A program made the position numbers and the translations under genes. A DNA stretch of 64,000 bases from an uncultured Lachnospiraceae bacterium (GTDB lineage: Bacteria > Bacillota > Clostridia > Lachnospirales > Lachnospiraceae), in NCBI GenBank assembly GCA_949948735.1, contig CATLGV010000004.1:124001-188000 (forward strand), in the 5' to 3' direction. Shown piece by piece: positions 1 to 64,000 of the stretch. Under the pieces are notes generated by a model. That model worked only from the letters and a program-made list of their open reading frames with translations. It was not told where the DNA came from and ran no database searches. How positions within the stretch are numbered: the stretch's first letter is position 1; every line of letters begins with the position of its first letter.

Positions 1-49
1 TTTAAAGCGCGTAATGCTTGCGTGGCTGATATGATGTGGGATATAATAG

Positions 50-75
50 ACGCAGGCCGAACGGCCTGCGTTTTA
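50..75 (+). terminator. Rho-independent terminator of an upstream gene
   Basis: A 9-bp perfect GC-rich stem (50-58 with 63-71, loop GAAC) is followed by TTTT. It lies before the first gene and probably ends a plus-strand transcript that starts outside the window. Confidence 0.75.
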
Positions 76-132
76 GGGTGGTTTGACAGGGGCCTGAAAA
101 TATTTTAGCAAAAACAGAAAGGTTTGTTATAC

Positions 133-996
133 ATGCAGAGCTTTGGAATAATTGTAGTGTGGGTGCTTGTCGGTATGGCGGCCGCTTTACTGCTTGTCGG
201 GATTATAGACGGCAACCGGTTTGAGGTGGTGCGGGAGACGTTTGCACTTCCCGATTTGTCAAAGGACTGCCGGTTTGTGCTGATTTCGGACCTGCATAAT
301 AAGGTTTACGGGAAGCATAATGACAAGGTGATCGCGGCCGTCAGGCAGATAGATCCGGACTTTATTCTGCTGGCAGGGGATATGGTGACGTCTAAGGCAG
401 GCGAGGATATGACGCCGGCGATAGAGCTTGTGCAGGCGCTTTGCCGCGAGTACAGGGTGTATTATGGCCTGGGTAACCATGAGGCGAAGATAAAGGCCTG
501 CCGTAATAAGTTCGGGGATAAGTATGCGGCGCTCAGGAAAGCGGTGACAGCGGCAGGGGTAGTGCTGCTGGATAATGAGAGCTGCACCCTGCCGGAGTAC
601 AATATGGTGATCACAGGCCTGAATCTTGACCTGAAATATTTTGCGCATTTCAAGAAAGGACGGATGGCAGAAAACTATCTGAATAAAGAGATCGGGCGGG
701 CGCAGAGCCATCGCTGCAATATTCTGATTGCGCACAATCCCGATTATTTTGAAGAATATGCGGCGTGGGGAGCGGATTTGGTCGTCTCGGGACATGTGCA
801 CGGCGGTATTATGCGGCTGCCGCTGCTTGGCGGCGTGATTTCGCCTTCGTATACGCTTTTTCCCAAATATGACGGCGGAGTATTTACGGAGGCGGATTCT
901 GTGATGCTTTTGGGGCGGGGAATGGGTTCCCATACGCTGCCGTTTCGCTTTTTTAATCCGGCGCAGCTGTACGCGGTGGAGCTGAAGAAGCGGTAG
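133..996 (+). CDS. Membrane-anchored metallophosphoesterase (YkuE/YaeI type)
   Basis: Calcineurin-like phosphoesterase of 287 aa that probably hydrolyses a phospho-ester at the membrane; the substrate is unknown. An N-terminal hydrophobic segment (about residues 3-24) acts as membrane anchor. The metal-binding blocks follow in family order: SDLHN, LAGDMV, GNHE, then AHNPDYF and GHVHGG near the C-terminus, so the active site looks complete. ATG at 133 is preferred to an in-frame TTG at 124 because the AGAAAGG site at 116-122 is correctly spaced only for the ATG. An alpha/beta hydrolase follows about 90 bp downstream on the same strand and may be co-transcribed. Confidence 0.85.
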   Translation: MQSFGIIVVWVLVGMAAALLLVGIIDGNRFEVVRETFALPDLSKDCRFVLISDLHNKVYGKHNDKVIAAVRQIDPDFILLAGDMVTSKAGEDMTPAIELVQALCREYRVYYGLGNHEAKIKACRNKFGDKYAALRKAVTAAGVVLLDNESCTLPEYNMVITGLNLDLKYFAHFKKGRMAENYLNKEIGRAQSHRCNILIAHNPDYFEEYAAWGADLVVSGHVHGGIMRLPLLGGVISPSYTLFPKYDGGVFTEADSVMLLGRGMGSHTLPFRFFNPAQLYAVELKKR

Positions 997-1089
997 CGTA
1001 TGGCATTGAGTGCATACGGAAGAAGCAATAAGATAATCACACTGAGACACACGGAAGAATCAATAAAGTAATCAGAAAGGACGAAGCCT

Positions 1090-2049
1090 GTGAAGAAGGA
1101 AAAGAACTATCAGGAGGAGTACGTATCTCTTTCCGGGATACGCCATTATCTGCTGCATTATCCGGCAAAACCGGAAGATCCGGTTTTGCTTTTTATTCAC
1201 GGAGGGCCGGGCCAGTCGGAGGCCAGTCTGGCTTATACTGTAGAAGCGTATTCGATGCGCAACTACAATATCGTGTATTATGACCAGCGCGGCGCAGGGA
1301 AAACTTATTTGAAGAATAAGAAGGCAAGGCCGGATACGGCGCTGCTGAAGCAGGACTTGCTGGAGCTTGTGCTATACCTTAAGAAACGGTATCACAGGGA
1401 GAAAATAGGGATTTTGGGGCATTCGTGGGGCAGCGTGCTGGGCAGTATGTTTGCGCTGGAGCATCCGGAGCATACATTGCTGTATATCGGTTGCGGACAG
1501 GTCGTGAATCTGATGGAGAATGAGCGGACTGGTTATGCGAAATTAAAGGAAGCCATTGAAAAGGCGGGAGACCGTAAGGACTTAAGGAAGCTTGCCCAAA
1601 TCGGTGAATATCCCGTCAGCGATTTCGATATGGCGGTGTGCCGCAAAATGGGCATGGTGCGGAAGCTGCAGGGAAAATATAAGCTGGCGGCGTCCTTCGA
1701 TAAGAATATGATAAAGCTTATCCGCCGGTCGCCGATTATGGGCATAAGGGACCTGCTGCCGCTTGTCACGGGGATGATGGTCAATATGCAGGTGATGAAA
1801 GAGCTGATGGCTTTTGACCTCAGGGCGCACGGCCTATGCTATCAGGTCCCGGTATATTATGTGCTTGGAGAACTGGATCAGCAGACGCCGATAGAAATCA
1901 GCATGCAGTATTTTAATGAGATGAAAGCGCCGGATAAAAAGCTGTACCTGATTTCAAACGCAGGACATCTTACCATGATAGACAATATGGATGAATACCG
2001 CAGGGCGGTTGTTGAGATCGTGGATGCAAACCGCAAAGAGCAGGGATGA
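1090..2049 (+). CDS. Alpha/beta hydrolase (proline iminopeptidase-like)
   Basis: Cytoplasmic alpha/beta-fold hydrolase of 319 aa. HGGPGQSE near residue 37 forms the oxyanion-hole region typical of proline iminopeptidases. The nucleophile elbow is GHSWGS, and the catalytic Asp and His are likely in GELDQQTP and NAGH near the C-terminus. The GTG start is supported by AGAAAGGA about 9 bases upstream. Overall length and motif order match the S33 peptidase/hydrolase group. The true substrate (N-terminal Pro peptides or a small ester) cannot be read from sequence. A strong hairpin at 2104-2131 follows. Confidence 0.82.
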   Translation: MKKEKNYQEEYVSLSGIRHYLLHYPAKPEDPVLLFIHGGPGQSEASLAYTVEAYSMRNYNIVYYDQRGAGKTYLKNKKARPDTALLKQDLLELVLYLKKRYHREKIGILGHSWGSVLGSMFALEHPEHTLLYIGCGQVVNLMENERTGYAKLKEAIEKAGDRKDLRKLAQIGEYPVSDFDMAVCRKMGMVRKLQGKYKLAASFDKNMIKLIRRSPIMGIRDLLPLVTGMMVNMQVMKELMAFDLRAHGLCYQVPVYYVLGELDQQTPIEISMQYFNEMKAPDKKLYLISNAGHLTMIDNMDEYRRAVVEIVDANRKEQG

Positions 2050-2103
2050 TATTATATAAAACGAGGCAGCGGACAAAATAAAACGCCTGCTGCCGGAAGG
2101 ACA

Positions 2104-2131
2104 CAGTCCCCGTCTTTTCAGACGGGGACTG
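2104..2131. terminator. Hairpin between convergent hydrolase and cotJC 3' end
   Basis: A 12-bp perfect stem (2104-2115 with 2120-2131, 4-nt loop) sits between the plus-strand hydrolase and the minus-strand 3' end of cotJC. T-rich tails are modest on both sides. It probably acts as a shared terminator and marks the original chromosomal end of the cotJ operon. Confidence 0.6.
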
Positions 2132-2149
2132 ATTTGTGAAAGGTAAATA

Positions 2150-2227
2150 TCAGTCAAATTCAGGGTTGAATGCATAGAAGTTCTTGCTGTCCAGATTTTC
2201 CTGAACGATGCGCAGGGCTTCACCGAA
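2150..2227 (-). pseudogene. cotJC: cotJC 3' fragment (last 25 codons), cut off by the inserted element
   Basis: On the minus strand this stretch encodes FGE-ALRIVQENLDSK and then NFYAFNPEFD before a TGA stop, the expected C-terminus of the spore-coat manganese-catalase-like protein CotJC. The rest of the gene lies 8.7 kb away at 10889-11413, in the same orientation. The nine bases coding FGE (2219-2227) are repeated exactly at the other junction. Joining there gives a continuous 197-codon CotJC. Bases beyond 2227 belong to the element and keep the frame open by chance for some codons. The fragment has no start of its own. Confidence 0.88.
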
Positions 2228-2247
2228 ACGGGCGGATTGAAGTAAAT

Positions 2248-2610
2248 TTATCTGTTGATTTTCTGCATTTTCTTGATGATGGATTGCCAATACATGCGGT
2301 CTTTCAAGACCCGGATTACCGTAATCGTGGAATTCTCCACAACAAAGAAGATTAAATATGTACTGTAAGGTCTGAAATATATGCTCAATCCCTCAATCAC
2401 ATATCCCGTAGCTTCATAGCCTTTGGGAAAGGAATCCAGTTCCTTGATTGCCTTCTTGATCTTCTTTGAAAAGTTTTCCGCATATTCACGATATTTGAAA
2501 GTGTCGAGAATATACTTTTTGGTTGACTTAATATCCGAGAGAGCATCTTTGGAAATCACAATTTTGTATTTTTTAGGTTTATCTAAAGAATGTTTTTCTT
2601 CTTTTGGCAT
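2248..2610 (-). CDS. RelE/ParE-family toxin
   Basis: Small basic protein of 120 aa in the RelE/ParE superfamily; members either cleave ribosome-bound mRNA or poison gyrase. Visible family features are the N-terminal beta strand KYKIVISKDALSDI, the helical hairpin rich in Lys, and the C-terminal core strands LIFFVVENSTITVIRVL followed by a basic tail. The start codon follows the antitoxin stop with no gap, so translation is probably coupled. It lies between the recombinase gene and the cotJC-side end of the element, a position suited to element maintenance. RelE versus ParE activity cannot be decided from sequence. Confidence 0.8.
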   Translation of the reverse strand: MPKEEKHSLDKPKKYKIVISKDALSDIKSTKKYILDTFKYREYAENFSKKIKKAIKELDSFPKGYEATGYVIEGLSIYFRPYSTYLIFFVVENSTITVIRVLKDRMYWQSIIKKMQKINR

Positions 2611-2781
2611 TTATATTTTGTCAATTTCCTCCCATGCTTCATCAATCGTATAAACATCACCTTTTTTCAGACTTTCTATTCCCTTGGAGAGTTCGTCATA
2701 TAATGCGCCTATGGCTGCTTTTTCGGAATAATCCGTTTTTAGGATTTCTTGATTTCTGATTGCCTGTGCTGCAGGTGCCAT
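2611..2781 (-). CDS. Putative RelB/ParD-like antitoxin (56 aa)
   Basis: Short open frame of 56 codons directly upstream of the toxin, beginning MAPAAQAIRNQEIL and ending EEIDKI. The C-terminal half (acidic, with YTIDEAWEEID) resembles toxin-wrapping tails of RelB/StbD-type antitoxins. A GGGAAG ribosome site lies about 7 bases before the ATG, and a good promoter is found at 2811-2840. The assignment rests mainly on size, order and spacing with the RelE-like gene, as is usual for such pairs. It probably neutralises the toxin and represses the operon. Confidence 0.7.
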   Translation of the reverse strand: MAPAAQAIRNQEILKTDYSEKAAIGALYDELSKGIESLKKGDVYTIDEAWEEIDKI

Positions 2782-2810
2782 AGTATCACTTCCCTTCGAT
2801 TATTTTCTTT

Positions 2811-2840
2811 ATTATACGGTATTTAGTATTAGCTTATCAA
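2811..2840 (-). promoter_or_regulatory. Promoter of the toxin-antitoxin operon
   Basis: Reading the minus strand, a -35 of TTGATA (2840-2835) and a consensus -10 TATAAT (2816-2811) are separated by 18 bases. The antitoxin ATG lies about 30 bases downstream of the -10. Confidence 0.65.
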
Positions 2841-2896
2841 CAGATTTTATTAAATTTTTCTCAAAGCTGTGTGTCTTAGACTTTCATGGTTCATGG

Positions 2897-4483
2897 TTAA
2901 ATGTTCCAAGTGATTTCAATGTTTCCGTCTGCAATGCGAATAACTTTGATAAGCGTATCAACTACCGCCTGTCTGTCCGGGGGAGAGAGCGTTTCCCATG
3001 TTTTTACATGATTGGTTATCTGCTTCAATCTGCCCTCTGTGTCTGTGACATTTGCCGTAACGATTTCTTCCTGCAAGGCTTTTCGCTCTGCGTCCAGTTC
3101 CGATACTTTTTCGTCTATGTACTTCATCAGAACGCCGCTTGCCCCGGACACTTTGGAGAGAAGTTCTTCGATTTCTTCCTCAATCTGTGTCAGACGGATT
3201 TTTTTCATCATGTGCTTTTGGGGGAATGCCTGTATTTCAGGGAGTACATGCTGTTCCTTATCTCTTGTGTCAGATAGACAGGAAATCAGGATTCCTCCGA
3301 AAGCCGTCTCTTTGAGAGCTGAAAACTCCGACAGTTTTTCCTTGATTGCGTCAAGCATATATTCCTCTAAAACGTCTGCATAAACCGTACAGCCTGCCCC
3401 AGCGCAGTTGCTCCCACGGCTTCCCGACTGACTGCAGACAAAGTAACGTCCCCACTTTGTTTTTGCTTTGCGTATTGTCAGCGCATAACCGCATTTGCCG
3501 CATTTTACCTTACCAACGAGCCATGAATTTTTAGGCTTGCAAGTCTTTGTAGACTGTCGGTTATTTAGACACCGTATGCGGCAGGCTAACCATGTCTTAG
3601 AGGGGATAAAACCCTTATGCGGCGCAAGCACAATCTCTTTGTCGGATAAGTCGCTCTGTTTTCTTGAAGTGGAACCCGTGCCCTTGTAGAGATAGCAGGC
3701 ATTATAACCCGTAAAATCACTTGCCGGGTTATAGATGTTAGCGCCTTGACTTTGAAAAAACTGGTACACGTCAATATCGGCTTGCACATACACGGGATTG
3801 CGGAGCATTTCACTGATACGGGCGGTATTCCAGTTTGCACCACGCAGATTTTTAATCTGATGTTCGTTTAAGTACCGTACAATATCCCCAAGTGAATTGT
3901 CCGTGTCCGCATACATGGAATAAATCAGCTTTAACTGTTCGCTTTCCTCCGGGACTTCCTCGTACATGGAAGTGCGGATATTATCAATGACCGTGTTCGT
4001 CAGACGATAGCCGTAGGGGATACGCCCGCCCATGTAAAAACCGCGCTTGCACCGTGCATAATAAGCGTCCGTTACCCGCTTTTGTATGGTTTCCCGTTCC
4101 AGTTGGGCGAACACGATACAGATATTTAACATCGCTCTGCCGATCGGCGTGGATGTGTCAAATTTTTCCGTGGAAGAAACAAACTCCACATGATATTTCT
4201 GAAAAATCTCCATCATGTTTGCAAAATCCAAAATGGAACGGCTGATACGGTCGAGTTTGTAGACAATAACCCGTTTGATTTTTCCTGCACGAATATCAGT
4301 CATCATTTTTTCAAAGCCGGGACGGTTGGTGTCCTTGCCCGAAAAACCTCTGTCCGTATATTCCATGCAGGCTTCCCCGTGGGTTTCGTATCTGCAATAT
4401 TCAAGCTGGCTTTCTACGGATATGCTGTCCTTTTTTTCGATTGACTGTCTTGCATACAATGCGTCATATAATGCGTCATACAT
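2897..4483 (-). CDS. Large serine recombinase (integrase/excisionase of the element)
   Basis: Site-specific DNA recombinase of 528 aa. The resolvase domain comes first: catalytic Ser14 in YARQS, then YKLDRISRS and the segment with GRAMLNICIVFAQLERE. The recombinase domain follows (GGRIPYGYR; RGANWNTARISEMLRNPVY), then a zinc-ribbon (KCGKCGY... CSQSGSRGSNC) and a C-terminal coiled coil from about residue 430. Domain order and length match TndX/TnpX-type transposon recombinases and SpoIVCA-like enzymes. AGGAGGT at 4491-4497 supports the ATG. The N-terminus shows a direct duplication of TATGACGCATT, giving YDALYDAL. All catalytic parts appear intact, so it could still excise the element from cotJC. 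Confidence 0.93.
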   Translation of the reverse strand: MYDALYDALYARQSIEKKDSISVESQLEYCRYETHGEACMEYTDRGFSGKDTNRPGFEKMMTDIRAGKIKRVIVYKLDRISRSILDFANMMEIFQKYHVEFVSSTEKFDTSTPIGRAMLNICIVFAQLERETIQKRVTDAYYARCKRGFYMGGRIPYGYRLTNTVIDNIRTSMYEEVPEESEQLKLIYSMYADTDNSLGDIVRYLNEHQIKNLRGANWNTARISEMLRNPVYVQADIDVYQFFQSQGANIYNPASDFTGYNACYLYKGTGSTSRKQSDLSDKEIVLAPHKGFIPSKTWLACRIRCLNNRQSTKTCKPKNSWLVGKVKCGKCGYALTIRKAKTKWGRYFVCSQSGSRGSNCAGAGCTVYADVLEEYMLDAIKEKLSEFSALKETAFGGILISCLSDTRDKEQHVLPEIQAFPQKHMMKKIRLTQIEEEIEELLSKVSGASGVLMKYIDEKVSELDAERKALQEEIVTANVTDTEGRLKQITNHVKTWETLSPPDRQAVVDTLIKVIRIADGNIEITWNI

Positions 4484-4559
4484 TCTATCTACCTCCTAAG
4501 ACGTAAGACGCATATCCACAAAACGATCATATCGTTTCCGTGATTGTTTTGCAAGGGAC

Positions 4560-4739
4560 TTACGCATATTTCTTAAAAATCTGATAGAGCCTTGCTCCGA
4601 TTTCCTGCCGGGCTTCCTGTTCCGATTTTTTCTGAAAGGAGGGGTAGATGTTGGTAACGGTCAGCCTCATTTTATCTATGGAAAGATTTTCCATGTGTAT
4701 TTGGGTATCGGGTGTAGGAGAATTATTCGTTTTTGACAT
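4560..4739 (-). CDS. Small transposon-encoded protein (TnpW-like)
   Basis: Open frame of 59 codons upstream of the recombinase and in the same orientation, starting MSKTNNSPTPDTQIHMEN and ending YQIFKKYA. An AGGAGAAAG ribosome site precedes the ATG. Its N-terminus and place resemble the small TnpW-type proteins of Tn4451/Tn1549-like elements, whose role is not established. The match is from memory only, so the family call is tentative. The protein is hydrophilic and without membrane segments. Confidence 0.5.
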   Translation of the reverse strand: MSKTNNSPTPDTQIHMENLSIDKMRLTVTNIYPSFQKKSEQEARQEIGARLYQIFKKYA

Positions 4740-5128
4740 AAACTTTCTCCTTTGACGGTTTCCCTAAATTTTATGAGAAGCGGCAAGTACACTATACGGG
4801 AATAGCGTAAACTCCCCCTCTACTACTTACTACGCACGGGAGGTAAAAATGGCAAAGTTTCCGGGAAAGTTTATAAAAAGTTTAGAATAGCGGAATAGCA
4901 AGCATAGGGATTGAGTACTCAATCCCGAAAAATTCTCTATCTTTATGAGAAGTGACGTATAGAATTTTTATTTGTTGGGAAATTCCCAAACCCTTATCGA
5001 AAGATAAAAAAGAAGCGGACGGTTAGGGTGGCGCAGGAAGCGTTTTAAGGGCATTTCCGGGGCGGTATGTGGCAAATTTCATTGCCACCCAGAAAAGGGG
5101 CTTCTAAGCGTGCACAAGGGCAGAAAAG
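4740..5128. other. Non-coding stretch of the element with several inverted repeats
   Basis: No convincing gene is seen in these 390 bases. They hold a 20-bp perfect palindrome at 4907-4926 (arms GGGATTGAGT/ACTCAATCCC), a second near-palindrome at 4976-4990 (TTGGGAAATTCCCAA), and the GTGGCAA/TTGCCAC repeat described as a possible oriT. The segment looks like an internal deletion scar of a larger conjugative element in which transfer genes are gone but cis-acting sites remain. Confidence 0.5.
5069..5112. other. Candidate origin of transfer (oriT-like repeat)
   Basis: A 7-bp perfect inverted repeat GTGGCAA (5069-5075) / TTGCCAC (5082-5088) with a 6-nt loop is followed by a conserved-looking tract, AAAAGGGGCTTCTAAGCGTG. 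An inverted repeat next to a conserved nick tract is the layout of relaxase recognition sites in Tn1549-like elements. No relaxase gene remains in the element, so mobilisation would have to be in trans. This is an inference from layout. Confidence 0.35.
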
Positions 5129-5172
5129 AACACCGGGAAATGACAGTATATCTATCATCATTTCCCGGTGTT
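5129..5172 (-). terminator. Terminator after the winged-helix regulator
   Basis: A 15-bp perfect stem (5129-5143 with 5158-5172) whose promoter-proximal arm overlaps the stop codon region of the minus-strand regulator gene. On the minus strand it is followed by TTCTTTTCTG, consistent with a Rho-independent terminator. Confidence 0.75.
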
Positions 5173-5591
5173 TATCCGTCAAATTTATAGCCGACACCTA
5201 ACACGGTTTTTATGTAGGTCGGGTTTTTGCTGTCCGGCTCTATCTTTTTCCGTAGGTTGTAAATCACGTTGACAACGCTTGAATGGCAGCTATCGCTATC
5301 CATGTTCCAAACGGCTTCAAATATCTGCGTCTGCGTAAGGACAATGCCGGGATTGGAAGCAAGGAATACAAGGGTACTGTATTCAAGGCGGGTAAGGTTT
5401 ATTTCCTCCCCGTCTTGAAATACCCGCCGCCCGCTCTGCCTTATTTCCAGTCCCGGAAAAGACATTCCCGAAGCAGGGACGGGGATAGTCTGCACGGCTT
5501 CAAGTGATACGCAGTCAGAGATTGCCGCTATGATTTTGTTAATTACTTTTTCCTCTTGCTCGTTAAGCGTCAGCAGTAACAATTTACTCAT
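5172..5591 (-). CDS. Winged-helix (OmpR/PhoB-type) regulator without receiver domain
   Basis: DNA-binding protein of 139 aa. Residues about 45-139 form an OmpR/PhoB winged helix, visible as NLTRLEYSTLVFLASNPG, IFEAVWNMD, VVNVIYNLRKKIEPD and YIKTVLGVGYKF. The N-terminal 45 residues are too short to be a phosphoacceptor domain, so activity is probably not controlled by phosphorylation in the usual way. It lies just downstream of the MATE gene in the same direction, and a 15-bp-stem terminator follows its stop. It may be the local regulator of the efflux/oxidoreductase cargo. Confidence 0.8.
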   Translation of the reverse strand: MSKLLLLTLNEQEEKVINKIIAAISDCVSLEAVQTIPVPASGMSFPGLEIRQSGRRVFQDGEEINLTRLEYSTLVFLASNPGIVLTQTQIFEAVWNMDSDSCHSSVVNVIYNLRKKIEPDSKNPTYIKTVLGVGYKFDG

Positions 5592-5637
5592 GTTACCACC
5601 TCTTTATGTGGGGACGGAAACTTTTTTGTTGCCGTCT

Positions 5638-6975
5638 TTAATTATTTATATTTGTTTTCCATTTTCCTTTGCAGAAATGTACCCATGTGATGATACAGCC
5701 AAGCCCCCAACCAAACAAAGTGTTCCACCAAATCATATGGTAGCCGATTGCAGGGATTTCCCGCAAAACGTAAGTTGAAATGACACGGACAGCCAATGCT
5801 CCTGTTGCAACAAAGGTAGAATACAGTGCGTTGTTTGCCCCTTGAAATAAGCCCAAAAGCGGGAAATAGGAAGCAAAAGGAATTAGGCAGACTGCCACAC
5901 ACCTAACATGGGAAACGCAATATGCGGCAGATACCGAACCTAAACCAAATGCTGTCACAATCGGTTCTGCAAAGATGAATACCACGGTTAAAATGCAGAC
6001 AGAAATTATTTCAGATATGATAACAGTATGCTTTGCGCCCGTTATAACCCTGTCAATCTTTCCTGCGCCGATATTCTGTCCTGTATAGGTGCTTTGTGTT
6101 GTCATTAAAGCATTGGCGGGAAGCGTCAGATACGTTTCTATTTTTTGTGCTACGGAAAAAGAAGCGGTCATTGCTTCGCCGTAACTGTTGACAGCACGTT
6201 GTATGAAAACAAAGCCAAAAGATACAATAAACTGCTGCAATGCCATAGGAAAACCTGTTTTAAGAGTGAGCTTTGCCAATGACCACTCAAAGGCTAATTC
6301 TTTTCGGTTGAAACGAAACAGGGGGTACTTCTTTATCATGTAGGCAAAACCCGCTATGCAGGAAATAGCCTGTGCTATATCCGTAGCAACGGCAGCACCG
6401 ATCACGCCCATTTGTAAATTATAAACAAGCACAATATCAAGCACAATATTGATGATACTTGCAATCAAAAGAAAATACAAGGTTGCCTTGCTGTCCCCAA
6501 TGCCCCGGAGAATGGCAGCGACAATGTTATAACCAAACTGAAACACAAGCCCAAAAGCATAAATTTTGAAATAGGTGTCTGCCATTGATAGCAGGCTTTC
6601 CGGCGTTGCCAAAATATATTGCAGGGCAAAGCGGCTGATAAGCACACCAACCGCTGTTGCCGCAATTCCCATACCAAGCATGACAAGGAGAGAGGACAAT
6701 GCCTGCCTGCGCATTTCCTTTTCTTTCCCTGCGCCGAAAAGCTGTGCAATAAGTACGCAAGCCCCGGCAGAAAAACCGTTTGCCATTGCCAAAAAAACCA
6801 GTGTCAGAACGCCGCAGGCTCCAACGGCAGCTAAAGAAGTTTCGCCGGAAAAATTACCGACAATGATTGTGTCCGCCGTATTATAAAACTGTTGGAGCAG
6901 CAGCCCCATAAATACGGGGAACATAAAAGATAATATTCCTTTCCACGGTGTCCCGTTTGTCAATGATTTTTCCAT
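5638..6975 (-). CDS. MATE-family efflux pump
   Basis: Multidrug and toxin extrusion protein of 445 aa with about 12 hydrophobic helices; it exports cationic or amphipathic compounds using an ion gradient. The start is taken at MEKSLTNGTPWKGILSF. Its ATG (6975-6973) overlaps the SDR stop codon by one base (TAATG), implying translational coupling. The frame stays open further upstream inside the SDR gene, but that extension has no membrane or family character. Paired halves are visible, including QQFYNTADTIIVGNFSG in the first helix region. It belongs to the element's cargo operon. Confidence 0.9.
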   Translation of the reverse strand: MEKSLTNGTPWKGILSFMFPVFMGLLLQQFYNTADTIIVGNFSGETSLAAVGACGVLTLVFLAMANGFSAGACVLIAQLFGAGKEKEMRRQALSSLLVMLGMGIAATAVGVLISRFALQYILATPESLLSMADTYFKIYAFGLVFQFGYNIVAAILRGIGDSKATLYFLLIASIINIVLDIVLVYNLQMGVIGAAVATDIAQAISCIAGFAYMIKKYPLFRFNRKELAFEWSLAKLTLKTGFPMALQQFIVSFGFVFIQRAVNSYGEAMTASFSVAQKIETYLTLPANALMTTQSTYTGQNIGAGKIDRVITGAKHTVIISEIISVCILTVVFIFAEPIVTAFGLGSVSAAYCVSHVRCVAVCLIPFASYFPLLGLFQGANNALYSTFVATGALAVRVISTYVLREIPAIGYHMIWWNTLFGWGLGCIITWVHFCKGKWKTNINN

Positions 6976-7625
6976 TAGTGTACGATTTCGCACTCCTTTC
7001 GTTCCGTATAAAGTTTCCAAAAGTCCTCTGCCAGTAATGCCGGGTCGCAGGCTTCGCCGGGCGCAATCACACCCGTTACCGTAACTGTCCCCACGAATAC
7101 ATTCTGTTTTTTCAGTTCTTCGTGGAGTGCGATACACATTGCCCTTAGAGCAGCCTTATCCATTGACAGAGGGAGATATTCATACATGGGGTTTAATGCA
7201 AGACCGCCGCCCGTTACAAGGACAGTACCGTTTTTCTTGCTAAATTCCTCTCCAAGCACCTGTCCGATTGCATGATAAGCACCTGCCACATCTACCATAT
7301 AACGGTTCATCAGCAGATCAACGTCTTTTGCTTCTTTGATTTCTGCGTCCAGTCCAGTAATGCCTACATTGTAGAATAATACGTCTGGTACGCCGAACTG
7401 TGCTTTTAATTCGTCAATGGCTTTTGTAACAGAGTAGGGTTTGGAAGCGTCTGCAATTTTGGTATAGACTTCAATCCCCTTATCCTTAAACTCTTTCTCA
7501 TATGCTGCAAGATGTTCCGGACTTCTCGCCATAAGAACTACCCGGAAATCATTTTTCCCGAATTTTTCCGCTACCCGGTTTCCGCAGCCGTTTCCTGCTC
7601 CAAGAACAAAAATTTTTTTTTTCAT
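6975..7625 (-). CDS. Short-chain dehydrogenase-like protein lacking the usual Tyr
   Basis: Rossmann-fold SDR-like protein of 216 aa. The cofactor loop GAGNGCGN lies at the N-terminus (VLGAGNGCGNRVAEKF), and the NNAG region is replaced by FYNVGITG. At the YxxxK position the sequence reads LSMDKAAL, so the catalytic Tyr is missing although the Lys remains. The fold and NAD(P) binding seem preserved, but standard dehydrogenase chemistry is doubtful. It is second-last in a minus-strand operon with a flavin reductase and an aldo/keto reductase upstream and a MATE pump overlapping its stop. Confidence 0.75.
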   Translation of the reverse strand: MKKKIFVLGAGNGCGNRVAEKFGKNDFRVVLMARSPEHLAAYEKEFKDKGIEVYTKIADASKPYSVTKAIDELKAQFGVPDVLFYNVGITGLDAEIKEAKDVDLLMNRYMVDVAGAYHAIGQVLGEEFSKKNGTVLVTGGGLALNPMYEYLPLSMDKAALRAMCIALHEELKKQNVFVGTVTVTGVIAPGEACDPALLAEDFWKLYTERKECEIVH

Positions 7626-7656
7626 AGTAAATCTTCCTTTCCATTTTTATTAAATT

Positions 7657-8166
7657 TTATAAAGAAGCACCAAGTTGATATGCCGCTTCTGTTTTACTTT
7701 TTCCAAGAACTTCTCCCCGGTTTTTCCAACCAAGATTACGCTCATAGGTATGATACCATGTAACAGCCTGTGAATAATCAGAACCGTCAGCCGTCATTAA
7801 AAGCACGCTTTCTCTTGCAAATTTTCCATACCCAAGACATTCTAATTCCGCATATAAACGGTCTGCCACTGTTTTCAGAGTCCCGGTAATCGTCCAAAAG
7901 TAGACAGGGGAAGCGAATACTACCACATCACAATCTGCAAAGGCGGAATAAATCTGCTCCATATCGTCTTTTTGAGTACATGGGCTTTTACTGTCACGTC
8001 CGGCTCGTAAACAGCCTTTGCAGCTATGGATATTCATGCTGTCTAAATAGAACTCCTGTATATGGTGTCCTGCGCCGCAAGCACCGTCTGAAAATGCCTG
8101 CATCAGCTTTACGGTACTTCCGTTTTTACGGGCTGCACCGTTCAATATTAGAATGTTTTTTGACAT
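7657..8166 (-). CDS. Flavodoxin-fold NADPH-dependent FMN reductase
   Basis: FMN-binding oxidoreductase of 169 aa. The phosphate-binding loop NGAARKNGSTVKLM is near the N-terminus, and a CKGCLRAGRD segment followed by DDMEQIYSAFADCDVVVFASPVYFW matches the iron-sulfur flavoprotein / NADPH-dependent FMN reductase group. The Cys pair could be redox-active. ATG at 8166 is preferred to GTG at 8178 because AAAGGTGG gives correct spacing. It sits 24 bp downstream of the aldo/keto reductase gene and 31 bp upstream of the SDR gene, in one operon. Confidence 0.82.
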   Translation of the reverse strand: MSKNILILNGAARKNGSTVKLMQAFSDGACGAGHHIQEFYLDSMNIHSCKGCLRAGRDSKSPCTQKDDMEQIYSAFADCDVVVFASPVYFWTITGTLKTVADRLYAELECLGYGKFARESVLLMTADGSDYSQAVTWYHTYERNLGWKNRGEVLGKSKTEAAYQLGASL

Positions 8167-8190
8167 TGTTACCACCACCTTTTCATAGAG

Positions 8191-8988
8191 TTACCACCAG
8201 TTAAATAAACTGCGCCCGATTTCCAGTTTTTCAACCGCCTGCATTTCGTCCGCTTCTAAATCAAAATCCAACACGGTAAGGTTTTCTTTCATGTGCTCCA
8301 TATTAGTGCTTTTGGGAATTACGATAATTCCCTGTTGAAGCAAGAAACGAAGCGCAATTTGTGAAATACTTTTACCGTGATTTTTGGCAATTTCAATCAG
8401 TACGGGGTTCTGCCAAATGCCGTTTTGCCCGCAGGCAAGCGGCGACCAGCTTTCATGTTTTGTCCCAATTTGACATTCCAGTTTGCGTAATTGTGTCTGT
8501 TGCCGGAATACATGGGTTTCTACTTGGTTAATTGCCGGAATGACTTTACAGTGGTTAATTAAGTCAAGGTATCGTTCCTCTAAAAAATTTGATATACCTA
8601 TTGCCCGTAACTTTCCGTTTTTATATGCCGTTTCCATAGCACGGTAAATTTCATGTACATCTCCTGTCGGCTCATGGATCAGCAGCAGGTCAATATAATC
8701 TACATCTAATTTTTTCAATGAATTATCAATGGAGCGCAATGTATCTTGATACCCACGGCAAGCCCATAACTTAGTAGTTATAAATAATTCATTTCTTGCT
8801 ACGCCGGACTTGCGGCAGGCAAGTCCTACTTCCTTTTCGTTACCGTAACATTGTGCGGTGTCTATGGAGCGGTAGCCTGTATGAATTGCGTCTGCCACAC
8901 ATTTTTCTGTCATTCTTGGCGGTGTCTGATACGTTCCATAGCCTATTTGCGGCATTTTTACGCCATTATTCAACGTAACATATTCCAA
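8191..8988 (-). CDS. Aldo/keto reductase
   Basis: NADPH-dependent carbonyl reductase of 265 aa. The complete AKR tetrad can be read: Asp43 and Tyr48 (SIDTAQCYGNE), Lys73 (FITTKLW) and His105 (LLIHEP). The cofactor-binding IPKSTN motif is near the C-terminus. Overall it resembles 2,5-diketo-gluconate/glyoxal reductase types. AAAGGAGG precedes the ATG. It is the first gene of the element's redox/efflux operon and is divergent from a LysR regulator, the classic arrangement for a LysR-controlled operon. The operon may detoxify and export a reactive carbonyl or quinone; this is inference. Confidence 0.9.
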   Translation of the reverse strand: MEYVTLNNGVKMPQIGYGTYQTPPRMTEKCVADAIHTGYRSIDTAQCYGNEKEVGLACRKSGVARNELFITTKLWACRGYQDTLRSIDNSLKKLDVDYIDLLLIHEPTGDVHEIYRAMETAYKNGKLRAIGISNFLEERYLDLINHCKVIPAINQVETHVFRQQTQLRKLECQIGTKHESWSPLACGQNGIWQNPVLIEIAKNHGKSISQIALRFLLQQGIIVIPKSTNMEHMKENLTVLDFDLEADEMQAVEKLEIGRSLFNWW

Positions 8989-9039
8989 TCCTATTTTCCT
9001 CCTTTCCCTGTTTTCGCCTTTATTGTAGCGTGGAATGGA

Positions 9040-9069
9040 TTGACATAGAAGATACCAAAATGTTAAAAT
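9040..9069 (+). promoter_or_regulatory. Promoter of the lysR gene
   Basis: Consensus -35 TTGACA (9040-9045) and -10 TAAAAT (9064-9069) are 18 bases apart and 32 bases upstream of the lysR start. The opposite-strand promoter for the aldo/keto reductase operon must overlap this region, a usual place for LysR binding, though no clear -35 was found for it. Confidence 0.6.
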
Positions 9070-9101
9070 GGCTTTTAGAAAATCTAAAAGCAGGTGGTGT
9101 T

Positions 9102-9995
9102 ATGTATAGTAAGGAACTTGCTACATTTATTTCTGTTGCGGAACAGGGAAGTTTTTTGAAAGCGTCAAAAGAACTGTATATTACGCCTGCGTCCGTTATG
9201 AACCAAATGAACAAGTTGGAAGCGGATATTGGGGTAAAGCTGATTGAGCGGACTAATCAAGGGACGCAGCTTACGGCAGCCGGACGTTCTGTTTACAAGG
9301 ACGCAAAAAAGATTATCAAGCAGGCGGAAACTGCGGTCATTCATGCCCGGCAGATTGCAGGAAACGAAAAAAAGGCAATCTGTATCGGAACATCTATTCT
9401 GCGTCCCTGTAAAATGTTGATTGATTTATGGGCGAAAATTGATGACGGGACGTTACCCGTCACAATCCGAATTGTACCTTTTGATGACAGTCCGGCAGGT
9501 ATGGAAGCAATGCTAGAAACGCTTGGCAAAGAAATAGACTGTTTTGTCAGCCCGTGCGACAGTCTAACATGGAAAGCGCAATATAATATCCTCGTATTAA
9601 GGCAGGGGGAGTGTTGTATTGCTGTTCCACGAAAGCATAGATTAGCAAAAAAAGAACGTCTGCGGTGGAATGATTTAGACGGGGAAACGCTCATGCTTGT
9701 ACAACGGGGAAATTCTCCCGTATTAAACAGATTGCATGATGAAATTGAAACAAAGCACCCTAAGATTAGCATAGTAGATATACCGCATTTTTACGATACA
9801 GATATATTTAATGAATGTGAACAGAGTGGTTACATTATGGAAACTTTGGATATTTGGAAAGACGTACACCCGTCTATTATTACAATCCCTATGGAATGGG
9901 ATTATACAATGCCTTATGGTATTGTATATGCAAAGCAGCCGTCTAAGCAGTTGCAGGAATTTGTTAATATCATACAAAATAATTTGAATACTTGA
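9102..9995 (+). CDS. LysR-family transcriptional regulator
   Basis: Regulator of 297 aa. The N-terminal HTH (LATFISVAEQGSFLKASKELYITPASVMNQMNKLE-type layout, residues about 3-60) is followed by a substrate-binding domain. The start is set at MYSKEL (ATG 9102), with AGGTGGTG six bases upstream; an in-frame upstream ATG at 9030 would add residues foreign to the family and overlap the promoter. It is the only plus-strand gene of the element and is divergent from the AKR-FMN reductase-SDR-MATE operon, which it very probably controls in response to an unknown effector. Confidence 0.88.
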   Translation: MYSKELATFISVAEQGSFLKASKELYITPASVMNQMNKLEADIGVKLIERTNQGTQLTAAGRSVYKDAKKIIKQAETAVIHARQIAGNEKKAICIGTSILRPCKMLIDLWAKIDDGTLPVTIRIVPFDDSPAGMEAMLETLGKEIDCFVSPCDSLTWKAQYNILVLRQGECCIAVPRKHRLAKKERLRWNDLDGETLMLVQRGNSPVLNRLHDEIETKHPKISIVDIPHFYDTDIFNECEQSGYIMETLDIWKDVHPSIITIPMEWDYTMPYGIVYAKQPSKQLQEFVNIIQNNLNT

Positions 9996-10018
9996 AAAAC
10001 AGACATAAATATATAAAT

Positions 10019-10056
10019 GCCGGGAAACGGTAGCCCGCAGACTGCCATTCCCCGGC
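10019..10056 (-). terminator. Imperfect hairpin after a decayed gene in the element
   Basis: GCCGGGAAA (10019-10027) pairs imperfectly with TTCCCCGGC (10048-10056). On the minus strand it follows the stop codon of the gene remnant at 10063-10140. It is likely the old terminator of that gene and may also serve the convergent lysR. Confidence 0.45.
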
Positions 10057-10062
10057 GTTTCA

Positions 10063-10140
10063 TTACTCCATATCTTCAGCAGGCAGAAACACAAGCTCTG
10101 CAAATTCTTCTTTATGCTTTTCCCAGACTATCAACGCCAA
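10063..10140 (-). pseudogene. C-terminal remnant of a mobile-element gene
   Basis: A minus-strand fragment reads ALIVWEKHKEEFAELVF followed by LPAEDME and a TAA stop. It has the look of a genuine protein end but no start or upstream part, because the preceding hairpin (10141-10196) interrupts it. I do not recognise the parent with certainty; it is probably a conjugative-element gene whose body was deleted. Confidence 0.45.
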
Positions 10141-10196
10141 ACAGCCAAGTCAAGGACGTAAACGCCGCTAAAGCGGTAAATCCTTGACTTGGCTGT
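10141..10196. repeat. Long inverted repeat with nested hairpin
   Basis: A 16-bp perfect inverted repeat (10141-10156 with 10181-10196; arms begin ACAGCCAAGTC) encloses a second small hairpin, CCGC/GCGG at 10165-10168 and 10173-10176. No T-run follows, so it is not a standard terminator. It separates two gene remnants and may be a recombination or replication-related site left by deletion. Confidence 0.6.
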
Positions 10197-10377
10197 CTGC
10201 CATTGATAAAGGGTAATTAAGGCATAAATGAATATCTATGTTGCAGCAACCTCTTTTCCTTTCCATTCCCTTCATGCGATAGGGATAATTCAATCAAAAT
10301 TCAAAAGAACGGATAGGAAAGGAATAGATAATTTATCATTCTGTAATTTATTCTTTAGTATTTTATATATCTATATT
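10197..10377 (-). pseudogene. Decayed continuation of the HTH replication protein
   Basis: Between the hairpin at 10196 and the TAA at 10378, no intact frame exists. Short stretches in a shifted minus-strand frame (for example LSLSHEGNGKEKRLL) look like the hydrophilic linker expected after the HTH domain. This supports the view that the gene upstream is a truncated remnant. No other feature is visible here. Confidence 0.35.
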
Positions 10378-10767
10378 TTATTGCGTTGGTTTTCCCTGTG
10401 TTGGAAAATCCAATATTGGATTTTCCGGTGTAGGGTTTTCCACGATTGGATTATTGGCATAGTTGACATTCAGTTTTGGAGAAGAATAAACTGTATATTC
10501 CATTTCCCGAAGCAATCCCTTTTCATCGCGTATTCTGTTGCAGGTAATATATCCTGCCTGCTCCAGTTCGTGTATAACCGTTGTAATAGCGTCTAAGCCC
10601 TCTTTGTTGATATAAGCTAACCCTTGCAAGGTGAAATTCCATTCCGGGGGCAATGAGAGTATTTGACAGAGCAATCCTTTTGCCCGCAGGGATAACTGGC
10701 GGTTGCGTAAGTGGGTGTTTGGCATGATTGTATAATCTTTGACTTTTTCTACTCTGAATACTGGCAT
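10378..10767 (-). CDS. Truncated helix-turn-helix protein (replication-initiator-like N-terminus)
   Basis: Protein of 129 aa from ATG 10767, with AAAGGA upstream, beginning MPVFRVEKVKDYTIMPNTHL. The winged-helix part (LSLRAKGLLCQILSLP, GLDAITTVIHELEQAGYI) is of the type at the N-terminus of RepA/DUF6017 proteins of Tn1549-like elements. It ends after a Pro/Asn-rich linker (ENPTPENPILDFPTQ). The family normally continues with a C-terminal domain; downstream frames show stop-riddled traces of linker. The gene therefore looks truncated by a frameshift and deletion, and DNA-binding may survive. Confidence 0.65.
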   Translation of the reverse strand: MPVFRVEKVKDYTIMPNTHLRNRQLSLRAKGLLCQILSLPPEWNFTLQGLAYINKEGLDAITTVIHELEQAGYITCNRIRDEKGLLREMEYTVYSSPKLNVNYANNPIVENPTPENPILDFPTQGKPTQ

Positions 10768-10837
10768 TATAGGCTTGTCCTTTCTTTTTGTGCGAAAGCC
10801 GAAGTCCACAGCTTTGAGGGGCGTGTGGGTATGCGTC

Positions 10838-11413
10838 TTAGTGATTGTATTTTGTGTGTTTCGATTTACTACAATCTTCCCGGTTTGTTTCACCGAAGCG
10901 CTGGAAGTGTACGATTTCTCTTTGGCGAAGGAAGCGGATGGGTTCTGCGATTTCTGCGTCCTTCACAAGGCGGAGGATGTTGTCGTAGGTTGTGCGGGCC
11001 TTCTGTTCTGCCGCCATATCCTCAAACAAATCCGTAACAGCATCGCCCTTGGACTGGAATTCACAGGCATTAAACGGAATACCGCCTGCTGCCTGCGGCC
11101 ACAGGGCGAGCGTGTGGTCAACATAGTATTTGTCAAAGCCGGACTCCTTCAACTGGGCAGGCGTCAGGTTCTTGGTGAGCTGATATACAATCGTGCAGAT
11201 CATTTCGAAGTGCGCCAGCTCTTCGGTACCGATGTCCGTCAGGACGCCGGTTACCGTGTTGAAGGGCATCGTGTACCGCTGCGCGAGGTAACGCATGGAT
11301 GCGGCCAGTTCTCCGTCCGGTCCGCCATATTGTGAGATAATAACCTGTGCAATTTCCGGGTTCGTCTGTGTGATGTTGACAGGAAACTGCAGCCGTTTTT
11401 CATAATTCCACAT
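10838..11413 (-). CDS. cotJC: CotJC spore-coat Mn-catalase-like protein, 5' part interrupted by the element
   Basis: Residues 1-175 are a good CotJC: a ferritin-like, manganese-catalase-type spore-coat protein (MWNYEKRLQFPVNIT at the start, GTEELAHFEMI with metal ligands, EIVHFQRFGE at the end). After Glu175 the frame enters the element and adds 16 foreign residues (TNREDCSKSKHTKYNH) before a stop. The missing 22 C-terminal residues lie at 2150-2218. The start overlaps the cotJB stop by one base (TAATG). As it stands the cell would make a truncated CotJC unless the element is excised. Confidence 0.92.
   Translation of the reverse strand: MWNYEKRLQFPVNITQTNPEIAQVIISQYGGPDGELAASMRYLAQRYTMPFNTVTGVLTDIGTEELAHFEMICTIVYQLTKNLTPAQLKESGFDKYYVDHTLALWPQAAGGIPFNACEFQSKGDAVTDLFEDMAAEQKARTTYDNILRLVKDAEIAEPIRFLRQREIVHFQRFGETNREDCSKSKHTKYNH
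10889..10897 (-). other. att core at the cotJC 5' side
   Basis: TTCGGTGAA on the minus strand, identical to 2219-2227. Flanking bases then differ: cotJC sequence on one side and element sequence on the other. Together the two copies define the crossover region of the serine recombinase. The joined element ends would form a partly symmetric attP around this core (CCCGTTTCGGTGAAACAAAC). Confidence 0.75.
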
Positions 11414-11691
11414 TAATTATACCCCCTTTCCCAAGGCCAATCCTGCAGCGCCCATTTCCATTCCTGCATGTTGTCGTCAAGAATGTCCAGTACCAAAGGA
11501 CCGTAAGCGGCAGTGTATTCTTTTGTAAGCTGGCGTTTCATACTGTTGTATCGCTTAAAGGAGCTGATGGCCTGTTGGTCATAGGGGTGTGTGTCAAGAT
11601 ACAGGTTAAGCTCTTTTAAAGCGAAGTCTACGCTGCTGATTTCGTTCAGCAGTCTTTTGCGTTCCCGGCAGTTGCAAGGCTTAAAGTCCAT
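11413..11691 (-). CDS. cotJB: CotJB spore-coat protein
   Basis: Spore-coat protein of 92 aa, acting with CotJA and CotJC in the mother-cell-made coat. Family features are LLNEISSVDFALKELNLYLDTHP in the first half and YGPLVLDI followed by a Trp-rich end (WKWALQDWPWERGYN). Its ATG overlaps the 3' end of cotJA by 11 bases, and its stop overlaps the cotJC start by one base. The three genes are therefore one tightly coupled sporulation operon. Confidence 0.93.
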   Translation of the reverse strand: MDFKPCNCRERKRLLNEISSVDFALKELNLYLDTHPYDQQAISSFKRYNSMKRQLTKEYTAAYGPLVLDILDDNMQEWKWALQDWPWERGYN

Positions 11692-11860
11692 ATCCAGGCC
11701 TCCTTCCCGTAAAAGGTTTATTCAGCTCAGGAAAGACGGTTCCGGTCCGGAAGCCTTCTTCCAGGTTCTCATACATGACAGCGTTTGTCTGCCATGGAAC
11801 ATATGCCATAGCGATAGGCATTTGTTCGAGAGTCGGCATTTGTTGTTTCCATTCCTGCAT
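11681..11860 (-). CDS. cotJA: CotJA spore-coat-associated protein
   Basis: Short protein of 59 aa (MQEWKQQMPTLEQMPIAMAY...), with the CotJA core of AMAYVPWQ, then YENLEEGFRTGTVFPELNKPF. AAGGAG lies 9 bases before the ATG. First gene of cotJABC and overlapping cotJB by 11 bases. CotJA is needed for CotJC assembly into the coat in Bacillus subtilis. An expected sigma-E promoter upstream is only weakly visible, with CATATTAT on the minus strand as a possible -10 near 11898-11905. Confidence 0.9.
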   Translation of the reverse strand: MQEWKQQMPTLEQMPIAMAYVPWQTNAVMYENLEEGFRTGTVFPELNKPFTGRRPGYGL

Positions 11861-12195
11861 AATGCGGCACTCCTTGTAATATTTCTGTGTTTATTATCAT
11901 AATATGAGAGATAGGGGATTTTGTGCAGGGCTGCGGCAATCAGGCAGGGCAGGTATTTCCCCTGCCCGCGCGCCGATGCGGCTTCCAGCAGCATAAAAAG
12001 AGCCGATACCTTCAGGCATCGGCTGCTATGTAAACGGGAATCCCGCAGTGTTTTGGCGAAGCCGGTCGGCACACGGTCCAGAATACAGGCACCGGCGGCT
12101 TCATTTGATGCTATCAGTATAATATAGAATTGTGTCTAAACTGTTTCTAATAAAGAAATAAAGTATAAACGAATGAGAAAAATTTGCTAAACTAT
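11861..12195. other. Intergenic region between cotJ operon and debranching enzyme
   Basis: No convincing gene. Three small inverted repeats are seen: GGGCAGG/CCTGCCC around 11947-11967, a 10-bp stem with one G-T pair at 12001-12024 (AGCCGATACC/GGCATCGGCT), and CGGGAATCCCG at 12036-12046. An open minus-strand frame at 11722-12072 covers cotJA antisense sequence and has no family character. The cotJ promoter should lie near 11870-11910. Confidence 0.5.
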
Positions 12196-12225
12196 TTGTC
12201 AACACGGGAGAAACTTTGCTATAAT
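12196..12225 (+). promoter_or_regulatory. Promoter of the debranching-enzyme gene
   Basis: -35 TTGTCA (12196-12201) and perfect -10 TATAAT (12220-12225) with an 18-base spacer. Transcription would start near 12232, giving an unusually long leader of about 150 nt. Confidence 0.7.
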
Positions 12226-12233
12226 GTAGAAAA

Positions 12234-12375
12234 TCGGAAGCCAGAGCTTACGCGGCTTCCGACCCTTGGGCAGAAGGACAGGCTGTAATCGCGGGCGCTG
12301 CGTTTACGCGCTGCTTCGCACCCGTCTGCAGGAAATACTTAAGCGCGGCCTTGCATCAAAAGCGGCGCAGAAATG
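12234..12375 (+). promoter_or_regulatory. Structured 5' leader of unknown type
   Basis: The leader begins with a 9-bp perfect hairpin (TCGGAAGCC 12234-12242 / GGCTTCCGA 12254-12262) right at the expected transcript start. A GC-rich stretch with further pairing potential follows (12291-12333). I recognise no riboswitch class or T-box signature. It could be a regulatory leader or a small RNA. Confidence 0.35.
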
Positions 12376-12383
12376 AGGTAAAA

Positions 12384-14384
12384 ATGAGATTTGTGATGAA
12401 TAAAGCGGCATGGACAACTATTGAGGAAGGGGAGAAGGATTGCTATCTGCTGACAAACGGACTGGGCGGATACAGCAGCCTGTCTGTGATCGGCTCCGCG
12501 GCGCGCGGGGAGCATGCGCTTCTCATGTCGGCCAAAAAGGCGCCCAATGTCAGGTGGCATCTGATTACAAATGTGCTGGAGCAGCTGCATATTGACGGAC
12601 AGGAGTATATGCTGACCTCCCAGCGGATGAAGGATGGCCGTGATTTGCAGGGGTATCGGTATCTGACGGAATTTGTTTATGAGGAGCTGCCCACATGGAC
12701 CTACGAGATCGACGGCGTTGTACTGCACAAGTCAATGCTGATGGTACACGGAGAAAATACGGTTGCACTGCGTTATCAGGTTGAGAATCCCGCGGGAAAA
12801 GAGATTGGGCTGACCTTGACGCCGCTGCTTCGTTTTTCGCCTAAAAAAGAGCTTTTTTCTGAGAAACAGCAGTTTGCGCTCTCACAGACAGCGACGGGTT
12901 ACTGCATCGAGAGCAGAGACTATCAGGTCTACGCAGCCACGAACGCTGTGGTGCGCCCGGAAAAGGAGCGGCTGTTTGGGACTATGTATTTTTCACAGGA
13001 TGAGCGGGACGGGCGGGATGCGTACGGCGACGCCTGTATCAATCATTCCCTGCATTTCGACAGGATGGAGACGGGAAGCGACAGTTGTGTCATATTCAGT
13101 ACGGCTCCTTATCCGTATGATAACGGGCTATATGCCAGACTGCTGGCGCGGGAACAGGAGCGTCATGCAGGACTGCTTGCGCAGGCAGAGCTTACAGGTG
13201 CGCTTGGCAGGCAGCTGGTGCTGAGCGCGGACGCGTACGTCGTTGAGCGGGAGTCCACAAAAGGCAAAAGTATTATTGCCGGATATCCGTTTTTTGAGGA
13301 TTGGGGAAGAGATACGATGATATCCCTGCCGGGGATTACGCTGGCAACGGGGCGTTACGAGGACTGCAAAAGCATTCTCAGGACATTCGCGCAGTATGTG
13401 AAGGACGGCCTTCTGCCCAATCTGTTTCCCGAGGGGGATGAGACGCCGATGTACAATTCCGCCGACGCGCCGCTGCTTTTTGTAAACACCGTGTATGAAT
13501 ATCTGCAGTCTGCCGGGGAGGATACCTTTCTGGAGGAGCTGTGGCCGGCGCTCACACAGATTGTCGAAGCGTATAAAAACGGGACGGATTTCCATATTGG
13601 TATGGATGAGGATGGGCTCATACGCGCGGGGGCAGGTCTGGAGCAGGTGACGTGGATGGATGTGCGCGTAGGAGAGTTCCTGCCGACGCCGCGCCACGGC
13701 AAGCCTGTTGAAATCAATGCGTACTGGTACAGTGCGCTCCGCGTGATGACAATCCTGTCGGAAAAGAGAGGCGAGACGGCGCGTGCGGAGGCATATGCGC
13801 TGCTTGCGGATAAGGTCAGAGAAAGCTTTGTCGCAAAGTTCTGGAATGAGGAGTCGGGCTGCCTCAAGGATGTGCTGTCCGGTGGGAAGGATGAGAATCA
13901 GATTCGCTGCAATCAGATATGGGCGCTGACCATGCCCTTTACCATGCTTTCGGAGGAGAAGGAGGCGCAGGTGCTTGAGCGGGTGAAGGAAGAGCTGTAT
14001 ACGACGGCGGGACTGCGCACCTTATCGCCCGGGGATGCGGATTTTCATGCTGTTTATATCGGGGAGATGATAGCCCGCGACAGTGCGTACCATCAGGGGA
14101 CCGTGTGGGCCTTTCCGCTGGGCGCATACTACAGGGCGTGTATCCGGCACGCCGGGAACTGTCCGGATGCAAAGAGGCGCGCAGAAAAAATCAAAGAACT
14201 GGAATTCGGCTTCGCGTCGCTCGAAGCGTGGTTGAGGGAGGGCTGCATAGGACAGCTTGCGGAGATTTATGACGGCGGCACACCGACGGTATCAAGAGGA
14301 TGCTTCGCGCAGGCATGGAGCGTAGGAGAGCTCCTGCGCGCGGTGTATGATTTTGAACGGCTTTGTGCCGGCCGTCAGGGATGA
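12384..14384 (+). CDS. Glycogen debranching enzyme (amylo-alpha-1,6-glucosidase, GH133)
   Basis: Enzyme of 666 aa that removes alpha-1,6 glucosyl branches of glycogen-like storage polymer. The N-terminal domain (about 1-260) starts with LLTNGLGGYSSLSVIGSAARGEHALL. The (alpha/alpha)6 catalytic domain has AGYPFFEDWGRDTMISLPG, LLPNLFPEGDE, WMDVRV and GTVWAFPLGAYY. ATG 12384 is chosen because GAGGT lies five bases upstream; a TTG at 12351 would only add basic residues. It ends seven bases before the convergent ABC permease gene with no terminator between. Length and motifs match the bacterial GDE family. Confidence 0.92.
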   Translation: MRFVMNKAAWTTIEEGEKDCYLLTNGLGGYSSLSVIGSAARGEHALLMSAKKAPNVRWHLITNVLEQLHIDGQEYMLTSQRMKDGRDLQGYRYLTEFVYEELPTWTYEIDGVVLHKSMLMVHGENTVALRYQVENPAGKEIGLTLTPLLRFSPKKELFSEKQQFALSQTATGYCIESRDYQVYAATNAVVRPEKERLFGTMYFSQDERDGRDAYGDACINHSLHFDRMETGSDSCVIFSTAPYPYDNGLYARLLAREQERHAGLLAQAELTGALGRQLVLSADAYVVERESTKGKSIIAGYPFFEDWGRDTMISLPGITLATGRYEDCKSILRTFAQYVKDGLLPNLFPEGDETPMYNSADAPLLFVNTVYEYLQSAGEDTFLEELWPALTQIVEAYKNGTDFHIGMDEDGLIRAGAGLEQVTWMDVRVGEFLPTPRHGKPVEINAYWYSALRVMTILSEKRGETARAEAYALLADKVRESFVAKFWNEESGCLKDVLSGGKDENQIRCNQIWALTMPFTMLSEEKEAQVLERVKEELYTTAGLRTLSPGDADFHAVYIGEMIARDSAYHQGTVWAFPLGAYYRACIRHAGNCPDAKRRAEKIKELEFGFASLEAWLREGCIGQLAEIYDGGTPTVSRGCFAQAWSVGELLRAVYDFERLCAGRQG

Positions 14385-14391
14385 GGCGGTT

Positions 14392-15177
14392 CTACAGCAG
14401 CATTTCATAAGTAAAGCGCCCCATGCATTGCCGCAGCAAAACCGCGGCAATGCAGCAGCAGACAGCGCCGATTCCGAGCAGGGCAAGCGGGCTGATCAGC
14501 ATAACGCCTGTAAACTGGCCTGCCAGCAGCATCAGAATCGGGAGCAGCAGAAATACCGCGCCCTGCTGTGCGTCCTCCATGCTTTGGGCCCTGGCGGAGG
14601 TGCGCACGATCAGGGTAACGGCAATCAGGGAGATTGCCGGAGAGACCAACAGCATAATAAAGAGCCATTGTATTCCGGGCAGGATAAAGCTGCCGGATGT
14701 GAGCGTAACCTCGGTTTCCAATACAATCAGCATGATGGAAAAGGAGAGAAAGGACACGAACATACTCAACAGGAATGCTGCGAACACCTTAGCCCGGAAA
14801 ATCTGCCGCAAAGACAGCGGGGCGTACAGCAGTGTTTCCAGCGTGTGCTTTTCCTTTTCACCGACAAAGGAGCTGGCCGCCATAACGGAGGATGCCATTA
14901 CCGGAATAATCAGAAAAAACAACGGAAGAAAATAATTCAGCAGGAGACCTGCAAGCGCGTCGTTGATATTTTGCGCCTGCTGATTTTCGGGAAGAAATGT
15001 CAGCAGCTTTTGCAGCTCCGCCACCTCCGTCGGCATCAGATATGTGGTCAGAATAAAAACGGTGGGTAAAAAGACGGTCAGCACGATTGGAACCACCAGC
15101 AGGGAAATCATCATGCGGCGGTTGGCGGTGATTCCCCGAATGTCCTTTTTGATAATTGCAAGCATTTCTTTGTTCAT
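14392..15177 (-). CDS. ABC-2 type transporter permease
   Basis: Membrane protein of 261 aa with about six hydrophobic segments and the ABC-2 domain signature VGEKEKHTLETLLYAPLSLRQIFRAK between the second and third helices. The start MNKEMLAIIKKDIRG at 15177 is supported by GGAGGT 8 bases upstream; a longer in-frame start has no ribosome site. It probably forms an exporter with the ATPase encoded 22 bp upstream. Na+ exporter NatB-like proteins share this layout, but the substrate is not known. Confidence 0.88.
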   Translation of the reverse strand: MNKEMLAIIKKDIRGITANRRMMISLLVVPIVLTVFLPTVFILTTYLMPTEVAELQKLLTFLPENQQAQNINDALAGLLLNYFLPLFFLIIPVMASSVMAASSFVGEKEKHTLETLLYAPLSLRQIFRAKVFAAFLLSMFVSFLSFSIMLIVLETEVTLTSGSFILPGIQWLFIMLLVSPAISLIAVTLIVRTSARAQSMEDAQQGAVFLLLPILMLLAGQFTGVMLISPLALLGIGAVCCCIAAVLLRQCMGRFTYEMLL

Positions 15178-15199
15178 TTGAGACCTCCATTTCAATATA

Positions 15200-16099
15200 T
15201 CAACTGTTTTTTTGCGACGTTTCAGGCGCTGCTGTCAGTGCGAAATAGATATCCTCCAGAGACGGCGCCTGGGTGGATACCTCGTAGATGCTTTTGCCGT
15301 TTTCTGTGAGTCTGCGGACGAGCTGCGGGATTTCCTCCTCAGAAGCAATATTTTCCTCCAATATACCGGAAGCGGTTCCGGCAGGGCAGGTTCTTATCCT
15401 CACGCGCATGCCGGCGCCAATGCGTCCGCGGAGCTCCTCAAGCGTGCCGGACGCGATTAATCTGCCCTCGCTCATCAGCCCGTATCGGGTGCAGATCTCC
15501 TGCGCGTAGCGAAGCTGGTGCGTACAGAGGAATACCGTGATTCCCTTTTCCTGTGCCAGCCCCCGAATCAGGAGATGGACATTCTGGGCGCTTTCGGGGT
15601 CGAGACCGGAGGTTGGTTCATCCAGAAACAGGAGTCTGGGATTGTGAATCAGTGCGCGTGCCAGAGAAAGGCGCTGCCGCATACCGGTAGAATAGGCGCC
15701 GAGCTTCTTGTCCCGCGCTTCGGACAATTCCAGCTGCGCTAACAGGCTTTCCGCCCTTTTTTTGCTTTCGGCAGGGGAAAGCCCGAATATCGTGCCGTAA
15801 AAAATAAGGTTTTCAAGCCCCGTCAGCGTATCGTACATCTGCGCGTGCTCTGTCACGACACCGGAAATCGCATGTGTCTTTTCGGGGCTTTTGCACGGTT
15901 CGATGCCAAACACACTGCAGCTGCCGTCCGTGGGGGAGAGCATGCCGTTGAGCAGCTTTACCGTGGTGGTTTTTCCGGCGCCGTTGGGCCCCAGAAAGCC
16001 GAATACCTCGCCCGGCTCAAGGCTGATGGTGACCGAATCGACTGCTTTTTTGCCGTCAGGATAGATTTTGGACAGGTTATTGAGTGTGACTGCGTTCAT
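15200..16099 (-). CDS. ABC transporter ATP-binding protein
   Basis: ATPase of 299 aa. Walker A is GPNGAGKTT, the ABC signature YSTGMRQRLSLARALIH, Walker B LLFLDEPTSGLD and the H-loop CTHQLR. A C-terminal extension of about 80 residues is typical of NatA/CcmA-type drug or sodium exporters. Its ATG overlaps the stop of the upstream regulator gene by four bases (ATGA), and the permease follows at 22 bp, giving a regulator-ATPase-permease operon. Confidence 0.93.
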   Translation of the reverse strand: MNAVTLNNLSKIYPDGKKAVDSVTISLEPGEVFGFLGPNGAGKTTTVKLLNGMLSPTDGSCSVFGIEPCKSPEKTHAISGVVTEHAQMYDTLTGLENLIFYGTIFGLSPAESKKRAESLLAQLELSEARDKKLGAYSTGMRQRLSLARALIHNPRLLFLDEPTSGLDPESAQNVHLLIRGLAQEKGITVFLCTHQLRYAQEICTRYGLMSEGRLIASGTLEELRGRIGAGMRVRIRTCPAGTASGILEENIASEEEIPQLVRRLTENGKSIYEVSTQAPSLEDIYFALTAAPETSQKNS

Positions 16100-17223
16100 A
16101 GTGTATCCTCCCCGCCGGATTGAAGCCGGCTGACAATCGTTTGAAACCGAGGGTTATCTGATAAAGGTGCAAATATGGGATTACCGGTGACCGCCTGTGT
16201 AATGCTCTGGCGGATAAGCGCGCTGTCACGGGGGAAATCCCTGCCAAGGATGAGCGTTTCCTCCAGCCAGTTATCCAGAAGGTTAAAGTACGAATCCCCG
16301 CGGAGCTTCATTGAATCCGTGCTGTGAAGGGCTGTCTGCGTATAGTATTCCAGATGAGAAAGCGCATTATCCATATCTCCCTGCCGGGCAAAGCACTGGG
16401 CCGCGGTGATGCGCAGCGACAGGAGCATGGCAGGGTGCAGCGTATCCAGGCAAAACGTGTCCGCAACGGCAAAGGCGCGGCGGCAGGTCTCCTCCAGTGC
16501 TTCCGTATCGGCAGTACGCGTACACAGCTCCATATAGGCGGGAAGCATATTGAGCATATCCAGCAGGGCTTTATAAATCCCTGTCTGGAGGACGCGCGTT
16601 GCCGCTGTTGTGTCGCCAAGCATTTGAAAGGCGGAGGACAGCAGCGGTTCAGGGGCGAGCCGGATGATTTCCATCGGCCGGAGCAGCTCGAGAACCTCCT
16701 GGGGCTGTCCGAGCAGCAGCATGCAGTACGCCTCCATGCCGACAGCTTGTGAAGCAAGCTCCGTGTCGTCCGTGATTTCCCTGACACGGACGAACAGATT
16801 TCGCGCCTCGTCAAGCAGGCCGAGCCTTTGCTCCTGACTGACGGCAAGCATATGGTGATTGACATAAAGACTGCCGATTTGGAAAAGCAGCGGCGGGCAG
16901 GCATAATATTTTTGAGCAAGCGTGCGGCAGTGCGCAAGGACTTCTTCAAAAGGCTTTTGTGAAAAATCGCGCGAAAGCTGCCGGTATAATTTGCGGATGT
17001 CCTCGTGCGCCAGCTGCGGCCTGTAGTCCATCAGCTCGTCGATGCTGATATCAAAAAAGGCGGCAAGGCGCGGCAGAATGGTAATATCCGGATAAGTGGA
17101 GGACGTTTCCCATTTTGAGACGGACGCCTTTGATACGCCCATGTATTCTGCCAGCTCATCCTGTGTAATACCGCGCTTGCGGCGGTTGTCAATGATGACG
17201 CGGCCGAGATTAATTTCTTTCAT
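16096..17223 (-). CDS. XRE-family regulator with TPR-like sensor domain
   Basis: Regulator of 375 aa. The N-terminal HTH (residues about 7-62) contains ITQDELAEYMGVSKASVSKWE and a DISIDELM turn. The remaining 300 residues are helical, with repeated Ala/Leu-rich pairs like tetratricopeptide repeats, as in peptide-responsive or stress-responsive regulators of Firmicutes. An AGGAGG site precedes the ATG. First gene of the operon with an ABC-2 exporter, which it probably controls. The inducer is unknown. Confidence 0.85.
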   Translation of the reverse strand: MKEINLGRVIIDNRRKRGITQDELAEYMGVSKASVSKWETSSTYPDITILPRLAAFFDISIDELMDYRPQLAHEDIRKLYRQLSRDFSQKPFEEVLAHCRTLAQKYYACPPLLFQIGSLYVNHHMLAVSQEQRLGLLDEARNLFVRVREITDDTELASQAVGMEAYCMLLLGQPQEVLELLRPMEIIRLAPEPLLSSAFQMLGDTTAATRVLQTGIYKALLDMLNMLPAYMELCTRTADTEALEETCRRAFAVADTFCLDTLHPAMLLSLRITAAQCFARQGDMDNALSHLEYYTQTALHSTDSMKLRGDSYFNLLDNWLEETLILGRDFPRDSALIRQSITQAVTGNPIFAPLSDNPRFQTIVSRLQSGGEDTL

Positions 17224-17322
17224 AGCTCCTCCTTTGAAGGCATTATATGGTTTGCTACGTCAACCGTACCTTTCTTTGGTTGACCCTATCATAGCATAAG
17301 TGTTTTGGTGGAACAATAGAAA

Positions 17323-17355
17323 GGCAGGCAACTTCGGTTAAAAAAGTTGCCTGCC
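17323..17355 (-). terminator. Terminator of the MATE gene
   Basis: 12-bp perfect stem (17323-17334 with 17344-17355). On the minus strand the loop is T-rich and the stem is followed by TTTCTATTG. It follows the 17386-18765 MATE gene. Confidence 0.75.
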
Positions 17356-17385
17356 AAGAAACTTCTCGGGAGGATGCTTTGTCTT

Positions 17386-18765
17386 TTACGCCTTCTTTTT
17401 GTTCCGCATGGCTGGCCTGCGCCAGATATTCAGACGGTAGAGCACATACAGGATGGCTGCCGAGATGCCGTTGCTGACGACAACGCTGTACCAGATACTG
17501 CGCACGCCCATATGTAGGACGATTTCACAGAAGAAGAGCGTCAGGAACCGGAACACCCAGAGCCGCGACGCGTCTACGAGCATGGTGACCTCAGTGTGGC
17601 CGGTTCCCTGGAACAGGCCGGTGGTTGCGTTGTAAATACCGTTTGTCCAGCACCAGAATGCCATGACGCTCAGAAAGTCAGCGGCCATGGAAACGACATT
17701 CGCGTCGTCTGAAAAAATGCTTACGATAGCGGTAGAAACCGGTGCAAGTGACAGAATCATGCCGCCGGCAAAAAGAAATACAATGCTGATATTTCGGGAA
17801 AGCTTATAGCCCCTCTGCGCCCTGTCGTACTGCATTGCGCCGACATTCTGGCCCACAATGGTAGCGACTGCGGAGCCGATTCCGTTTGTAGGCAGCGTGA
17901 TCAGACTGTTTACCTTGTTGCCGATACCGTATGCGGCCATTGCCTCGGTTCCGTATTTATAGACGTTTTTGCTCATCAACAGAAAGCCAAGCTGCATGGT
18001 GGAGCCGCCGATGGCGGTGGGAAGCCCGATGCGCAGGATGGCCTTCATCTTGGCCTTTTCAAATCGCAGGCGGCGCAGATCAAGGTTTACCGGCTGAGCG
18101 GGCCGCGTCAACGCGTAAAATGCGATAACGGCGGATGGAAGCTTTGCAAGCAGGGTGGCAAGCGCCGCGCCGGTGATATTCAGATGAAAGGTAATCATCA
18201 ACAGTGGATCCAGAAGCATATTGATGACAATACCCAGAAAATTTAACAGCATCGGACGCACGGTATCGCCCTGTGCCTGATGGATGGCGCTGTAAATATT
18301 GATGGTATATAAAAGCGGCATGTCAAGGACGACGATTCGCAGGTAGGTTTTCCCGTAAAGATAGGTACTGCCGTCGGCGCCGAGCCAGCGGACGATTGCT
18401 GGCGTTGAGACAAAACAGATACCGGCACAGACAAACGCGAAAATCATGGCACAGGCAAAAATCTGGTTGGCCATGCTTTTGGCGTTGTCGTCGTCCCGGG
18501 CGCCGATATACTGTGCGATAAGCACGGAGCCGGCTACCGTAATCCCGGTGCCGAAGTTCAGAATAATATTCTGGACAGGCGTTACCAGATTGATTGCGGC
18601 AAGCTGCTGCGTTCCGATTTTGCCAAGCCAGTAGGTATCCGTCAGGTTGTACATGGTCTGCAGGAAGGAATTAATGACGACGGGTATCGCGATGGAAAGC
18701 ACGGCCTGCAGCATATTTCCGCTTAAAATAAGGTCTCGATTGGGTTCTTTCTTTAAAATGTTCAT
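17386..18765 (-). CDS. MATE-family efflux transporter
   Basis: Twelve-helix MATE exporter of 459 aa, unrelated in detail to the pump in the mobile element. The first half has YNLTDTYWLGKIGTQQLAAI and the second half SKNVYKYGTEAMAAYGIG, the usual internal duplication. GGAG precedes the ATG. It is divergent from an AraC regulator with 268 bp between, so the two may be linked. A strong terminator follows. Substrate unknown. Confidence 0.92.
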   Translation of the reverse strand: MNILKKEPNRDLILSGNMLQAVLSIAIPVVINSFLQTMYNLTDTYWLGKIGTQQLAAINLVTPVQNIILNFGTGITVAGSVLIAQYIGARDDDNAKSMANQIFACAMIFAFVCAGICFVSTPAIVRWLGADGSTYLYGKTYLRIVVLDMPLLYTINIYSAIHQAQGDTVRPMLLNFLGIVINMLLDPLLMITFHLNITGAALATLLAKLPSAVIAFYALTRPAQPVNLDLRRLRFEKAKMKAILRIGLPTAIGGSTMQLGFLLMSKNVYKYGTEAMAAYGIGNKVNSLITLPTNGIGSAVATIVGQNVGAMQYDRAQRGYKLSRNISIVFLFAGGMILSLAPVSTAIVSIFSDDANVVSMAADFLSVMAFWCWTNGIYNATTGLFQGTGHTEVTMLVDASRLWVFRFLTLFFCEIVLHMGVRSIWYSVVVSNGISAAILYVLYRLNIWRRPAMRNKKKA

Positions 18766-18918
18766 AAGATTCTCCGCTTCAATTGATCTGCTGATTATAG
18801 AGATATTTCCTGCTATTCACCCTACAGAGATATTTTACCGCATAAATACAGTAATAACTACAGAATAAACGATAAATAGTTGAAAAATTACAGAATTTTT
18901 GTCATAATAAAAGCAGAT

Positions 18919-18991
18919 ACCATCAACCGGGGGTACCCTCAATTGATGGTACGCCTGAACGACAAGGGCTGTGTGCCTTTGTCAATTGAGG
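18919..18991. repeat. Overlapping inverted repeats between MATE and araC genes
   Basis: ACCATCAA (18919-18926) pairs with TTGATGGT (18943-18950), and CCTCAATTGA (18937-18946) pairs with TCAATTGAGG (18982-18991). The two hairpins are mutually exclusive because they share 18943-18946. They lie in the leader of the AraC gene and could be an operator or a switching RNA structure. A TCAATTGA-GGTACC motif recurs near 59720. Confidence 0.45.
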
Positions 18992-19033
18992 CTATCCGTG
19001 TTGGCTGCGGAAAGAGGACAAAAGGAGGACGGG

Positions 19034-19915
19034 ATGGGATTATCGGGGAAACAGCCGCATATCGCGATTACCCGCATCCGGCGGGAGTCTTATTTTGAGA
19101 TGAAGCGGGAGCATTATCATTCTTACTATGAATTTTATTATCTGCTTTCGGGAAGCCGCAAATTTTTCCTGAATAATAAGATTTTTCATATCAACAGCGG
19201 AGATCTGGTGGCCATACCGAAGGGGGAGATTCACCGGACGACATTTATCTCGGAGGGGATACATGAGCGGATTGCGCTGTGCTTTTCGGATGAAGCGGTG
19301 AGACCGCTGCTGCAGGATATCGGAGAGCCCGCCTTTAAGGAGTGCTTCCGCCAGTACCGAATCTCCGTTCCGGCAAACAGGCGGGAATACCTTGAAGCTT
19401 TGTTTGAACGTCTTCTGGCGGAGATTTATCTGCAGGAAAGCGGAGAGAATGACGAGCTGTCAGCGGCGCTATGCCGGCGGTATTGTGAAGAGATCATCTT
19501 GTTTGTGATACGCTGCCAGCGGCACGCGGCGCCGGAGCGCGCGGGCGCAATGCTTGAGACTGTGCTGGAGAAGCAGGAGCGTGCGGAGCAGCCGGATATC
19601 GGGATTGAGAGCGCGGCGCTTTATATGAGCAGGCATTATTACGAGAATATTACTCTGAAACAGATGGCGGAGTTTTGCGGCATGAGCGAATCCCATTTCT
19701 CAAAGCGGTTTAAAAAGGGGACAGGCTTTGGCTTTAAGGAATATCTCAATGAGGTGCGCATGCGCAATGCGTGCGGGCTGCTTGTACATACCGGAAAAAG
19801 CGTTACGGAGATTGCTTCGTTGTGCGGATTTATGGACAGTAACTATTTTGGCGACGCATTTAAAAAGAAGAAGGGAATGTCTCCGCGGCAATACCGGAAA
19901 ATCAATTTATTATAA
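19034..19915 (+). CDS. AraC-family regulator of the pectin cluster
   Basis: Regulator of 293 aa. An N-terminal cupin-like sensor (HYHSYYEFYYLLSGSRKFFLN, residues about 28-110) is followed by a C-terminal double HTH (ITLKQMAEFCGMSESHFSKRFK; VTEIASLCGFMDSNYFGDAFK). The ATG at 19034 is set by AAAGGAGG at 19021-19028; an earlier in-frame ATG lacks this. It lies directly before GH28 and the other pectin genes in the same direction, so it likely activates them on sensing a galacturonide or related sugar. The ligand is inference. Confidence 0.9.
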   Translation: MGLSGKQPHIAITRIRRESYFEMKREHYHSYYEFYYLLSGSRKFFLNNKIFHINSGDLVAIPKGEIHRTTFISEGIHERIALCFSDEAVRPLLQDIGEPAFKECFRQYRISVPANRREYLEALFERLLAEIYLQESGENDELSAALCRRYCEEIILFVIRCQRHAAPERAGAMLETVLEKQERAEQPDIGIESAALYMSRHYYENITLKQMAEFCGMSESHFSKRFKKGTGFGFKEYLNEVRMRNACGLLVHTGKSVTEIASLCGFMDSNYFGDAFKKKKGMSPRQYRKINLL

Positions 19916-19977
19916 TGGAAGCGCAAAACAAAGTTTTTGGATAGCAGGTACGTCGAATGTCGATTTTCTGCCCGATT

Positions 19978-19993
19978 ATGTAAACGCTTACAT
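19978..19993. promoter_or_regulatory. cre-like operator upstream of the GH28 gene
   Basis: ATGTAAACGCTTACAT matches the LacI/CcpA-type catabolite-responsive element (arms ATGTAA/TTACAT, centre ACGC) and lies about 75 bases before the GH28 start. It suggests carbon catabolite control of the pectin genes. Confidence 0.6.
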
Positions 19994-20066
19994 TTTCGAC
20001 TGGATATTTGCCGGCGGATGTGTTATTTTAGGAGTAGAAGGTAAAAACAGGAACAGGAGGGTTCAA

Positions 20067-21620
20067 ATGAATTACGAGATCATTTATAAAACTTCGACCA
20101 GCTTTGTGGTGGAGCTTAAGGACAACGGCTATTTTTCTTCCGATACGGAGCATGAGATTTACGTCGACGGCGCTCTGGCGGAAAAGAGCAACAGGAATGT
20201 AGCTACCGTCTTTGGCCTGCAGCCTGCGACCACCTATGAGGTGAAAATCGTGTGCGGCGAGGATGCGTCGGAGGGCTTTCAGGTCACGACAAATGACGAG
20301 TATGTCACTTTGAATGTGAAGGATTTCGGGGCGAAGGGCGACGGAGAGACGGATGATACGCTGTTTATCCAGTGCGCTATCAACGCGTGTCCGAAGGGCG
20401 GACGGGTTTATGTTCCGGCCGGTGTGTACAGGATTTATCCGTTGTTTTTAAAGAGCGATTTGGTGCTGGAGCTTGGTAAGGACGCGGTGCTTTCGGCATT
20501 TACGGACAGGACAAGGTTCCCCATTCTGCCGGGGAAAATCGAGTGTACAGACAAGGATAAGGAATATCTTCTCGGCACATGGGAGGGGGATCCGCTGGAT
20601 ATGTTTGCCGGGATTCTGACCGGTATCAATGTGGAGAATGTTGTGATTACGGGACAGGGAACCATCGACGGGAACGCGAGCCGCGAGAACTGGTGGGAGA
20701 ATCCCAAGGTGAAGCGCATTGCATGGCGGCCGAGGATGATATTTTTGAACCATTGCAGGAATGTAGTGCTGCATGGGATAACCGTCCGGAACAGCCCGTC
20801 ATGGAACATCCATCCGTACTTCTCGGAGGACCTGCGGTTTATCGGCATCTCCGTGCTCGGACCCAAGGACTCGCCCAATACCGACGGCCTGGATCCGGAA
20901 TCCTGCAAGAATGTGGAGATCGTCGGTGTATATTTCTCCGTCGGGGACGACTGCATTGCGATTAAGTCCGGCAAGATATACATGGGGGCAAAGTACAAGA
21001 CGCCTTCGGAAAACCTTGTCATCCGGCAGTGCTGTATGCGCGACGGACACGGCTCCATCACCATCGGAAGCGAGATGGCGGGCGGCGTGAAGAACCTGAA
21101 CGTTGAAAACTGCCTGTTTCTGCATACCGACCGCGGACTGCGCATCAAGACCAGACGCGGGCGGGGAAAAGACGCGATTGTCACGGGCATTAAGTTCGAA
21201 AATATTATAATGGATCATGTAATGACACCGGTTGTGATGAACTGCTTTTACTTCTGCGATGCGGACGGGCATTCGGACTATGTGCAGTCAAAGGAATACC
21301 ATCCGGTTGACGAGCGGACGCCGTACCTTGGCGACTTCCTGTTTAAAAACCTCAAGGCCACGAACTGCCATGCGGCGGCGTCCTATCTGTACGGGCTGCC
21401 GGAGCAGAAAATCCATCATGTTGTCTTTGAGAACGCGGACTTCTCCTTTGCGGAAAATCCGACGGCAGGCGTACCGGCCATGATGGACGGCGTTGACAAG
21501 CAGACCAACACGGGGATTTTCGCAAAGAACATTGAGACGTTGGAGCTTAGGAACGTAAGGGTTTCAGGACAGAACGGCGAGGCCGTCATCAGCGACGGAA
21601 TCGATACGTTTGTAAAGTAA
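20067..21620 (+). CDS. Glycoside hydrolase family 28 (polygalacturonase-type)
   Basis: Right-handed beta-helix hydrolase of 517 aa acting on galacturonic-acid polymers or oligomers. A fibronectin-III-like domain (about 1-80, ATTYEVKIV) precedes the GH28 domain. Catalytic motifs: NTDGLD with Asp273, GDDCIAIKSG with Asp294/Asp295, GHGSITIGSE with His328, and RGLRIKT. AGGAGG before ATG 20067 fixes the start. There is no signal peptide, so it is probably cytoplasmic and may work as an exo-enzyme on imported oligogalacturonides. Regulated by the upstream AraC protein and a cre-like site. Confidence 0.92.
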   Translation: MNYEIIYKTSTSFVVELKDNGYFSSDTEHEIYVDGALAEKSNRNVATVFGLQPATTYEVKIVCGEDASEGFQVTTNDEYVTLNVKDFGAKGDGETDDTLFIQCAINACPKGGRVYVPAGVYRIYPLFLKSDLVLELGKDAVLSAFTDRTRFPILPGKIECTDKDKEYLLGTWEGDPLDMFAGILTGINVENVVITGQGTIDGNASRENWWENPKVKRIAWRPRMIFLNHCRNVVLHGITVRNSPSWNIHPYFSEDLRFIGISVLGPKDSPNTDGLDPESCKNVEIVGVYFSVGDDCIAIKSGKIYMGAKYKTPSENLVIRQCCMRDGHGSITIGSEMAGGVKNLNVENCLFLHTDRGLRIKTRRGRGKDAIVTGIKFENIIMDHVMTPVVMNCFYFCDADGHSDYVQSKEYHPVDERTPYLGDFLFKNLKATNCHAAASYLYGLPEQKIHHVVFENADFSFAENPTAGVPAMMDGVDKQTNTGIFAKNIETLELRNVRVSGQNGEAVISDGIDTFVK

Positions 21621-21676
21621 GCAACACACAGGAGAGAAGATTAAATTTTAACAAACACTGTGAGGGGGATTTTTAT

Positions 21677-22303
21677 ATGCCGGCTTCGGATTTGGAATTG
21701 ATGGCGGGGACAAACGAAACGATATTATGGAAGGGGAAACCACTGAAAAAGTGTTTTATACTTGAAAGCATTTTTAATCCCCTGCTTCCTTTTGCGCTTA
21801 TCTGGGCGGCGGTTGACGCCGTTGTCCTGGGCGCAATCGCGTTATCGGGCGGCCCGGTACATTTTGTTGTCCTGTTTCTGCTGGTTCATCTTATGCCCGT
21901 GTACATCTATATCGGGGGCGTTGTTTTATGCTTCAGAAAATACAGAAATACGGCATATATGATTACGGACAGGGGGATATATGTTTCCGGCGGAACATTT
22001 TCGTATACCTATGAAATGAAGCCGTTTACGGATCTTTCGCATATCAACATCCGCAGAGGGATTTTTGACCAGATGCTGGGCGTGGGGGACGTGATATCCG
22101 TCTGCTCACACAGTGGCGTCAGCTCGAAGCATGCGCATGCTTCGGGCGGTCTGGCGATTTGTGATATTCCGGATTATCAGAACGTATTTAATCTGATGAA
22201 ACAGCTGCAGACGGACATTTACGCGGATACGCAGTATCCGAATGATTTGCGGCCGAGAGAAAACCGCGGTTATCAGACACGGTATGTCAGAAGGGACGAT
22301 TAA
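21677..22303 (+). CDS. PH-domain membrane protein (YdbS/bPH2-like)
   Basis: Protein of 208 aa with two close hydrophobic segments (about 30-55 and 62-90), followed by a bacterial PH-like domain (YMITDRGIYVSGGTFSYTYEMKPFTDLSHINIRRGIFDQMLGVGDVISV layout, residues about 95-180). The family is membrane-associated with unknown role. It follows GH28 by 56 bp with AGGGGG as ribosome site. The link with pectin use is only positional. Confidence 0.75.
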   Translation: MPASDLELMAGTNETILWKGKPLKKCFILESIFNPLLPFALIWAAVDAVVLGAIALSGGPVHFVVLFLLVHLMPVYIYIGGVVLCFRKYRNTAYMITDRGIYVSGGTFSYTYEMKPFTDLSHINIRRGIFDQMLGVGDVISVCSHSGVSSKHAHASGGLAICDIPDYQNVFNLMKQLQTDIYADTQYPNDLRPRENRGYQTRYVRRDD

Positions 22304-22369
22304 GGACAAAACGGGATGAGGCATCGACAAGTCTGTCGGCTGGTTTGCATATCAGGGAGAAAATGAAAA

Positions 22370-23776
22370 ATGGGATTAGCGGAAATTTTGGGAATTATAA
22401 CAGTAGCCCTGCTTTTCATCATTATTATACTGCAGATAACGGGACGAAAGAAGACCGATATGGGTGAAATTACGGCGCTGCTGAAGCGCACTGCCGAGGA
22501 ACAGCGCGACGGCGTGCAAAAGCAGATTGCAAACGGCGCGACAGAGCAGTTCGAGCGGTTTGGCGTTATACAGAACAGCATTCAGGATACGCTGTCTGCA
22601 AACCGTAAGGAGGTCAATCGGCAGCTTGCCGAGTTTCAGCAGCAGATGGAAGCGCAGTTATCGGCCGTACAAAAGGCCGGCACGGACAGCAACGAGCAAA
22701 TCGGAAGAACCGTAACGGCTGCTCTGCAGACGAGCCGTGAGGAGCAGAACAAACAGCTTCACACATTCGGCGAACAGGTGGACAGCCGGCTTTCCTCCGT
22801 TCAGCGCGCCAATACGGAAAATATTGAAAAGATTAATTCCACGCTTGAGAATAAGATGAAATCCCTGCAGGAGAGTAATGAAAAGAAGCTGGAGCAGATA
22901 CAGGGCGTGGTGGACGAAAAGCTGCAGAAAACGCTTGAAACCCGTCTTGCACAGTCCTTTGAGCTGGTCAGCAGGCAGCTTGAAAGCGTGGGCCAGGGAC
23001 TGGGAGAGATGAAGGCGCTCGCCGCCGACGCCAGGTCGCTGAAGAATGCCCTTACAAACGTAAAGGAGCGCGGTACATACGGCGAGGTCCGTCTTGAGAA
23101 GCTGCTCTCCGATATTCTTGCGCCGGGTCAGTATGAGATGAATGTCGAGATTACGGACGGCAAGCGCGTAGAGTTTGCCATAAAGCTCCCCGGCAACGGG
23201 GACGCGCCGCTGCTTTTGCCGATTGACAGCAAGTTCCCGATTGAGGACTATAACCGGCTGCTCGACGCGCAGGACAAGCAGGCAATTGATGAGGCGAGGC
23301 GATCGCTTACGGCAAAGCTCCGCGCTTTCGCAAAGGATATTCACGACAAATATATCGTGCCGCCTAGGACGACGGATTTTGCGCTGATGTTTTTACCTAC
23401 GGAGGGGCTGTACGCGGAGGTCGTTCAAAATGCGGCTCTGTTTGAGGAGCTTCGCGATAAGTATAAGGTTACGGCAGTTGGCGCGACGACGCTTTCGGCG
23501 TTTCTTGCATCGCTGCAAATGGGCTTTAAGACGCTTGCGATTGAACAGCGGTCGCAGGAGGTGTGGGATACGCTGCGCGCCGTGAAGTCGGAATTTGTGA
23601 AGTTTGGCGAATCGCTGGACAAAGCGCAGAAGCAGATTCAGACTGCCGACAAAACGCTCGCAGAAATTGTCGGGAGGCGCACAAGAGCAATCAACCGCAC
23701 GCTGCGCGGCGTTGAAGAGCTGACGGAGGCAGGCGCGCCCCCGCTGATCGCGCCGGACGATACGGCGGATGAGTAA
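22370..23776 (+). CDS. rmuC: DNA recombination protein RmuC
   Basis: Protein of 468 aa. One N-terminal membrane helix (ILGIITVALLFIIIILQI) is followed by a long coiled coil (about 30-210, Gln/Glu/Lys-rich) and a C-terminal RmuC domain, a PD-(D/E)XK-like nuclease fold (RGTYGEVRLEKLLSDIL, LPIDSKFPIEDY, DIHDKYIVPPRTTDFALMFLPTEGLYAEV). RmuC limits DNA inversions at short repeats in E. coli and may defend against foreign DNA. Located inside the pectin region but unrelated in function. Confidence 0.92.
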   Translation: MGLAEILGIITVALLFIIIILQITGRKKTDMGEITALLKRTAEEQRDGVQKQIANGATEQFERFGVIQNSIQDTLSANRKEVNRQLAEFQQQMEAQLSAVQKAGTDSNEQIGRTVTAALQTSREEQNKQLHTFGEQVDSRLSSVQRANTENIEKINSTLENKMKSLQESNEKKLEQIQGVVDEKLQKTLETRLAQSFELVSRQLESVGQGLGEMKALAADARSLKNALTNVKERGTYGEVRLEKLLSDILAPGQYEMNVEITDGKRVEFAIKLPGNGDAPLLLPIDSKFPIEDYNRLLDAQDKQAIDEARRSLTAKLRAFAKDIHDKYIVPPRTTDFALMFLPTEGLYAEVVQNAALFEELRDKYKVTAVGATTLSAFLASLQMGFKTLAIEQRSQEVWDTLRAVKSEFVKFGESLDKAQKQIQTADKTLAEIVGRRTRAINRTLRGVEELTEAGAPPLIAPDDTADE

Positions 23777-23819
23777 AACCGCATTGCTTCCATAACAGGC
23801 CTGAAGGGAGTAGACAGAA

Positions 23820-24575
23820 ATGGAGCTTGAAAGCATAACAAAAGAATTTGTAGAGCAGAGCAGAAGCATTTTGGGAGATAATCTGGCAGGGGTATATCTC
23901 CACGGATCAGCGGCGATGGGATGATTTAATGCCCTGAAAAGCGATATAGACCTGCTGGTTGTGGTGAAGGGGGATGTTCCTGACAGAATCAAACGGCGCT
24001 ATATGGATATGGTTGTGGCGCTGAACGCGTGCGCGCCTCAAAAGGGGCTTGAATTAAGCATTGTCAGGGAGGCCGTATGCAGACCATTTATTTACCCTAC
24101 GCCCTTTGAGCTGCACTTTTCGAACGCGCATTTAAATTGGTATCAGGCAAATCCGACGGAATATATTGAGAAGATGAGAGGAACGGATAAGGATCTGGCG
24201 GCGCATTTTACCATTATTTATCACAGAGGGAAACGCCTTTGGGGGAAAGAGATCAGGGACGTTTTTGAAGAGGTCGGACAGGAGGCCTATTTTGACAGCA
24301 TCTGGTGCGATATCCAGGATGCGGAAACGGAGATTATGGAAAACCCTGTTTATATCATTTTAAATCTGTGCAGGGTGCTGGCCTACAAAGAAGAGGGGCT
24401 TATTCTCTCGAAGGCTGAGGGCGGAAGCTGGGGCCTGGAGAATGTGCCCGCGGCATACCGCCCTCTGATTTCGCAGGCATTGCGCGCATACCTGCACAGC
24501 GGCTTCTTAAGAGAGCCGGAGGAAGGCTGTGCCCGCGAATATGCCGCCTACATGACAGGCCGGATACGCGATTGA
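23820..24575 (+). pseudogene. Aminoglycoside-adenylyltransferase-like nucleotidyltransferase with in-frame TGA
   Basis: From ATG 23820 (GAAGGGAG upstream) the frame reads a nucleotidyltransferase N-terminus with GSAAMG, then TGA at codon 35 (23922-23924), then FNALKSDIDLLVVV. This is the GSx(8-10)SDxD nucleotide-binding motif interrupted by one stop. The remaining 216 codons are open to 24575 and resemble the C-terminal adenylyltransferase domain (FELHFSNAHLNWYQ; CRVLAYKEEGLILSKAEGG). Relatives commonly have Cys (TGC) at that position, so a single substitution explains the TGA. Probably an inactivated gene; recoding is less likely. The 3' end overlaps the convergent GH43 gene by 28 bases. Confidence 0.75.
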
Positions 24576-26581
24576 TTTTTATAAAGAAACCGCTCAAATT
24601 CAATTCTGACAGGCGTGTCGCCTGCGTAGGCGTAGACGCCGATCATGGCGCCGGTAAACCGTTTTCCTTTCCGAATGCCCTCGTCGCACAGATAATAGAC
24701 ATTTTCCAGAACCCCGAGCGGCTCTGACGCGCGGCAGGAGCCTGCGAGCGTATAAGAGAATTCCCGTCGCAGATAATCCGTATCAATCTGCAGGGAGATC
24801 TTCGTATCTCCGTGTGATATGCATGTCATAATATCCTCCGTAATATCCTGTGAAAAGGAGATGTGCTCGTCCGTATCAATTTTTTCCCGCACTGCAAGCG
24901 TGTAGCGGCCGTCCTGCACGAAGACGCCGAATTTCAGGTATGTATTTTCGTCATAATAGCAGGTCATTCCGGCGTCCTGTCCGTCGCCCAGCGCGGAATA
25001 ATCCATAGTCACCCCGCAGGTAAAGATGAAATCGCACTGCCTTCTGACCACGATGTTTTTAGCATGCATGGCGTTCAAATCAAGGCGGCTTGCTTCCAGA
25101 GACAAAACGCCGTCCTTTAATCGGATGCCGCCTTCCGTAGGCGTTCTTGGCGTCATAAACTCCTTTGACAGCGTATCCCGGCCAAAGCCGGACGTATGCG
25201 GCGCATCCTCAGGAAGCTCTGCCGCTGCATTGCCGGAGGAAGCCTTCACAGTGGTTTCCGAAGCGGCGCTTCCGGCTATGCCGCAAGCGGGCAGCAGCGG
25301 CTTTTTCTGCTGACAGCCGGGACCTTGCAGACGGTTGACAATGGGCCATTCATCCGCAGTCCATGTGACAGGGTCCAAAGCGGTTTCACGTCCGAGCATG
25401 CTGTATTTACCGTCAATCATCCGCCCGCACAGATAGACCATGTACCAGTCGCCGCCAGGCGTCATTACCGGTTTTCCGTGGCCGCAGCGCTGTATCGGGG
25501 CTTCGGGTATCCATTGCCGCATAATCGGGTTGTACGGGCAGGGCTCGTAGACGCCCGTCAGCTCCCGCGAACGAGAGACGGTGATTCTGTGGCCCGGGCC
25601 GGTGCCGCCCTCTGCCTCGAAAAGATAATACCAGCCGTCTTTTTTGAGCAGATGCGGGCCCTCTGGCGCGCGCTTCTGGTCGCCGTAGAACAGCAGCATG
25701 GCCGGTGAGAGCTGCGTGCCCTTTTCCAAATCAACCTCCAAAATCCGCGCGCCGCGGTTGAGGAGCATATAGGAGCGGCCGTCGTCGTCATGGAAGAGGG
25801 ACGGGTCTATACCGTCCTCTTCAATGTAAAAGGGCCTGGAATACGGCCCCTCCGGTTTTTCGGAGGAGACCACAAGCTGTCTGCGGATAACGGAGCCGGT
25901 GTCGTTCATCCGGTAGGTCGCCGTCACATAGAACCTGCCGTTTTTGTAGGAGATATCCGGCGCCCAGTATCCGCGTCCGCCCTCTAAGTCGTCAATATCC
26001 GCCCATGCCGGATTGGTGATGGCGTGGCCGATAATCTCCCAGTGAATCAAATCCCGTGAATGTGAAATCGGAATGCAGGGGAAAAAGATAAAAGAGGAGT
26101 TGGCCATATAAAAATCGTCGCCGACTCTTACAATGGAAGGGTCGGGATACATTCCGGTACGGATGGGATTGTGGTAGGTGTCCTCATATTTTACGTCATA
26201 ATGCTTTTCAAAATAATCATTTATTTGCGTGTACCCGAGCCGGTGGGCGAGGTCCCACGGCGTGACAAGCTCAAGGTCGCCGTCGAGCGCGGACATGCCT
26301 ACTCTTTCAACCAGATAGGGAATCGTATCGGCCTTTCCGGAGAGCACGGCGTAGTGCAGGATGCTCCGGTAACGGCTGTCCCGCAGATTCATGCTGGCCC
26401 TCGAGTATTCCACAATATATTTTGTCAGCGGCAGACTCCCCATCTGTGCGGACAAAAGGGCAAACGGGACGCCGTCCTGCGTCTGATAATCAATTGCCGC
26501 GGGCTCCTCTGTCAGCAGCCTTTTTACCTCGTTCAAATCAATGCTTCGAATTGCCTGTTCCAGGCGTTTTTTTATTTCCAT
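24548..26581 (-). CDS. Ankyrin-repeat / glycoside hydrolase family 43 fusion
   Basis: Protein of 677 aa. Residues 1-130 carry ankyrin-type repeats (DGVPFALLSAQMGSLPLTKYIV; YRSILHYAVLSGKADTIPYLVE; TPWDLAHRLGY). A five-bladed GH43 domain starts at NPIRTGMYPDPSIVRV, with the catalytic Asp in YPDPS and likely acid Glu in APEGPHLL. A C-terminal beta-sandwich (from about 490) is typical of beta-xylosidase/arabinosidase GH43. The ATG at 26581 follows GGAGC. No signal peptide is present. The ankyrin extension is unusual and suggests protein-protein contact in the cytoplasm. It is the only minus-strand gene of the cluster. Confidence 0.88.
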   Translation of the reverse strand: MEIKKRLEQAIRSIDLNEVKRLLTEEPAAIDYQTQDGVPFALLSAQMGSLPLTKYIVEYSRASMNLRDSRYRSILHYAVLSGKADTIPYLVERVGMSALDGDLELVTPWDLAHRLGYTQINDYFEKHYDVKYEDTYHNPIRTGMYPDPSIVRVGDDFYMANSSFIFFPCIPISHSRDLIHWEIIGHAITNPAWADIDDLEGGRGYWAPDISYKNGRFYVTATYRMNDTGSVIRRQLVVSSEKPEGPYSRPFYIEEDGIDPSLFHDDDGRSYMLLNRGARILEVDLEKGTQLSPAMLLFYGDQKRAPEGPHLLKKDGWYYLFEAEGGTGPGHRITVSRSRELTGVYEPCPYNPIMRQWIPEAPIQRCGHGKPVMTPGGDWYMVYLCGRMIDGKYSMLGRETALDPVTWTADEWPIVNRLQGPGCQQKKPLLPACGIAGSAASETTVKASSGNAAAELPEDAPHTSGFGRDTLSKEFMTPRTPTEGGIRLKDGVLSLEASRLDLNAMHAKNIVVRRQCDFIFTCGVTMDYSALGDGQDAGMTCYYDENTYLKFGVFVQDGRYTLAVREKIDTDEHISFSQDITEDIMTCISHGDTKISLQIDTDYLRREFSYTLAGSCRASEPLGVLENVYYLCDEGIRKGKRFTGAMIGVYAYAGDTPVRIEFERFLYKNQSRIRPVM

Positions 26582-26818
26582 AAACAGTTTCTGCTCCTTT
26601 CGCAGCGTGCATATTTGTGTCACACTTATTTTCCGGCGTTCAGTTCAATCATAATGCAAAAGACGGGATTAATCAATACGCACGAGGCCTGCAATCCAAA
26701 ATCCGGCAGAAAATGGAGGGCAAATCTTGTCTATTGCCATCAATCTATGGTATGATGATAAAAGCTTACCAAAATAACCGGAATTTAAATAATCTGTGCG
26801 CGGAGGAGAAGGAGCTTT

Positions 26819-27952
26819 ATGGCAATTGAAATCGTAGAAAAGTATGTGAACGGGCTGATCGACAGAAGTACGCTGGAGGAGCCGGTCTGGAATATCGAGA
26901 AGATTCGGGCGGGTAAAAAGGCGACATGGGATTATATCGACGGCTGCATGATTATGTCGCTTCTGGAGCTTTACAAGGTGACGGAGAACCGTAAATATTT
27001 CGAATTTGCGGAGAGCTACATCAGCCACCGCATTGAAGAGGACGGCACGATCAACGGATACGATAAGGACGAACTGAATCTGGACCACATCAACGAGGGC
27101 AAAAATCTCTTTACCCTTTATGACTTAACCGGAAAAGAGAAGTATGCCAGGGCAACGAAAAATATCTACCAGCAGATTTTGGAGATGCCGCGTACAAAGG
27201 AAGGAAACTTCTGGCATAAGAAGATTTATCCGAATCAGGTATGGCTGGACGGCCTGTATATGGCGCTGCCTTATTATATGGAATATGAGAAGCGCTTTAA
27301 CGGCAAGAAGAACTACAAGGACATTTATACGCAGTTCTTTAATGTGGAGAAGAACCAGAAGGACGCCGAAACCGGCCTGTATTATCATGCGTACGACGCG
27401 GAGCGGAGGATGTTCTGGGCGGATCCTCAGACCGGGCTTTCCGGGAACTTCTGGCTGCGGGCGCTTGGCTGGTTTTCCATGGCGCTGCTGGATACGCTGA
27501 CGATTGCGGATAAGGGGACGGAGGATTATGCGCATCTGCTGAGAATGTATCAGGAGCTGATTGCCTCGATGCTCAAATACCAGTCTCCGGAGGGAATGTG
27601 GTATCAGGTGCCCAATTTCCCCGGGCGGGAGCAGAACTATCTCGAGACCAGCGGCAGCTCCATCATGGCGTACTGCCTGCTGAAGGGCGCGCGCCTTGGC
27701 TATCTTCCGGCGGAATACGGCGCGTACGGTGAAAAGGCGTTTAACGGGATTTGCGATAAGTATCTGGCCGCCGTTGACGGGGAAATGAGCCTTGGCGGCA
27801 TCTGCCTTGTAGCAGGGCTGGGGCCGGAGGATAATCCGCGGCGCGACGGCACATACGCGTATTACATGTCGGAGCCTGTCGTGAAGGACGATGCGAAGGG
27901 AACCGCGCCGTTTCTGCTTGCTTATGCGGAGATGTGCAGGAAGGATCAGTAA
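26819..27952 (+). CDS. Unsaturated rhamnogalacturonyl hydrolase (GH105)
   Basis: (alpha/alpha)6-barrel enzyme of 377 aa that removes unsaturated galacturonyl residues left by pectin lyases. Family blocks are WDYIDGCMI near residue 40, KIYPNQVWLDGLYMALPYYM with the likely catalytic Asp144, and WLRALGWFSMALLD. Length fits YteR/YesR. AAGGAG lies 6 bases before the ATG. No signal peptide, so it handles imported oligomers. It heads a plus-strand run of GH105, pectinesterase, esterase and isomerase. Confidence 0.93.
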   Translation: MAIEIVEKYVNGLIDRSTLEEPVWNIEKIRAGKKATWDYIDGCMIMSLLELYKVTENRKYFEFAESYISHRIEEDGTINGYDKDELNLDHINEGKNLFTLYDLTGKEKYARATKNIYQQILEMPRTKEGNFWHKKIYPNQVWLDGLYMALPYYMEYEKRFNGKKNYKDIYTQFFNVEKNQKDAETGLYYHAYDAERRMFWADPQTGLSGNFWLRALGWFSMALLDTLTIADKGTEDYAHLLRMYQELIASMLKYQSPEGMWYQVPNFPGREQNYLETSGSSIMAYCLLKGARLGYLPAEYGAYGEKAFNGICDKYLAAVDGEMSLGGICLVAGLGPEDNPRRDGTYAYYMSEPVVKDDAKGTAPFLLAYAEMCRKDQ

Positions 27953-28043
27953 AGCGGGGCGGAAACATAAACACGGAAGAATGCAGATACAAAGATTGTA
28001 ATGCGTCTTCCGTATTGAAAGAAAGTGAAGGTTTGACAGAAAA

Positions 28044-29000
28044 ATGACAGAAAAAGAGCTGTATGTGTCGGCGAAGGGTGATCAGACGTTTGCAAGAATT
28101 GCGGATGCGCTGGCGGCTGCGGAACAGTTTTGCGGCTGCAGGGTGGTTATCCGGATTGCGGCCGGCGTCTATCGGGAGCGGCTTGTCATCAGGCAGGACC
28201 ATATCTCGTTCATAGGTGAGAATGCCGCGGATACGCGGATAACCTTTTCCGACTTTGCGAATGATTTGATGCCGGAGGGCGATAAGCGAGGGACTTTCCG
28301 GACGCCCAGCGTTTTTATTGATGCGGATGATTTTTATGCCCGCGGGATTTCGTTCTGCAATGAAGCGGGGCAGGGCGGCAAGGTCGGACAGGCGCTGGCG
28401 GTGTATGCGGACGGAGACCGGCTGATGTTTGAGAGCTGCCGCTTCGAGGGGTATCAGGACACGCTGTTTACGGCGCCGCTGCCCAGGAAGGAGAAGCAGG
28501 CGGGCGGCTTTAAGGGGCCTAAGGAGTTTGCGCCCCGGCGGGTAGGCAGACAGCTGTATAAGGACTGCTATATTGCGGGGAATGTTGATTTTATTTTCGG
28601 CGGAGCGATTGCGTACTTTGAGGACTGCGAGATTTTTATGCGGGACAGAAAGGGTGACGTAAAGGGATATGTGACCGCGCCTTCAACCTTTGAGGGACAG
28701 GAGTACGGCTATGTATTTCAGCGCTGCCGCTTTACGAGCGAATGTCCCCGGGAGAGCTGCTATCTGGGGCGGCCGTGGCGGGATTATGCCAGATGCGTCA
28801 TTTTGAACAGCGAAATCGGCGCGCATATCCGCAGGGAGGGCTGGCACGACTGGGACAGGAAAGAGGCGTGGGATACGGTATTTTTTGCGGAATACGGGAA
28901 TTACGGAGAAGGCGCGGGCACGCAGCGCGCGCCGTTTGTAAAAATGCTGACGCAGGAGGAAGCGGCGGCCTACACACGGGAAAATGTAATCGGCTTCTGA
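28044..29000 (+). CDS. Pectinesterase (CE8)
   Basis: Beta-helix pectin methylesterase of 318 aa, which removes methyl groups from galacturonate. The active-site residues can be placed: Asp139 in EGYQDTLF, Asp182 in NVDFIFGG, and Arg243 in YLGRPWRDY. There is no signal peptide, unlike secreted pectinesterases, pointing to cytoplasmic work on short methylated oligomers. It follows GH105 by 91 bp. The ATG at 28044 has only a weak ribosome site. Confidence 0.92.
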   Translation: MTEKELYVSAKGDQTFARIADALAAAEQFCGCRVVIRIAAGVYRERLVIRQDHISFIGENAADTRITFSDFANDLMPEGDKRGTFRTPSVFIDADDFYARGISFCNEAGQGGKVGQALAVYADGDRLMFESCRFEGYQDTLFTAPLPRKEKQAGGFKGPKEFAPRRVGRQLYKDCYIAGNVDFIFGGAIAYFEDCEIFMRDRKGDVKGYVTAPSTFEGQEYGYVFQRCRFTSECPRESCYLGRPWRDYARCVILNSEIGAHIRREGWHDWDRKEAWDTVFFAEYGNYGEGAGTQRAPFVKMLTQEEAAAYTRENVIGF

Positions 29001-29035
29001 GGAAGTGATGATTACAGGAGCGGATAAGAGAGCAT

Positions 29036-30142
29036 ATGGAACAGACAAATTCACGAACCATCAAAATTAACAGGTATTATGACAGCCTGCCGAATATGAA
29101 AGCGAAGTTCGACCGCTTTGCGCGGAAGGATTCTTTTGACGGAAGCACCGCGGCGGAATTTGAGGCATGGCGGACGCGGGCGCGCGCAACCCTGTCGGCG
29201 TTAATCGGCCTTGAAAAAATGGACAGCGTGCGGCTTTCCCCGGTGACGGAGGAGGTCGTTATGCTGGACAACGGTATTGTGCGGGAAAAAATACGGATAC
29301 AGTCCGAGCAGGAGGTATGGGTGCCGATGTATATCCTGATACCGCCTGTAAAGGAGGGTGCGGAGCAGGAAAAGAGAAAGGTTTTCATTGCGCCGCCCGG
29401 CCATCAGGGCGCCGGGAAATATTCCGTTGCGGGATGCGGGGAGATTCCCGCGGTCGCGGATGCGATTAAAAAGTTCAATTATGACTACGGACTGCAGCTT
29501 GCAAAGCGCGGTTTTGTAGTAATCTGTCCGGACTGCAGAGGCTTTGGCGAACGCCGCGATGAGAAAAAGCAGGGGGACGACGAGGAGGCGTTTCTGACCT
29601 CTTCCTGCTTTCATCTGGCGCATATGGCGGAGCCGCTGGGGGAGACGGTAATCGGCATGTGCACATGGGATTTGATGAAAATCGCCGATTATATAGAAAC
29701 GCGTGCGGAGTGGGACAGTACGGATATTTCCTGTCTCGGGTTTTCCGGCGGCGGCATGCAGACCCTGTATTTTGCCGCGCTGGACGAGCGCGTTCGGAAT
29801 GTGTTTATCAGCGGATATATGTATGGCTTTAAGGATTCGCTGATGATCTTAAACGGAAACTGCAGCTGTAATTATGTGCCGCATCTGTGGGAGCATTTCG
29901 ATATGGGCGACATCGGCAGCATGATTGCGCCGCGCAGCCTGATGATACAGTCCTGCCGGGACGACCATTTGAACGGGCCGCGGGGGCTTTGCAATGTCTA
30001 TGAGCAGCTGGCGGTAATCCGCGACGCCTACGGGCTTTACGGCGCGGAGGAGCGCGTGGTGCACGATGTACACGAGGGTGGGCACTGCTGGCATGACGAG
30101 CATTTGACCGAGATTTTGCGGCGCTTTGGGCTGGAGCCGTAA
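29036..30142 (+). CDS. Alpha/beta hydrolase, acetyl-esterase-like (CE7/abhydrolase_7 type)
   Basis: Esterase of 368 aa. The nucleophile elbow is GFSGGG with Ser237, preceded by APPGHQGAGKYSV (oxyanion loop) and followed by the acid in SCRDDHLN and the His in VHEGGHCW. The family includes acetylxylan and cephalosporin-C esterases. In this setting it probably removes acetyl groups from pectic or hemicellulosic oligomers, which is inference from neighbours. No signal peptide. It follows the pectinesterase by 35 bp in the same operon. Confidence 0.82.
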   Translation: MEQTNSRTIKINRYYDSLPNMKAKFDRFARKDSFDGSTAAEFEAWRTRARATLSALIGLEKMDSVRLSPVTEEVVMLDNGIVREKIRIQSEQEVWVPMYILIPPVKEGAEQEKRKVFIAPPGHQGAGKYSVAGCGEIPAVADAIKKFNYDYGLQLAKRGFVVICPDCRGFGERRDEKKQGDDEEAFLTSSCFHLAHMAEPLGETVIGMCTWDLMKIADYIETRAEWDSTDISCLGFSGGGMQTLYFAALDERVRNVFISGYMYGFKDSLMILNGNCSCNYVPHLWEHFDMGDIGSMIAPRSLMIQSCRDDHLNGPRGLCNVYEQLAVIRDAYGLYGAEERVVHDVHEGGHCWHDEHLTEILRRFGLEP

Positions 30143-30207
30143 GCTGGCGGCAGAATACGCTCTGCAAAAAACCATATAATAGATTGAATAAGAACGGAGG
30201 AGATAGG

Positions 30208-31047
30208 ATGATACAGTTTGGAATCAGATTGCACGACGCGGTACAGGCCCCCATAGAGGAGCGGTTGAAGGCAGTGAAGGCGCAGGGCTTTGCCTGCGCG
30301 CATGTAGCCCTGTCCAAGGTTATCAGCGAGAATTCGGTCGCAGAGAGCGCGCTGACGCCGGGCTACGCGATGTACCTGAGAAGGCTGTTTGAGAAGAATG
30401 AGCTGGATTTTGCGGTGCTGGGCTGCTATCTCAATCTGGCCACGCCGGACGCCGCGCAGCTTAGGGCGACGCAGGAGAAATATCTTGCGAATATCCGGTT
30501 TGCGGCGCATCTGGGCGCGGGCGTTGTCGGCACGGAGACCGGTGCGCCGAATGTGGAGTACAAGTTTGAGGAGGCCTGCTGGTCCGAGGAGGCATTAGCG
30601 GTTTTCATCAAAAATCTGCGGCCTGTTGTGCGCTATGCGGAGCAGATGGGCGTGCTTCTGGCAATCGAACCGGTGGTGCGTCATATCGTATGCAATCCCG
30701 TGCGCGCAAGGCGGGTGCTGGATGAGATTGCGTCCCCGAATCTGCGCATTATCCTGGATCCCGTGAATCTGCTCGAAAGCTATAATTACGAGAAGCAGGA
30801 TGAGATTATTGACGAGGCGCTGGCGCTTCTGGGGAAGGACGTTGCCGTGCTCCATGTGAAGGACTTTAAGCTTGAGGACGGCAGGCTGGTATCCGTTCCG
30901 GTGGGACAGGGACAGTGCCACTGGGAACGCATTATGCCGTATATGAAAAAAGAGAAGCCTTTTATGCATGCGACGCTGGAGGACACAAAGCCGGAGAACG
31001 CAGTGGCGGCGTTGAATTACATTAAAGGGATTTATGAGAACTGCTGA
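30208..31047 (+). CDS. Sugar phosphate isomerase/epimerase (TIM barrel)
   Basis: Xylose-isomerase-like TIM barrel protein of 279 aa. Metal-site blocks are VVGTETGAPN, LLAIEPVVRHIV, LRIILDPVNLL and VAVLHVKDFKLEDGR, with a late Glu in HATLEDTKPEN. ATG 30208 with GGAGG at 30196-30200 is preferred to the TTG at 30184. Its place after the pectin enzymes suggests that it isomerises or epimerises a released sugar or uronate derivative; the exact substrate cannot be told. Confidence 0.85.
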   Translation: MIQFGIRLHDAVQAPIEERLKAVKAQGFACAHVALSKVISENSVAESALTPGYAMYLRRLFEKNELDFAVLGCYLNLATPDAAQLRATQEKYLANIRFAAHLGAGVVGTETGAPNVEYKFEEACWSEEALAVFIKNLRPVVRYAEQMGVLLAIEPVVRHIVCNPVRARRVLDEIASPNLRIILDPVNLLESYNYEKQDEIIDEALALLGKDVAVLHVKDFKLEDGRLVSVPVGQGQCHWERIMPYMKKEKPFMHATLEDTKPENAVAALNYIKGIYENC

Positions 31048-31083
31048 CAGTCGACTATTTTGGAACGAAAAGAGGTTTTGGGT

Positions 31084-32568
31084 ATGAGAGGAATCGACAC
31101 ACAGGTGCGAAAAACCAGGCGTGCGATTTTCCGGGAGGTTGCGGGTCTGGCTTATCATTCTGCCAATCTGGTGCGGGATATGGAGGCGCTTCCGTATAAG
31201 CTGGTTGATTCGGAGAATTCGCCCTATTGGGGGAATATTTACCGGGAACGGGAGATTGTCCGGGAACGGCTGCGGCTGGCAATGGGAATGTCGCTTCGGC
31301 CTGAGGATGAGCCGGTTCAGGTCAGTCAGGGCGTGGAGGAGAGCAATATCGACGAGAAGTATTACGAGCCGCCCTTAATGCAGGTGATTTCAACCGCCTG
31401 CAACGCATGTCCGGAAAATAAATACGAGGTCACGGATAAATGCATGGGATGTCTTGCGCATCCCTGTAATGAGGTCTGTCCCAAAGGAGCGATTACAATG
31501 GTCAACGGCCATTCCGTGATCGATCAGGAGAAGTGTATCCGCTGTGGTAAGTGCAAGACGGTATGCCCTTATGATGCGATTTCCCACCAGCAAAGGCCCT
31601 GCCTTGCGCATTGCGGCGTCAACGCGATCAGCTCCGACAGCCATGGCCGGGCGGTGATTGATGACAATAAATGCGTGTCCTGCGGGCAGTGCATGGTAAG
31701 CTGCCCGTTTGGCGCGATTGCCGATAAATCACAGATATTTCAGCTGATTCGCGCAATGCAGTCCGAGCGGAAGATCATCGCGCAGGTAGCGCCGTCCTTT
31801 GTCGGGCAGTTTGGGCCGAAGGTAACGCCGGACATGCTCAAGACGGCGCTCAAGGAGCTGGGCTTCTATGAGGTATACGAGACGGCAATCGGCGCGGATA
31901 TGGGCGCTATGGCCGAGGCGGAGCACTATGTGGAGGAGGTGGCGACAGGGGAGCTGCCGTTTTTGCTGACCTCCTGCTGCCCGTCATGGTCGATGCTGGC
32001 CAAGAAGTTTTTTCCGGAGACAATCGATAAAATCAGCAACGCGCTGACGCCTATGGTGGCGACCGCGCGCGTTATCAAGGAGCAGCATCCTGATGCCAGT
32101 GTCGTTTTTATCGGCCCCTGTGCGAGCAAGAAGCTGGAGGCGAGCAGGCGGACGGTGCGCTCGGACGTGGATTTTGTCATTACCTTTGAGGAGCTTCTGG
32201 GGATGTTTGAGGCAAAGGGTATTCTGCTGGAGGAAATCAAGGCGATGGATACCATGAACGACGCGACGGCAGCCGGGCGGGGCTACGGCGTTGCGGGCGG
32301 CGTCGCCAGTGCGATTGAGACGTGCATCAAGGAGTACTATCCGGATACAGAGATACACATCGAGCACGCAGAGAGCCTGTCGGAATGCAAAAAGATGCTG
32401 ATGCTTGCCAAGGCGGGCAAAAAGACAGGCTGCCTGATTGAGGGAATGGCATGTCCGGGCGGCTGCGTAGCCGGCGCCGGCACCAATATCGCGATTCCGC
32501 AGGCGGCAAAGGAGCTGGCGGAATTTAAAAAAGAAGCGTCAAAGCGTATTCCCGATAAGGATATTTAA
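31084..32568 (+). CDS. Monomeric [FeFe]-hydrogenase
   Basis: Iron hydrogenase of 494 aa that makes or takes up H2 with ferredoxin in fermentation. An N-terminal region of about 100 residues with few Cys is followed by clustered ferredoxin-type Cys motifs (CNACPENK, CMGCLAHPC, CIRCGKC, CVSCGQC), then the H-cluster domain: TSCCPSW (Cys298/Cys299), GPCASKK (Cys346) and EGMACPGGC (Cys457, Cys461). The variant TSCCPSW motif and size suit group B type enzymes of Clostridia. ATG 31084 is taken rather than TTG 31060. Confidence 0.92.
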   Translation: MRGIDTQVRKTRRAIFREVAGLAYHSANLVRDMEALPYKLVDSENSPYWGNIYREREIVRERLRLAMGMSLRPEDEPVQVSQGVEESNIDEKYYEPPLMQVISTACNACPENKYEVTDKCMGCLAHPCNEVCPKGAITMVNGHSVIDQEKCIRCGKCKTVCPYDAISHQQRPCLAHCGVNAISSDSHGRAVIDDNKCVSCGQCMVSCPFGAIADKSQIFQLIRAMQSERKIIAQVAPSFVGQFGPKVTPDMLKTALKELGFYEVYETAIGADMGAMAEAEHYVEEVATGELPFLLTSCCPSWSMLAKKFFPETIDKISNALTPMVATARVIKEQHPDASVVFIGPCASKKLEASRRTVRSDVDFVITFEELLGMFEAKGILLEEIKAMDTMNDATAAGRGYGVAGGVASAIETCIKEYYPDTEIHIEHAESLSECKKMLMLAKAGKKTGCLIEGMACPGGCVAGAGTNIAIPQAAKELAEFKKEASKRIPDKDI

Positions 32569-32642
32569 GGAAATGCCGGTTAAAGCGTTTCCCTAATCCG
32601 GCAGGAGACTACGACGAACCAGGAGATAATAGTGGAGGGCAT

Positions 32643-33149
32643 ATGAATACGGAGCTTAACTGTGGATTCAGAAAAGACGGAAAGTGGTTTCGCTACCGCG
32701 CGGCGGCGATTATCGTTGAGGATGGCTGCGTGCTGTTTGCGGGAAATGAACTGGATAATTATTATTATTCTATCGGCGGCGCCGTGCATGTCGGAGAGAC
32801 CGCGGAACAGGCGGTGACCCGCGAGGTGCTGGAGGAAACGGGCGTAGCATACGAGGTTGACCATCTTGCGGTAATCCATGAGAATTTCTTTAGTGACAAT
32901 AGCGGTACGCTGAAGGATTTGGACTGCCATGAGGTTGCTTTATATTTTGTAATGAAGCCGAGAGGAACGCAGGAGCTGAAAAGCGACAGTTATGTTTTGG
33001 GGGTTAAGGAGAATATGTTCTGGCTCCCGATTGCGGAATTAGACAAATACAGGGCGTTTCCGACGTTTATGAAGGAATATCTGCAGTCAGGCCATGAGGG
33101 GATTATGCACATAGTTACCGATGAAAGAATGACCAGGGAAGGAGTATGA
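32643..33149 (+). CDS. NUDIX hydrolase
   Basis: Hydrolase of 168 aa for nucleoside-diphosphate-linked compounds. The Nudix box is complete: GGAVHVGETAEQAVTREVLE followed by ETG, i.e. Gx5Ex7REx2EExG. GGAGGGC sits just before ATG 32643. Specific substrate unknown. It lies 7 bp before gltX in the same direction. Confidence 0.9.
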   Translation: MNTELNCGFRKDGKWFRYRAAAIIVEDGCVLFAGNELDNYYYSIGGAVHVGETAEQAVTREVLEETGVAYEVDHLAVIHENFFSDNSGTLKDLDCHEVALYFVMKPRGTQELKSDSYVLGVKENMFWLPIAELDKYRAFPTFMKEYLQSGHEGIMHIVTDERMTREGV

Positions 33150-33156
33150 TGATAAA

Positions 33157-34620
33157 ATGACAAAGATCAGGACGAGATATGCGCCGAGTCCGACAGGGAA
33201 AATGCATGTCGGGAACCTTCGATCCGCGCTGTATGAGTTTTTGATTGCAAAGCATGACGGCGGCAGCTTTATGCTGCGTATCGAGGATACGGACCAGGAG
33301 CGTTTTGTGGAGGGGGCAACAGAGATTATCTACCGCACCCTGGAGCAGGCGGGGCTGCGCCACGATGAGGGGCCGGACAAGGACGGGGGGTATGGCCCTT
33401 ATGTCCAGAGCGAGCGGACCAGGACCGGTATCTACATGAAATATGCGGAAGCGCTGATTGAAAAGGGCGAGGCATATTACTGCTTCTGTGATAAGGAGCG
33501 TCTTGCATCCCTCAGGACGGAGGTCGTGGAGGGGAAAGAAATCTCCATGTATGACAAGCACTGCCTGTCCCTCTCCAGGGAGGAGATTGAAGCAAATATC
33601 GCGGCAGGAAAGCCCTTTGTCATCCGGCAGAATATTCCCAACGAGGGGACGACGACGTTCCGGGATGAGCTGTACGGGGACATAACCGTGGAAAACGCGG
33701 AGCTGGACGATATGATTCTGATCAAGTCCGACGGTTTTCCTACCTACAATTTTGCGAATGTTGTGGACGACCATACCATGAACATTACGCATGTGGTGCG
33801 GGGCAATGAATATCTTTCGTCCTCGCCCAAGTACCAGCGGCTGTACGATGCCTTTGGCTGGCAGAGCCCGGTATATGTGCATCTGCCGCTGATTACCGAC
33901 GAGAACCACAAAAAGCTGGCCAAGAGAAGCGCCAACGGTTCTTATATCTTTGAGGAGATGGTAGAGCAGGGCTTCCTGCCGGAGGCGATTGTCAATTATA
34001 TCGCCCTGCTGGGCTGGAGTCCGGAGGACAACCGCGAGATTTTTACGCTGGAGGAGCTGATAAAGGATTTTGATTATCACAGAATCAGCAAGTCCCCTGC
34101 GGTGTTCGATTCGGTGAAGCTTCGCTGGATGAACGGCGAATACATCAAGGCGATGGATTTCGACCGGTTCTATGAGAAGGCGCTTCCGTATATCCGAGAA
34201 GCAATTCATAAGGAGCTTGACTTTAAGAAGATTGCGGAGATGGTAAAGACCCGCATTGAGGTATTTCCGGATATCCCCGGGCTTATCGGCTTCTTTGACG
34301 CGCTGCCGGCGTACGACACGGCGATGTACGCCCACAAGAAGATGAAGACGACGCAGGAAACTTCCCTGACGGTGTTGAAGGATGTGCTGCCGATGCTGGA
34401 GGCGCAGGAGGATTACAGCAATGACGCGCTGTACCGGCTTCTCTCGGCTTATGTGGCCCAAAAGGAGGTTAAGAACGGCTATGTGATGTGGCCGGTCCGG
34501 ACGGCGGTTTCCGGTCTCCAGATGACGCCCGCGGGCGCAACGGAGATTATGGAGGTGCTGGGAAAAGAGGAGACGCTCTCCAGAATAAGAAAGGGTATTG
34601 AATTATTAGAGAATGCTTAA
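33157..34620 (+). CDS. gltX: Glutamyl-tRNA synthetase
   Basis: Class I aminoacyl-tRNA synthetase of 487 aa that charges tRNA-Glu (and in many Firmicutes also tRNA-Gln). The HIGH-type signature is PSPTGKMHVGN and the KMSKS-type signature KKLAKRSANGS. FANVVDDHTMNITHVVRGNEYLSS and the C-terminal anticodon-binding helical domain are typical. The stop overlaps the start of the helicase gene by 8 bases. A long antisense open frame here is a shadow. Confidence 0.95.
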   Translation: MTKIRTRYAPSPTGKMHVGNLRSALYEFLIAKHDGGSFMLRIEDTDQERFVEGATEIIYRTLEQAGLRHDEGPDKDGGYGPYVQSERTRTGIYMKYAEALIEKGEAYYCFCDKERLASLRTEVVEGKEISMYDKHCLSLSREEIEANIAAGKPFVIRQNIPNEGTTTFRDELYGDITVENAELDDMILIKSDGFPTYNFANVVDDHTMNITHVVRGNEYLSSSPKYQRLYDAFGWQSPVYVHLPLITDENHKKLAKRSANGSYIFEEMVEQGFLPEAIVNYIALLGWSPEDNREIFTLEELIKDFDYHRISKSPAVFDSVKLRWMNGEYIKAMDFDRFYEKALPYIREAIHKELDFKKIAEMVKTRIEVFPDIPGLIGFFDALPAYDTAMYAHKKMKTTQETSLTVLKDVLPMLEAQEDYSNDALYRLLSAYVAQKEVKNGYVMWPVRTAVSGLQMTPAGATEIMEVLGKEETLSRIRKGIELLENA

Positions 34621-36463
34621 TCCAATAAATACAAACGAAGCGCAGGCAAGGGCGATTGCGCACGGAGAGGGGCCGATGCTGGTACTGGCAGGCCCCGGCT
34701 CCGGCAAGACCTTTGTGATCACGCAGAGAATAAAGCGCCTGATAGAGGCACATGGGGTAAGACCGGAGGACATTCTGGTCATTACCTTTACCAAAGCCGC
34801 AGCGGAGGAAATGCGGCATCGGTTTTTCAAGCTCACGGAGGAGAAGTCACATCCGGTTCATTTCGGGACATTTCACTCGATTTTCTTTCAGATTCTACGT
34901 CATACCTACAAATTCACCGCAGACAATATTATAAGAGAGCCCGATAAATACAGGCTGCTTACACAGATTTTTTCGGAGCTGCCCTCCGACATCGCTCAGC
35001 CGGAGCAGCCGTTTGAGGATACGGAGACGCTGCAGCGCATTTTGTGTGAAATCAGCGCGGTAAAAAACAGCGGGCTGGAGCCGGAAGCGCATGAAAGCGA
35101 AACGCTTCCGCAGCAGCTGTTTGCATATATTTTCCGGCAGTATAAGCAGCAGATGAACCGGCAGCGCCGCATTGACTTTGACGATATGCAGCTGCTTTGC
35201 CGCGATTTGCTGCGGGAACGCCCGGAGACGCTGCGGATGTGGCAGGAGCGGTTCCGGTATATCCTGATTGATGAGTTTCAGGATATATGTCCGCTGCAGT
35301 ATGAGGTGGTGCGGCTTCTGGCAGGTCCGCGGGAAAATCTTTTTATCGTGGGGGACGATGACCAGTCCATCTATGGCTTTCGCGGCGCCCGTCCCGAAAT
35401 TATGTTGAATTTTCAGAAAGATTACCCGAAAGCGCAGCAGGTGGTTCTAAATGTCAACTATCGGAGCAGACAGGGGATTACCGCGGCCGCGGGAAGGCTG
35501 ATCGCGCACAATAAGGTGCGGTTTGAAAAGGACGTGCGGGCGCACAATCCCGCGGCGGACGGCGTAAAGGTGTATGACTTCTCCTCCAAGCGCCAGCAGG
35601 GGGAGAATATTGCCGCGCTGATACGGCAGTACATGGAGCGGGAGGGGGCAAGGTATGAGGATATTGCGATACTTTACCGCACCAATACGCCGTCCGTTTA
35701 TACCGTTGATGCGCTGATACGGGCAGGAATTCCGTTTACAATGAAAGAAAAGCCGAAAAACATCTATGACAGCGCTGTGGCAATGGATGTTCTTGCCTAT
35801 CTGCGGTATGCACTGGACGGTGATAACGTTGAGGATTTTTACAGGCTGATGAATCGGCCTGTGCGCTATATCCGCAGAAGCACCGTACCTGTAAGGCCCT
35901 TTGAGGAGCGGGAGCTGCTGCGGAATAATGCAGGGAACGACAGCGTATTGCAGCGCATCTCACAGCTTTTTTCGCAGCTTCGTTTTATCCGCGGCCTCGC
36001 GCCTTATGCGGCGGTCAATTATATCCGCAGGGGTATGGGCTATGAGGCGTATCTGAAGGAACGGGGGAATGCGCAGGAGCTTGAACGGCTGAATGAGCTG
36101 CAGGAATGTGCGAAAGCATTTGACACAACGCGGGCCTGGCTGGAGCACATCGGCAATTATGACAAAATGCTGCAGGAGGCTTCGGCAGAGGAGCGGGGGA
36201 AAGCGGTATCGGAGGATGCAGTACGGATTGTGACAATGCACGCGTCGAAGGGACTGGAATGGCAGGTGGTGATACTGCCGGACGTAAACGAGAGCGTGGT
36301 GCCGCACAAAAGGGCGGCGACGGAGCGGGAGCTGGAGGAGGAGCGCAGAATGTTTTATGTGGCAATGACGCGCGCGCGGGATCAGCTGTTTATCTTTTAT
36401 ATACAGGAAGAGAAGGCAGGGAATTTCCTGCCTTCCAGATATATCGGTGAATTGTCGGTGTAA
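34613..36463 (+). CDS. UvrD/Rep/PcrA-type ATP-dependent DNA helicase
   Basis: SF1 helicase of 616 aa for DNA repair or replication restart. Motif I LAGPGSGKTFVI, II LIDEFQDI, III GDDDQSIYGFRGA, IV NVNYRS, V VTMHASKGLEWQVV and VI MFYVAMTRAR are all present. It is shorter than PcrA, with a small C-terminal part. The first codon lies inside gltX, suggesting translational coupling. It ends five bases before the convergent DUF2225 gene. Confidence 0.93.
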   Translation: MLNPINTNEAQARAIAHGEGPMLVLAGPGSGKTFVITQRIKRLIEAHGVRPEDILVITFTKAAAEEMRHRFFKLTEEKSHPVHFGTFHSIFFQILRHTYKFTADNIIREPDKYRLLTQIFSELPSDIAQPEQPFEDTETLQRILCEISAVKNSGLEPEAHESETLPQQLFAYIFRQYKQQMNRQRRIDFDDMQLLCRDLLRERPETLRMWQERFRYILIDEFQDICPLQYEVVRLLAGPRENLFIVGDDDQSIYGFRGARPEIMLNFQKDYPKAQQVVLNVNYRSRQGITAAAGRLIAHNKVRFEKDVRAHNPAADGVKVYDFSSKRQQGENIAALIRQYMEREGARYEDIAILYRTNTPSVYTVDALIRAGIPFTMKEKPKNIYDSAVAMDVLAYLRYALDGDNVEDFYRLMNRPVRYIRRSTVPVRPFEERELLRNNAGNDSVLQRISQLFSQLRFIRGLAPYAAVNYIRRGMGYEAYLKERGNAQELERLNELQECAKAFDTTRAWLEHIGNYDKMLQEASAEERGKAVSEDAVRIVTMHASKGLEWQVVILPDVNESVVPHKRAATERELEEERRMFYVAMTRARDQLFIFYIQEEKAGNFLPSRYIGELSV

Positions 36464-36468
36464 GAGGA

Positions 36469-37209
36469 TTATGAATCCGCGTGAAGCTTTGCGGATAACA
36501 AATCCTTCAGCTCCAGGCTCTTGTCCTTCAGACGCGGGCTGGTGCTTCTGTTTGTGACGACGCCGGACAACAGCTGCATTGCGGTCTGGTATTCGCCCTT
36601 TTCATACGCCAGATAGGACAGCAGATAGTCCAGCGTGGTCTCGTTCATGCCGGCAATCGGGAAGTTCTCATGCATACGTGCGTTTGAGAGATGGCCGTAC
36701 GCATTCATGGCGGCGTTTTTGGCCTCGGTAAGATAATTTGCGCGTTTTGTCTCGGCATTCGGATCGTTCTCGTCAAGCTCGTCGGCCAGATCCTGATACA
36801 GCCAGCTTATTTTCAGGCAGACATTTCCGATTTCACTGTCCTTTGCCTGCTTGGTGATGGTGCACAGCAGTACCATTTTCATACGGCTGATTGCCTGCTC
36901 CGTCGTGTAGACCTCACAGGGGGTTTCCTCGTGAGATTTGTAATTGGCCTGTATGCCCTCACGCAGGAGCTTGCGCTGTATCTGCGTTGTATTCGTGAAA
37001 TTCTTGGTGAGCGCTGCAAAGCCGCAGTTGGGGCAGCAGATGGCGTCGTACTTGGTCACGTTTACATTGCTGTGGACGGGGCGGAGATCCGCTTTGGTGT
37101 CGACAAATTTTGCGGAATTGGCTTTTACGGCTTTGGAAGTAATCTGCTTGTCACAGACAGGACAAGTGTATTTTCTATCCAATATCAGTGTTTTTTCGTT
37201 TTCGTACAT
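36469..37209 (-). CDS. DUF2225 family protein
   Basis: Protein of 246 aa with an N-terminal zinc-ribbon-like part (CPVCDKQIT... CCPNCGF) followed by a helical region with TPR-like pattern (DYLLSYLAYEKGEYQTAMQLLSGVV). The family is common in Firmicutes and has no established function. Cytoplasmic. AGGAGG lies before the ATG. It may share a transcript with the DUF1292 gene 22 bp upstream. Confidence 0.85.
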   Translation of the reverse strand: MYENEKTLILDRKYTCPVCDKQITSKAVKANSAKFVDTKADLRPVHSNVNVTKYDAICCPNCGFAALTKNFTNTTQIQRKLLREGIQANYKSHEETPCEVYTTEQAISRMKMVLLCTITKQAKDSEIGNVCLKISWLYQDLADELDENDPNAETKRANYLTEAKNAAMNAYGHLSNARMHENFPIAGMNETTLDYLLSYLAYEKGEYQTAMQLLSGVVTNRSTSPRLKDKSLELKDLLSAKLHADS

Positions 37210-37231
37210 AAAGGTTCCTCCTGGTTATGGG

Positions 37232-37564
37232 TTATTCGTTATCGGCTTCAACGATTTCGTCGAATTCCACGCTGTCAAGGTATTCGTCAAACGCGTCGGC
37301 AACGTTTTCGTATTCATCATCGTTGTCGATATAGGTAATCTCCGGCTCCGCATTGGGGTCTGACGCATCCTCGGCGTAACGGTAGAACCACACCTCGCCG
37401 TCCTCGTTCTGTCCGTTCTCATCCAGCGGAAGCAGTGCGATGTAATCCTGCTTATCTACAGTTAATATTGTGATAACTGCGCATTGAACGATTTGGCCGT
37501 CGTCGAGCTCCAGCTCGACGGTCATTTCCTCGTCGTCATGGTCGTTTGTCATATGATCTGCCAT
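37232..37564 (-). CDS. DUF1292 family protein (YrzB-like)
   Basis: Small very acidic protein of 110 aa. The conserved core is VELELDDGQIVQCAVITILTVDKQDYIALLPL, followed by a Glu/Asp-rich tail. DUF1292 proteins are widespread in Firmicutes with unknown role. AGGAGG precedes the ATG. It is likely the first gene of a two-gene minus-strand operon. Confidence 0.9.
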   Translation of the reverse strand: MADHMTNDHDDEEMTVELELDDGQIVQCAVITILTVDKQDYIALLPLDENGQNEDGEVWFYRYAEDASDPNAEPEITYIDNDDEYENVADAFDEYLDSVEFDEIVEADNE

Positions 37565-37685
37565 TTGTTTTATCCTCCATGCTAATATTCGTAAAATAAC
37601 CTTATTTATTATCTTAACTAAAATGTTGATTCAAAGCAAGCAGATTTTAAATAATCCCGTTATATTTTCAAAATCATCAAATAGC

Positions 37686-37715
37686 TTGACATGGTATACA
37701 TAAAACGGGTATCAT
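37686..37715 (+). promoter_or_regulatory. Promoter of the Sir2-like/GH13-like/DUF5662 operon
   Basis: Consensus -35 TTGACA (37686-37691) and -10 TATCAT (37710-37715), spacer 18. The first gene starts about 95 bases downstream. Confidence 0.6.
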
Positions 37716-37811
37716 GTTAATAGGGGAAAACTCAATATAATAAGGGAGAAAATAAATGCACAGCAAACGCAGTTTTTGAAGTATCGGGAGACCGGTATTT
37801 GAGGAATGTGA

Positions 37812-38555
37812 ATGAAACGGATTACGGACGAGAGAACCATAAACTACATGAAAAAGCGTATTGCGGAGGCGGGAAACATTGTCGCAATTTTAGGGATTGA
37901 GATGCTTGTCGAAGGCGGCGGGTATGATCTGGACGCAAATGACGAAACATATCGTGTAGAAGAGGAATACGGTTTTTGCCCGGAGGAAATGCTCACAACA
38001 AGCTTTTATAATGCTAAGGTAGAGAAATTCTTCAAATTCTACAAAAAAGAGATTGTTGGGATGCAGGTGCACAGTACGCCGGCTTATGACGCTTTGCTGA
38101 AGCTGCAGGCGCAGGGCAGGCTGTCCGCCGTGGTAAGCCAGAATTATCACGGGCTGCCGGACGGCATCGCGTTTCGGAACGTAATCGAATACAACGGCAG
38201 CATGCATAGCAACCACTGTCCGCGGTGCGGCAGAAGCTATGACCTTGCATATGTGAGAACATCCGGAGGCATTCCGCTGTGCGGGGACTGCAAGACGGCA
38301 ATACGTCCGGGAATACGCCTGATTGGGGAACGCGCGGATACGACGCTTATGACAAAGGCTGCGCTGGCATGCGAGAAGGCGGACGTACTGCTTATTTTGG
38401 GCAAAAATATGTATGAGGACCGTTTTGAGTGCAGCATCGGACTTGACAGAAAGCAGCTGAGAGTGCTTTTCTCCAAGGAGGCTGTTCTTTCCGACCAGAA
38501 AGTCGATTTTATTATCCGCGACGAGATACAGATGATTTTACCACTTATTGTTTAA
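37812..38555 (+). CDS. Sir2-like protein with altered active site
   Basis: Protein of 247 aa in the sirtuin family (NAD-dependent deacylases). The zinc-binding Cys pairs are present (CPRCGRSYD... CGDC), as are SQNYHGL and a late LLILGKNM nucleotide-site strand. However the N-terminal GAGxS loop reads LGIEM, and the catalytic His in the ELHGS motif is Asn128 (EYNGSMHSNHC). Deacylase activity is therefore doubtful; it may bind NAD or a metabolite without catalysis. It is 17 bp upstream of the GH13-like gene, in one operon. Confidence 0.75.
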   Translation: MKRITDERTINYMKKRIAEAGNIVAILGIEMLVEGGGYDLDANDETYRVEEEYGFCPEEMLTTSFYNAKVEKFFKFYKKEIVGMQVHSTPAYDALLKLQAQGRLSAVVSQNYHGLPDGIAFRNVIEYNGSMHSNHCPRCGRSYDLAYVRTSGGIPLCGDCKTAIRPGIRLIGERADTTLMTKAALACEKADVLLILGKNMYEDRFECSIGLDRKQLRVLFSKEAVLSDQKVDFIIRDEIQMILPLIV

Positions 38556-38572
38556 TAAAATTACGAGGTCAT

Positions 38573-40489
38573 ATGAAGAAACTTAAAATTAAAAATGGAC
38601 ATCCTTACCCGCTCGGCGCCACCGCGCGGGACGGCGGCATCAATTTTTCAATGGTAAACGGCTCAAACGAGGAATGCGGTCTTGTTCTTTATCGCAGGGG
38701 AGGCGGGCAGAAGGGAAGGATTCCTTTTGACGCCGGACATCGTATCGGAAATATTTCATGCGTTTTTATAGAGGATTTATCGCCTGCCGACTGCGAATAC
38801 AACTTCTATATTGGCGATGCCGTTTTTGTAGATCCTTACGCAAAGCGCATCATCGGGAATGAGAAGTGGAGAAGCGGGGAGTTAAAGCGTCTTACGCTCA
38901 GAGGGGGCTTATGCTGCGGTATGTTTGACTGGCAGGGAAGTATGCCGTTAAATATTCCGTACCATGAAAGTATTATTTATTGCCTGCATGTCAGGGGGTT
39001 TACAAAGCATACGTCGTCGGGCGTCAGGCATAAGGGAACCTTTGAGGGAATTATAGAGAAGATACCATATTTGAAAGAGCTGGGCATCAACGCCGTTGAG
39101 CTTATGCCCGCGTATGAATTTGAGGAGTGCGAGTGGGAAGCCGACAGGCCTCCTGCAGAGACACAGAGCATAGCGTATCAGGTGCAGCACATCGACGAGG
39201 AGCTGGAGCCGGAGAGAGCACGCGCCAAGCGCATCAATTACTGGGGGTTTCGGGACGCCTTCTATTTTGCGCCCAAGGCGTCGTACAGTGCGGAAGGGAA
39301 TCCCTGCGAGGAGTTTAAGCGCATGGTAAGGGCGCTTCACCAAAATGGCATCGAAGTGATTATGCAGTTTTATTTCCCGAATACGGTCAAGCCGGGATAT
39401 ATTTTGGAAATTCTCAAATACTGGGTATTGGAGTACCGCATCGACGGCATTCACGTAAAGGGGGAACGGGTGCCGGTGACGCTGCTTGCGACGGAGCCGC
39501 TGTTTGCGCGCACGAAGATACTGCACGAGGATTTTCAGCTGCATGACATTTATCCGGACGACGAGACGCCGGTATATAGGAATCTCGGGTATTACCGGGA
39601 TGAATTTATGAACGATACGCGCAGATACCTGAAGGGCGATATGGGCATGCTGCGCAATTTTCAGTATCATATGCGCAACCATAATCCAAGGTGCGGCGTG
39701 ATCAATTATATAACAAATTATTATGGCTTTACCCTGAATGATCTGGTTTCGTATGAGCGAAAGCATAATCAGCTCAACGGGGAGGACAATCAGGACGGGA
39801 CGAACCAGAATTACAGCTGGAACTGTGGAGCCGAGGGGCCGTCCCGCAAGCGCGCCATCCTGCAGCTGAGGCGCCGGCAGATGTGCAATGCGATGAGCTT
39901 TCTGTTTACGGCGCAGGGAACGCCGCTTTTGATGGCGGGGGATGAGTTTGGCAACAGCCAGAATGGGAATAATAACTGTTACTGCCAGGACAATGACATC
40001 GGCTGGGTAGACTGGCGCGGACTTAAGCGCAATGCCGCGCTGCATGCGTTCGTGCAGTCGCTTATTCAGTTTCGCAGGGCGCACGGCATTCTCCATCTGG
40101 AAAACAGCCTGTCGATGCTCGACCGGTATGGATACGGGTATCCTGATTTGTCGTACCACGGAGAAGAGGCGTGGAAGGTGCAGCCGCAGGAGTACAACCG
40201 GCATATCGCGATGATGTACTGCGGACAGAACGAGACAGGTACGGATGCCGATTATATTTATATCGCATATAATATGTACTGGGAGGAGCGCCGCTTTGCG
40301 CTGCCCTCGATAGCCGGTTATGAGTGGCAGCCTGTGCTGGATACAAAGGACAACCGGCTGACGGTGCAGTGCGAGAGGAGCACAAGCTATGTCGACATTC
40401 CGCCAAGATGCGTCGCGATACTGCGGGGGAAGCGGCTGGGGAACCCGCCCAAAAGAGCAAAAAAGACGCAAAAAGGGAACGCAAAGTGA
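38573..40489 (+). CDS. GH13 isoamylase/debranching-like protein, probably non-catalytic
   Basis: Protein of 638 aa with glycogen-debranching architecture: an N-terminal CBM48-like domain (about 1-110, HPYPLGATARDGGINFSM), then a GH13 barrel (INAVELMPAYEFEE; FTLNDLVSYERKHNQLNGED; TPLLMAGDEFGNSQNG) and a C-terminal sheet. At the nucleophile position the strand reads YRIDGIHVKGERV, without the Asp, and the region IV His-Asp is NYYG. It may be a glycogen-binding or regulatory pseudoenzyme. The stop overlaps the next gene by four bases (GTGA). Confidence 0.8.
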   Translation: MKKLKIKNGHPYPLGATARDGGINFSMVNGSNEECGLVLYRRGGGQKGRIPFDAGHRIGNISCVFIEDLSPADCEYNFYIGDAVFVDPYAKRIIGNEKWRSGELKRLTLRGGLCCGMFDWQGSMPLNIPYHESIIYCLHVRGFTKHTSSGVRHKGTFEGIIEKIPYLKELGINAVELMPAYEFEECEWEADRPPAETQSIAYQVQHIDEELEPERARAKRINYWGFRDAFYFAPKASYSAEGNPCEEFKRMVRALHQNGIEVIMQFYFPNTVKPGYILEILKYWVLEYRIDGIHVKGERVPVTLLATEPLFARTKILHEDFQLHDIYPDDETPVYRNLGYYRDEFMNDTRRYLKGDMGMLRNFQYHMRNHNPRCGVINYITNYYGFTLNDLVSYERKHNQLNGEDNQDGTNQNYSWNCGAEGPSRKRAILQLRRRQMCNAMSFLFTAQGTPLLMAGDEFGNSQNGNNNCYCQDNDIGWVDWRGLKRNAALHAFVQSLIQFRRAHGILHLENSLSMLDRYGYGYPDLSYHGEEAWKVQPQEYNRHIAMMYCGQNETGTDADYIYIAYNMYWEERRFALPSIAGYEWQPVLDTKDNRLTVQCERSTSYVDIPPRCVAILRGKRLGNPPKRAKKTQKGNAK

Positions 40490-41034
40490 ATATATGGAAG
40501 CATTTTAAGACAATTACCCACCATAAGCTGATGGTGATGAAGGGCTGCTTTTTTGTCGGACTGTACTGGCAGGGGCTGGTGCACGACCTGTCCAAATATA
40601 TGCCGGACGAATTTATTGTGGGTGCGAAATACTATCAGGGCACTCAGAGCCCGAACAATGCGGAGCGCAGGGAGAAGGGCTTTTCCTCCGCGTGGCTGCA
40701 TCACAAGGGCAGAAATAAGCATCATTATGAGTATTGGATGGATTACAGCGCACGGGACGGGCGGGGAATCGTGCCGGCCAGAATGCCGGACCGGTATGTA
40801 ATAGAGATGTTTATTGACCGCGTGGCCGCATCAAAAAATTATAATCGCCGATGCTACACCGATGATATGCCGTTAAAATATTATCTGTCGGGAGACGCGG
40901 GCCGCTATATGCATGCGGATACCAAAAGGAAGCTGGAATTTCTGCTGAATATGCTTGCGGATCAGGGGGAAGAGAAGACAATGCGGTACATCCGCGCCCA
41001 TTACCACAGAGGGCGGAAGCGCCATACAGAGTAA
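40486..41034 (+). CDS. DUF5662 family protein
   Basis: Protein of 182 aa from GTG 40486, which overlaps the GH13-like stop. His-rich conserved parts (GLVHDLSKYMPDEF; SAWLHHKGRNKHHYEYW) look like a metal-dependent HD-type fold. Family function unknown. Longer in-frame starts lie inside the GH13-like gene and are not supported. AAAAAGGGA serves as ribosome site. Confidence 0.78.
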   Translation: MNIWKHFKTITHHKLMVMKGCFFVGLYWQGLVHDLSKYMPDEFIVGAKYYQGTQSPNNAERREKGFSSAWLHHKGRNKHHYEYWMDYSARDGRGIVPARMPDRYVIEMFIDRVAASKNYNRRCYTDDMPLKYYLSGDAGRYMHADTKRKLEFLLNMLADQGEEKTMRYIRAHYHRGRKRHTE

Positions 41035-41098
41035 CACATTACGGCAGGCGTCATATATTAGGTATTAGAAATAAACATGAATATATGAGGTGCCAGAA

Positions 41099-41404
41099 AT
41101 GAATTGGTGGATTTTACTCCTGCTTTTGTGCTGCTGCGGCGGAAACAATTGTACAAATGCGAACAACAACTGTGACTGTGACAGAGATCGCGACAGAGAC
41201 AGGGATCGTGACTGCGACAGGGACAGAGACAGGGATCGCGACTGCGACTGCAGCCGTGACAATGACCCTTGTCCGAGACCGAGGCCGTTTGCACAGCCTG
41301 TTATGCAGAATAACGGCTGCGGCTGCGACGAGGAGCCGGCTGTACCGAGGAACTTCAACGGTTTTTCCGGCGTAGGAACTTGCGGATGTGAAGAAAAGAA
41401 TTAA
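41099..41404 (+). CDS. Small Cys-rich protein with Asp-Arg/Asp-Cys repeats
   Basis: Protein of 101 aa. It begins with a short hydrophobic stretch (MNWWILLLLLCCCGG), then about 35 residues of alternating Asp with Arg or Cys (CDCDRDRDRDRDRDCDRD...), then a Cys/Gly end (NNGCGCDEEP; VGTCGCEEKN). GAGGTG before ATG 41099 supports the start. No family is recognised. Such low-complexity, Cys-rich composition recalls spore-coat or exosporium proteins and metal-binding peptides, but this is only an analogy. The repeat is coded by near-identical GACAGAGA-type units prone to slippage. Confidence 0.6.
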   Translation: MNWWILLLLLCCCGGNNCTNANNNCDCDRDRDRDRDRDCDRDRDRDRDCDCSRDNDPCPRPRPFAQPVMQNNGCGCDEEPAVPRNFNGFSGVGTCGCEEKN

Positions 41405-41414
41405 TCAGTGACCT

Positions 41415-41454
41415 CCGAAAACACAAATCACAGGCCTGTGATTTGTGTTTTCGG
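41415..41454. repeat. 40-bp perfect palindrome
   Basis: Two 20-bp arms (CCGAAAACACAAATCACAGG and its exact complement) meet without a loop. It lies between the Cys-rich gene and the MetH-reactivation gene. As RNA it would be a very strong hairpin, without a T-run downstream of the stem. It may be a terminator, an RNase barrier or an extruding DNA site. Confidence 0.75.
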
Positions 41455-41474
41455 CCGGTAAACGGGGCAACAAA

Positions 41475-42188
41475 ATGGATATACAGACAAAAACGCAGGA
41501 AAATATGCAAAGCGAAATCACGGAGGCATTAAACCGCAGGGAGATATACCGCTATCTGGGCTATCGGGGAGCTGTACCGGACGAGACGGTCCGGCAGATG
41601 ACGGAGGAAGTGATTGCGGAGATGATGGCGGTGATCGCGCCCAGGCATATCTACCGGATATTTGACTGCCGCACAGAGGGCGGAAGGATTACGCTGCGCA
41701 GCGAGGATAAGGGAGCCGCGGTGCTCTCGGTCCGCAGTGAAAAGCTGGCCGTAAATCTGGAGCGGTGCGAAAAGGCAGCGCTGATGGCCGCGACAATTGG
41801 CGGCGGCGCGGACAAGCTTCTTGGCAGATATGAGGTGCTGAGCATGGCAAAGGCGTCTGCCGCACAGGCCTGCGGCGCGGCGTGCATCGAGGCCTATTGC
41901 AATGTCCTGCAGCGGCGCATGCAGCGGCAGGCCTCCGGGCAGGGCTTTTTCCTGCGGCCGCGCTTCAGCCCGGGGTACGGCGATTTGGCTTTGGAAACAC
42001 AGCGGGAGATTTTCGGTGTACTGGAGTGTACGAAGCGGATCGGGCTGACGCTGACGGACAGCCTTTTGATGTATCCGACCAAGAGCGTTACGGCCTTTAT
42101 CGGATGGACTACGAATGCGCAGACCTGTCATATCGGCAGCTGCAGCACATGTGATAATATAGGATGTGAATTCAGAGATGAACAGTGA
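41475..42188 (+). CDS. Methionine synthase reactivation-domain protein
   Basis: Stand-alone cobalamin-dependent MetH activation domain-like protein of 237 aa; it would bind S-adenosylmethionine and help reduce inactive cob(II)alamin. Readable parts include RYLGYRG at the N-terminus, LRPRFSPGYGDLALETQREIF (SAM-binding RxxPGY region) and LTDSLLMYPTKSVTAFIG. It overlaps the metH start by 11 bases, so the two are made together. This explains why the downstream MetH lacks the domain. Confidence 0.88.
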   Translation: MDIQTKTQENMQSEITEALNRREIYRYLGYRGAVPDETVRQMTEEVIAEMMAVIAPRHIYRIFDCRTEGGRITLRSEDKGAAVLSVRSEKLAVNLERCEKAALMAATIGGGADKLLGRYEVLSMAKASAAQACGAACIEAYCNVLQRRMQRQASGQGFFLRPRFSPGYGDLALETQREIFGVLECTKRIGLTLTDSLLMYPTKSVTAFIGWTTNAQTCHIGSCSTCDNIGCEFRDEQ

Positions 42189-44610
42189 AAAGAAAACAAT
42201 AAGAGAACAATTGGGAAAGGCGCTTCTGTTTTTTGACGGGGGCATGGGTACGCTCCTGCAAAGCCGGGGGCTCGAGGCCGGTGAGCTGCCGGAGACGTGG
42301 AATCTGCTTCACCCGGAGGTGATACGGCAAATCCACAGGGAATACCTTCTTGCGGGCTGCAATATTGTCAAGGCAAATACGTTTGGCGTCAATTGCTTTA
42401 AGTGCAAGGGAACGCCGTATTCCGTGGACGAGCTGGTGCATGCGGGGATCAGGCTTTCGCAGGAGGCAATCGATGCGGTACGGCAGGAGCTGGATACGGA
42501 CAGGCCCATGTATACGGCACTGGACATCGGATCTCTCGGAAAGCTGCTCAAGCCGCTTGGCGAGCTTCCCTTCACAGAGGCATACGAGGCCTTTAAAGAA
42601 ATCGTGACTGCGGGAACCCAGGCGGGTGCGGATCTGATTCTGATAGAGACAGTAAGCGATTCCTATGAGATAAAGGCAGCGGTGCTTGCGGCGAAGGAAA
42701 ACAGCAGCCTGCCTGTGATTGTGACGATGATTTTTGATGAGAACGGCAAGCTTCTGACCGGAGGAGACGTGGCGAGTGTGACGGCGATGCTGGAAGGGCT
42801 GGGCGTGGATGCGGTCGGCTTTAACTGCGGGCTGGGGCCGGAGCAGATGAAACGCCTGCTGCCGCAGCTTACGGCATGCTGTTCCCTGCCGGTTGTCATC
42901 AATCCAAACGCCGGGCTGCCCGTGGTGATAGACGGAAACACGGTGTATAATGTCGCGCCGGATGAATTTGCGGGGAGCATAAAGGCGCTTGTCGAGATGG
43001 GGGCAGGCGTCGTGGGCGGCTGCTGCGGCACGACGCCTGCGCATATCGAAGCGGTTGTGAGCCTGTGTAAAGGAATGGCTGTAAAGCCCGTTACGGATAA
43101 GGAGCTGACGGTGGTTTCTTCCTATAATCATGCGGTATACTTTACGGACAAGCCGCTGATCATAGGCGAGCGGATTAATCCTACGGGAAAGTCCAAATTC
43201 AAGCAGGCGCTTCGCGAGCATGATATGGAGTATATTTATAAAGAAGGCCTGGCGCAGGAGGAAAGGGGCGCGCATATTCTGGATGTAAATGTGGGGCTGC
43301 CGGAGATTGACGAGCCGCAGCTGATGGAGGAGGCCGTCTGCGGAATACAGGCGATTATTGATTTGCCGCTGCAGATTGACACCTCGGACACGGCGGCGAT
43401 GGAGCGTGGGCTGCGCTGCTATAACGGCAAGCCGATGCTCAATTCGGTCAACGGTAAGAAAGAGTCCATGGAGAGCGTTTTTCCGATTGCAAAAAAGTAC
43501 GGCGCCGTGGTGGTGTGCCTCTGCCTGGATGAGGACGGCATACCGGAGACGGTCGAGGGGCGGCTGCGGGTTGCCGGGAAGCTTGTAGAAACGGCTGCGG
43601 CGTATGGGATTCCGAAAAAAAACCTTGTCATGGACGCGCTTGTCCTTACAATCAGCACCGGACAGGAGAACGCGAATATCACATTGGAGACGCTGCGCCG
43701 CATCCGGTATGAGATGGGTCTGCACACGGTTCTGGGCGTGTCCAATATTTCCTTTGGCCTGCCGGAGAGAAGCCGTATCAATACCGCGTTTTTTACGATG
43801 GCGATGCAGAACGGCCTGAGCGCGGGGATTGTCAACCCGTCAAGCGAGCCGATGATGGCGGCGTATTACAGCTTTAATGCGCTGACGGGTAATGATGACC
43901 AGTGCATGGCATACATTGCAAGCTGCCCGCAGGGCGCGGACAAAGCGCAGGCTGCGTCCACGGCAAAGGACGGCGCGCTTTCTCTTGAGGACGCTATTGT
44001 GAAAGGGCTGTCTGAGAGCGCGTATCAGGCGACGCTGCGGCTGCTGCAGCAGGGAGCGGAGTCTCTTGCGGTTATCAATGACAGGCTTATTCCCGCGCTG
44101 GATGTGGTGGGGAAGGGCTTTGAGGAGAAAAAAATGTTCCTGCCGCAGCTGCTGATGAGCGCAGATGCCGCAAAGGCTTCGTTTGAGGCAATAAAAGAGA
44201 CCATGTCAGAGCGGGGCAGAAAGAGCCAGAGCAAGGCAAAGATCGTGATTGCCACCGTCAAAGGCGATATCCATGACATTGGCAAGAACATTGTGAAAAC
44301 ACTGCTTGAGAATTATGGCTTTGACGTTATTGATCTTGGAAAGGATGTGCCGCCCGAGACGGTGCTTGAGACCGTGAAGGCGCATGGCGTCAGGCTGGTG
44401 GGCTTAAGCGCGCTGATGACGACCACCGTGGTCAGCATGGAGGAGACAATCCGGCTGCTGCGTGACAATCATATTGACTGCAGGGTCATGGTGGGCGGCG
44501 CGGTGCTGACGCAGGAATATGCGGATATGATAGGGGCGGATTTCTATTCAAAGGACGCAATGGGTTCCGTCCGGTATGCGAATGATTTGTACGAAGCGGG
44601 AGCGCTGTAA
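42178..44610 (+). CDS. metH: Cobalamin-dependent methionine synthase, without activation domain
   Basis: Enzyme of 810 aa that moves a methyl group from methyltetrahydrofolate to homocysteine. Homocysteine domain (1-300) with FDGGMGTLLQ, FNCGLGPEQM and the zinc site GGCCGTTP; pterin domain (about 315-600) with IIGERINPTGK; cobalamin cap and B12 domain (about 620-810) with GDIHDIGKNIVKTLL. The C-terminal activation domain is missing and supplied by the overlapping upstream gene. ATG 42178 is chosen over GTG 42166 by spacing from AGGA. A terminator overlaps the stop. Confidence 0.95.
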   Translation: MNSEKKTIREQLGKALLFFDGGMGTLLQSRGLEAGELPETWNLLHPEVIRQIHREYLLAGCNIVKANTFGVNCFKCKGTPYSVDELVHAGIRLSQEAIDAVRQELDTDRPMYTALDIGSLGKLLKPLGELPFTEAYEAFKEIVTAGTQAGADLILIETVSDSYEIKAAVLAAKENSSLPVIVTMIFDENGKLLTGGDVASVTAMLEGLGVDAVGFNCGLGPEQMKRLLPQLTACCSLPVVINPNAGLPVVIDGNTVYNVAPDEFAGSIKALVEMGAGVVGGCCGTTPAHIEAVVSLCKGMAVKPVTDKELTVVSSYNHAVYFTDKPLIIGERINPTGKSKFKQALREHDMEYIYKEGLAQEERGAHILDVNVGLPEIDEPQLMEEAVCGIQAIIDLPLQIDTSDTAAMERGLRCYNGKPMLNSVNGKKESMESVFPIAKKYGAVVVCLCLDEDGIPETVEGRLRVAGKLVETAAAYGIPKKNLVMDALVLTISTGQENANITLETLRRIRYEMGLHTVLGVSNISFGLPERSRINTAFFTMAMQNGLSAGIVNPSSEPMMAAYYSFNALTGNDDQCMAYIASCPQGADKAQAASTAKDGALSLEDAIVKGLSESAYQATLRLLQQGAESLAVINDRLIPALDVVGKGFEEKKMFLPQLLMSADAAKASFEAIKETMSERGRKSQSKAKIVIATVKGDIHDIGKNIVKTLLENYGFDVIDLGKDVPPETVLETVKAHGVRLVGLSALMTTTVVSMEETIRLLRDNHIDCRVMVGGAVLTQEYADMIGADFYSKDAMGSVRYANDLYEAGAL

Positions 44611-44626
44611 CAGGCCTCCCGTTTTT
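44597..44626 (+). terminator. Terminator of metH
   Basis: CGGGAG (44597-44602) pairs with CTCCCG (44616-44621), followed by TTTTT. The stem's first arm lies in the last codons of metH. Confidence 0.6.
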
Positions 44627-44630
44627 GCGC

Positions 44631-44689
44631 TTGACAAAACCGCATAGATTCTTTTATACTTTAACTGTATTAATTGTATTAATACAGTT
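44631..44689 (+). promoter_or_regulatory. Promoter and operator of the GntR-ABC operon
   Basis: -35 TTGACA (44631-44636) and -10 TATACT (44655-44660), spacer 18. Directly after lies a perfect inverted repeat with 12-bp arms (AACTGTATTAAT 44663-44674, TGT, ATTAATACAGTT 44678-44689). This is the expected layout of a YtrA-type GntR autorepression site covering the transcript start. Confidence 0.8.
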
Positions 44690-44706
44690 AAAAAGGAGAA
44701 GCTGCT

Positions 44707-45084
44707 GTGATTCTAATCGATTATAAAGACAGGCGACCGATTTATGAACAGGTCATTGAAAAATTTCAACAAATGATACTTTGCGGTGTGCTGGAGCCGG
44801 ATTCCGCAATGCCCTCGGTACGCGGGCTGGCGATGGAGATGTCGCTGAATCCGAACACGATACAGCGTGCCTATCAGGAGCTTGAGCGGACAGGCTATAT
44901 CTATACAATCAAAGGCAAAGGGAGCTTTGTCTGCAATACGGCGGCAGCGGAGGAGGACAAGCGCAGAGAGATACAGCGGGAGCTGCAGGAATGCGTGGAC
45001 AAGGCCCTGCTTGCGGGGATTTCCGCCGAGATGCTCAAGGATATGGCAGAACAGTGCATTGAACATGGCTTGAAAAAAATTTGA
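44707..45084 (+). CDS. GntR-family regulator (YtrA type)
   Basis: Short GntR regulator of 125 aa: winged helix (residues about 10-75) with PIYEQVIEKFQQMILCGVL, MPSVRGLAMEMSLNPNTIQRAYQELE and GKGSFV, then a short dimer helix, as in YtrA. GTG start with AAAAGGAG nine bases upstream. It precedes an ABC ATPase and a membrane protein, the usual ytr-like order, and probably represses this operon through the inverted repeat at 44663-44689 until a cell-wall antibiotic or similar signal appears. Confidence 0.9.
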   Translation: MILIDYKDRRPIYEQVIEKFQQMILCGVLEPDSAMPSVRGLAMEMSLNPNTIQRAYQELERTGYIYTIKGKGSFVCNTAAAEEDKRREIQRELQECVDKALLAGISAEMLKDMAEQCIEHGLKKI

Positions 45085-45110
45085 GGACATGCTTCGGAAT
45101 GGAGGACAAG

Positions 45111-46013
45111 ATGATAACGGCATCTCATATCAGTAAAAGCTTTGGCGCGGTGGCTGCCGTCCGGGACGTTACCGTTAATATAAAGAAAGGTGAGATTTTC
45201 GGACTGATTGGTACAAACGGCGCGGGAAAAAGTACGTTTTTACGGATTGCGTGCGGGATATTGAAGCCGGACAGCGGGACAGTACAGGTTGACGAGCGGC
45301 CCGTATATGAGAATCCGTCGATGAAAGGGAAAATCTTTTATATATCCGATGACCAGTATTTCCTGCCGAATGCGACGCCGATGGATATGGCGCGTTTTTA
45401 CAGGGACTTTTACGCAGGGTTTGACGCGAAACGGTTTGAAGCGATGCTGGACAAGTTTGGGCTCAACCGCAGAGGGCGAATCAATACTTTTTCAAAAGGA
45501 ATGAAGAAGCAGCTTTCCGTGCTTCTGGGAATCTGCGCGAATACGGAGTATTTATTCTGCGACGAAACCTTTGACGGACTTGACCCCGTGATGCGCCAGG
45601 CGGTGAAGGGCATTTTTGCGGGCGAGCTGACAAGCCGCGATTTTACGCCGGTTATTGCCTCACACAATTTAAGGGAGCTTGAGGATATCTGTGATTGTGT
45701 GGGGATCCTGCATCAGGGCGGCGTGCTGATGCAGAAGGATTTGGAGGAGATGAAGCTCAATATTCATACGATTCAGTGCGTGTTCGGCAGCGCGGATGCG
45801 GACGCGGCGCTGCTGGAAGCCCTGGATGTCGTGAAGGCCGAGAAGCGTGGGAGGCTGAATGTGATTACGGTGCGTGGGAAAAAGGACGAGATTATGCAGA
45901 CGGTGAATGCTTACGAACCGATTTTTGCGGAGGTTCTTCCGCTTTCACTTGAAGAGATTTTTATCAGTGAGACGGAGGTGGTCGGATATGACATCAAAAA
46001 ACTTATTTTTTAA
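45111..46013 (+). CDS. ABC transporter ATP-binding protein (YtrB-like)
   Basis: ATPase of 300 aa. Walker A GTNGAGKST, signature FSKGMKKQLSVLLGI, Walker B-like EYLFCDETFDGLDP (with CDE instead of LDE) and H-loop ASHNLRELED. ATG 45111 has GGAGGA upstream. Its 3' end overlaps the membrane-protein gene by 26 bases. It likely energises export or membrane-stress response with that protein. Confidence 0.9.
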   Translation: MITASHISKSFGAVAAVRDVTVNIKKGEIFGLIGTNGAGKSTFLRIACGILKPDSGTVQVDERPVYENPSMKGKIFYISDDQYFLPNATPMDMARFYRDFYAGFDAKRFEAMLDKFGLNRRGRINTFSKGMKKQLSVLLGICANTEYLFCDETFDGLDPVMRQAVKGIFAGELTSRDFTPVIASHNLRELEDICDCVGILHQGGVLMQKDLEEMKLNIHTIQCVFGSADADAALLEALDVVKAEKRGRLNVITVRGKKDEIMQTVNAYEPIFAEVLPLSLEEIFISETEVVGYDIKKLIF

Positions 46014-48150
46014 ATTAATCAGACAGGATTGTAAGAGAAGAATATGGTTTTCGGTTTTGACCTTCATCACCTTTTTTCTGGCGCTTGAGGTTTTTATGAC
46101 GATGCGTCTGGGGGAAATCGGCAGCCGCCCCAAGGAGTTTGATTTCACTGCTGCCGCGTACGTGGAAAATTATGTGTTGGGCAAGGCGGGCGTCACTTCC
46201 CATATCGTGATGTGCGTTTGTGCCATGGCATTTTTGGGCGCGTTTTTTGGCTTCGGCTATATGCATAAACGGGCGCAGACAGACACGTATCACAGTATGC
46301 CTGTGGGCAGGGGGACGCTGTTCTGGTCGAGGTATCTGTCAGGGGTAGTCCAGTTTTTGACGCCGTTTGTCCTGCATGTGTTGATTTGTGTAGGGATAGC
46401 GGCAGGGCAGGGCTGTTATACGCCGGGGATACTGTCAAATGCCCTGTGGTTTATTGTGATGGAGCTGCTGATCTTTTTGCTGGTGTACAGTGTATGTATT
46501 GCGGCGGTGTGTCTGACCGGGAATATTGTAGTCGGCATGCTTACCGCCGGTTGTATGTTTTGTGCCAGCTCCCTGCTGGCGCTGCTTAAGGAGATGCTGT
46601 TTCAGACATTTTTTTGCACTTATATCACCTTTTCGGAGACGGAGACGCTTGCGTTTTCCCCGCTTGGGATGCTGGGAAAGCTTGCGGACAGGATGAATGC
46701 CGGCATGAATGCGGAGGGCGTGCTGGATTACGGCCTGGTATGGACGTATCTGCGCGTATTTCTTCCGGCGGCAGCGGTATATGCGATGGCGGCTTATGTG
46801 CTGTACCGGTGCAGGGCGTCGGAGGCATGCGGAAGAGCGATTGCTTTTGGGGCGGCTGAGCCGGTGATGAAGACCGTTATCCTGATTCCGGCGGCGCTGT
46901 ATTCGGGACTGTTTTTTGGGCAGCTGTCGTCGGAGCAGCAGTTTTTCGGATGGTTTCTGTTTGGGGCTGTATTTGGGTTCGTTGTGCTGGGGCTGCTGCT
47001 GGAGATGATTTTCCGGATGGACATCAGGGGGATATTCGGACATAAAAAGCAGTTCGTCTTCAACGGCGTATGTCTGGCGCTGCTCATTCTGATATTTGCC
47101 AAAGATGTGCTGGGCTTTAATACCTATGTGCCGCTTGATACGCAGCTGCAAAGCTGTGCCGTTTCCATAAACGACGTGATGGACGTTACAAGGACGGTCA
47201 GAAAGAACAGCCGGTACGAACGGCATACAAGCTATATGATGACAAGCGCAATGGAATACCGCATGGACAGTATGCAGATACAAGGCAATCCGAGCGCGAT
47301 GGCGCTGGCAAGAAAAGCCGCAAAGGAGGGGCTGCGGTACACGTATTACAACGAGGAGGCGGGCAGTCCCGAGTATCAGCGGCTGTGGGAACAGCAGAAG
47401 GATTACTGCGATATTGTTTTCGGCTATCAGATGCTTGACGGCAGGCAGATATACCGCAGATATGTCATAGACCTTGCGGACGCCGGGACGCGGGCGCTTT
47501 TGGACGAGATCTTCCAGGATTATGATTATAAAATCGGATCCTCTCCGGTATTGAACAGCGGATGGAGCGAGGAGTATATTCAGGCTTACTGCAGGAGCAG
47601 CTTTAACACGGGAGAGGTGGGACTGACGCCGGGCAGACAGGCGAAGCTTCTTGAAACCTATCAGTCGGAATACATCCGGCTGACGCTGGCGGATGTAATG
47701 ACAACCTATCCTGTCGGAAGCATGACGTTTCTGACCAAAGAGGATGTGGAGGAATTTTCCCGTTATGGGTATGTAGAGGGCGCATATCTGATTTATCCGC
47801 AGTTTACGGAGACGATTGCGCTGCTGAAGGAATATGGCTTTGACTATTATGAGGGCGTGGCAGTCGAGACCATTTCGGAAATCCGGGTTTACGCCGGCTG
47901 GGGGGACGACGGGAATATCGTATTGTCCTACACGGATAAGGAGCAGATTGCACAGCTTCTGGACAGTATTGTTTCCGGAATGATCAACGAGGGCAATCGC
48001 GCGTGCTCGAAGGAGCTGTATGAGGATTCGGTCTATTGCAGCATTATCGGAGCGGTTGCCGCAGCCGAGGGCGGGAATTATTACTATTTCAAAAAAGACC
48101 GGATACCGGATTTCGTTTTGGAAGAATCCGCAGATTTATACAAAAAATGA
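45988..48150 (+). CDS. Membrane protein, ABC permease with DUF6449-like C-terminus
   Basis: Protein of 720 aa. Residues about 15-390 hold roughly 8-10 hydrophobic helices with a MPVGRGTLFWSRYLSGVVQF segment typical of this ABC-2-like family. Residues about 400-720 form a hydrophilic domain, probably outside the membrane, containing two repeated substrate-like modules. ATG 45988 has ACGGAGG upstream. The gene order GntR-ATPase-large permease matches exporter operons of Lachnospiraceae. Substrate unknown. Confidence 0.8.
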   Translation: MTSKNLFFKLIRQDCKRRIWFSVLTFITFFLALEVFMTMRLGEIGSRPKEFDFTAAAYVENYVLGKAGVTSHIVMCVCAMAFLGAFFGFGYMHKRAQTDTYHSMPVGRGTLFWSRYLSGVVQFLTPFVLHVLICVGIAAGQGCYTPGILSNALWFIVMELLIFLLVYSVCIAAVCLTGNIVVGMLTAGCMFCASSLLALLKEMLFQTFFCTYITFSETETLAFSPLGMLGKLADRMNAGMNAEGVLDYGLVWTYLRVFLPAAAVYAMAAYVLYRCRASEACGRAIAFGAAEPVMKTVILIPAALYSGLFFGQLSSEQQFFGWFLFGAVFGFVVLGLLLEMIFRMDIRGIFGHKKQFVFNGVCLALLILIFAKDVLGFNTYVPLDTQLQSCAVSINDVMDVTRTVRKNSRYERHTSYMMTSAMEYRMDSMQIQGNPSAMALARKAAKEGLRYTYYNEEAGSPEYQRLWEQQKDYCDIVFGYQMLDGRQIYRRYVIDLADAGTRALLDEIFQDYDYKIGSSPVLNSGWSEEYIQAYCRSSFNTGEVGLTPGRQAKLLETYQSEYIRLTLADVMTTYPVGSMTFLTKEDVEEFSRYGYVEGAYLIYPQFTETIALLKEYGFDYYEGVAVETISEIRVYAGWGDDGNIVLSYTDKEQIAQLLDSIVSGMINEGNRACSKELYEDSVYCSIIGAVAAAEGGNYYYFKKDRIPDFVLEESADLYKK

Positions 48151-48179
48151 TTAACAAATACATTTTGATATGGTATGCT
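48151..48179 (+). promoter_or_regulatory. Promoter of the lactonase-family gene
   Basis: -35 TTAACA (48151-48156) and -10 TATGCT (48174-48179), spacer 17, 39 bases before the ATG. Confidence 0.5.
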
Positions 48180-48217
48180 ATAACTGTTCGAAATTAAGTT
48201 AAGAATGGGGGACTATC

Positions 48218-49273
48218 ATGGGCAGAACAAAATGTGTGGCGTATGTGTCTACTTATACCATGGGTGACAATCACGGTATAAAAATATATGATGTGGATAT
48301 GGAACAGGGCAGAATGTCGGAGAAGGCGAGTGTTGAAATCACCAATTCCTCCTACCTGACGATTTCCCATAACGGCAAATTCCTGTATTCTATCACGGAC
48401 TTTGGCGTGGAGTGCTTTAAGATTTTGCCGGACGGGAATCTTGAATTTGTAAATACTGCAAGCATAAACGGCATGCGGGGCTGTTATCTTTCAACGGATT
48501 ATGAGGACAGATTCCTGTTCTGCGCAGGCTACCATGACGGAAAGATTACCGTGCTGCGCCTGAATCCGGAGACCGGAGAGATTGGGGAGATTACGGAGGA
48601 GATTTATCATAAGGGGCTTGGCAGCGTTGCGGAGAGAAGCTTCCGGCCGCATATCAGCTGCGTAAAGATGACAAGGGACAACAAGTACCTGTGCGCGGCG
48701 GATCTGGGGATTGACTATGTCAATATTTATCGTCTGGACCATGAGCGCGGGACGCTGCGGCAGGTGGACATTATCCGCTGCGAGCTGGAGTCGGCGCCGC
48801 GTCATCTCAAATTCTCGGAGGACGGACAGTTTTTGTATGTGATCAGCGAGCTGAAGAACTGTATTGATGTGTACCGTTATGATGAGGAGGACAACCTGCC
48901 GTTTTTTGATTTACTGCAGACCATAGAGACGACGGAGAAATATATGGATCATGGGGTTGCGGCAAGCGCGCTGAATATTTCGGTTGACGGGAAATACATA
49001 GTTGCTTCCAATGCGGGAGAAAACAGCGTTTCCCTCTATGAGATTAATCAGGAGACAGGGGAGCTTACCAGGCTGTTTACCCTGCCCATCAGCGGGGAAT
49101 ATCCCAAGGATGCGTCCCTGTTCCCGGATAACAGGCATCTTGTAAGCCTCAACCACGAGTCCAATACCATGACCTTCTTCCGTGTGGACTATGATAACCG
49201 GTATATTGTGATGAATGGAAAGGAAATGAAGATCAAGCAGGCAAACTGCATTATTTTCCACATATTGGAATAG
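48218..49273 (+). CDS. Lactonase-family beta-propeller protein (YkgB/Pgl-like)
   Basis: Seven-bladed beta-propeller of 351 aa. The family includes 6-phosphogluconolactonase (Pgl), but many members have other or unknown roles. Blade repeats show as ISHNGKFLYSI, TDYEDRFLFCAGYHDG, RDNKYLCAADLGIDYVNIY, SEDGQFLYVIS and SVDGKYIVASNAGENSVSLY. No signal peptide. GGGGGA precedes the ATG. A bidirectional terminator lies between it and the convergent aroC. Confidence 0.82.
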   Translation: MGRTKCVAYVSTYTMGDNHGIKIYDVDMEQGRMSEKASVEITNSSYLTISHNGKFLYSITDFGVECFKILPDGNLEFVNTASINGMRGCYLSTDYEDRFLFCAGYHDGKITVLRLNPETGEIGEITEEIYHKGLGSVAERSFRPHISCVKMTRDNKYLCAADLGIDYVNIYRLDHERGTLRQVDIIRCELESAPRHLKFSEDGQFLYVISELKNCIDVYRYDEEDNLPFFDLLQTIETTEKYMDHGVAASALNISVDGKYIVASNAGENSVSLYEINQETGELTRLFTLPISGEYPKDASLFPDNRHLVSLNHESNTMTFFRVDYDNRYIVMNGKEMKIKQANCIIFHILE

Positions 49274-49295
49274 GATAACGGAGGGCAGAATTGCC

Positions 49296-49337
49296 AAAGG
49301 CCTTCACACGGGTGCGTTTGTGTGAAGGCCTTTTTAT
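49296..49337. terminator. Bidirectional terminator between lactonase-family gene and aroC
   Basis: 14-bp perfect stem (49296-49309 with 49320-49333) flanked by A-run and T-run, so it can stop transcripts from both sides. Confidence 0.88.
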
Positions 49338-49346
49338 ATTGCAGGG

Positions 49347-50450
49347 TCAGGGAGAGGTATAGAAGCGTTGAATGTCGTCCACCCTGGCCGTCATATTCTG
49401 GAGCAGCAAATCCAGTACGGTGATCGCGGTCATTGCCTCCACGACAACGACGGCGCGCGGAACGATAACCGGGTCATGGCGCCCCTTTATCTGAAGGGAG
49501 ATGTTTTCTCCGGCGCGGCTTACCGTGTCCTGCGGCTGGAAGATGGAGGGGGTGGGCTTGAAATGAGCACGCAGCAGGATGTCGGCGCCGTCGCTGATGC
49601 CGCCCAGGATGCCGCCTGCATGGTTGGTGGCCTTCGTAACCCGGCCGTCTACCATGCGGAAGGCGTCGTTATTGGTGGAGCCGCAGGCGGCGGAGGCCTG
49701 TGTGCCGTCGCCGATTTCAACGGCTTTTACGGCGCCGATGGACATAACGGCCTTTGCGAGATTTGCGTCAAGCTTGTCAAAGACGGGCTCACCGATTCCC
49801 GCGGGCAGATTTTCAACGCGGCAGGCGACGATGCCTCCCGCGGAGTCCAGCTGCTCCATGCATTGCTTCAGATAAGCCTCCGCTTTTTCGGAGGCCTCCC
49901 GGTCGGGCATGCCTGTCTTATTGCTGCGTGCCTCGGCAAGGTCAAAGCTGTGCGGTGAAATACGGATGCTGCCGATGGCTTCTGTGTAGGCGGTAACTGT
50001 GATGCCAAGCTGTGCCAGCAGCCTGGCGGCTATGGCGCCGGCCGCGACGCGTCCGATGGTTTCCCGTCCGGAGGAGCGGCCTCCGCCGCGGTAATCGCGG
50101 AAACCGTATTTTTGGTCGAAGGTGTAATCCGCATGTCCAGGGCGGTAGCAGGATGCGATTTCACCGTAGTCCGCAGAGTGGTGGGCAGTATTTCGCACAA
50201 GCATGGAAATGGGGGTCCCGGTGGTCCTTCCTTCAAAGATGCCGGATAAAAGCTCTACGCTGTCGGCTTCCCTGCGCTGCGTGGCATAGGGAGAGGCGCC
50301 TGGCTTTCTTCTGTCGAGATAGGCCTGAATGTCCGATTCATCCAAAGCAAGGCCGGCGGGACAGCCGTCAACCACGACGCCGACGGCGGCGCCGTGGGAT
50401 TCTCCCCAGGTGGTTATTCGAAAAATAGTTCCGTATGATGAGCCTGCCAT
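49347..50450 (-). CDS. aroC: Chorismate synthase
   Basis: FMN-dependent enzyme of 367 aa that makes chorismate from EPSP, the last shared step of aromatic amino acid synthesis. Signatures: TTWGESHGAAVGVVVDGCP at the N-terminus, GHADYTFDQKYGFRDYRGGGRSSGRET-type block, and a late RHDPVIVPRAVVVVEAM. It stands alone, apart from other aro genes. Terminated by the shared hairpin at 49296-49337. Confidence 0.96.
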   Translation of the reverse strand: MAGSSYGTIFRITTWGESHGAAVGVVVDGCPAGLALDESDIQAYLDRRKPGASPYATQRREADSVELLSGIFEGRTTGTPISMLVRNTAHHSADYGEIASCYRPGHADYTFDQKYGFRDYRGGGRSSGRETIGRVAAGAIAARLLAQLGITVTAYTEAIGSIRISPHSFDLAEARSNKTGMPDREASEKAEAYLKQCMEQLDSAGGIVACRVENLPAGIGEPVFDKLDANLAKAVMSIGAVKAVEIGDGTQASAACGSTNNDAFRMVDGRVTKATNHAGGILGGISDGADILLRAHFKPTPSIFQPQDTVSRAGENISLQIKGRHDPVIVPRAVVVVEAMTAITVLDLLLQNMTARVDDIQRFYTSP

Positions 50451-50675
50451 GATTTTCCTCCGTTTTCTTATAAAAAATGGTATTTTTGGTGCGGAATGCC
50501 ATTTTCTTATGATGTTTGTGTCACTTTTTTTGATAAAAATTCATTTTGTGCTTGAAAATATATACGTTTCAGTTTACTATATAGTTAGTTTCGTATACTT
50601 CGTTGTAATAGTAACAGAAATAAGACACAAAAGCAAGCTGTGTAGTAATATAGATACATTTGAGGATGAACGGTT
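50451..50675. other. AT-rich intergenic region, aroC/vanY divergent promoters
   Basis: 225 bases with no gene seen. Both flanking genes start here in opposite directions, so promoters for each are expected, but no clear consensus pair stood out. Confidence 0.4.
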
Positions 50676-51713
50676 ATGAATGGAACATGGAAGGATGATT
50701 TTACGGCGAGAGTGCGGCGGCAGAAGGAGGCGCATCGGTTTCTGAAGGCACCGATAGCCGTGTTTGGGGCGCTTGCCATCGCTGTATTGAATATCGCGCT
50801 TTTTTTTGCCCGCAATACGAAGCGGTTTGGCTGTGCAATGCTTGCCGTGATCTTCTTTTTTGCGAGCAGCAGCTTTTCGTTTCCGCCGCAGGAGGAGGAC
50901 GTTTCGTTTGTAATGGGCGACGAGTGGACCAATCTGCAGGAAAGCTATGAGTATGCGCCGACCAAATTCAACATTCCGGCGGAGGAGGTCATCGATGATG
51001 ACGATGTCATCGAGGGATACGACAATGCGGAGCTGGATGTTTCGATGGATGAGATCGACCAGTATTCACTGGATGATATTCTGGAAGCGAATGAAGTGAC
51101 GACCGGCAGCGGCGGGGCGCAGCAGACGTCTGTGTTCGGGCTGTCCAGGGATGACTGGCAGCTTGTACTGGTAAACAAGCAGCATCCCGTACCGGAGGAT
51201 TATACCTTTACGCTTGGCACGATAAAGGGCCGTATGAAGTGTGATGCCAGAATCATAGATGACCTGATGGATATGATGCAGGCGGCGAAGGCGGACGGGA
51301 TTACGCTGATGGTTTGTTCACCGTACAGGGATTATAACCGGCAGACGGTCTTGTTTAACCGCAAGATTGATTACTATATGGAGAAGGGCTATTCATATCT
51401 GGAGGCGTATAAGATTTCGTCCATGACGGTTACCGTGCCGGGGGCGAGCGAGCATCAAATCGGGCTTGCGCTGGATATTGTCAGCACTACATACTCCGCG
51501 CTTGAGACGGGCTTTGGTGAGACTAAGGCCGGCCTGTGGCTCAGGGAGCACTGCGATGAATACGGTTTTATTCTCAGGTATCCGCTGGGGAAGGAATACA
51601 TCACGGGGATTCAGTATGAGCCGTGGCATTTCCGGTATGTGGGGAAAGAGGCCGCTGCGGAGATTATGGAGCGCGATATTACGCTCGAGGAATTTCTCGA
51701 GGAGCTGGAATAA
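50676..51713 (+). CDS. D-alanyl-D-alanine carboxypeptidase (VanY type)
   Basis: Membrane-anchored peptidase of 345 aa that trims the terminal D-Ala of peptidoglycan stem peptides. An N-terminal hydrophobic region (about 25-68) is the anchor. A linker rich in acidic residues (EEVIDDDDVIEGYDN) leads to the M15B peptidase domain. Zinc ligands and active-site parts: SPYRDYNRQ, GASEHQIGLALDIV and EPWHFRYVG. Not next to vancomycin-resistance genes, so probably a housekeeping cell-wall enzyme. Confidence 0.9.
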   Translation: MNGTWKDDFTARVRRQKEAHRFLKAPIAVFGALAIAVLNIALFFARNTKRFGCAMLAVIFFFASSSFSFPPQEEDVSFVMGDEWTNLQESYEYAPTKFNIPAEEVIDDDDVIEGYDNAELDVSMDEIDQYSLDDILEANEVTTGSGGAQQTSVFGLSRDDWQLVLVNKQHPVPEDYTFTLGTIKGRMKCDARIIDDLMDMMQAAKADGITLMVCSPYRDYNRQTVLFNRKIDYYMEKGYSYLEAYKISSMTVTVPGASEHQIGLALDIVSTTYSALETGFGETKAGLWLREHCDEYGFILRYPLGKEYITGIQYEPWHFRYVGKEAAAEIMERDITLEEFLEELE

Positions 51714-51735
51714 GATTTAAGAAAGGAATACGCCG

Positions 51736-52881
51736 ATGTATAAGCTGTTAAAGCAGGAAGGACGTGCCAAGAGGGCGGAGGTAACGACCGTTCACGGCAC
51801 CATACAGACACCGGTATTTATGAATGTGGGTACAGTCGCCGCGATAAAGGGCGCTGTATCCACATCCGATTTAGAGGAGATTGGTACGCAGGTCGAACTG
51901 TCGAATACCTACCATCTCCATGTGCGGACCGGTGACGAGACCATCAAAAAATTAGGAGGGCTTCATCAGTTCATGTCCTGGAACAGGCCTATACTGACGG
52001 ATTCGGGCGGGTTTCAGGTCTTTTCTCTTGCGGGACTGCGCAGGATAAAGGAGGAGGGCGTGTACTTTCATTCGCACATTGACGGACGGAAGATTTTTAT
52101 GGGCCCGGAGGAAAGCATGCGGATACAGTCCAATCTGGCCTCCACGATAGCGATGGCGTTTGACGAATGCCCGCCGAGCAGGGCGGAACGCAGATATGTG
52201 GAAAATTCCGTTGCGCGGACGACGCGCTGGCTGGAGCGCTGTAAGCAGGAGATGGCGCGTCTGAACGCCATGGAGGATACGATCAATAAGGACCAGCTGC
52301 TGTTTGGTATCAATCAGGGGGCGGTTTTTGAGGATATCCGGATTGAGCATGCAAAGCGCATTTCGGAGATGGATTTGGACGGCTATGCGGTCGGCGGGCT
52401 GGCGGTCGGCGAGACGCATGAGGAGATGTATCATATCCTGGATGAGACGGTGCCGTATCTGCCCAAGGACAAGCCGACGTATCTGATGGGTGTGGGCACG
52501 CCGGCGAATATTCTCGAGGCGGTGGAGCGGGGCGTTGATTTCTTTGACTGCGTATATCCGACGCGCAACGGCCGCCATGGCCATTTATATACGAACCACG
52601 GTAAGATGAATCTGTTTAACGCGAAGTACGAGCTGGATGCGCGCCCGATAGAGGAGGGGTGCGGCTGTCCCGCATGCCGCCGGTATTCCAGGGCGTATAT
52701 CCGCCATCTGCTCAAGGCCAGGGAAATGCTTGGCATGCGGCTGTGCGTGCTGCATAATCTTTACTTTTATAATACAATGATGACGGAGATTCGGGATGCG
52801 CTGGATGCCGGGGAATTTGCCGCGTATAAGAAGCGTAAGCTCGAGGGGATGCAGACCGGGGAAGCGGATGTGAGAATTTAG
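51736..52881 (+). CDS. tgt: tRNA-guanine transglycosylase
   Basis: Enzyme of 381 aa that swaps guanine 34 for a queuine precursor in certain tRNAs. Catalytic Asp89 lies in TDSGGFQVFSL, Asp271 in FDCVYPTRNGRHG, and the zinc site is CGCPACRRYSRAYIRHL with a later His. GAAAGGA precedes the ATG. It is 107 bp upstream of yajC, the usual tgt-yajC order. Confidence 0.96.
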   Translation: MYKLLKQEGRAKRAEVTTVHGTIQTPVFMNVGTVAAIKGAVSTSDLEEIGTQVELSNTYHLHVRTGDETIKKLGGLHQFMSWNRPILTDSGGFQVFSLAGLRRIKEEGVYFHSHIDGRKIFMGPEESMRIQSNLASTIAMAFDECPPSRAERRYVENSVARTTRWLERCKQEMARLNAMEDTINKDQLLFGINQGAVFEDIRIEHAKRISEMDLDGYAVGGLAVGETHEEMYHILDETVPYLPKDKPTYLMGVGTPANILEAVERGVDFFDCVYPTRNGRHGHLYTNHGKMNLFNAKYELDARPIEEGCGCPACRRYSRAYIRHLLKAREMLGMRLCVLHNLYFYNTMMTEIRDALDAGEFAAYKKRKLEGMQTGEADVRI

Positions 52882-52892
52882 AAATATTTTAC

Positions 52893-52921
52893 TTGATGTA
52901 TGCGGCGTTTTTGTGTACAAT
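52893..52921 (+). promoter_or_regulatory. Promoter of yajC
   Basis: -35 TTGATG (52893-52898) and -10 TACAAT (52916-52921), spacer 17, in the gap after tgt. Confidence 0.5.
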
Positions 52922-52988
52922 GTTTTTTATGTGATAAGAGCATAAAGCAGTAATCGCTGCAATCTTAATTTAGGAGGAAGATTCGGGT

Positions 52989-53342
52989 ATGAATTTATTA
53001 TTGGCAGAAGGTGCGCAGGCGGCAGGAGAGGGTGCGGACGCGGCAGCTGCAGCGGGACAGGGAGCCGGCAGCATTCTCTACATGGTTTTGATGGTGGTAT
53101 TTTGGATTGCGCTCCTGTATTTTATAATGATACGGCCGCAGAAGAAGGAACAGAAAAAGAAGGCGGCGCTGATTAATTCCATAGAGGTTGGCGACAGTAT
53201 AATGACGACCGGCGGATTTTACGGCGTGGTCATCGACGTGACGGAAGAGGACGTTATTGTGGAGTTTGGCAATAACAAGAACTGCCGTATTCCCATGAAG
53301 AAGGCGGCAATCGATCAGGTAGAGAAGCCTGATGCGGAATAA
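52989..53342 (+). CDS. yajC: Preprotein translocase subunit YajC
   Basis: Small membrane protein of 117 aa that associates with SecDF-YidC. An Ala/Gly-rich N-terminal segment precedes one helix (about 33-52, ILYMVLMVVFWIALLYFIMI), then IRPQKKEQKK and a soluble domain with VGDSIMTTGGFYGVVIDV. AGGAGG is before the ATG. Family length is typical. Confidence 0.94.
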   Translation: MNLLLAEGAQAAGEGADAAAAAGQGAGSILYMVLMVVFWIALLYFIMIRPQKKEQKKKAALINSIEVGDSIMTTGGFYGVVIDVTEEDVIVEFGNNKNCRIPMKKAAIDQVEKPDAE

Positions 53343-53441
53343 AAGGCGGGAATTGTCATAGTGTAAAGCATTTAATCGGGCGTGCAGGCGCTCGATTTTC
53401 TTTTGGATAAAATATCAGCCTGTTATCTCCGGGAGGGGAAC

Positions 53442-53666
53442 ATGGTGCAACGATTAACGGCAGCGGACTTCGACCGGGTTTGCCTGACTTGCTTGCGGCG
53501 GCAGGGCAGATTGGTATTTGCAGTCCCGCAGGCTGAATTTTCATCGTTTTTGTTGAAATTTCCTGCTGAATGTACTATGATTGAATATGTGCATCATTAT
53601 TCAGCGGCTCACGAAGCCTGTGTGGTAACGGCAGGCAGTGCGGCTGATGAAAAGCTTACGGATTGA
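53442..53666 (+). CDS. Hypothetical protein of 74 aa
   Basis: Short open frame with GGGAGGGG just before ATG 53442, starting [17 protein letters not shown] and ending AADEKLTD. No family recognised; three Cys and no membrane helix. It lies between yajC and leuB in the same direction and ends just at the leuB ribosome site. The good ribosome site is the main support. Confidence 0.4.
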
Positions 53667-53685
53667 GAAAGGGGTATGTCATAAG

Positions 53686-54786
53686 ATGAATTTAAATATT
53701 GTATGTATTCCGGGCGACGGCATCGGGCCGGAAATCGTTGCGGAGGCAAAGAAGGTTCTGGACAGGGTTGCTCAGAAATATAATCACGATATTACATATA
53801 AGGATATATTGATGGGAGGCGCTTCCATTGACGCGTGCGGGGAACCGCTTACGGAGGAGGCGATTGCGGCGGCGAAGGCGGCCGACGCAGTGCTGATGGG
53901 CTCAATCGGGGGTAATACCGCAACCTCTCCGTGGTATCAGCTGCCGCCGCATTTAAGGCCGGAGGCAGGGCTTTTGAAGCTGAGAAAGTCTCTGAATCTT
54001 TTTGCAAACCTGAGGCCTGCATATCTCTATGAGGAGCTGAAGGCGGCATGTCCGCTGCGGGACGATATTATCGGCAGCGGCTTTGACATGATGATTATGC
54101 GTGAGCTGACCGGCGGACTTTATTTCGGAGAGCGCAGCACGAAAGAAGTGGACGGCGTAACGACCGCGGTCGACACGCTTACCTATAACGAAAACGAAAT
54201 TCGCCGCATTGCCGTGAAGGGCTTTGAGATTGCGATGAAGCGCCGCAAAAAGGTGACAAGCGTTGACAAGGCGAATGTACTGGATTCCTCGAGACTGTGG
54301 AGAAAAGTCGTCGAGGAGGTTGCAAAGGACTATCCGGAGGTCGCGCTCGAGCATATGCTGGTTGACAACTGCGCGATGCAGCTTGTCAAAGACCCCGCGC
54401 AGTTTGACGTGATTCTGACCGAAAATATGTTTGGCGATATTTTGTCCGACGAGGCCAGTATGGTGACGGGCTCCATCGGCATGCTTTCGTCGGCAAGCTT
54501 AAACGATACGAAGTTCGGCCTGTATGAGCCGAGCGGCGGCTCCGCGCCGGACATTGCGGGCAAGGGGATTGCAAACCCGATTGCGACGATTTTGAGCGCG
54601 GCGATGATGCTCCGTTACAGCTTTGACCTGGACAAAGAGGCGGATGCGATGGAAGCGGCCGTTCGTCAGGTTCTTGCGGAGGGCTACCGGACAATCGATA
54701 TTATGCCGCAGGAGGAAAGCAGACGCGGCGGGGTTACGCAGGTCGGCACGGCGCAGATGGGCGATTTGATCTGTGACAGGATATAG
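53686..54786 (+). CDS. leuB: 3-isopropylmalate dehydrogenase
   Basis: NAD-dependent enzyme of 366 aa in leucine synthesis. Features: [11 protein letters not shown] at the N-terminus, [13 protein letters not shown] substrate loop, [16 protein letters not shown], and [23 protein letters not shown] with metal-binding Asp residues. ATG 53686 follows GAAAGGGG. It starts a leuB-ilvD-ilvB run without leuA, leuCD, ilvC or ilvN nearby. Confidence 0.96.
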
Positions 54787-54835
54787 TGCCGAAAATCATA
54801 CTACGACAATAAAGGCGATGAAGGAGAAGATTGCG

Positions 54836-56512
54836 ATGAGAAGTGATAATGTAAAAAAGGGGATGCAGCAGGCGCCCCATAGAAGTCTGTTTAACGCGTT
54901 GGGCTTTACCGAGGAGGAGATGCAAAAGCCGATGGTCGGCATTGTCAGCTCCTACAACGAGATTGTGCCCGGCCATATGAATCTGGATAAGATTGTAAAC
55001 GCCGTCAAGCTTGGCGTTGCGGAGGCAGGCGGAGTGCCGGTGGTCTTTCCGGCGATTGCGGTCTGCGACGGTATTGCGATGGGGCATATCGGAATGAAAT
55101 ATTCGCTTGTGACTAGGGACTTGATTGCGGATTCGACGGAGTGTATGGCGCTGGCGCATCAGTTTGACGCGCTGGTCATGGTGCCCAACTGCGACAAAAA
55201 CGTTCCGGGACTTTTGATGGCGGCGGCCAGAATCAACGTTCCGACGGTGTTTGTGTCCGGCGGCCCGATGCTTGCGGGACGCGTGAAGGGCCAGAAGCGC
55301 AGCCTTTCGTCCATGTTTGAGGCGGTGGGCGCGTATGCAGCCGGCACAATGACGGAGGAGGATGTCTGCGAATTTGAGAATAAGGCGTGTCCGACCTGCG
55401 GCTCCTGCTCAGGCATGTACACGGCCAATTCCATGAACTGCCTGACAGAGGCGCTTGGCATGGGCCTGAGAGGAAACGGCACGATTCCCGCTGTATATTC
55501 GGAGCGGCTCAAGCTTGCCAAGCATGCGGGCATGGCGGTCATGGAGCTGTTAAAGAAGGATATTCGTCCGCGCGATATTATGACAAAGGACGCGATTTTG
55601 AATGCGCTGACGGTAGATATGGCGCTGGGCTGTTCTACGAATTCCATGCTGCATCTTCCGGCAATCGCGCATGAAATCGGTTTTGACTTTGAAATCGGCT
55701 TTGCCAATGAAATCAGCGCGAAAACGCCCAACCTCTGCCATCTGGCGCCGGCGGGCCCGACTTATATGGAGGATTTGAACGAGGCCGGCGGCGTATATGC
55801 CGTGATGAATGAGCTTGCCGAGGCAGGGCTGCTCCATGAGGACTGCATGACCGTTACGGGAAAGACCATCGGTGAAAATATCAGGGGTGCGGTGAACAGA
55901 GACACAACGGTTATCCGTCCGCTGGATAATCCGTACAGCACAACAGGCGGCCTTGCCGTATTAAAGGGGAATCTGGCGCCGGACGGCAGCGTTGTAAAGC
56001 GTTCCGCGGTCGTTCCCGAGATGATGGTGCACGAAGGCCCTGCGCGGGTATTTGAGTGCGAGGAGGACGCGATTGAGGCAATTAAGGGCGGTAAGATTAC
56101 GGCCGGCGATGTAGTTGTCATCCGGTACGAAGGGCCTAAGGGCGGCCCGGGTATGAGAGAGATGCTCAACCCGACCTCTGCGATTGCCGGTATGGGGCTT
56201 GGCTCCTCGGTCGCGCTGATTACGGACGGCCGGTTCTCCGGTGCTTCCCGCGGCGCGTCTATCGGGCATGTGTCGCCGGAGGCGGCGGTAGGCGGACCGA
56301 TTGCGCTGGTTGAGGAGGGGGATATCATCTCCATCAATATTCCGGAATGCAGTCTGAATGTAAAGGTTTCGGATGAGGAGCTGGCAAAGAGGCGTGCGGC
56401 ATGGCAGCCCAGAGAGCCGAAGATTACGACCGGGTATCTGGCACGGTACCGCGAGCTGGTGACAAGCGGCAACCGGGGCGCGATTCTGGAGATTCCCAGG
56501 AACAACGGATAG
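54836..56512 (+). CDS. ilvD: Dihydroxy-acid dehydratase
   Basis: Iron-sulfur dehydratase of 558 aa in isoleucine/valine synthesis. Cluster and active-site parts: [26 protein letters not shown], and the late [14 protein letters not shown] 54836 is chosen, with AAGGAG eight bases upstream; an in-frame ATG at 54818 overlaps that site. It follows leuB by about 50 bp, probably in one operon. Confidence 0.97.
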
Positions 56513-56562
56513 CAGGAGCGGACATCGAATTTGCAGATTGAGAAAGGGGTTTTGTTACAAAT

Positions 56563-58242
56563 ATGCAGCTGACAGGTTCACAAATCGTTGTAGAGTGTTT
56601 AAAGGAGCAGGGCGTGGATACCGTGTTCGGGTATCCCGGCGGTTCTATTTTGAATATATATGATGAATTATACAGACACAGGGATGAGATTAACCATATT
56701 TTGACCTCCCATGAGCAGGGAGCGTCCCATGCGGCGGACGGCTATGCGCGCGCGACCGGGAAGGTCGGGGTATGCCTGGCGACGAGCGGCCCGGGGGCGA
56801 CGAATCTTGTTACGGGGATTGCGACGGCTTACATGGATTCCGTACCGCTTGTGGCGATTACGGCCAATGTAACGCTGCCGCTGCTTGGTAAGGACAGCTT
56901 TCAGGAGGTGGATATCGCAGGCGTGACCATGCCCATCACAAAGCATGGCTATATCGTAAAGGACGTCACGAAGCTTGCGGATACCCTGCGCAGGGCCTTC
57001 AAGATTGCAAAGTCGGGCAGGCCGGGGCCGGTGCTGGTGGATATTACGAAGGACGTGACCGCAAACAAATGCGAATTCGTGCCGCAGAAGCCGGAGACGC
57101 CGGAGCTTGTGAACGCGTATACGGAGGCGGATATTCAGGTTGCGCTGGAGCTGATTAAAAATGCCGGGCGTCCGTTTATCTACCTTGGCGGCGGCGCGAT
57201 TCTTTCAGGCGCCTCCAGGGAGGTAAAGGAATTTGCGGAAAAGATTGACGCGCCGGTGTGCGATACGCTGATGGCAAAGGGCGCGTTTGACGGAAAAAGC
57301 AGCCTGTACACGGGCATGGTCGGCATGCACGGGACGAAGACCTCTAATTACGGCGTCAGCCAGTGTGATTTGCTGATTGCGCTGGGCGCGCGGTTCTCAG
57401 ACAGAGTAGTCGGCAATCCGAAAAAGTTTGCCGAAAACGCGAAAATCCTGCAGATTGATATTGATGCGGCGGAGATAAACAAAAATATTAAGACCGACGC
57501 TTCGGTGGTAGGAGATTTAAAGACGATTCTGAAGGAGCTCAACAGTAAGCTTGAGCCGCAGCAGCATCCGGAATGGATTGCGAAAATCACAGAATTCAAA
57601 GAGAAGTATCCGTTAAAATACGAGACCGAAAAGCTGACCTGTCCCTATATCATTGAAGAGCTGGATCGGGTGACGCAGGGAAAGGCGATTGTGACGACGG
57701 ACGTTGGGCAGCATCAGATGTGGGCGGCGCAATATTATCGGTATACGGAGCCGCGTACCTTCTTATCCTCGGGCGGGCTTGGCACGATGGGATACGGACT
57801 CGGGGCGTGTATCGGCGCGAAGGTCGGCAGACCCGATAAGATTTGCGTGAACATTGCAGGAGACGGATGCTTTCGCATGAACATGAACGAGCTGGCTACC
57901 GCAAGCCGCTACAATATTCCGATTATCCAGATTGTGATCAACAATCATGTACTGGGCATGGTCAGGCAGTGGCAGACGCTGTTCTACGAAAAGCGCTATT
58001 CCCAGACGATTTTGGAAGACAAGGTTGATTTTGTAAAAGTTTCGGAGGGCTTAGGCTGCGAGGCAATGCGCGTGACTGCGCGCGAGGAGGTTGCGCCGGC
58101 GATTGAAAAGGCGATTGCGCTGAATAAGCCGATGGTTATCGAGTGCGTGATTGAAGAGGATGACAAAGTATTCCCGATGGTTCCTGCGGGAGCGCCGATC
58201 AGCGATGCGTTTGACGCCGATGACTTAAAGAGCCGCCAGTAG
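56563..58242 (+). CDS. ilvB: Acetolactate synthase, large (catalytic) subunit
   Basis: Thiamine-diphosphate enzyme of 559 aa, first step of branched-chain amino acid synthesis. The catalytic Glu is in [22 protein letters not shown]/ThDP regions are complete, with [14 protein letters not shown] and NN for the cofactor metal. No small subunit (ilvN) follows, so feedback control by valine would need a subunit from elsewhere. The leader GATTGAGAAAGGGGT also stands before leuB. Confidence 0.95.
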
Positions 58243-58265
58243 CATGTGACGGTTTTGGAAAACAA

Positions 58266-59711
58266 ATGATGAAAAACCATAAGAGGAAGTGCCAAAGGCT
58301 GGCTGCCTTATTTGGCGGGATCTGTACTGCGGCAGTATTGGCCGTGGGCGCCGTTATTGCGCTGAGCGCATGCTATTATAAGGACGACCGCTTCCCGGCG
58401 GGAGTATGGATAAACGGCATTTATTGTACCGGTATGACGCCGCAGGAGGTATCGGCGCTGATAACGCCTGCATATTATGAGGATTTTGACGTGGTCTCCG
58501 TACATACGCTTCAGGGGGATTGCCATGAGCTTCCTCTGGAGGAGTATGGCGTGACAATCACGTACCTGCCGGTGCTCGAGCGGCTGCTGCAGGACAATCA
58601 GGGATACCGATGGCTTCGCAATATCGCAGAGCCGCGGCACTACAGCGTTGAACCGGAATACTGCTACGATATGACGCAGATGGAGGCAAAGCTGGAGGAG
58701 CTGGCGTGGCTCAACGAAAACCTGTATAATCCGCAGAATACGGTATCCATTATTAAGAGCGCCGAGGCGGGTTATATCCTTGTAGATGAAACAAGGGATT
58801 TACTTTTGCGCGATAACGCGGTAAAATTAATTTCCGAGGGGATTGTTAATCAATTAACAGATATTGATCTGGCGGATTCCGCAAACAGAGAGCTGTGCTA
58901 TCAGTCCGTGCCATATACGGATGAGATGAAGGATACGCTGGAAAAATGGGAGGGCGTCAGGGATTTTCAGGATTTCCGGATGACGTACGAGTTTGGAGAC
59001 CACAGAGAAGTTGTCGACGAAAATGTAGTGGCCGACTGGATTGCGCTGGACGATAACGGGCATATCCTGTATGATGAGCACAACCGGCCCGTTCTCGACG
59101 AGACGGTTGTGGAGGAGTATGTCGCATACCTGTGCACCACCTACAATACCGTGGGCATTGAGCGGAGCTTTCAGGCAACGCGGGGGGACGTCGTGAAGGT
59201 GTCGGGCGGCAGTTATGGCAACGAGCTGGACGCGAAGGCAGAGTACGATTTCCTGCTGCAGGCTTTTTTGAAAAAGGAAAGCGGCGTGAGGACGCCGGTA
59301 TACCTGTCGGAGGCGAAGGAAAAAGGCCTTGACGATATCGGAGACACTTACATAGAAGTCGATATGGGAAATCAGCAGATGTATTATTACGCGGACGGCG
59401 AGCTGGTGCTTGAAACGCCCATCGTGACCGGCAATACGTCGCGCAGATGGGGGACGCCGTCGAAGGTGTGCTATGTCTATTTTAAGCAGCGAAACCGGGT
59501 GCTCAGAGGACAGGATTACGCGACGCCCGTCAAATACTGGATGGCGGTTGACGGACATATCGGTATCCACGACGCGACCTGGCGGAAGGAATTTGGCGGC
59601 GAGATCTACAAGACGAACGGCTCGCACGGCTGTATCAATACGCCGCTCGAGGTTATGGCTAAGCTGTATGAGCTGGCGGAGGAAGGAACGCCGGTGATTA
59701 TGTTTTATTGA
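58266..59711 (+). CDS. L,D-transpeptidase (YkuD domain) with peptidoglycan-binding part
   Basis: Membrane-anchored protein of 481 aa that likely forms 3-3 cross-links in peptidoglycan. N-terminal helix (about 15-38), then a repeat-containing PG-binding region (WINGIYCTGMTPQEVSALI), and a C-terminal YkuD domain from about 355 (YIEVDMGNQQMYYYADGELV) ending in the catalytic motif GSHGCINTPLEVM with the active Cys. Two adjacent ATGs (58266, 58269) are both possible. A cytoplasmic tail is short and basic. Confidence 0.9.
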   Translation: MMKNHKRKCQRLAALFGGICTAAVLAVGAVIALSACYYKDDRFPAGVWINGIYCTGMTPQEVSALITPAYYEDFDVVSVHTLQGDCHELPLEEYGVTITYLPVLERLLQDNQGYRWLRNIAEPRHYSVEPEYCYDMTQMEAKLEELAWLNENLYNPQNTVSIIKSAEAGYILVDETRDLLLRDNAVKLISEGIVNQLTDIDLADSANRELCYQSVPYTDEMKDTLEKWEGVRDFQDFRMTYEFGDHREVVDENVVADWIALDDNGHILYDEHNRPVLDETVVEEYVAYLCTTYNTVGIERSFQATRGDVVKVSGGSYGNELDAKAEYDFLLQAFLKKESGVRTPVYLSEAKEKGLDDIGDTYIEVDMGNQQMYYYADGELVLETPIVTGNTSRRWGTPSKVCYVYFKQRNRVLRGQDYATPVKYWMAVDGHIGIHDATWRKEFGGEIYKTNGSHGCINTPLEVMAKLYELAEEGTPVIMFY

Positions 59712-59847
59712 GAATGCCCTTGTCAATTGAAGGTACCGAAATATTCAATATTTATCTTCAGCAGGCCGGCTGTCGCGCACGCCGAAGGTATGTGTTGTAT
59801 ATATAAAGAGAAAACCAAATTCAACAAGAAATGAGGAGGAGTAAAAA

Positions 59848-60930
59848 TTGTCCAGAGTGTATAATTTTTCAGCAGGTCCCGCAGTTTTGCCTGAGGAAGT
59901 CTTAAAAGAAGCTGCAGACGAGATGTTAGACTATAAGGGAACCGGTATGTCGGTGATGGAGATGAGCCATCGCTCGAAGGCGTATGATACGATTATCAAA
60001 GAAGCGGAAGCGGATTTGAGAGAGCTGATGAACATTCCCGATAATTATAAGGTACTGTTCCTGCAGGGCGGCGCAAGCCAGCAGTTTGCGATGATACCGA
60101 TGAACCTTATGAAGAATAAGGTAGCGGATTACATTGTGACCGGCCAGTGGGCGAAGAAGGCATATCAGGAGGCCTGCATCTACGGAAAGGCAAACAAGAT
60201 TGCGTCTAGTGAGGATAAGACCTTCTCTTATATTCCGGACTGCTCGGATCTGCCCATTTCGGAGGATGCGGACTATGTATATATCTGTGAGAACAACACG
60301 ATTTACGGGACGAAGTTCAAGACCCTGCCCAATACCAAGGGAAAGACGCTGGTAGCGGATGTGTCCTCGTGCTTTCTTTCCGAGCCGGTGGATGTGACCA
60401 AATACGGCGTAATCTACGGCGGCGTACAGAAGAATATCGGACCTGCAGGCGTGGTAATCGTGATTATCCGTGAGGATTTGATTACGGAGGATGTGCTTCC
60501 CGGCACGCCGACCATGCTCAAATACAAGACGCACGCGGACAATGATTCCCTGTATAATACACCGCCCGCATACGGCATTTATATCTGCGGCAAGGTTTTC
60601 AAGTGGATTAAAAAGATGGGCGGCCTTCAGAAGATGAAGGAAATTAACGAGAAGAAGGCAAAGATCCTTTACGATTATCTTGATGAGAGCAAGCTCTTTA
60701 AGGGTACCGTGAGAAAGGAAGACCGTTCGCTGATGAACGTGCCTTTTGTGACCGGCAGCGAGGAGCTGGACGCGAAGTTTGTCAAGGAGGCAAAGGAAGC
60801 GGGTTTTGAGAACCTCAAGGGCCACAGAACGGTTGGCGGTATGCGCGCGAGCATTTACAACGCGATGCCGATTGAAGGCGTGGAGAAGCTTGTAGAATTT
60901 ATGAAGAAATTTGAGGAGGCAAATGCATAA
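59848..60930 (+). CDS. serC: Phosphoserine aminotransferase
   Basis: PLP enzyme of 360 aa, second step of serine synthesis from 3-phosphoglycerate. Family parts: NFSAGPAVLPEEVL, LFLQGGASQQFAM, ADVSSCFLSEPVDV and the PLP-binding Lys in YGGVQKNIGPAGV. TTG start with GAGGAGG nine bases upstream. The stop overlaps the serA start by one base (TAATG). Confidence 0.96.
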   Translation: MSRVYNFSAGPAVLPEEVLKEAADEMLDYKGTGMSVMEMSHRSKAYDTIIKEAEADLRELMNIPDNYKVLFLQGGASQQFAMIPMNLMKNKVADYIVTGQWAKKAYQEACIYGKANKIASSEDKTFSYIPDCSDLPISEDADYVYICENNTIYGTKFKTLPNTKGKTLVADVSSCFLSEPVDVTKYGVIYGGVQKNIGPAGVVIVIIREDLITEDVLPGTPTMLKYKTHADNDSLYNTPPAYGIYICGKVFKWIKKMGGLQKMKEINEKKAKILYDYLDESKLFKGTVRKEDRSLMNVPFVTGSEELDAKFVKEAKEAGFENLKGHRTVGGMRASIYNAMPIEGVEKLVEFMKKFEEANA

Positions 60931-62093
60931 TGTATCAGTATCATTGTCTGAACCCTATATCCGCGATTGGATTGGAGCGGTTCACGGAGAAGTATCAGAA
61001 AACAGAGAATATCGCGGAGGCGGACGGCGTGCTTGTCAGAAGCGCGTCCATGTATGAGCTGGAGCTGCCGCAGGGGCTGCTTGCGGTGGCAAGAGCCGGG
61101 GCAGGCACCAACAATATCCCGCTTGAGAAGTGCGCGGAGCAGGGCATTGTCGTATTTAATACGCCCGGCGCAAATGCAAACGGCGTAAAAGAGCTTGTGA
61201 TTGCCGGGATGCTGATGGCGTCAAGGGATATCGTCGGCGGTATCGAGTGGGTTAAGGCCAATCAGGGCGTTGAGACCATCGCCAAGGATGTGGAAAAGGA
61301 GAAGAAGAACTTTGCCGGCACGGAAATCCTGGGGAAGAAGCTTGGCGTTATCGGCCTTGGTGCGATTGGCGGCAGAGTAGCGAACGCGGCGTTGAGCCTT
61401 GGCATGGAGGTATACGGGTATGACCCGAATCTTTCCGTTGCGGCGGCTTTGAGCCTGAGCCGCGATGTGAAGACGGTTGCCAGCGCAGAGGAGATCTATG
61501 CGGAATGTGATTTTATTACGGTACACGTACCGCTTCTGGACAGCACGAAGGGGCTGATTGACGCGGCTGCGATTGAGAAGATGAAGCAGGGCGTTGTTGT
61601 GCTGAATTTCTCGAGAGACCTGCTTGTAAACGAGACGGATATGCTTGCGGCGCTGGATTCGGGCAAGGTGAGAAGGTATGTATCGGATTTCCCGAACACG
61701 ACGACCGCAGGACACAAAAACTGCATCGTCATCCCGCATCTTGGCGCGTCCACGGAGGAATCTGAGGACAACTGTGCGATGATGGCGGTTGACGAGCTGA
61801 AGGATTATCTTGAAAACGGCAATATTAAAAACAGCGTGAACTATCCTGCCTGTGATATGGGAATATGCAACGGCGCGGGCAGAGTGGCGGTTCTACATAA
61901 GAATATTGCCAATATGATTACGCAGTTTACCGCCGCGTTTGGCGAGTCCGATATCAACATCAGCGATATGACCAACAAGTCAAGAGGCGAGTACGCATAT
62001 ACGCTGCTCGATATTGACAAGGCGGCGGATGAGAAGATTATGGAACGCCTTAAGGGTATCAACGGCGTGTTTAAGGTAAGAATAGTAAAGTAG
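60930..62093 (+). CDS. serA: D-3-phosphoglycerate dehydrogenase
   Basis: NAD-dependent enzyme of 387 aa, first step of serine synthesis. The NAD site is LGVIGLGAIGGRVANAA; catalytic parts include GAGTNNIPLEKCAEQGI and HLGASTEESEDN with His-Glu pair. A C-terminal ACT-like domain (about 315-387, ANMITQFTAAFGESDINISDM) may sense serine. Translationally coupled to serC; a strong terminator follows. Confidence 0.95.
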   Translation: MYQYHCLNPISAIGLERFTEKYQKTENIAEADGVLVRSASMYELELPQGLLAVARAGAGTNNIPLEKCAEQGIVVFNTPGANANGVKELVIAGMLMASRDIVGGIEWVKANQGVETIAKDVEKEKKNFAGTEILGKKLGVIGLGAIGGRVANAALSLGMEVYGYDPNLSVAAALSLSRDVKTVASAEEIYAECDFITVHVPLLDSTKGLIDAAAIEKMKQGVVVLNFSRDLLVNETDMLAALDSGKVRRYVSDFPNTTTAGHKNCIVIPHLGASTEESEDNCAMMAVDELKDYLENGNIKNSVNYPACDMGICNGAGRVAVLHKNIANMITQFTAAFGESDINISDMTNKSRGEYAYTLLDIDKAADEKIMERLKGINGVFKVRIVK

Positions 62094-62122
62094 CAGAGAA
62101 GCTGCGACAGCGCAAATGATTG

Positions 62123-62160
62123 AAGGAGAATGTATGCGATTGCGTACATTCTCCTTTTTC
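62123..62160 (+). terminator. Terminator of serC-serA
   Basis: 12-bp perfect stem (62123-62134 with 62145-62156) followed by TTTTT. May also end the minus-strand gene at 62191. Confidence 0.9.
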
Positions 62161-62190
62161 GTTCGCTGCCGCCGGGACAATTTCTATTCT

Positions 62191-62466
62191 TTAATAGGCA
62201 TCATGCACATCCCCGTACTTTGTCATGTTGCCGATGGTATTCTGGAACTTGGTCTCCTTGGATGCGGTAACCTCGCTTGCCAGATCCATGTACCTGATAA
62301 AGATTTCCTCCACGGTGCTTCCCTTTTCTTTGGCGATTTCCTCCATAATGGGCCTGATTTTGTCAAGCTGGAAGGAAACGCGCGTCTTCTGCGGGTCAAA
62401 ATCCTTTAAAACGCGGTCTGCGTATTCGTTGATACGGTCGAGTAATGCTTTGTCCTCCGGTGTCAT
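62191..62466 (-). CDS. Hypothetical protein of 91 aa
   Basis: Small soluble, charged, helical protein (MTPEDKALLDRINEYADRVL at the start, IFIRYMDLASEV near the middle). AAGGAGG lies seven bases before the ATG, so the gene is well supported. I do not recognise the family. It is convergent with serA. Confidence 0.7.
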   Translation of the reverse strand: MTPEDKALLDRINEYADRVLKDFDPQKTRVSFQLDKIRPIMEEIAKEKGSTVEEIFIRYMDLASEVTASKETKFQNTIGNMTKYGDVHDAY

Positions 62467-62569
62467 TTTGAACGCCTCCTTAAAATATACAATAAATAGT
62501 TCTGTGATTTTCTGGTCTGCCGAAGCAGGCGGCCTGCTGCGAAAGATATTGTAGCACGATTGCGGAGGG

Positions 62570-62599
62570 TTGTCAAAAGGCGGAAGGATTTGCTATAAT
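62570..62599 (+). promoter_or_regulatory. Promoter of the small membrane protein gene
   Basis: -35 TTGTCA (62570-62575) and perfect -10 TATAAT (62594-62599), spacer 18. Confidence 0.65.
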
Positions 62600-62669
62600 G
62601 ATATGTAACAGTTCAGCCTTTGGCTTCCTGCTACAATAATACAGACAGAATGCGCCGGGAGGTGTTTTG

Positions 62670-63110
62670 ATGAATACCAAAGAAAAGAATAGCAGCAGAA
62701 AATTCCTGCTGCCTGCCGCCTTTATTGTATGCCTGATTCTGACGATTATTTTTCATCAGCAGGCATCCAGGGTAGATAAAGAGGCGTTAGGAACAGAGGT
62801 TGACGTAAAGGTTACGGAGATTAAGACGAAATCAACGGGGCTCAATCCGGGAGCGTTGAGCGTTACTGTTTCCTATAAGGGAGAGACGTACAAGCTGCAC
62901 GGCGTTCCGGCCAGCGCACATTTTGCGATGAAAAACAGCAAGGCGTATCACAGCACAATCAGTGCCAGACTGTACGACGGCAAAATGTATTATGACGCCG
63001 CGAGTATTCATCTGTTATCAGACACATTATATTACGCCTTTTTGGCGCCGACTTATTTTATCTTTATTTTTATGGTGTATAAGGTGGTGTATAAAAACAG
63101 ACAGGGATAA
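62670..63110 (+). CDS. Small membrane protein, DUF3592-like
   Basis: Protein of 146 aa with an N-terminal helix (FLLPAAFIVCLILTIIF), a middle extracytoplasmic beta-rich part (VDVKVTEIKTKSTG, LSVTVSYKGETYKLHGV) and a C-terminal helix (YYAFLAPTYFIFIFMVYKVV). This two-helix layout is like DUF3592 proteins; function unknown. GGGAGG before ATG 62670. A terminator follows at 63133. Confidence 0.65.
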   Translation: MNTKEKNSSRKFLLPAAFIVCLILTIIFHQQASRVDKEALGTEVDVKVTEIKTKSTGLNPGALSVTVSYKGETYKLHGVPASAHFAMKNSKAYHSTISARLYDGKMYYDAASIHLLSDTLYYAFLAPTYFIFIFMVYKVVYKNRQG

Positions 63111-63132
63111 AATGATGGATTACCCTAATGTA

Positions 63133-63159
63133 ACCGGGTGCGCCGACGCCCGGTTTTTT
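63133..63159 (+). terminator. Terminator of the small membrane protein gene
   Basis: Stem ACCGGG-GCG / CGC-CCGGT with one bulged T, followed by TTTTTT. Confidence 0.75.
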
Positions 63160-63235
63160 ATAATTAATTTTAAGGTGGTTCTCTTTGCGGCCTTCTGGTA
63201 CACTATAGGCATAGTATTTGGAAAGGAGACAGCCT

Positions 63236-64000
63236 ATGGATTACAGCAGGAAGATTGCGGAGCGTTTATGGAATATGCCGGACAAGGGGGAGCTGGAAAG
63301 CCGCCGTGAGGAGACCTTTATCGACGATATTATTCAGAAGAGCCACCTTGAGAAAGAGCTGCTTTCGAATCTGGACGGAATAAGGACGGTATTTGACGGC
63401 GGCGCGGGCTGCGGCAGGTTTTCGATTTTGCTTGCGAAGCAGGGGTGTGAGGTTACGCATTTTGACATTTCGGAGCCGATGATTGAGAAGGCGAAGGAGC
63501 TGGCGCAAAAGGAGGGCGTGCTTGACAAAATAACCTTTGTAAAGGGCGCGCTGGAGGAGCTGGACAGCTTTCAGGATAAGGCGTTTGATCTGGTCGTTTC
63601 GTTTGACGCGCCGGTATCGTACACCTATCCGAATCAGGAGCGGGTTATCGGCGAGCTGGTGCGCATATGCCGTAAGCGCATTATGCTGAGTGTGTCAAGC
63701 CGTTTGGGCTCTCTTCAATATCTGGCGAATCCGGTGCAAAAATATCAATTTATACTAGATGAAACCTGTGACGATTCGTTTGTGAAATGGTGCGTTGGCA
63801 ATAAGGAGAATGCAATCGAGACATATCATTTCAGCAAAGAGGATGTTATGAAGCTATGGAATGAAGGACTTATGGGCGGCGACAGAGAAATTGCCGAGTA
63901 CGAACAAGGCGGCACGCCGTGGTGCATCACATACACCTTTATGCCGGATGAGTTAGAAGGTATATTGAGAAGTCACGGCGTAAGAAACATCAAGCTGGCA
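63236..64000 (+). CDS. SAM-dependent methyltransferase, cut by the window end
   Basis: Open frame of 255 codons from ATG 63236 (AAAGGAG upstream) with no stop before the window ends. Class I methyltransferase fold: motif I VFDGGAGCGRFSILLAKQG, acidic loop HFDISEPMIEKAKELA, FVKGALEEL and motif IV DLVVSFDAPVSY. The substrate is unknown; UbiE/COQ5-like proteins share this pattern. Only the 3' end is missing. Confidence 0.88.
   Translation, partial: MDYSRKIAERLWNMPDKGELESRREETFIDDIIQKSHLEKELLSNLDGIRTVFDGGAGCGRFSILLAKQGCEVTHFDISEPMIEKAKELAQKEGVLDKITFVKGALEELDSFQDKAFDLVVSFDAPVSYTYPNQERVIGELVRICRKRIMLSVSSRLGSLQYLANPVQKYQFILDETCDDSFVKWCVGNKENAIETYHFSKEDVMKLWNEGLMGGDREIAEYEQGGTPWCITYTFMPDELEGILRSHGVRNIKLA

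What the first reader, a model, noticed from the sequence alone, without database searches (positions are those of the whole stretch)
2150..11413. A mobile element splits the spore-coat gene cotJC and can restore it by precise excision
The minus-strand gene for CotJC is broken after codon 175. Its last 22 codons plus stop lie 8.67 kb away, still in the same orientation. The nine bases coding Phe-Gly-Glu are present at both junctions, so recombination there yields an uninterrupted 197-codon cotJC. Between them is an intact large serine recombinase gene. Developmentally excised elements in sporulation genes (skin in sigK, SP-beta in spsM) are known and often use serine recombinases. Such an element in cotJC of a gut Clostridia relative may be undescribed. 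It could be a mother-cell-specific DNA rearrangement or a plain insertion; the sequence cannot decide.
Basis: partly seen in the sequence, partly recalled or inferred. Interest (0 to 1): 0.93.

Follow-up and report, generated by a model that had tools for sequence, protein, structure and literature searches.

The report
Spore-coat gene split by excisable elements
In many gut and related bacteria the spore-coat gene cotJC is cut into two or more pieces by mobile DNA elements that carry their own DNA-recombining enzyme, and the pieces stay intact over evolution as if the elements are cleanly removed when a spore is made.

Summary
The window's cotJC is cut after codon 175; an 8,670-bp element lies between two copies of TTCGGTGAA, and joining them gives a 197-codon gene. 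The nearest intact relative (G328) has that gene with the same junction.

It is not a lone insertion. Of 80 named loci with a relative of this recombinase, 76 sit in cotJC. By my reading of the rows, cotJC is split in 24 of 38 genus genomes (7 judged from one piece) and about 21 of 53 cotJC-bearing genomes of a family sample, at four sites: codons 29-31, 60-65, 134-137, 173-176. Recombinases of sites A, C and D each form one clade; site B has at least two lineages. Some genes carry two elements, one apparently three.

In five pairs with aligned element and host flanks, tails without a start codon show 37 synonymous and 1 nonsynonymous change. In three genomes sharing one insertion, head plus tail show 35-42 against 1-3. 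This implies recurrent precise restoration. A small gene beside the recombinase has a conserved promoter-like block of mother-cell type, a design like C. difficile skin. Excision itself is not shown.

The parts
10889..11413 (-). cotJC 5' part, codons 1-175 (truncated ORF runs on to 10838, 191 aa)
   Evidence: Mn_catalase PF05067 4e-44
2150..2218 (-). cotJC 3' part, codons 176-197 plus stop, no start codon of its own
2219..2227 (-). left copy of the 9-bp core TTCGGTGAA (Phe-Gly-Glu), element/tail junction
10889..10897 (-). right copy of the 9-bp core TTCGGTGAA, head/element junction
2219..10888 (.). intervening element (8,670 bp including one core copy)
2897..4483 (-). large serine recombinase, 528 aa
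   Evidence: site-D clade
4526..4554 (-). sigma-A-like promoter of the recombinase (TTGCAA-17-TATGAT)
   Evidence: one match found where 1.0 is expected by chance, so weak on its own
4560..4739 (-). small conserved ORF, 59 aa: candidate recombination directionality factor
   Evidence: no Pfam, NCBIfam or PHROGs match
4765..4797 (-). conserved 33-bp promoter-like block GTATAGTGTACTTGCCGCTTCTCATAAAATTTA upstream of the small ORF (CATA-type -10)
   Evidence: a CATA is also found before spoIVA (19 of 20) and cotJA (51 of 52) of relatives
2248..2610 (-). ParE-type toxin of a toxin-antitoxin pair between recombinase and tail
2611..2781 (-). small ORF in front of the toxin, probable antitoxin (read from the sequence by eye)
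5172..5591 (-). cargo: response-regulator DNA-binding domain protein
5638..7137 (-). cargo: MATE-family transporter (start uncertain)
6975..7625 (-). cargo: short-chain dehydrogenase
7657..8178 (-). cargo: FMN reductase/flavodoxin-like protein
   Evidence: weak, below cut-offs
8191..8988 (-). cargo: aldo/keto reductase
9030..9995 (+). cargo: LysR-type regulator
10378..10893 (-). replication-initiator-like protein at the right end of the element
   Evidence: phrog_4707, 8e-17
11413..11691 (-). cotJB, host gene upstream of cotJC
   Evidence: PF12652
11681..11860 (-). cotJA, host gene (read from the sequence by eye), with CATATTATG upstream

Best explanation
cotJC is a preferred docking gene for serine-recombinase elements. 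The window element integrated by recombination at TTCGGTGAA (codons 173-175). In vegetative cells and in the forespore the element stays in the chromosome. In the mother cell a small element-encoded protein, expressed from a promoter of mother-cell type, acts as directionality factor for the recombinase (which has a sigma-A-like promoter), the element is excised as a circle, and full-length CotJC is made. The mother cell dies, so the element loses nothing and the spore keeps it. Shown: the split, the core repeats, the intact recombinase, the predicted join in a relative, repeated targeting of this gene at four sites by different recombinase lineages, and protein-level selection on orphan pieces after insertion. 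Inferred: excision itself, its timing, the role of the small protein, and the sigma factor.
For: Exact cores and restorable frame. Of 80 named site-D recombinase loci, 76 are in cotJC. Four sites; A, C and D recombinases each one clade, B at least two lineages. L092/L094/L095 from three genomes: one insertion, element and flanks colinear at 92-94% over 13-21 kb; head plus tail 35-42 synonymous against 1-3 nonsynonymous, tail 3-6 against 0. Five pairs: 37 against 1, P about 4e-24 under no selection; site C pair 29.5 against 6.5. Pieces are collinear in a closed chromosome with two elements (L104/G335). A TARTGTAC-N11-CATA block in 52 of 56 distinct upstreams of the small ORF; a looser TAC-N11-CATA within 420 bp upstream of the recombinase in 66 of 73 named loci with enough sequence. 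CATA at one column before spoIVA in 19 of 20 genus upstreams. C. difficile skin has a sigma-A recombinase and a sigma-E directionality factor (PMC5025042, passages); cotJC-like catalase operons are lower in a sigK mutant there (PMC3789822, passages).
Against: No excised join or circle was seen; an attP pattern gave 0 matches in viral contigs. Site-D recombinases often differ less than the cotJC they split, so many insertions are young and part of the selection may predate them. Pair L034/L078 shows 2 synonymous and 3 nonsynonymous changes; more distant, nearly saturated pairs are mixed. 4 of 80 site-D recombinases sit elsewhere, two of them in MAGs labelled Spirochaetales and Mailhella. Many genomes also hold an intact cotJC paralogue. 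In the trio that gives the clearest selection signal the CATAAAAT half of the block is kept but the TAC spacing is not. The small protein has no family match and no test of function. The sigma-A match in the window is at chance level.
Confidence: 0.8

Rival explanations
1. Plain mobile elements with a conserved landing site. The recombinases use cotJC only because the codons for its conserved catalase motifs are conserved DNA; the gene is simply knocked out while the element is present, and stays conserved because element-free lineages dominate and insertions are young.
For: Site-D recombinases are clearly horizontal (recombinase pS below cotJC pS in many pairs); 4 of 80 sit outside cotJC; sites lie at or beside motifs that align with solved manganese catalases; many genomes hold a second intact copy.
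Against: An insertion shared by descent in three genomes still shows tails with only synonymous changes. Among 73 orphan tails none shows a stop or frameshift before the conserved end (L106 has Ns; L074 has, besides its intact tail, a second frameshifted copy). In doubly split genes of L040, L076, L099, G059, G300, G314, G335, G336 and G338 all pieces were found; in drafts G313, G317, G325 and G327 one piece was not.
Confidence: 0.13
2. Restoration by excision is real but not developmental: the elements excise and re-integrate at random in growing populations, so enough cells carry an intact gene when sporulation begins.
For: A sigma-A-like promoter precedes the recombinase. Excised yin element of C. 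botulinum was detected in culture at all time points (PMC10747680, passages).
Against: A promoter-like block of mother-cell type is conserved upstream of the small ORF while DNA 5' of it is not. In genes with two elements, random simultaneous excision would be rare.
Confidence: 0.06
3. The truncated 191-aa CotJC works by itself and the tail is conserved for another reason, such as the attachment site.
For: The truncated ORF is long and open.
Against: Attachment-site constraint acts on DNA, but tail changes are nearly all at third positions, including codons more than 8 away from the core. At sites A and B the truncated product would lack most of the protein.
Confidence: 0.01

Closest known systems
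skin element of Clostridioides difficile sigK (PMC5025042, passages read)
   Same: Serine recombinase element splitting a mother-cell gene; recombinase expressed from sigma-A; separate directionality factor under mother-cell control.
   Different: Target is a coat-protein gene, not a sigma factor; several unrelated recombinase lineages at four sites of one gene; no phage genes among the window-element ORFs scanned.
gin element in Bacillus cereus gerE (PMC5595907, passages read)
   Same: Non-phage element with serine recombinases in a sporulation gene, 9-bp core, excision restores the gene.
   Different: 28.6 kb with three recombinases; different gene and lineage; excision there was shown by experiment.
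SP-beta in B. subtilis spsM (PMC4191935, abstract start in a search listing only)
   Same: Excision during sporulation reconstitutes a spore-envelope gene.
   Different: An active prophage; the 34 site-D elements measured here are 2.5-10.8 kb (biased to small ones, since both ends had to lie in one locus; another is about 57 kb), and the window one has no phage structural gene among the ORFs scanned.
yin element in C. botulinum yabG (PMC10747680, passages read)
   Same: Recombinase-bearing element in a late mother-cell gene of a Clostridia member.
   Different: A prophage reported as unique to one strain; the cotJC elements are widespread.
Helper-embedded PICIs (PMC10111431, abstract and outline read)
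   Same: An integrase clade that repeatedly targets late-expressed genes and delays their expression until excision.
   Different: The split genes are prophage late genes, not sporulation genes.

Membership tests
Sporulation gene-intervening element (skin, SP-beta, vfbin, gin, yin kind) | Element interrupts a sporulation gene so that precise removal restores the frame | tested here: met
Sporulation gene-intervening element (skin, SP-beta, vfbin, gin, yin kind) | Short direct repeat at both junctions | tested here: met
   9 bp in the window; 14-15 bp in G299 and G300; in several other loci only 2-5 bp in register, from drift or from my alignment offset
Sporulation gene-intervening element (skin, SP-beta, vfbin, gin, yin kind) | Own intact site-specific recombinase | tested here: met
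Sporulation gene-intervening element (skin, SP-beta, vfbin, gin, yin kind) | Directionality factor expressed in the mother cell | tested here: inconclusive
   conserved small ORF and promoter-like block only; no family match
Sporulation gene-intervening element (skin, SP-beta, vfbin, gin, yin kind) | Excision during sporulation gives joined gene and circle | not testable with these tools
   needs DNA from sporulating cells; absence of an attP pattern in IMG/VR says little
Sporulation gene-intervening element (skin, SP-beta, vfbin, gin, yin kind) | Restored product is used, so pieces are under selection | tested here: met
   in related loci; not measurable for the window copy alone
Prophage | Phage structural genes or relatives in viral contigs | tested here: not met
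   no structural domains in the element ORFs scanned; recombinase scan of IMG/VR found no relative
Integrative mobilizable or conjugative element | Relaxase or transfer genes | tested here: not met
   none among window-element proteins scanned; larger elements at other loci were not annotated

The most novel reading that the evidence does not exclude
cotJC of Lachnospiraceae is a dedicated mother-cell docking niche, colonised independently by at least five serine-recombinase lineages at the codons of its conserved catalase motifs. The gene behaves like one with DNA-level introns: two, and in one genome apparently three, different elements must each be cut out by their own recombinase in the dying mother cell before full-length CotJC can be made.
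Probability: 0.65. Interest if true: 0.93.

Novelty: new variant of a known kind. Interest (0 to 1): 0.86.

Why it matters
The sporulation-gene rearrangements named in the papers I read are a handful of cases, each one element at one site of one gene. Here one coat gene is split in a large share of the species sampled from a major gut family, at four sites, by unrelated recombinases. That makes the question of why mobile DNA settles in mother-cell genes directly testable by comparison, offers many natural recombinase, attachment-site and candidate directionality-factor sets (useful as genetic tools), and warns that annotation may report cotJC as truncated or missing in bacteria that can make it.

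Tried and rejected
Prophage: rejected for the window element; the recombinase scan of viral contigs found no relative. Circular junction in viral contigs: 0 matches. Assembly artefact: rejected, because pieces are collinear on single contigs including a closed chromosome and in three related genomes. One recombinase family hopping between sites: not supported; A, C and D are separate clades, 19-29% identical to each other. Site-B lineages: L086's recombinase may not be the one acting at site B and is not relied on. Control genes: spoIVA matched in 36 of 38 genus genomes, 32 of them near full length (profile start 1-4, end 492); the 4 partial ones are G326, G321 and G309, cut at a contig edge, and G306, in two pieces on two contigs, which I did not follow. 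The model for sigK gave no hit over its cut-off; the best rows of the capped list are single near-full-length frames, so no split was seen, but sigK was not told apart from its relatives. G332 (L185): intact cotJC plus a site-D recombinase with a frameshift and an orphan tail about 5 kb on; one case, consistent with repair by another path. G319 pieces on opposite strands, and a site-C tail in G316 for which no recombinase was found within the stretch taken, stay unexplained. Small ORFs near A and B recombinases: looked at by eye only, nothing convincing.
Full report
Observation. cotJC on the minus strand runs from 11413 to 10889 (codons 1-175) and stops being cotJC there; its codons 176-197 and stop are at 2218..2150. 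The longest word shared by the two junction regions is TTCGGTGAA (2219-2227 and 10889-10897), 8,670 bp apart. Joining at that word gives 594 bp, an open gene of 197 codons. In the closest intact relative held, G328 (locus L139), cotJC is uninterrupted, 73 of 594 bases differ (63 synonymous, 5 nonsynonymous codons) and the core and frame at the junction are the same.

Recombinase family. A scan of named genomes with the window recombinase gave 103 relatives, of which the best 80 were kept. In 73 of 80 the cotJC tail follows on the same strand, 27-3877 bp after the recombinase; L029 and L062 have the cotJC head upstream but the contig ends soon after; L075 has the head beside the recombinase in opposite orientation; L037, L056, L082 and L083 carry the same element end at other places. 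So 76 of 80 are in cotJC. Recombinase identity to the window ranges from 65 to 94% among the 80. L082 and L083 are in MAGs named as Spirochaetales and Mailhella, so the recombinase can use other sites, or the bins are wrong. In the 34 loci where both ends were in hand, site-D elements measure 2.5-10.8 kb; this favours small ones, because loci reach at most 10 kb from the recombinase, and one of about 57 kb is seen. Among the 73 tails I saw no stop or frameshift before the conserved end; L106 has undetermined bases, L072 has changed bases on the element side of the core, L087's frame runs on beyond what I read, and L074 holds a second, frameshifted tail besides the intact one.

Four sites. Searching whole genomes with the joined protein showed pieces that end at four places: A, codons 29-31; B, 60-65; C, 134-137; D, 173-176. 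I classified rows by eye. In the genus sample of 38 genomes, 24 have a split copy, 13 an uninterrupted close orthologue, and 1 no match (G309, 66% complete). Of the 24, seven are judged from a single piece (G302, G310, G316, G322, G323, G324, G333), and in G310 and G333 that piece ends at or near a contig edge. Two of the 13 intact genomes (G330, G332) also hold site-D remains. In a family sample of 90, 53 have a match and about 21 are split, with G037 and G048 left out as ambiguous. Several genes carry two elements (for example G300 B+D, G314 C+D, G059 A+C; L040, L076 and L099 C+D). G327 has pieces ending at B, C and D, which implies three elements, but its piece between C and D was not found; G313, G317 and G325 also lack one piece. 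In the closed chromosome of Anaerocolumna sp. MB42-C2 (L104, G335) pieces 1-65, about 61-175 and the tail are collinear with about 6 kb and 57 kb between them, and an intact paralogue lies elsewhere; Eubacterium sp. 14-2 has about 72 kb and 2.8 kb. As a control, spoIVA is near full length in 32 of the 36 genus genomes that match, the other four being three contig-edge cases and one in two pieces on two contigs. Contig lengths suggest that G299 and G300 are the isolates A4 and COE1 (inference).

Recombinases by site. Serine recombinases lie next to most junctions looked at. A tree of 41 shows A (10), C (13) and D (9) each as one well-supported group, while B (9) needs at least two origins on the starred branches (the tool warns of long branches in B). 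Between sites identity is 19-32%. The four sites sit at or a few codons from motifs that align with solved manganese catalases (GEL, EE..H, AAE, REI.H). That these are the metal ligands is recalled, not a result of a call. The likely reason is that conserved protein motifs give conserved DNA targets (inference).

Selection on the pieces. A tail has no start codon and is out of reach of the cotJ promoter while the element is in place. L092, L094 and L095, from three genomes of the one-per-species collection, share one insertion: element and flanks align colinearly at 92-94% over 13-21 kb. Head plus tail show 35, 37 and 42 synonymous differences against 2, 1 and 3 nonsynonymous; tails alone 6, 3 and 5 against 0. 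Taking five pairs without a shared locus (L092/L094, L047/L060, L089/L102, L175/L180, L169/L181), tails differ by 37 synonymous and 1 nonsynonymous change, where without selection about four in five would be nonsynonymous (P about 4e-24). I chose these pairs from the 39 rows because both genes are split and element and host sides align at about 79% or more; in some the element is more alike than the host flank, so part of the divergence may predate the insertion. L073 against the trio gives 7-9 against 0, and the site-C pair L204/L205 29.5 against 6.5. Counter-examples: L034/L078, 2 against 3; and among more distant split pairs with nearly saturated synonymous sites, ratios such as 14.5 to 12.5 (L010/L044), 13.5 to 7.5 (L060/L080) and 11.5 to 7.5 (L007/L076). 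Changes in the five pairs fall at third positions also far from the core, so attachment-site constraint does not explain them. Selection on parts that can only be used after removal of the element is the strongest evidence for recurrent restoration.

Mobility. In many site-D pairs the recombinase differs less at silent sites than the cotJC it splits, so the elements also spread horizontally. Both are compatible: an element that excises in the mother cell does the host little harm and can persist (inference).

Regulation. In most site-D elements read, a short ORF (mostly 54-72 aa) lies directly upstream of the recombinase. Upstream of it, a block of about 33 bp, (G/T)TATAGTGTACTTGCCGCTTCTCATAAAATTTA in the window clade, is conserved while DNA 5' of it differs. 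The pattern TARTGTAC-N11-CATA is in 52 of 56 distinct upstreams; L041 misses by one base, L030 and L098 because my script took another ORF start, and L009 lacks it. The script found no small-ORF motif in 12 further loci, some of which have a diverged ORF. The looser TAC-N11-CATA lies within 420 bp upstream of the recombinase in 66 of 73 named loci with at least 350 bp there; misses are L068, L090, L092, L094, L095, L096 and L104. In the trio the CATAAAAT half is kept but not the TAC spacing, a point against a uniform promoter. Mother-cell genes of the hosts also show CATA: at one column before spoIVA in 19 of 20 genus upstreams, L227 being the exception, and 18-80 bp before cotJA-like starts in 51 of 52, where shuffling gives 38%. 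Most site-C recombinases also have a small ORF just upstream, often behind a TAC-spacer-CATA motif (by eye). The recombinases themselves seem to have sigma-A-like promoters (by eye; in the window TTGCAA-17-TATGAT, which on its own is at chance level). This matches the C. difficile skin logic: recombinase constitutive from sigma-A, directionality factor under sigma-E and SpoIIID (PMC5025042, passages). The catalase-bearing coat operons of C. difficile are downregulated in a sigK mutant (PMC3789822, passages). That the small ORF is the directionality factor is inference.

Literature. Nine searches of the library listed no paper whose title or abstract start describes an element in cotJC; cotJC with intervening element gave 0 papers, cotJC with recombinase 8, none read in full, cotJC with Lachnospiraceae 1, on Epulopiscium (listing only). 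The LSR survey PMC10083194 shows no sporulation or catalase target in the passages I read. The library is open-access only, so absence is not proof.

Verdict. The mechanism class is known (sporulation gene-intervening elements). What appears new is the target, the breadth, and the convergence of several recombinase lineages on four sites of one coat gene, with two and perhaps three elements in one copy. Excision in sporulating cells is the missing observation.

Noticed in passing
window 2248-2781: A toxin-antitoxin pair (ParE type) sits between recombinase and tail; of 73 tail distances most fall into a class of 27-97 bp and one of about 550-770 bp, fitting gain of this pair in part of the family.
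   Followed up: partly
L185 (G332): Site-D recombinase broken by a frameshift, while an intact cotJC with its own tail lies upstream and an orphan tail remains downstream.
   Followed up: partly
L059, L063: A native-looking cotJC end lies upstream of a second, split copy on the same strand; tandem copies of unclear origin.
   Followed up: no
L176 (G319): cotJC pieces split at site B lie on opposite strands of one contig: an inversion or a misassembly.
   Followed up: no
L082, L083: Site-D recombinase with the same element end in MAGs labelled Spirochaetales and Mailhella, not in cotJC: transfer beyond spore formers or binning error.
   Followed up: partly
genus genomes: A second cotJC paralogue about 69-70% identical is present and unbroken in about a dozen genus genomes; in G000 only the split copy was found (genome 84% complete).
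   Followed up: partly
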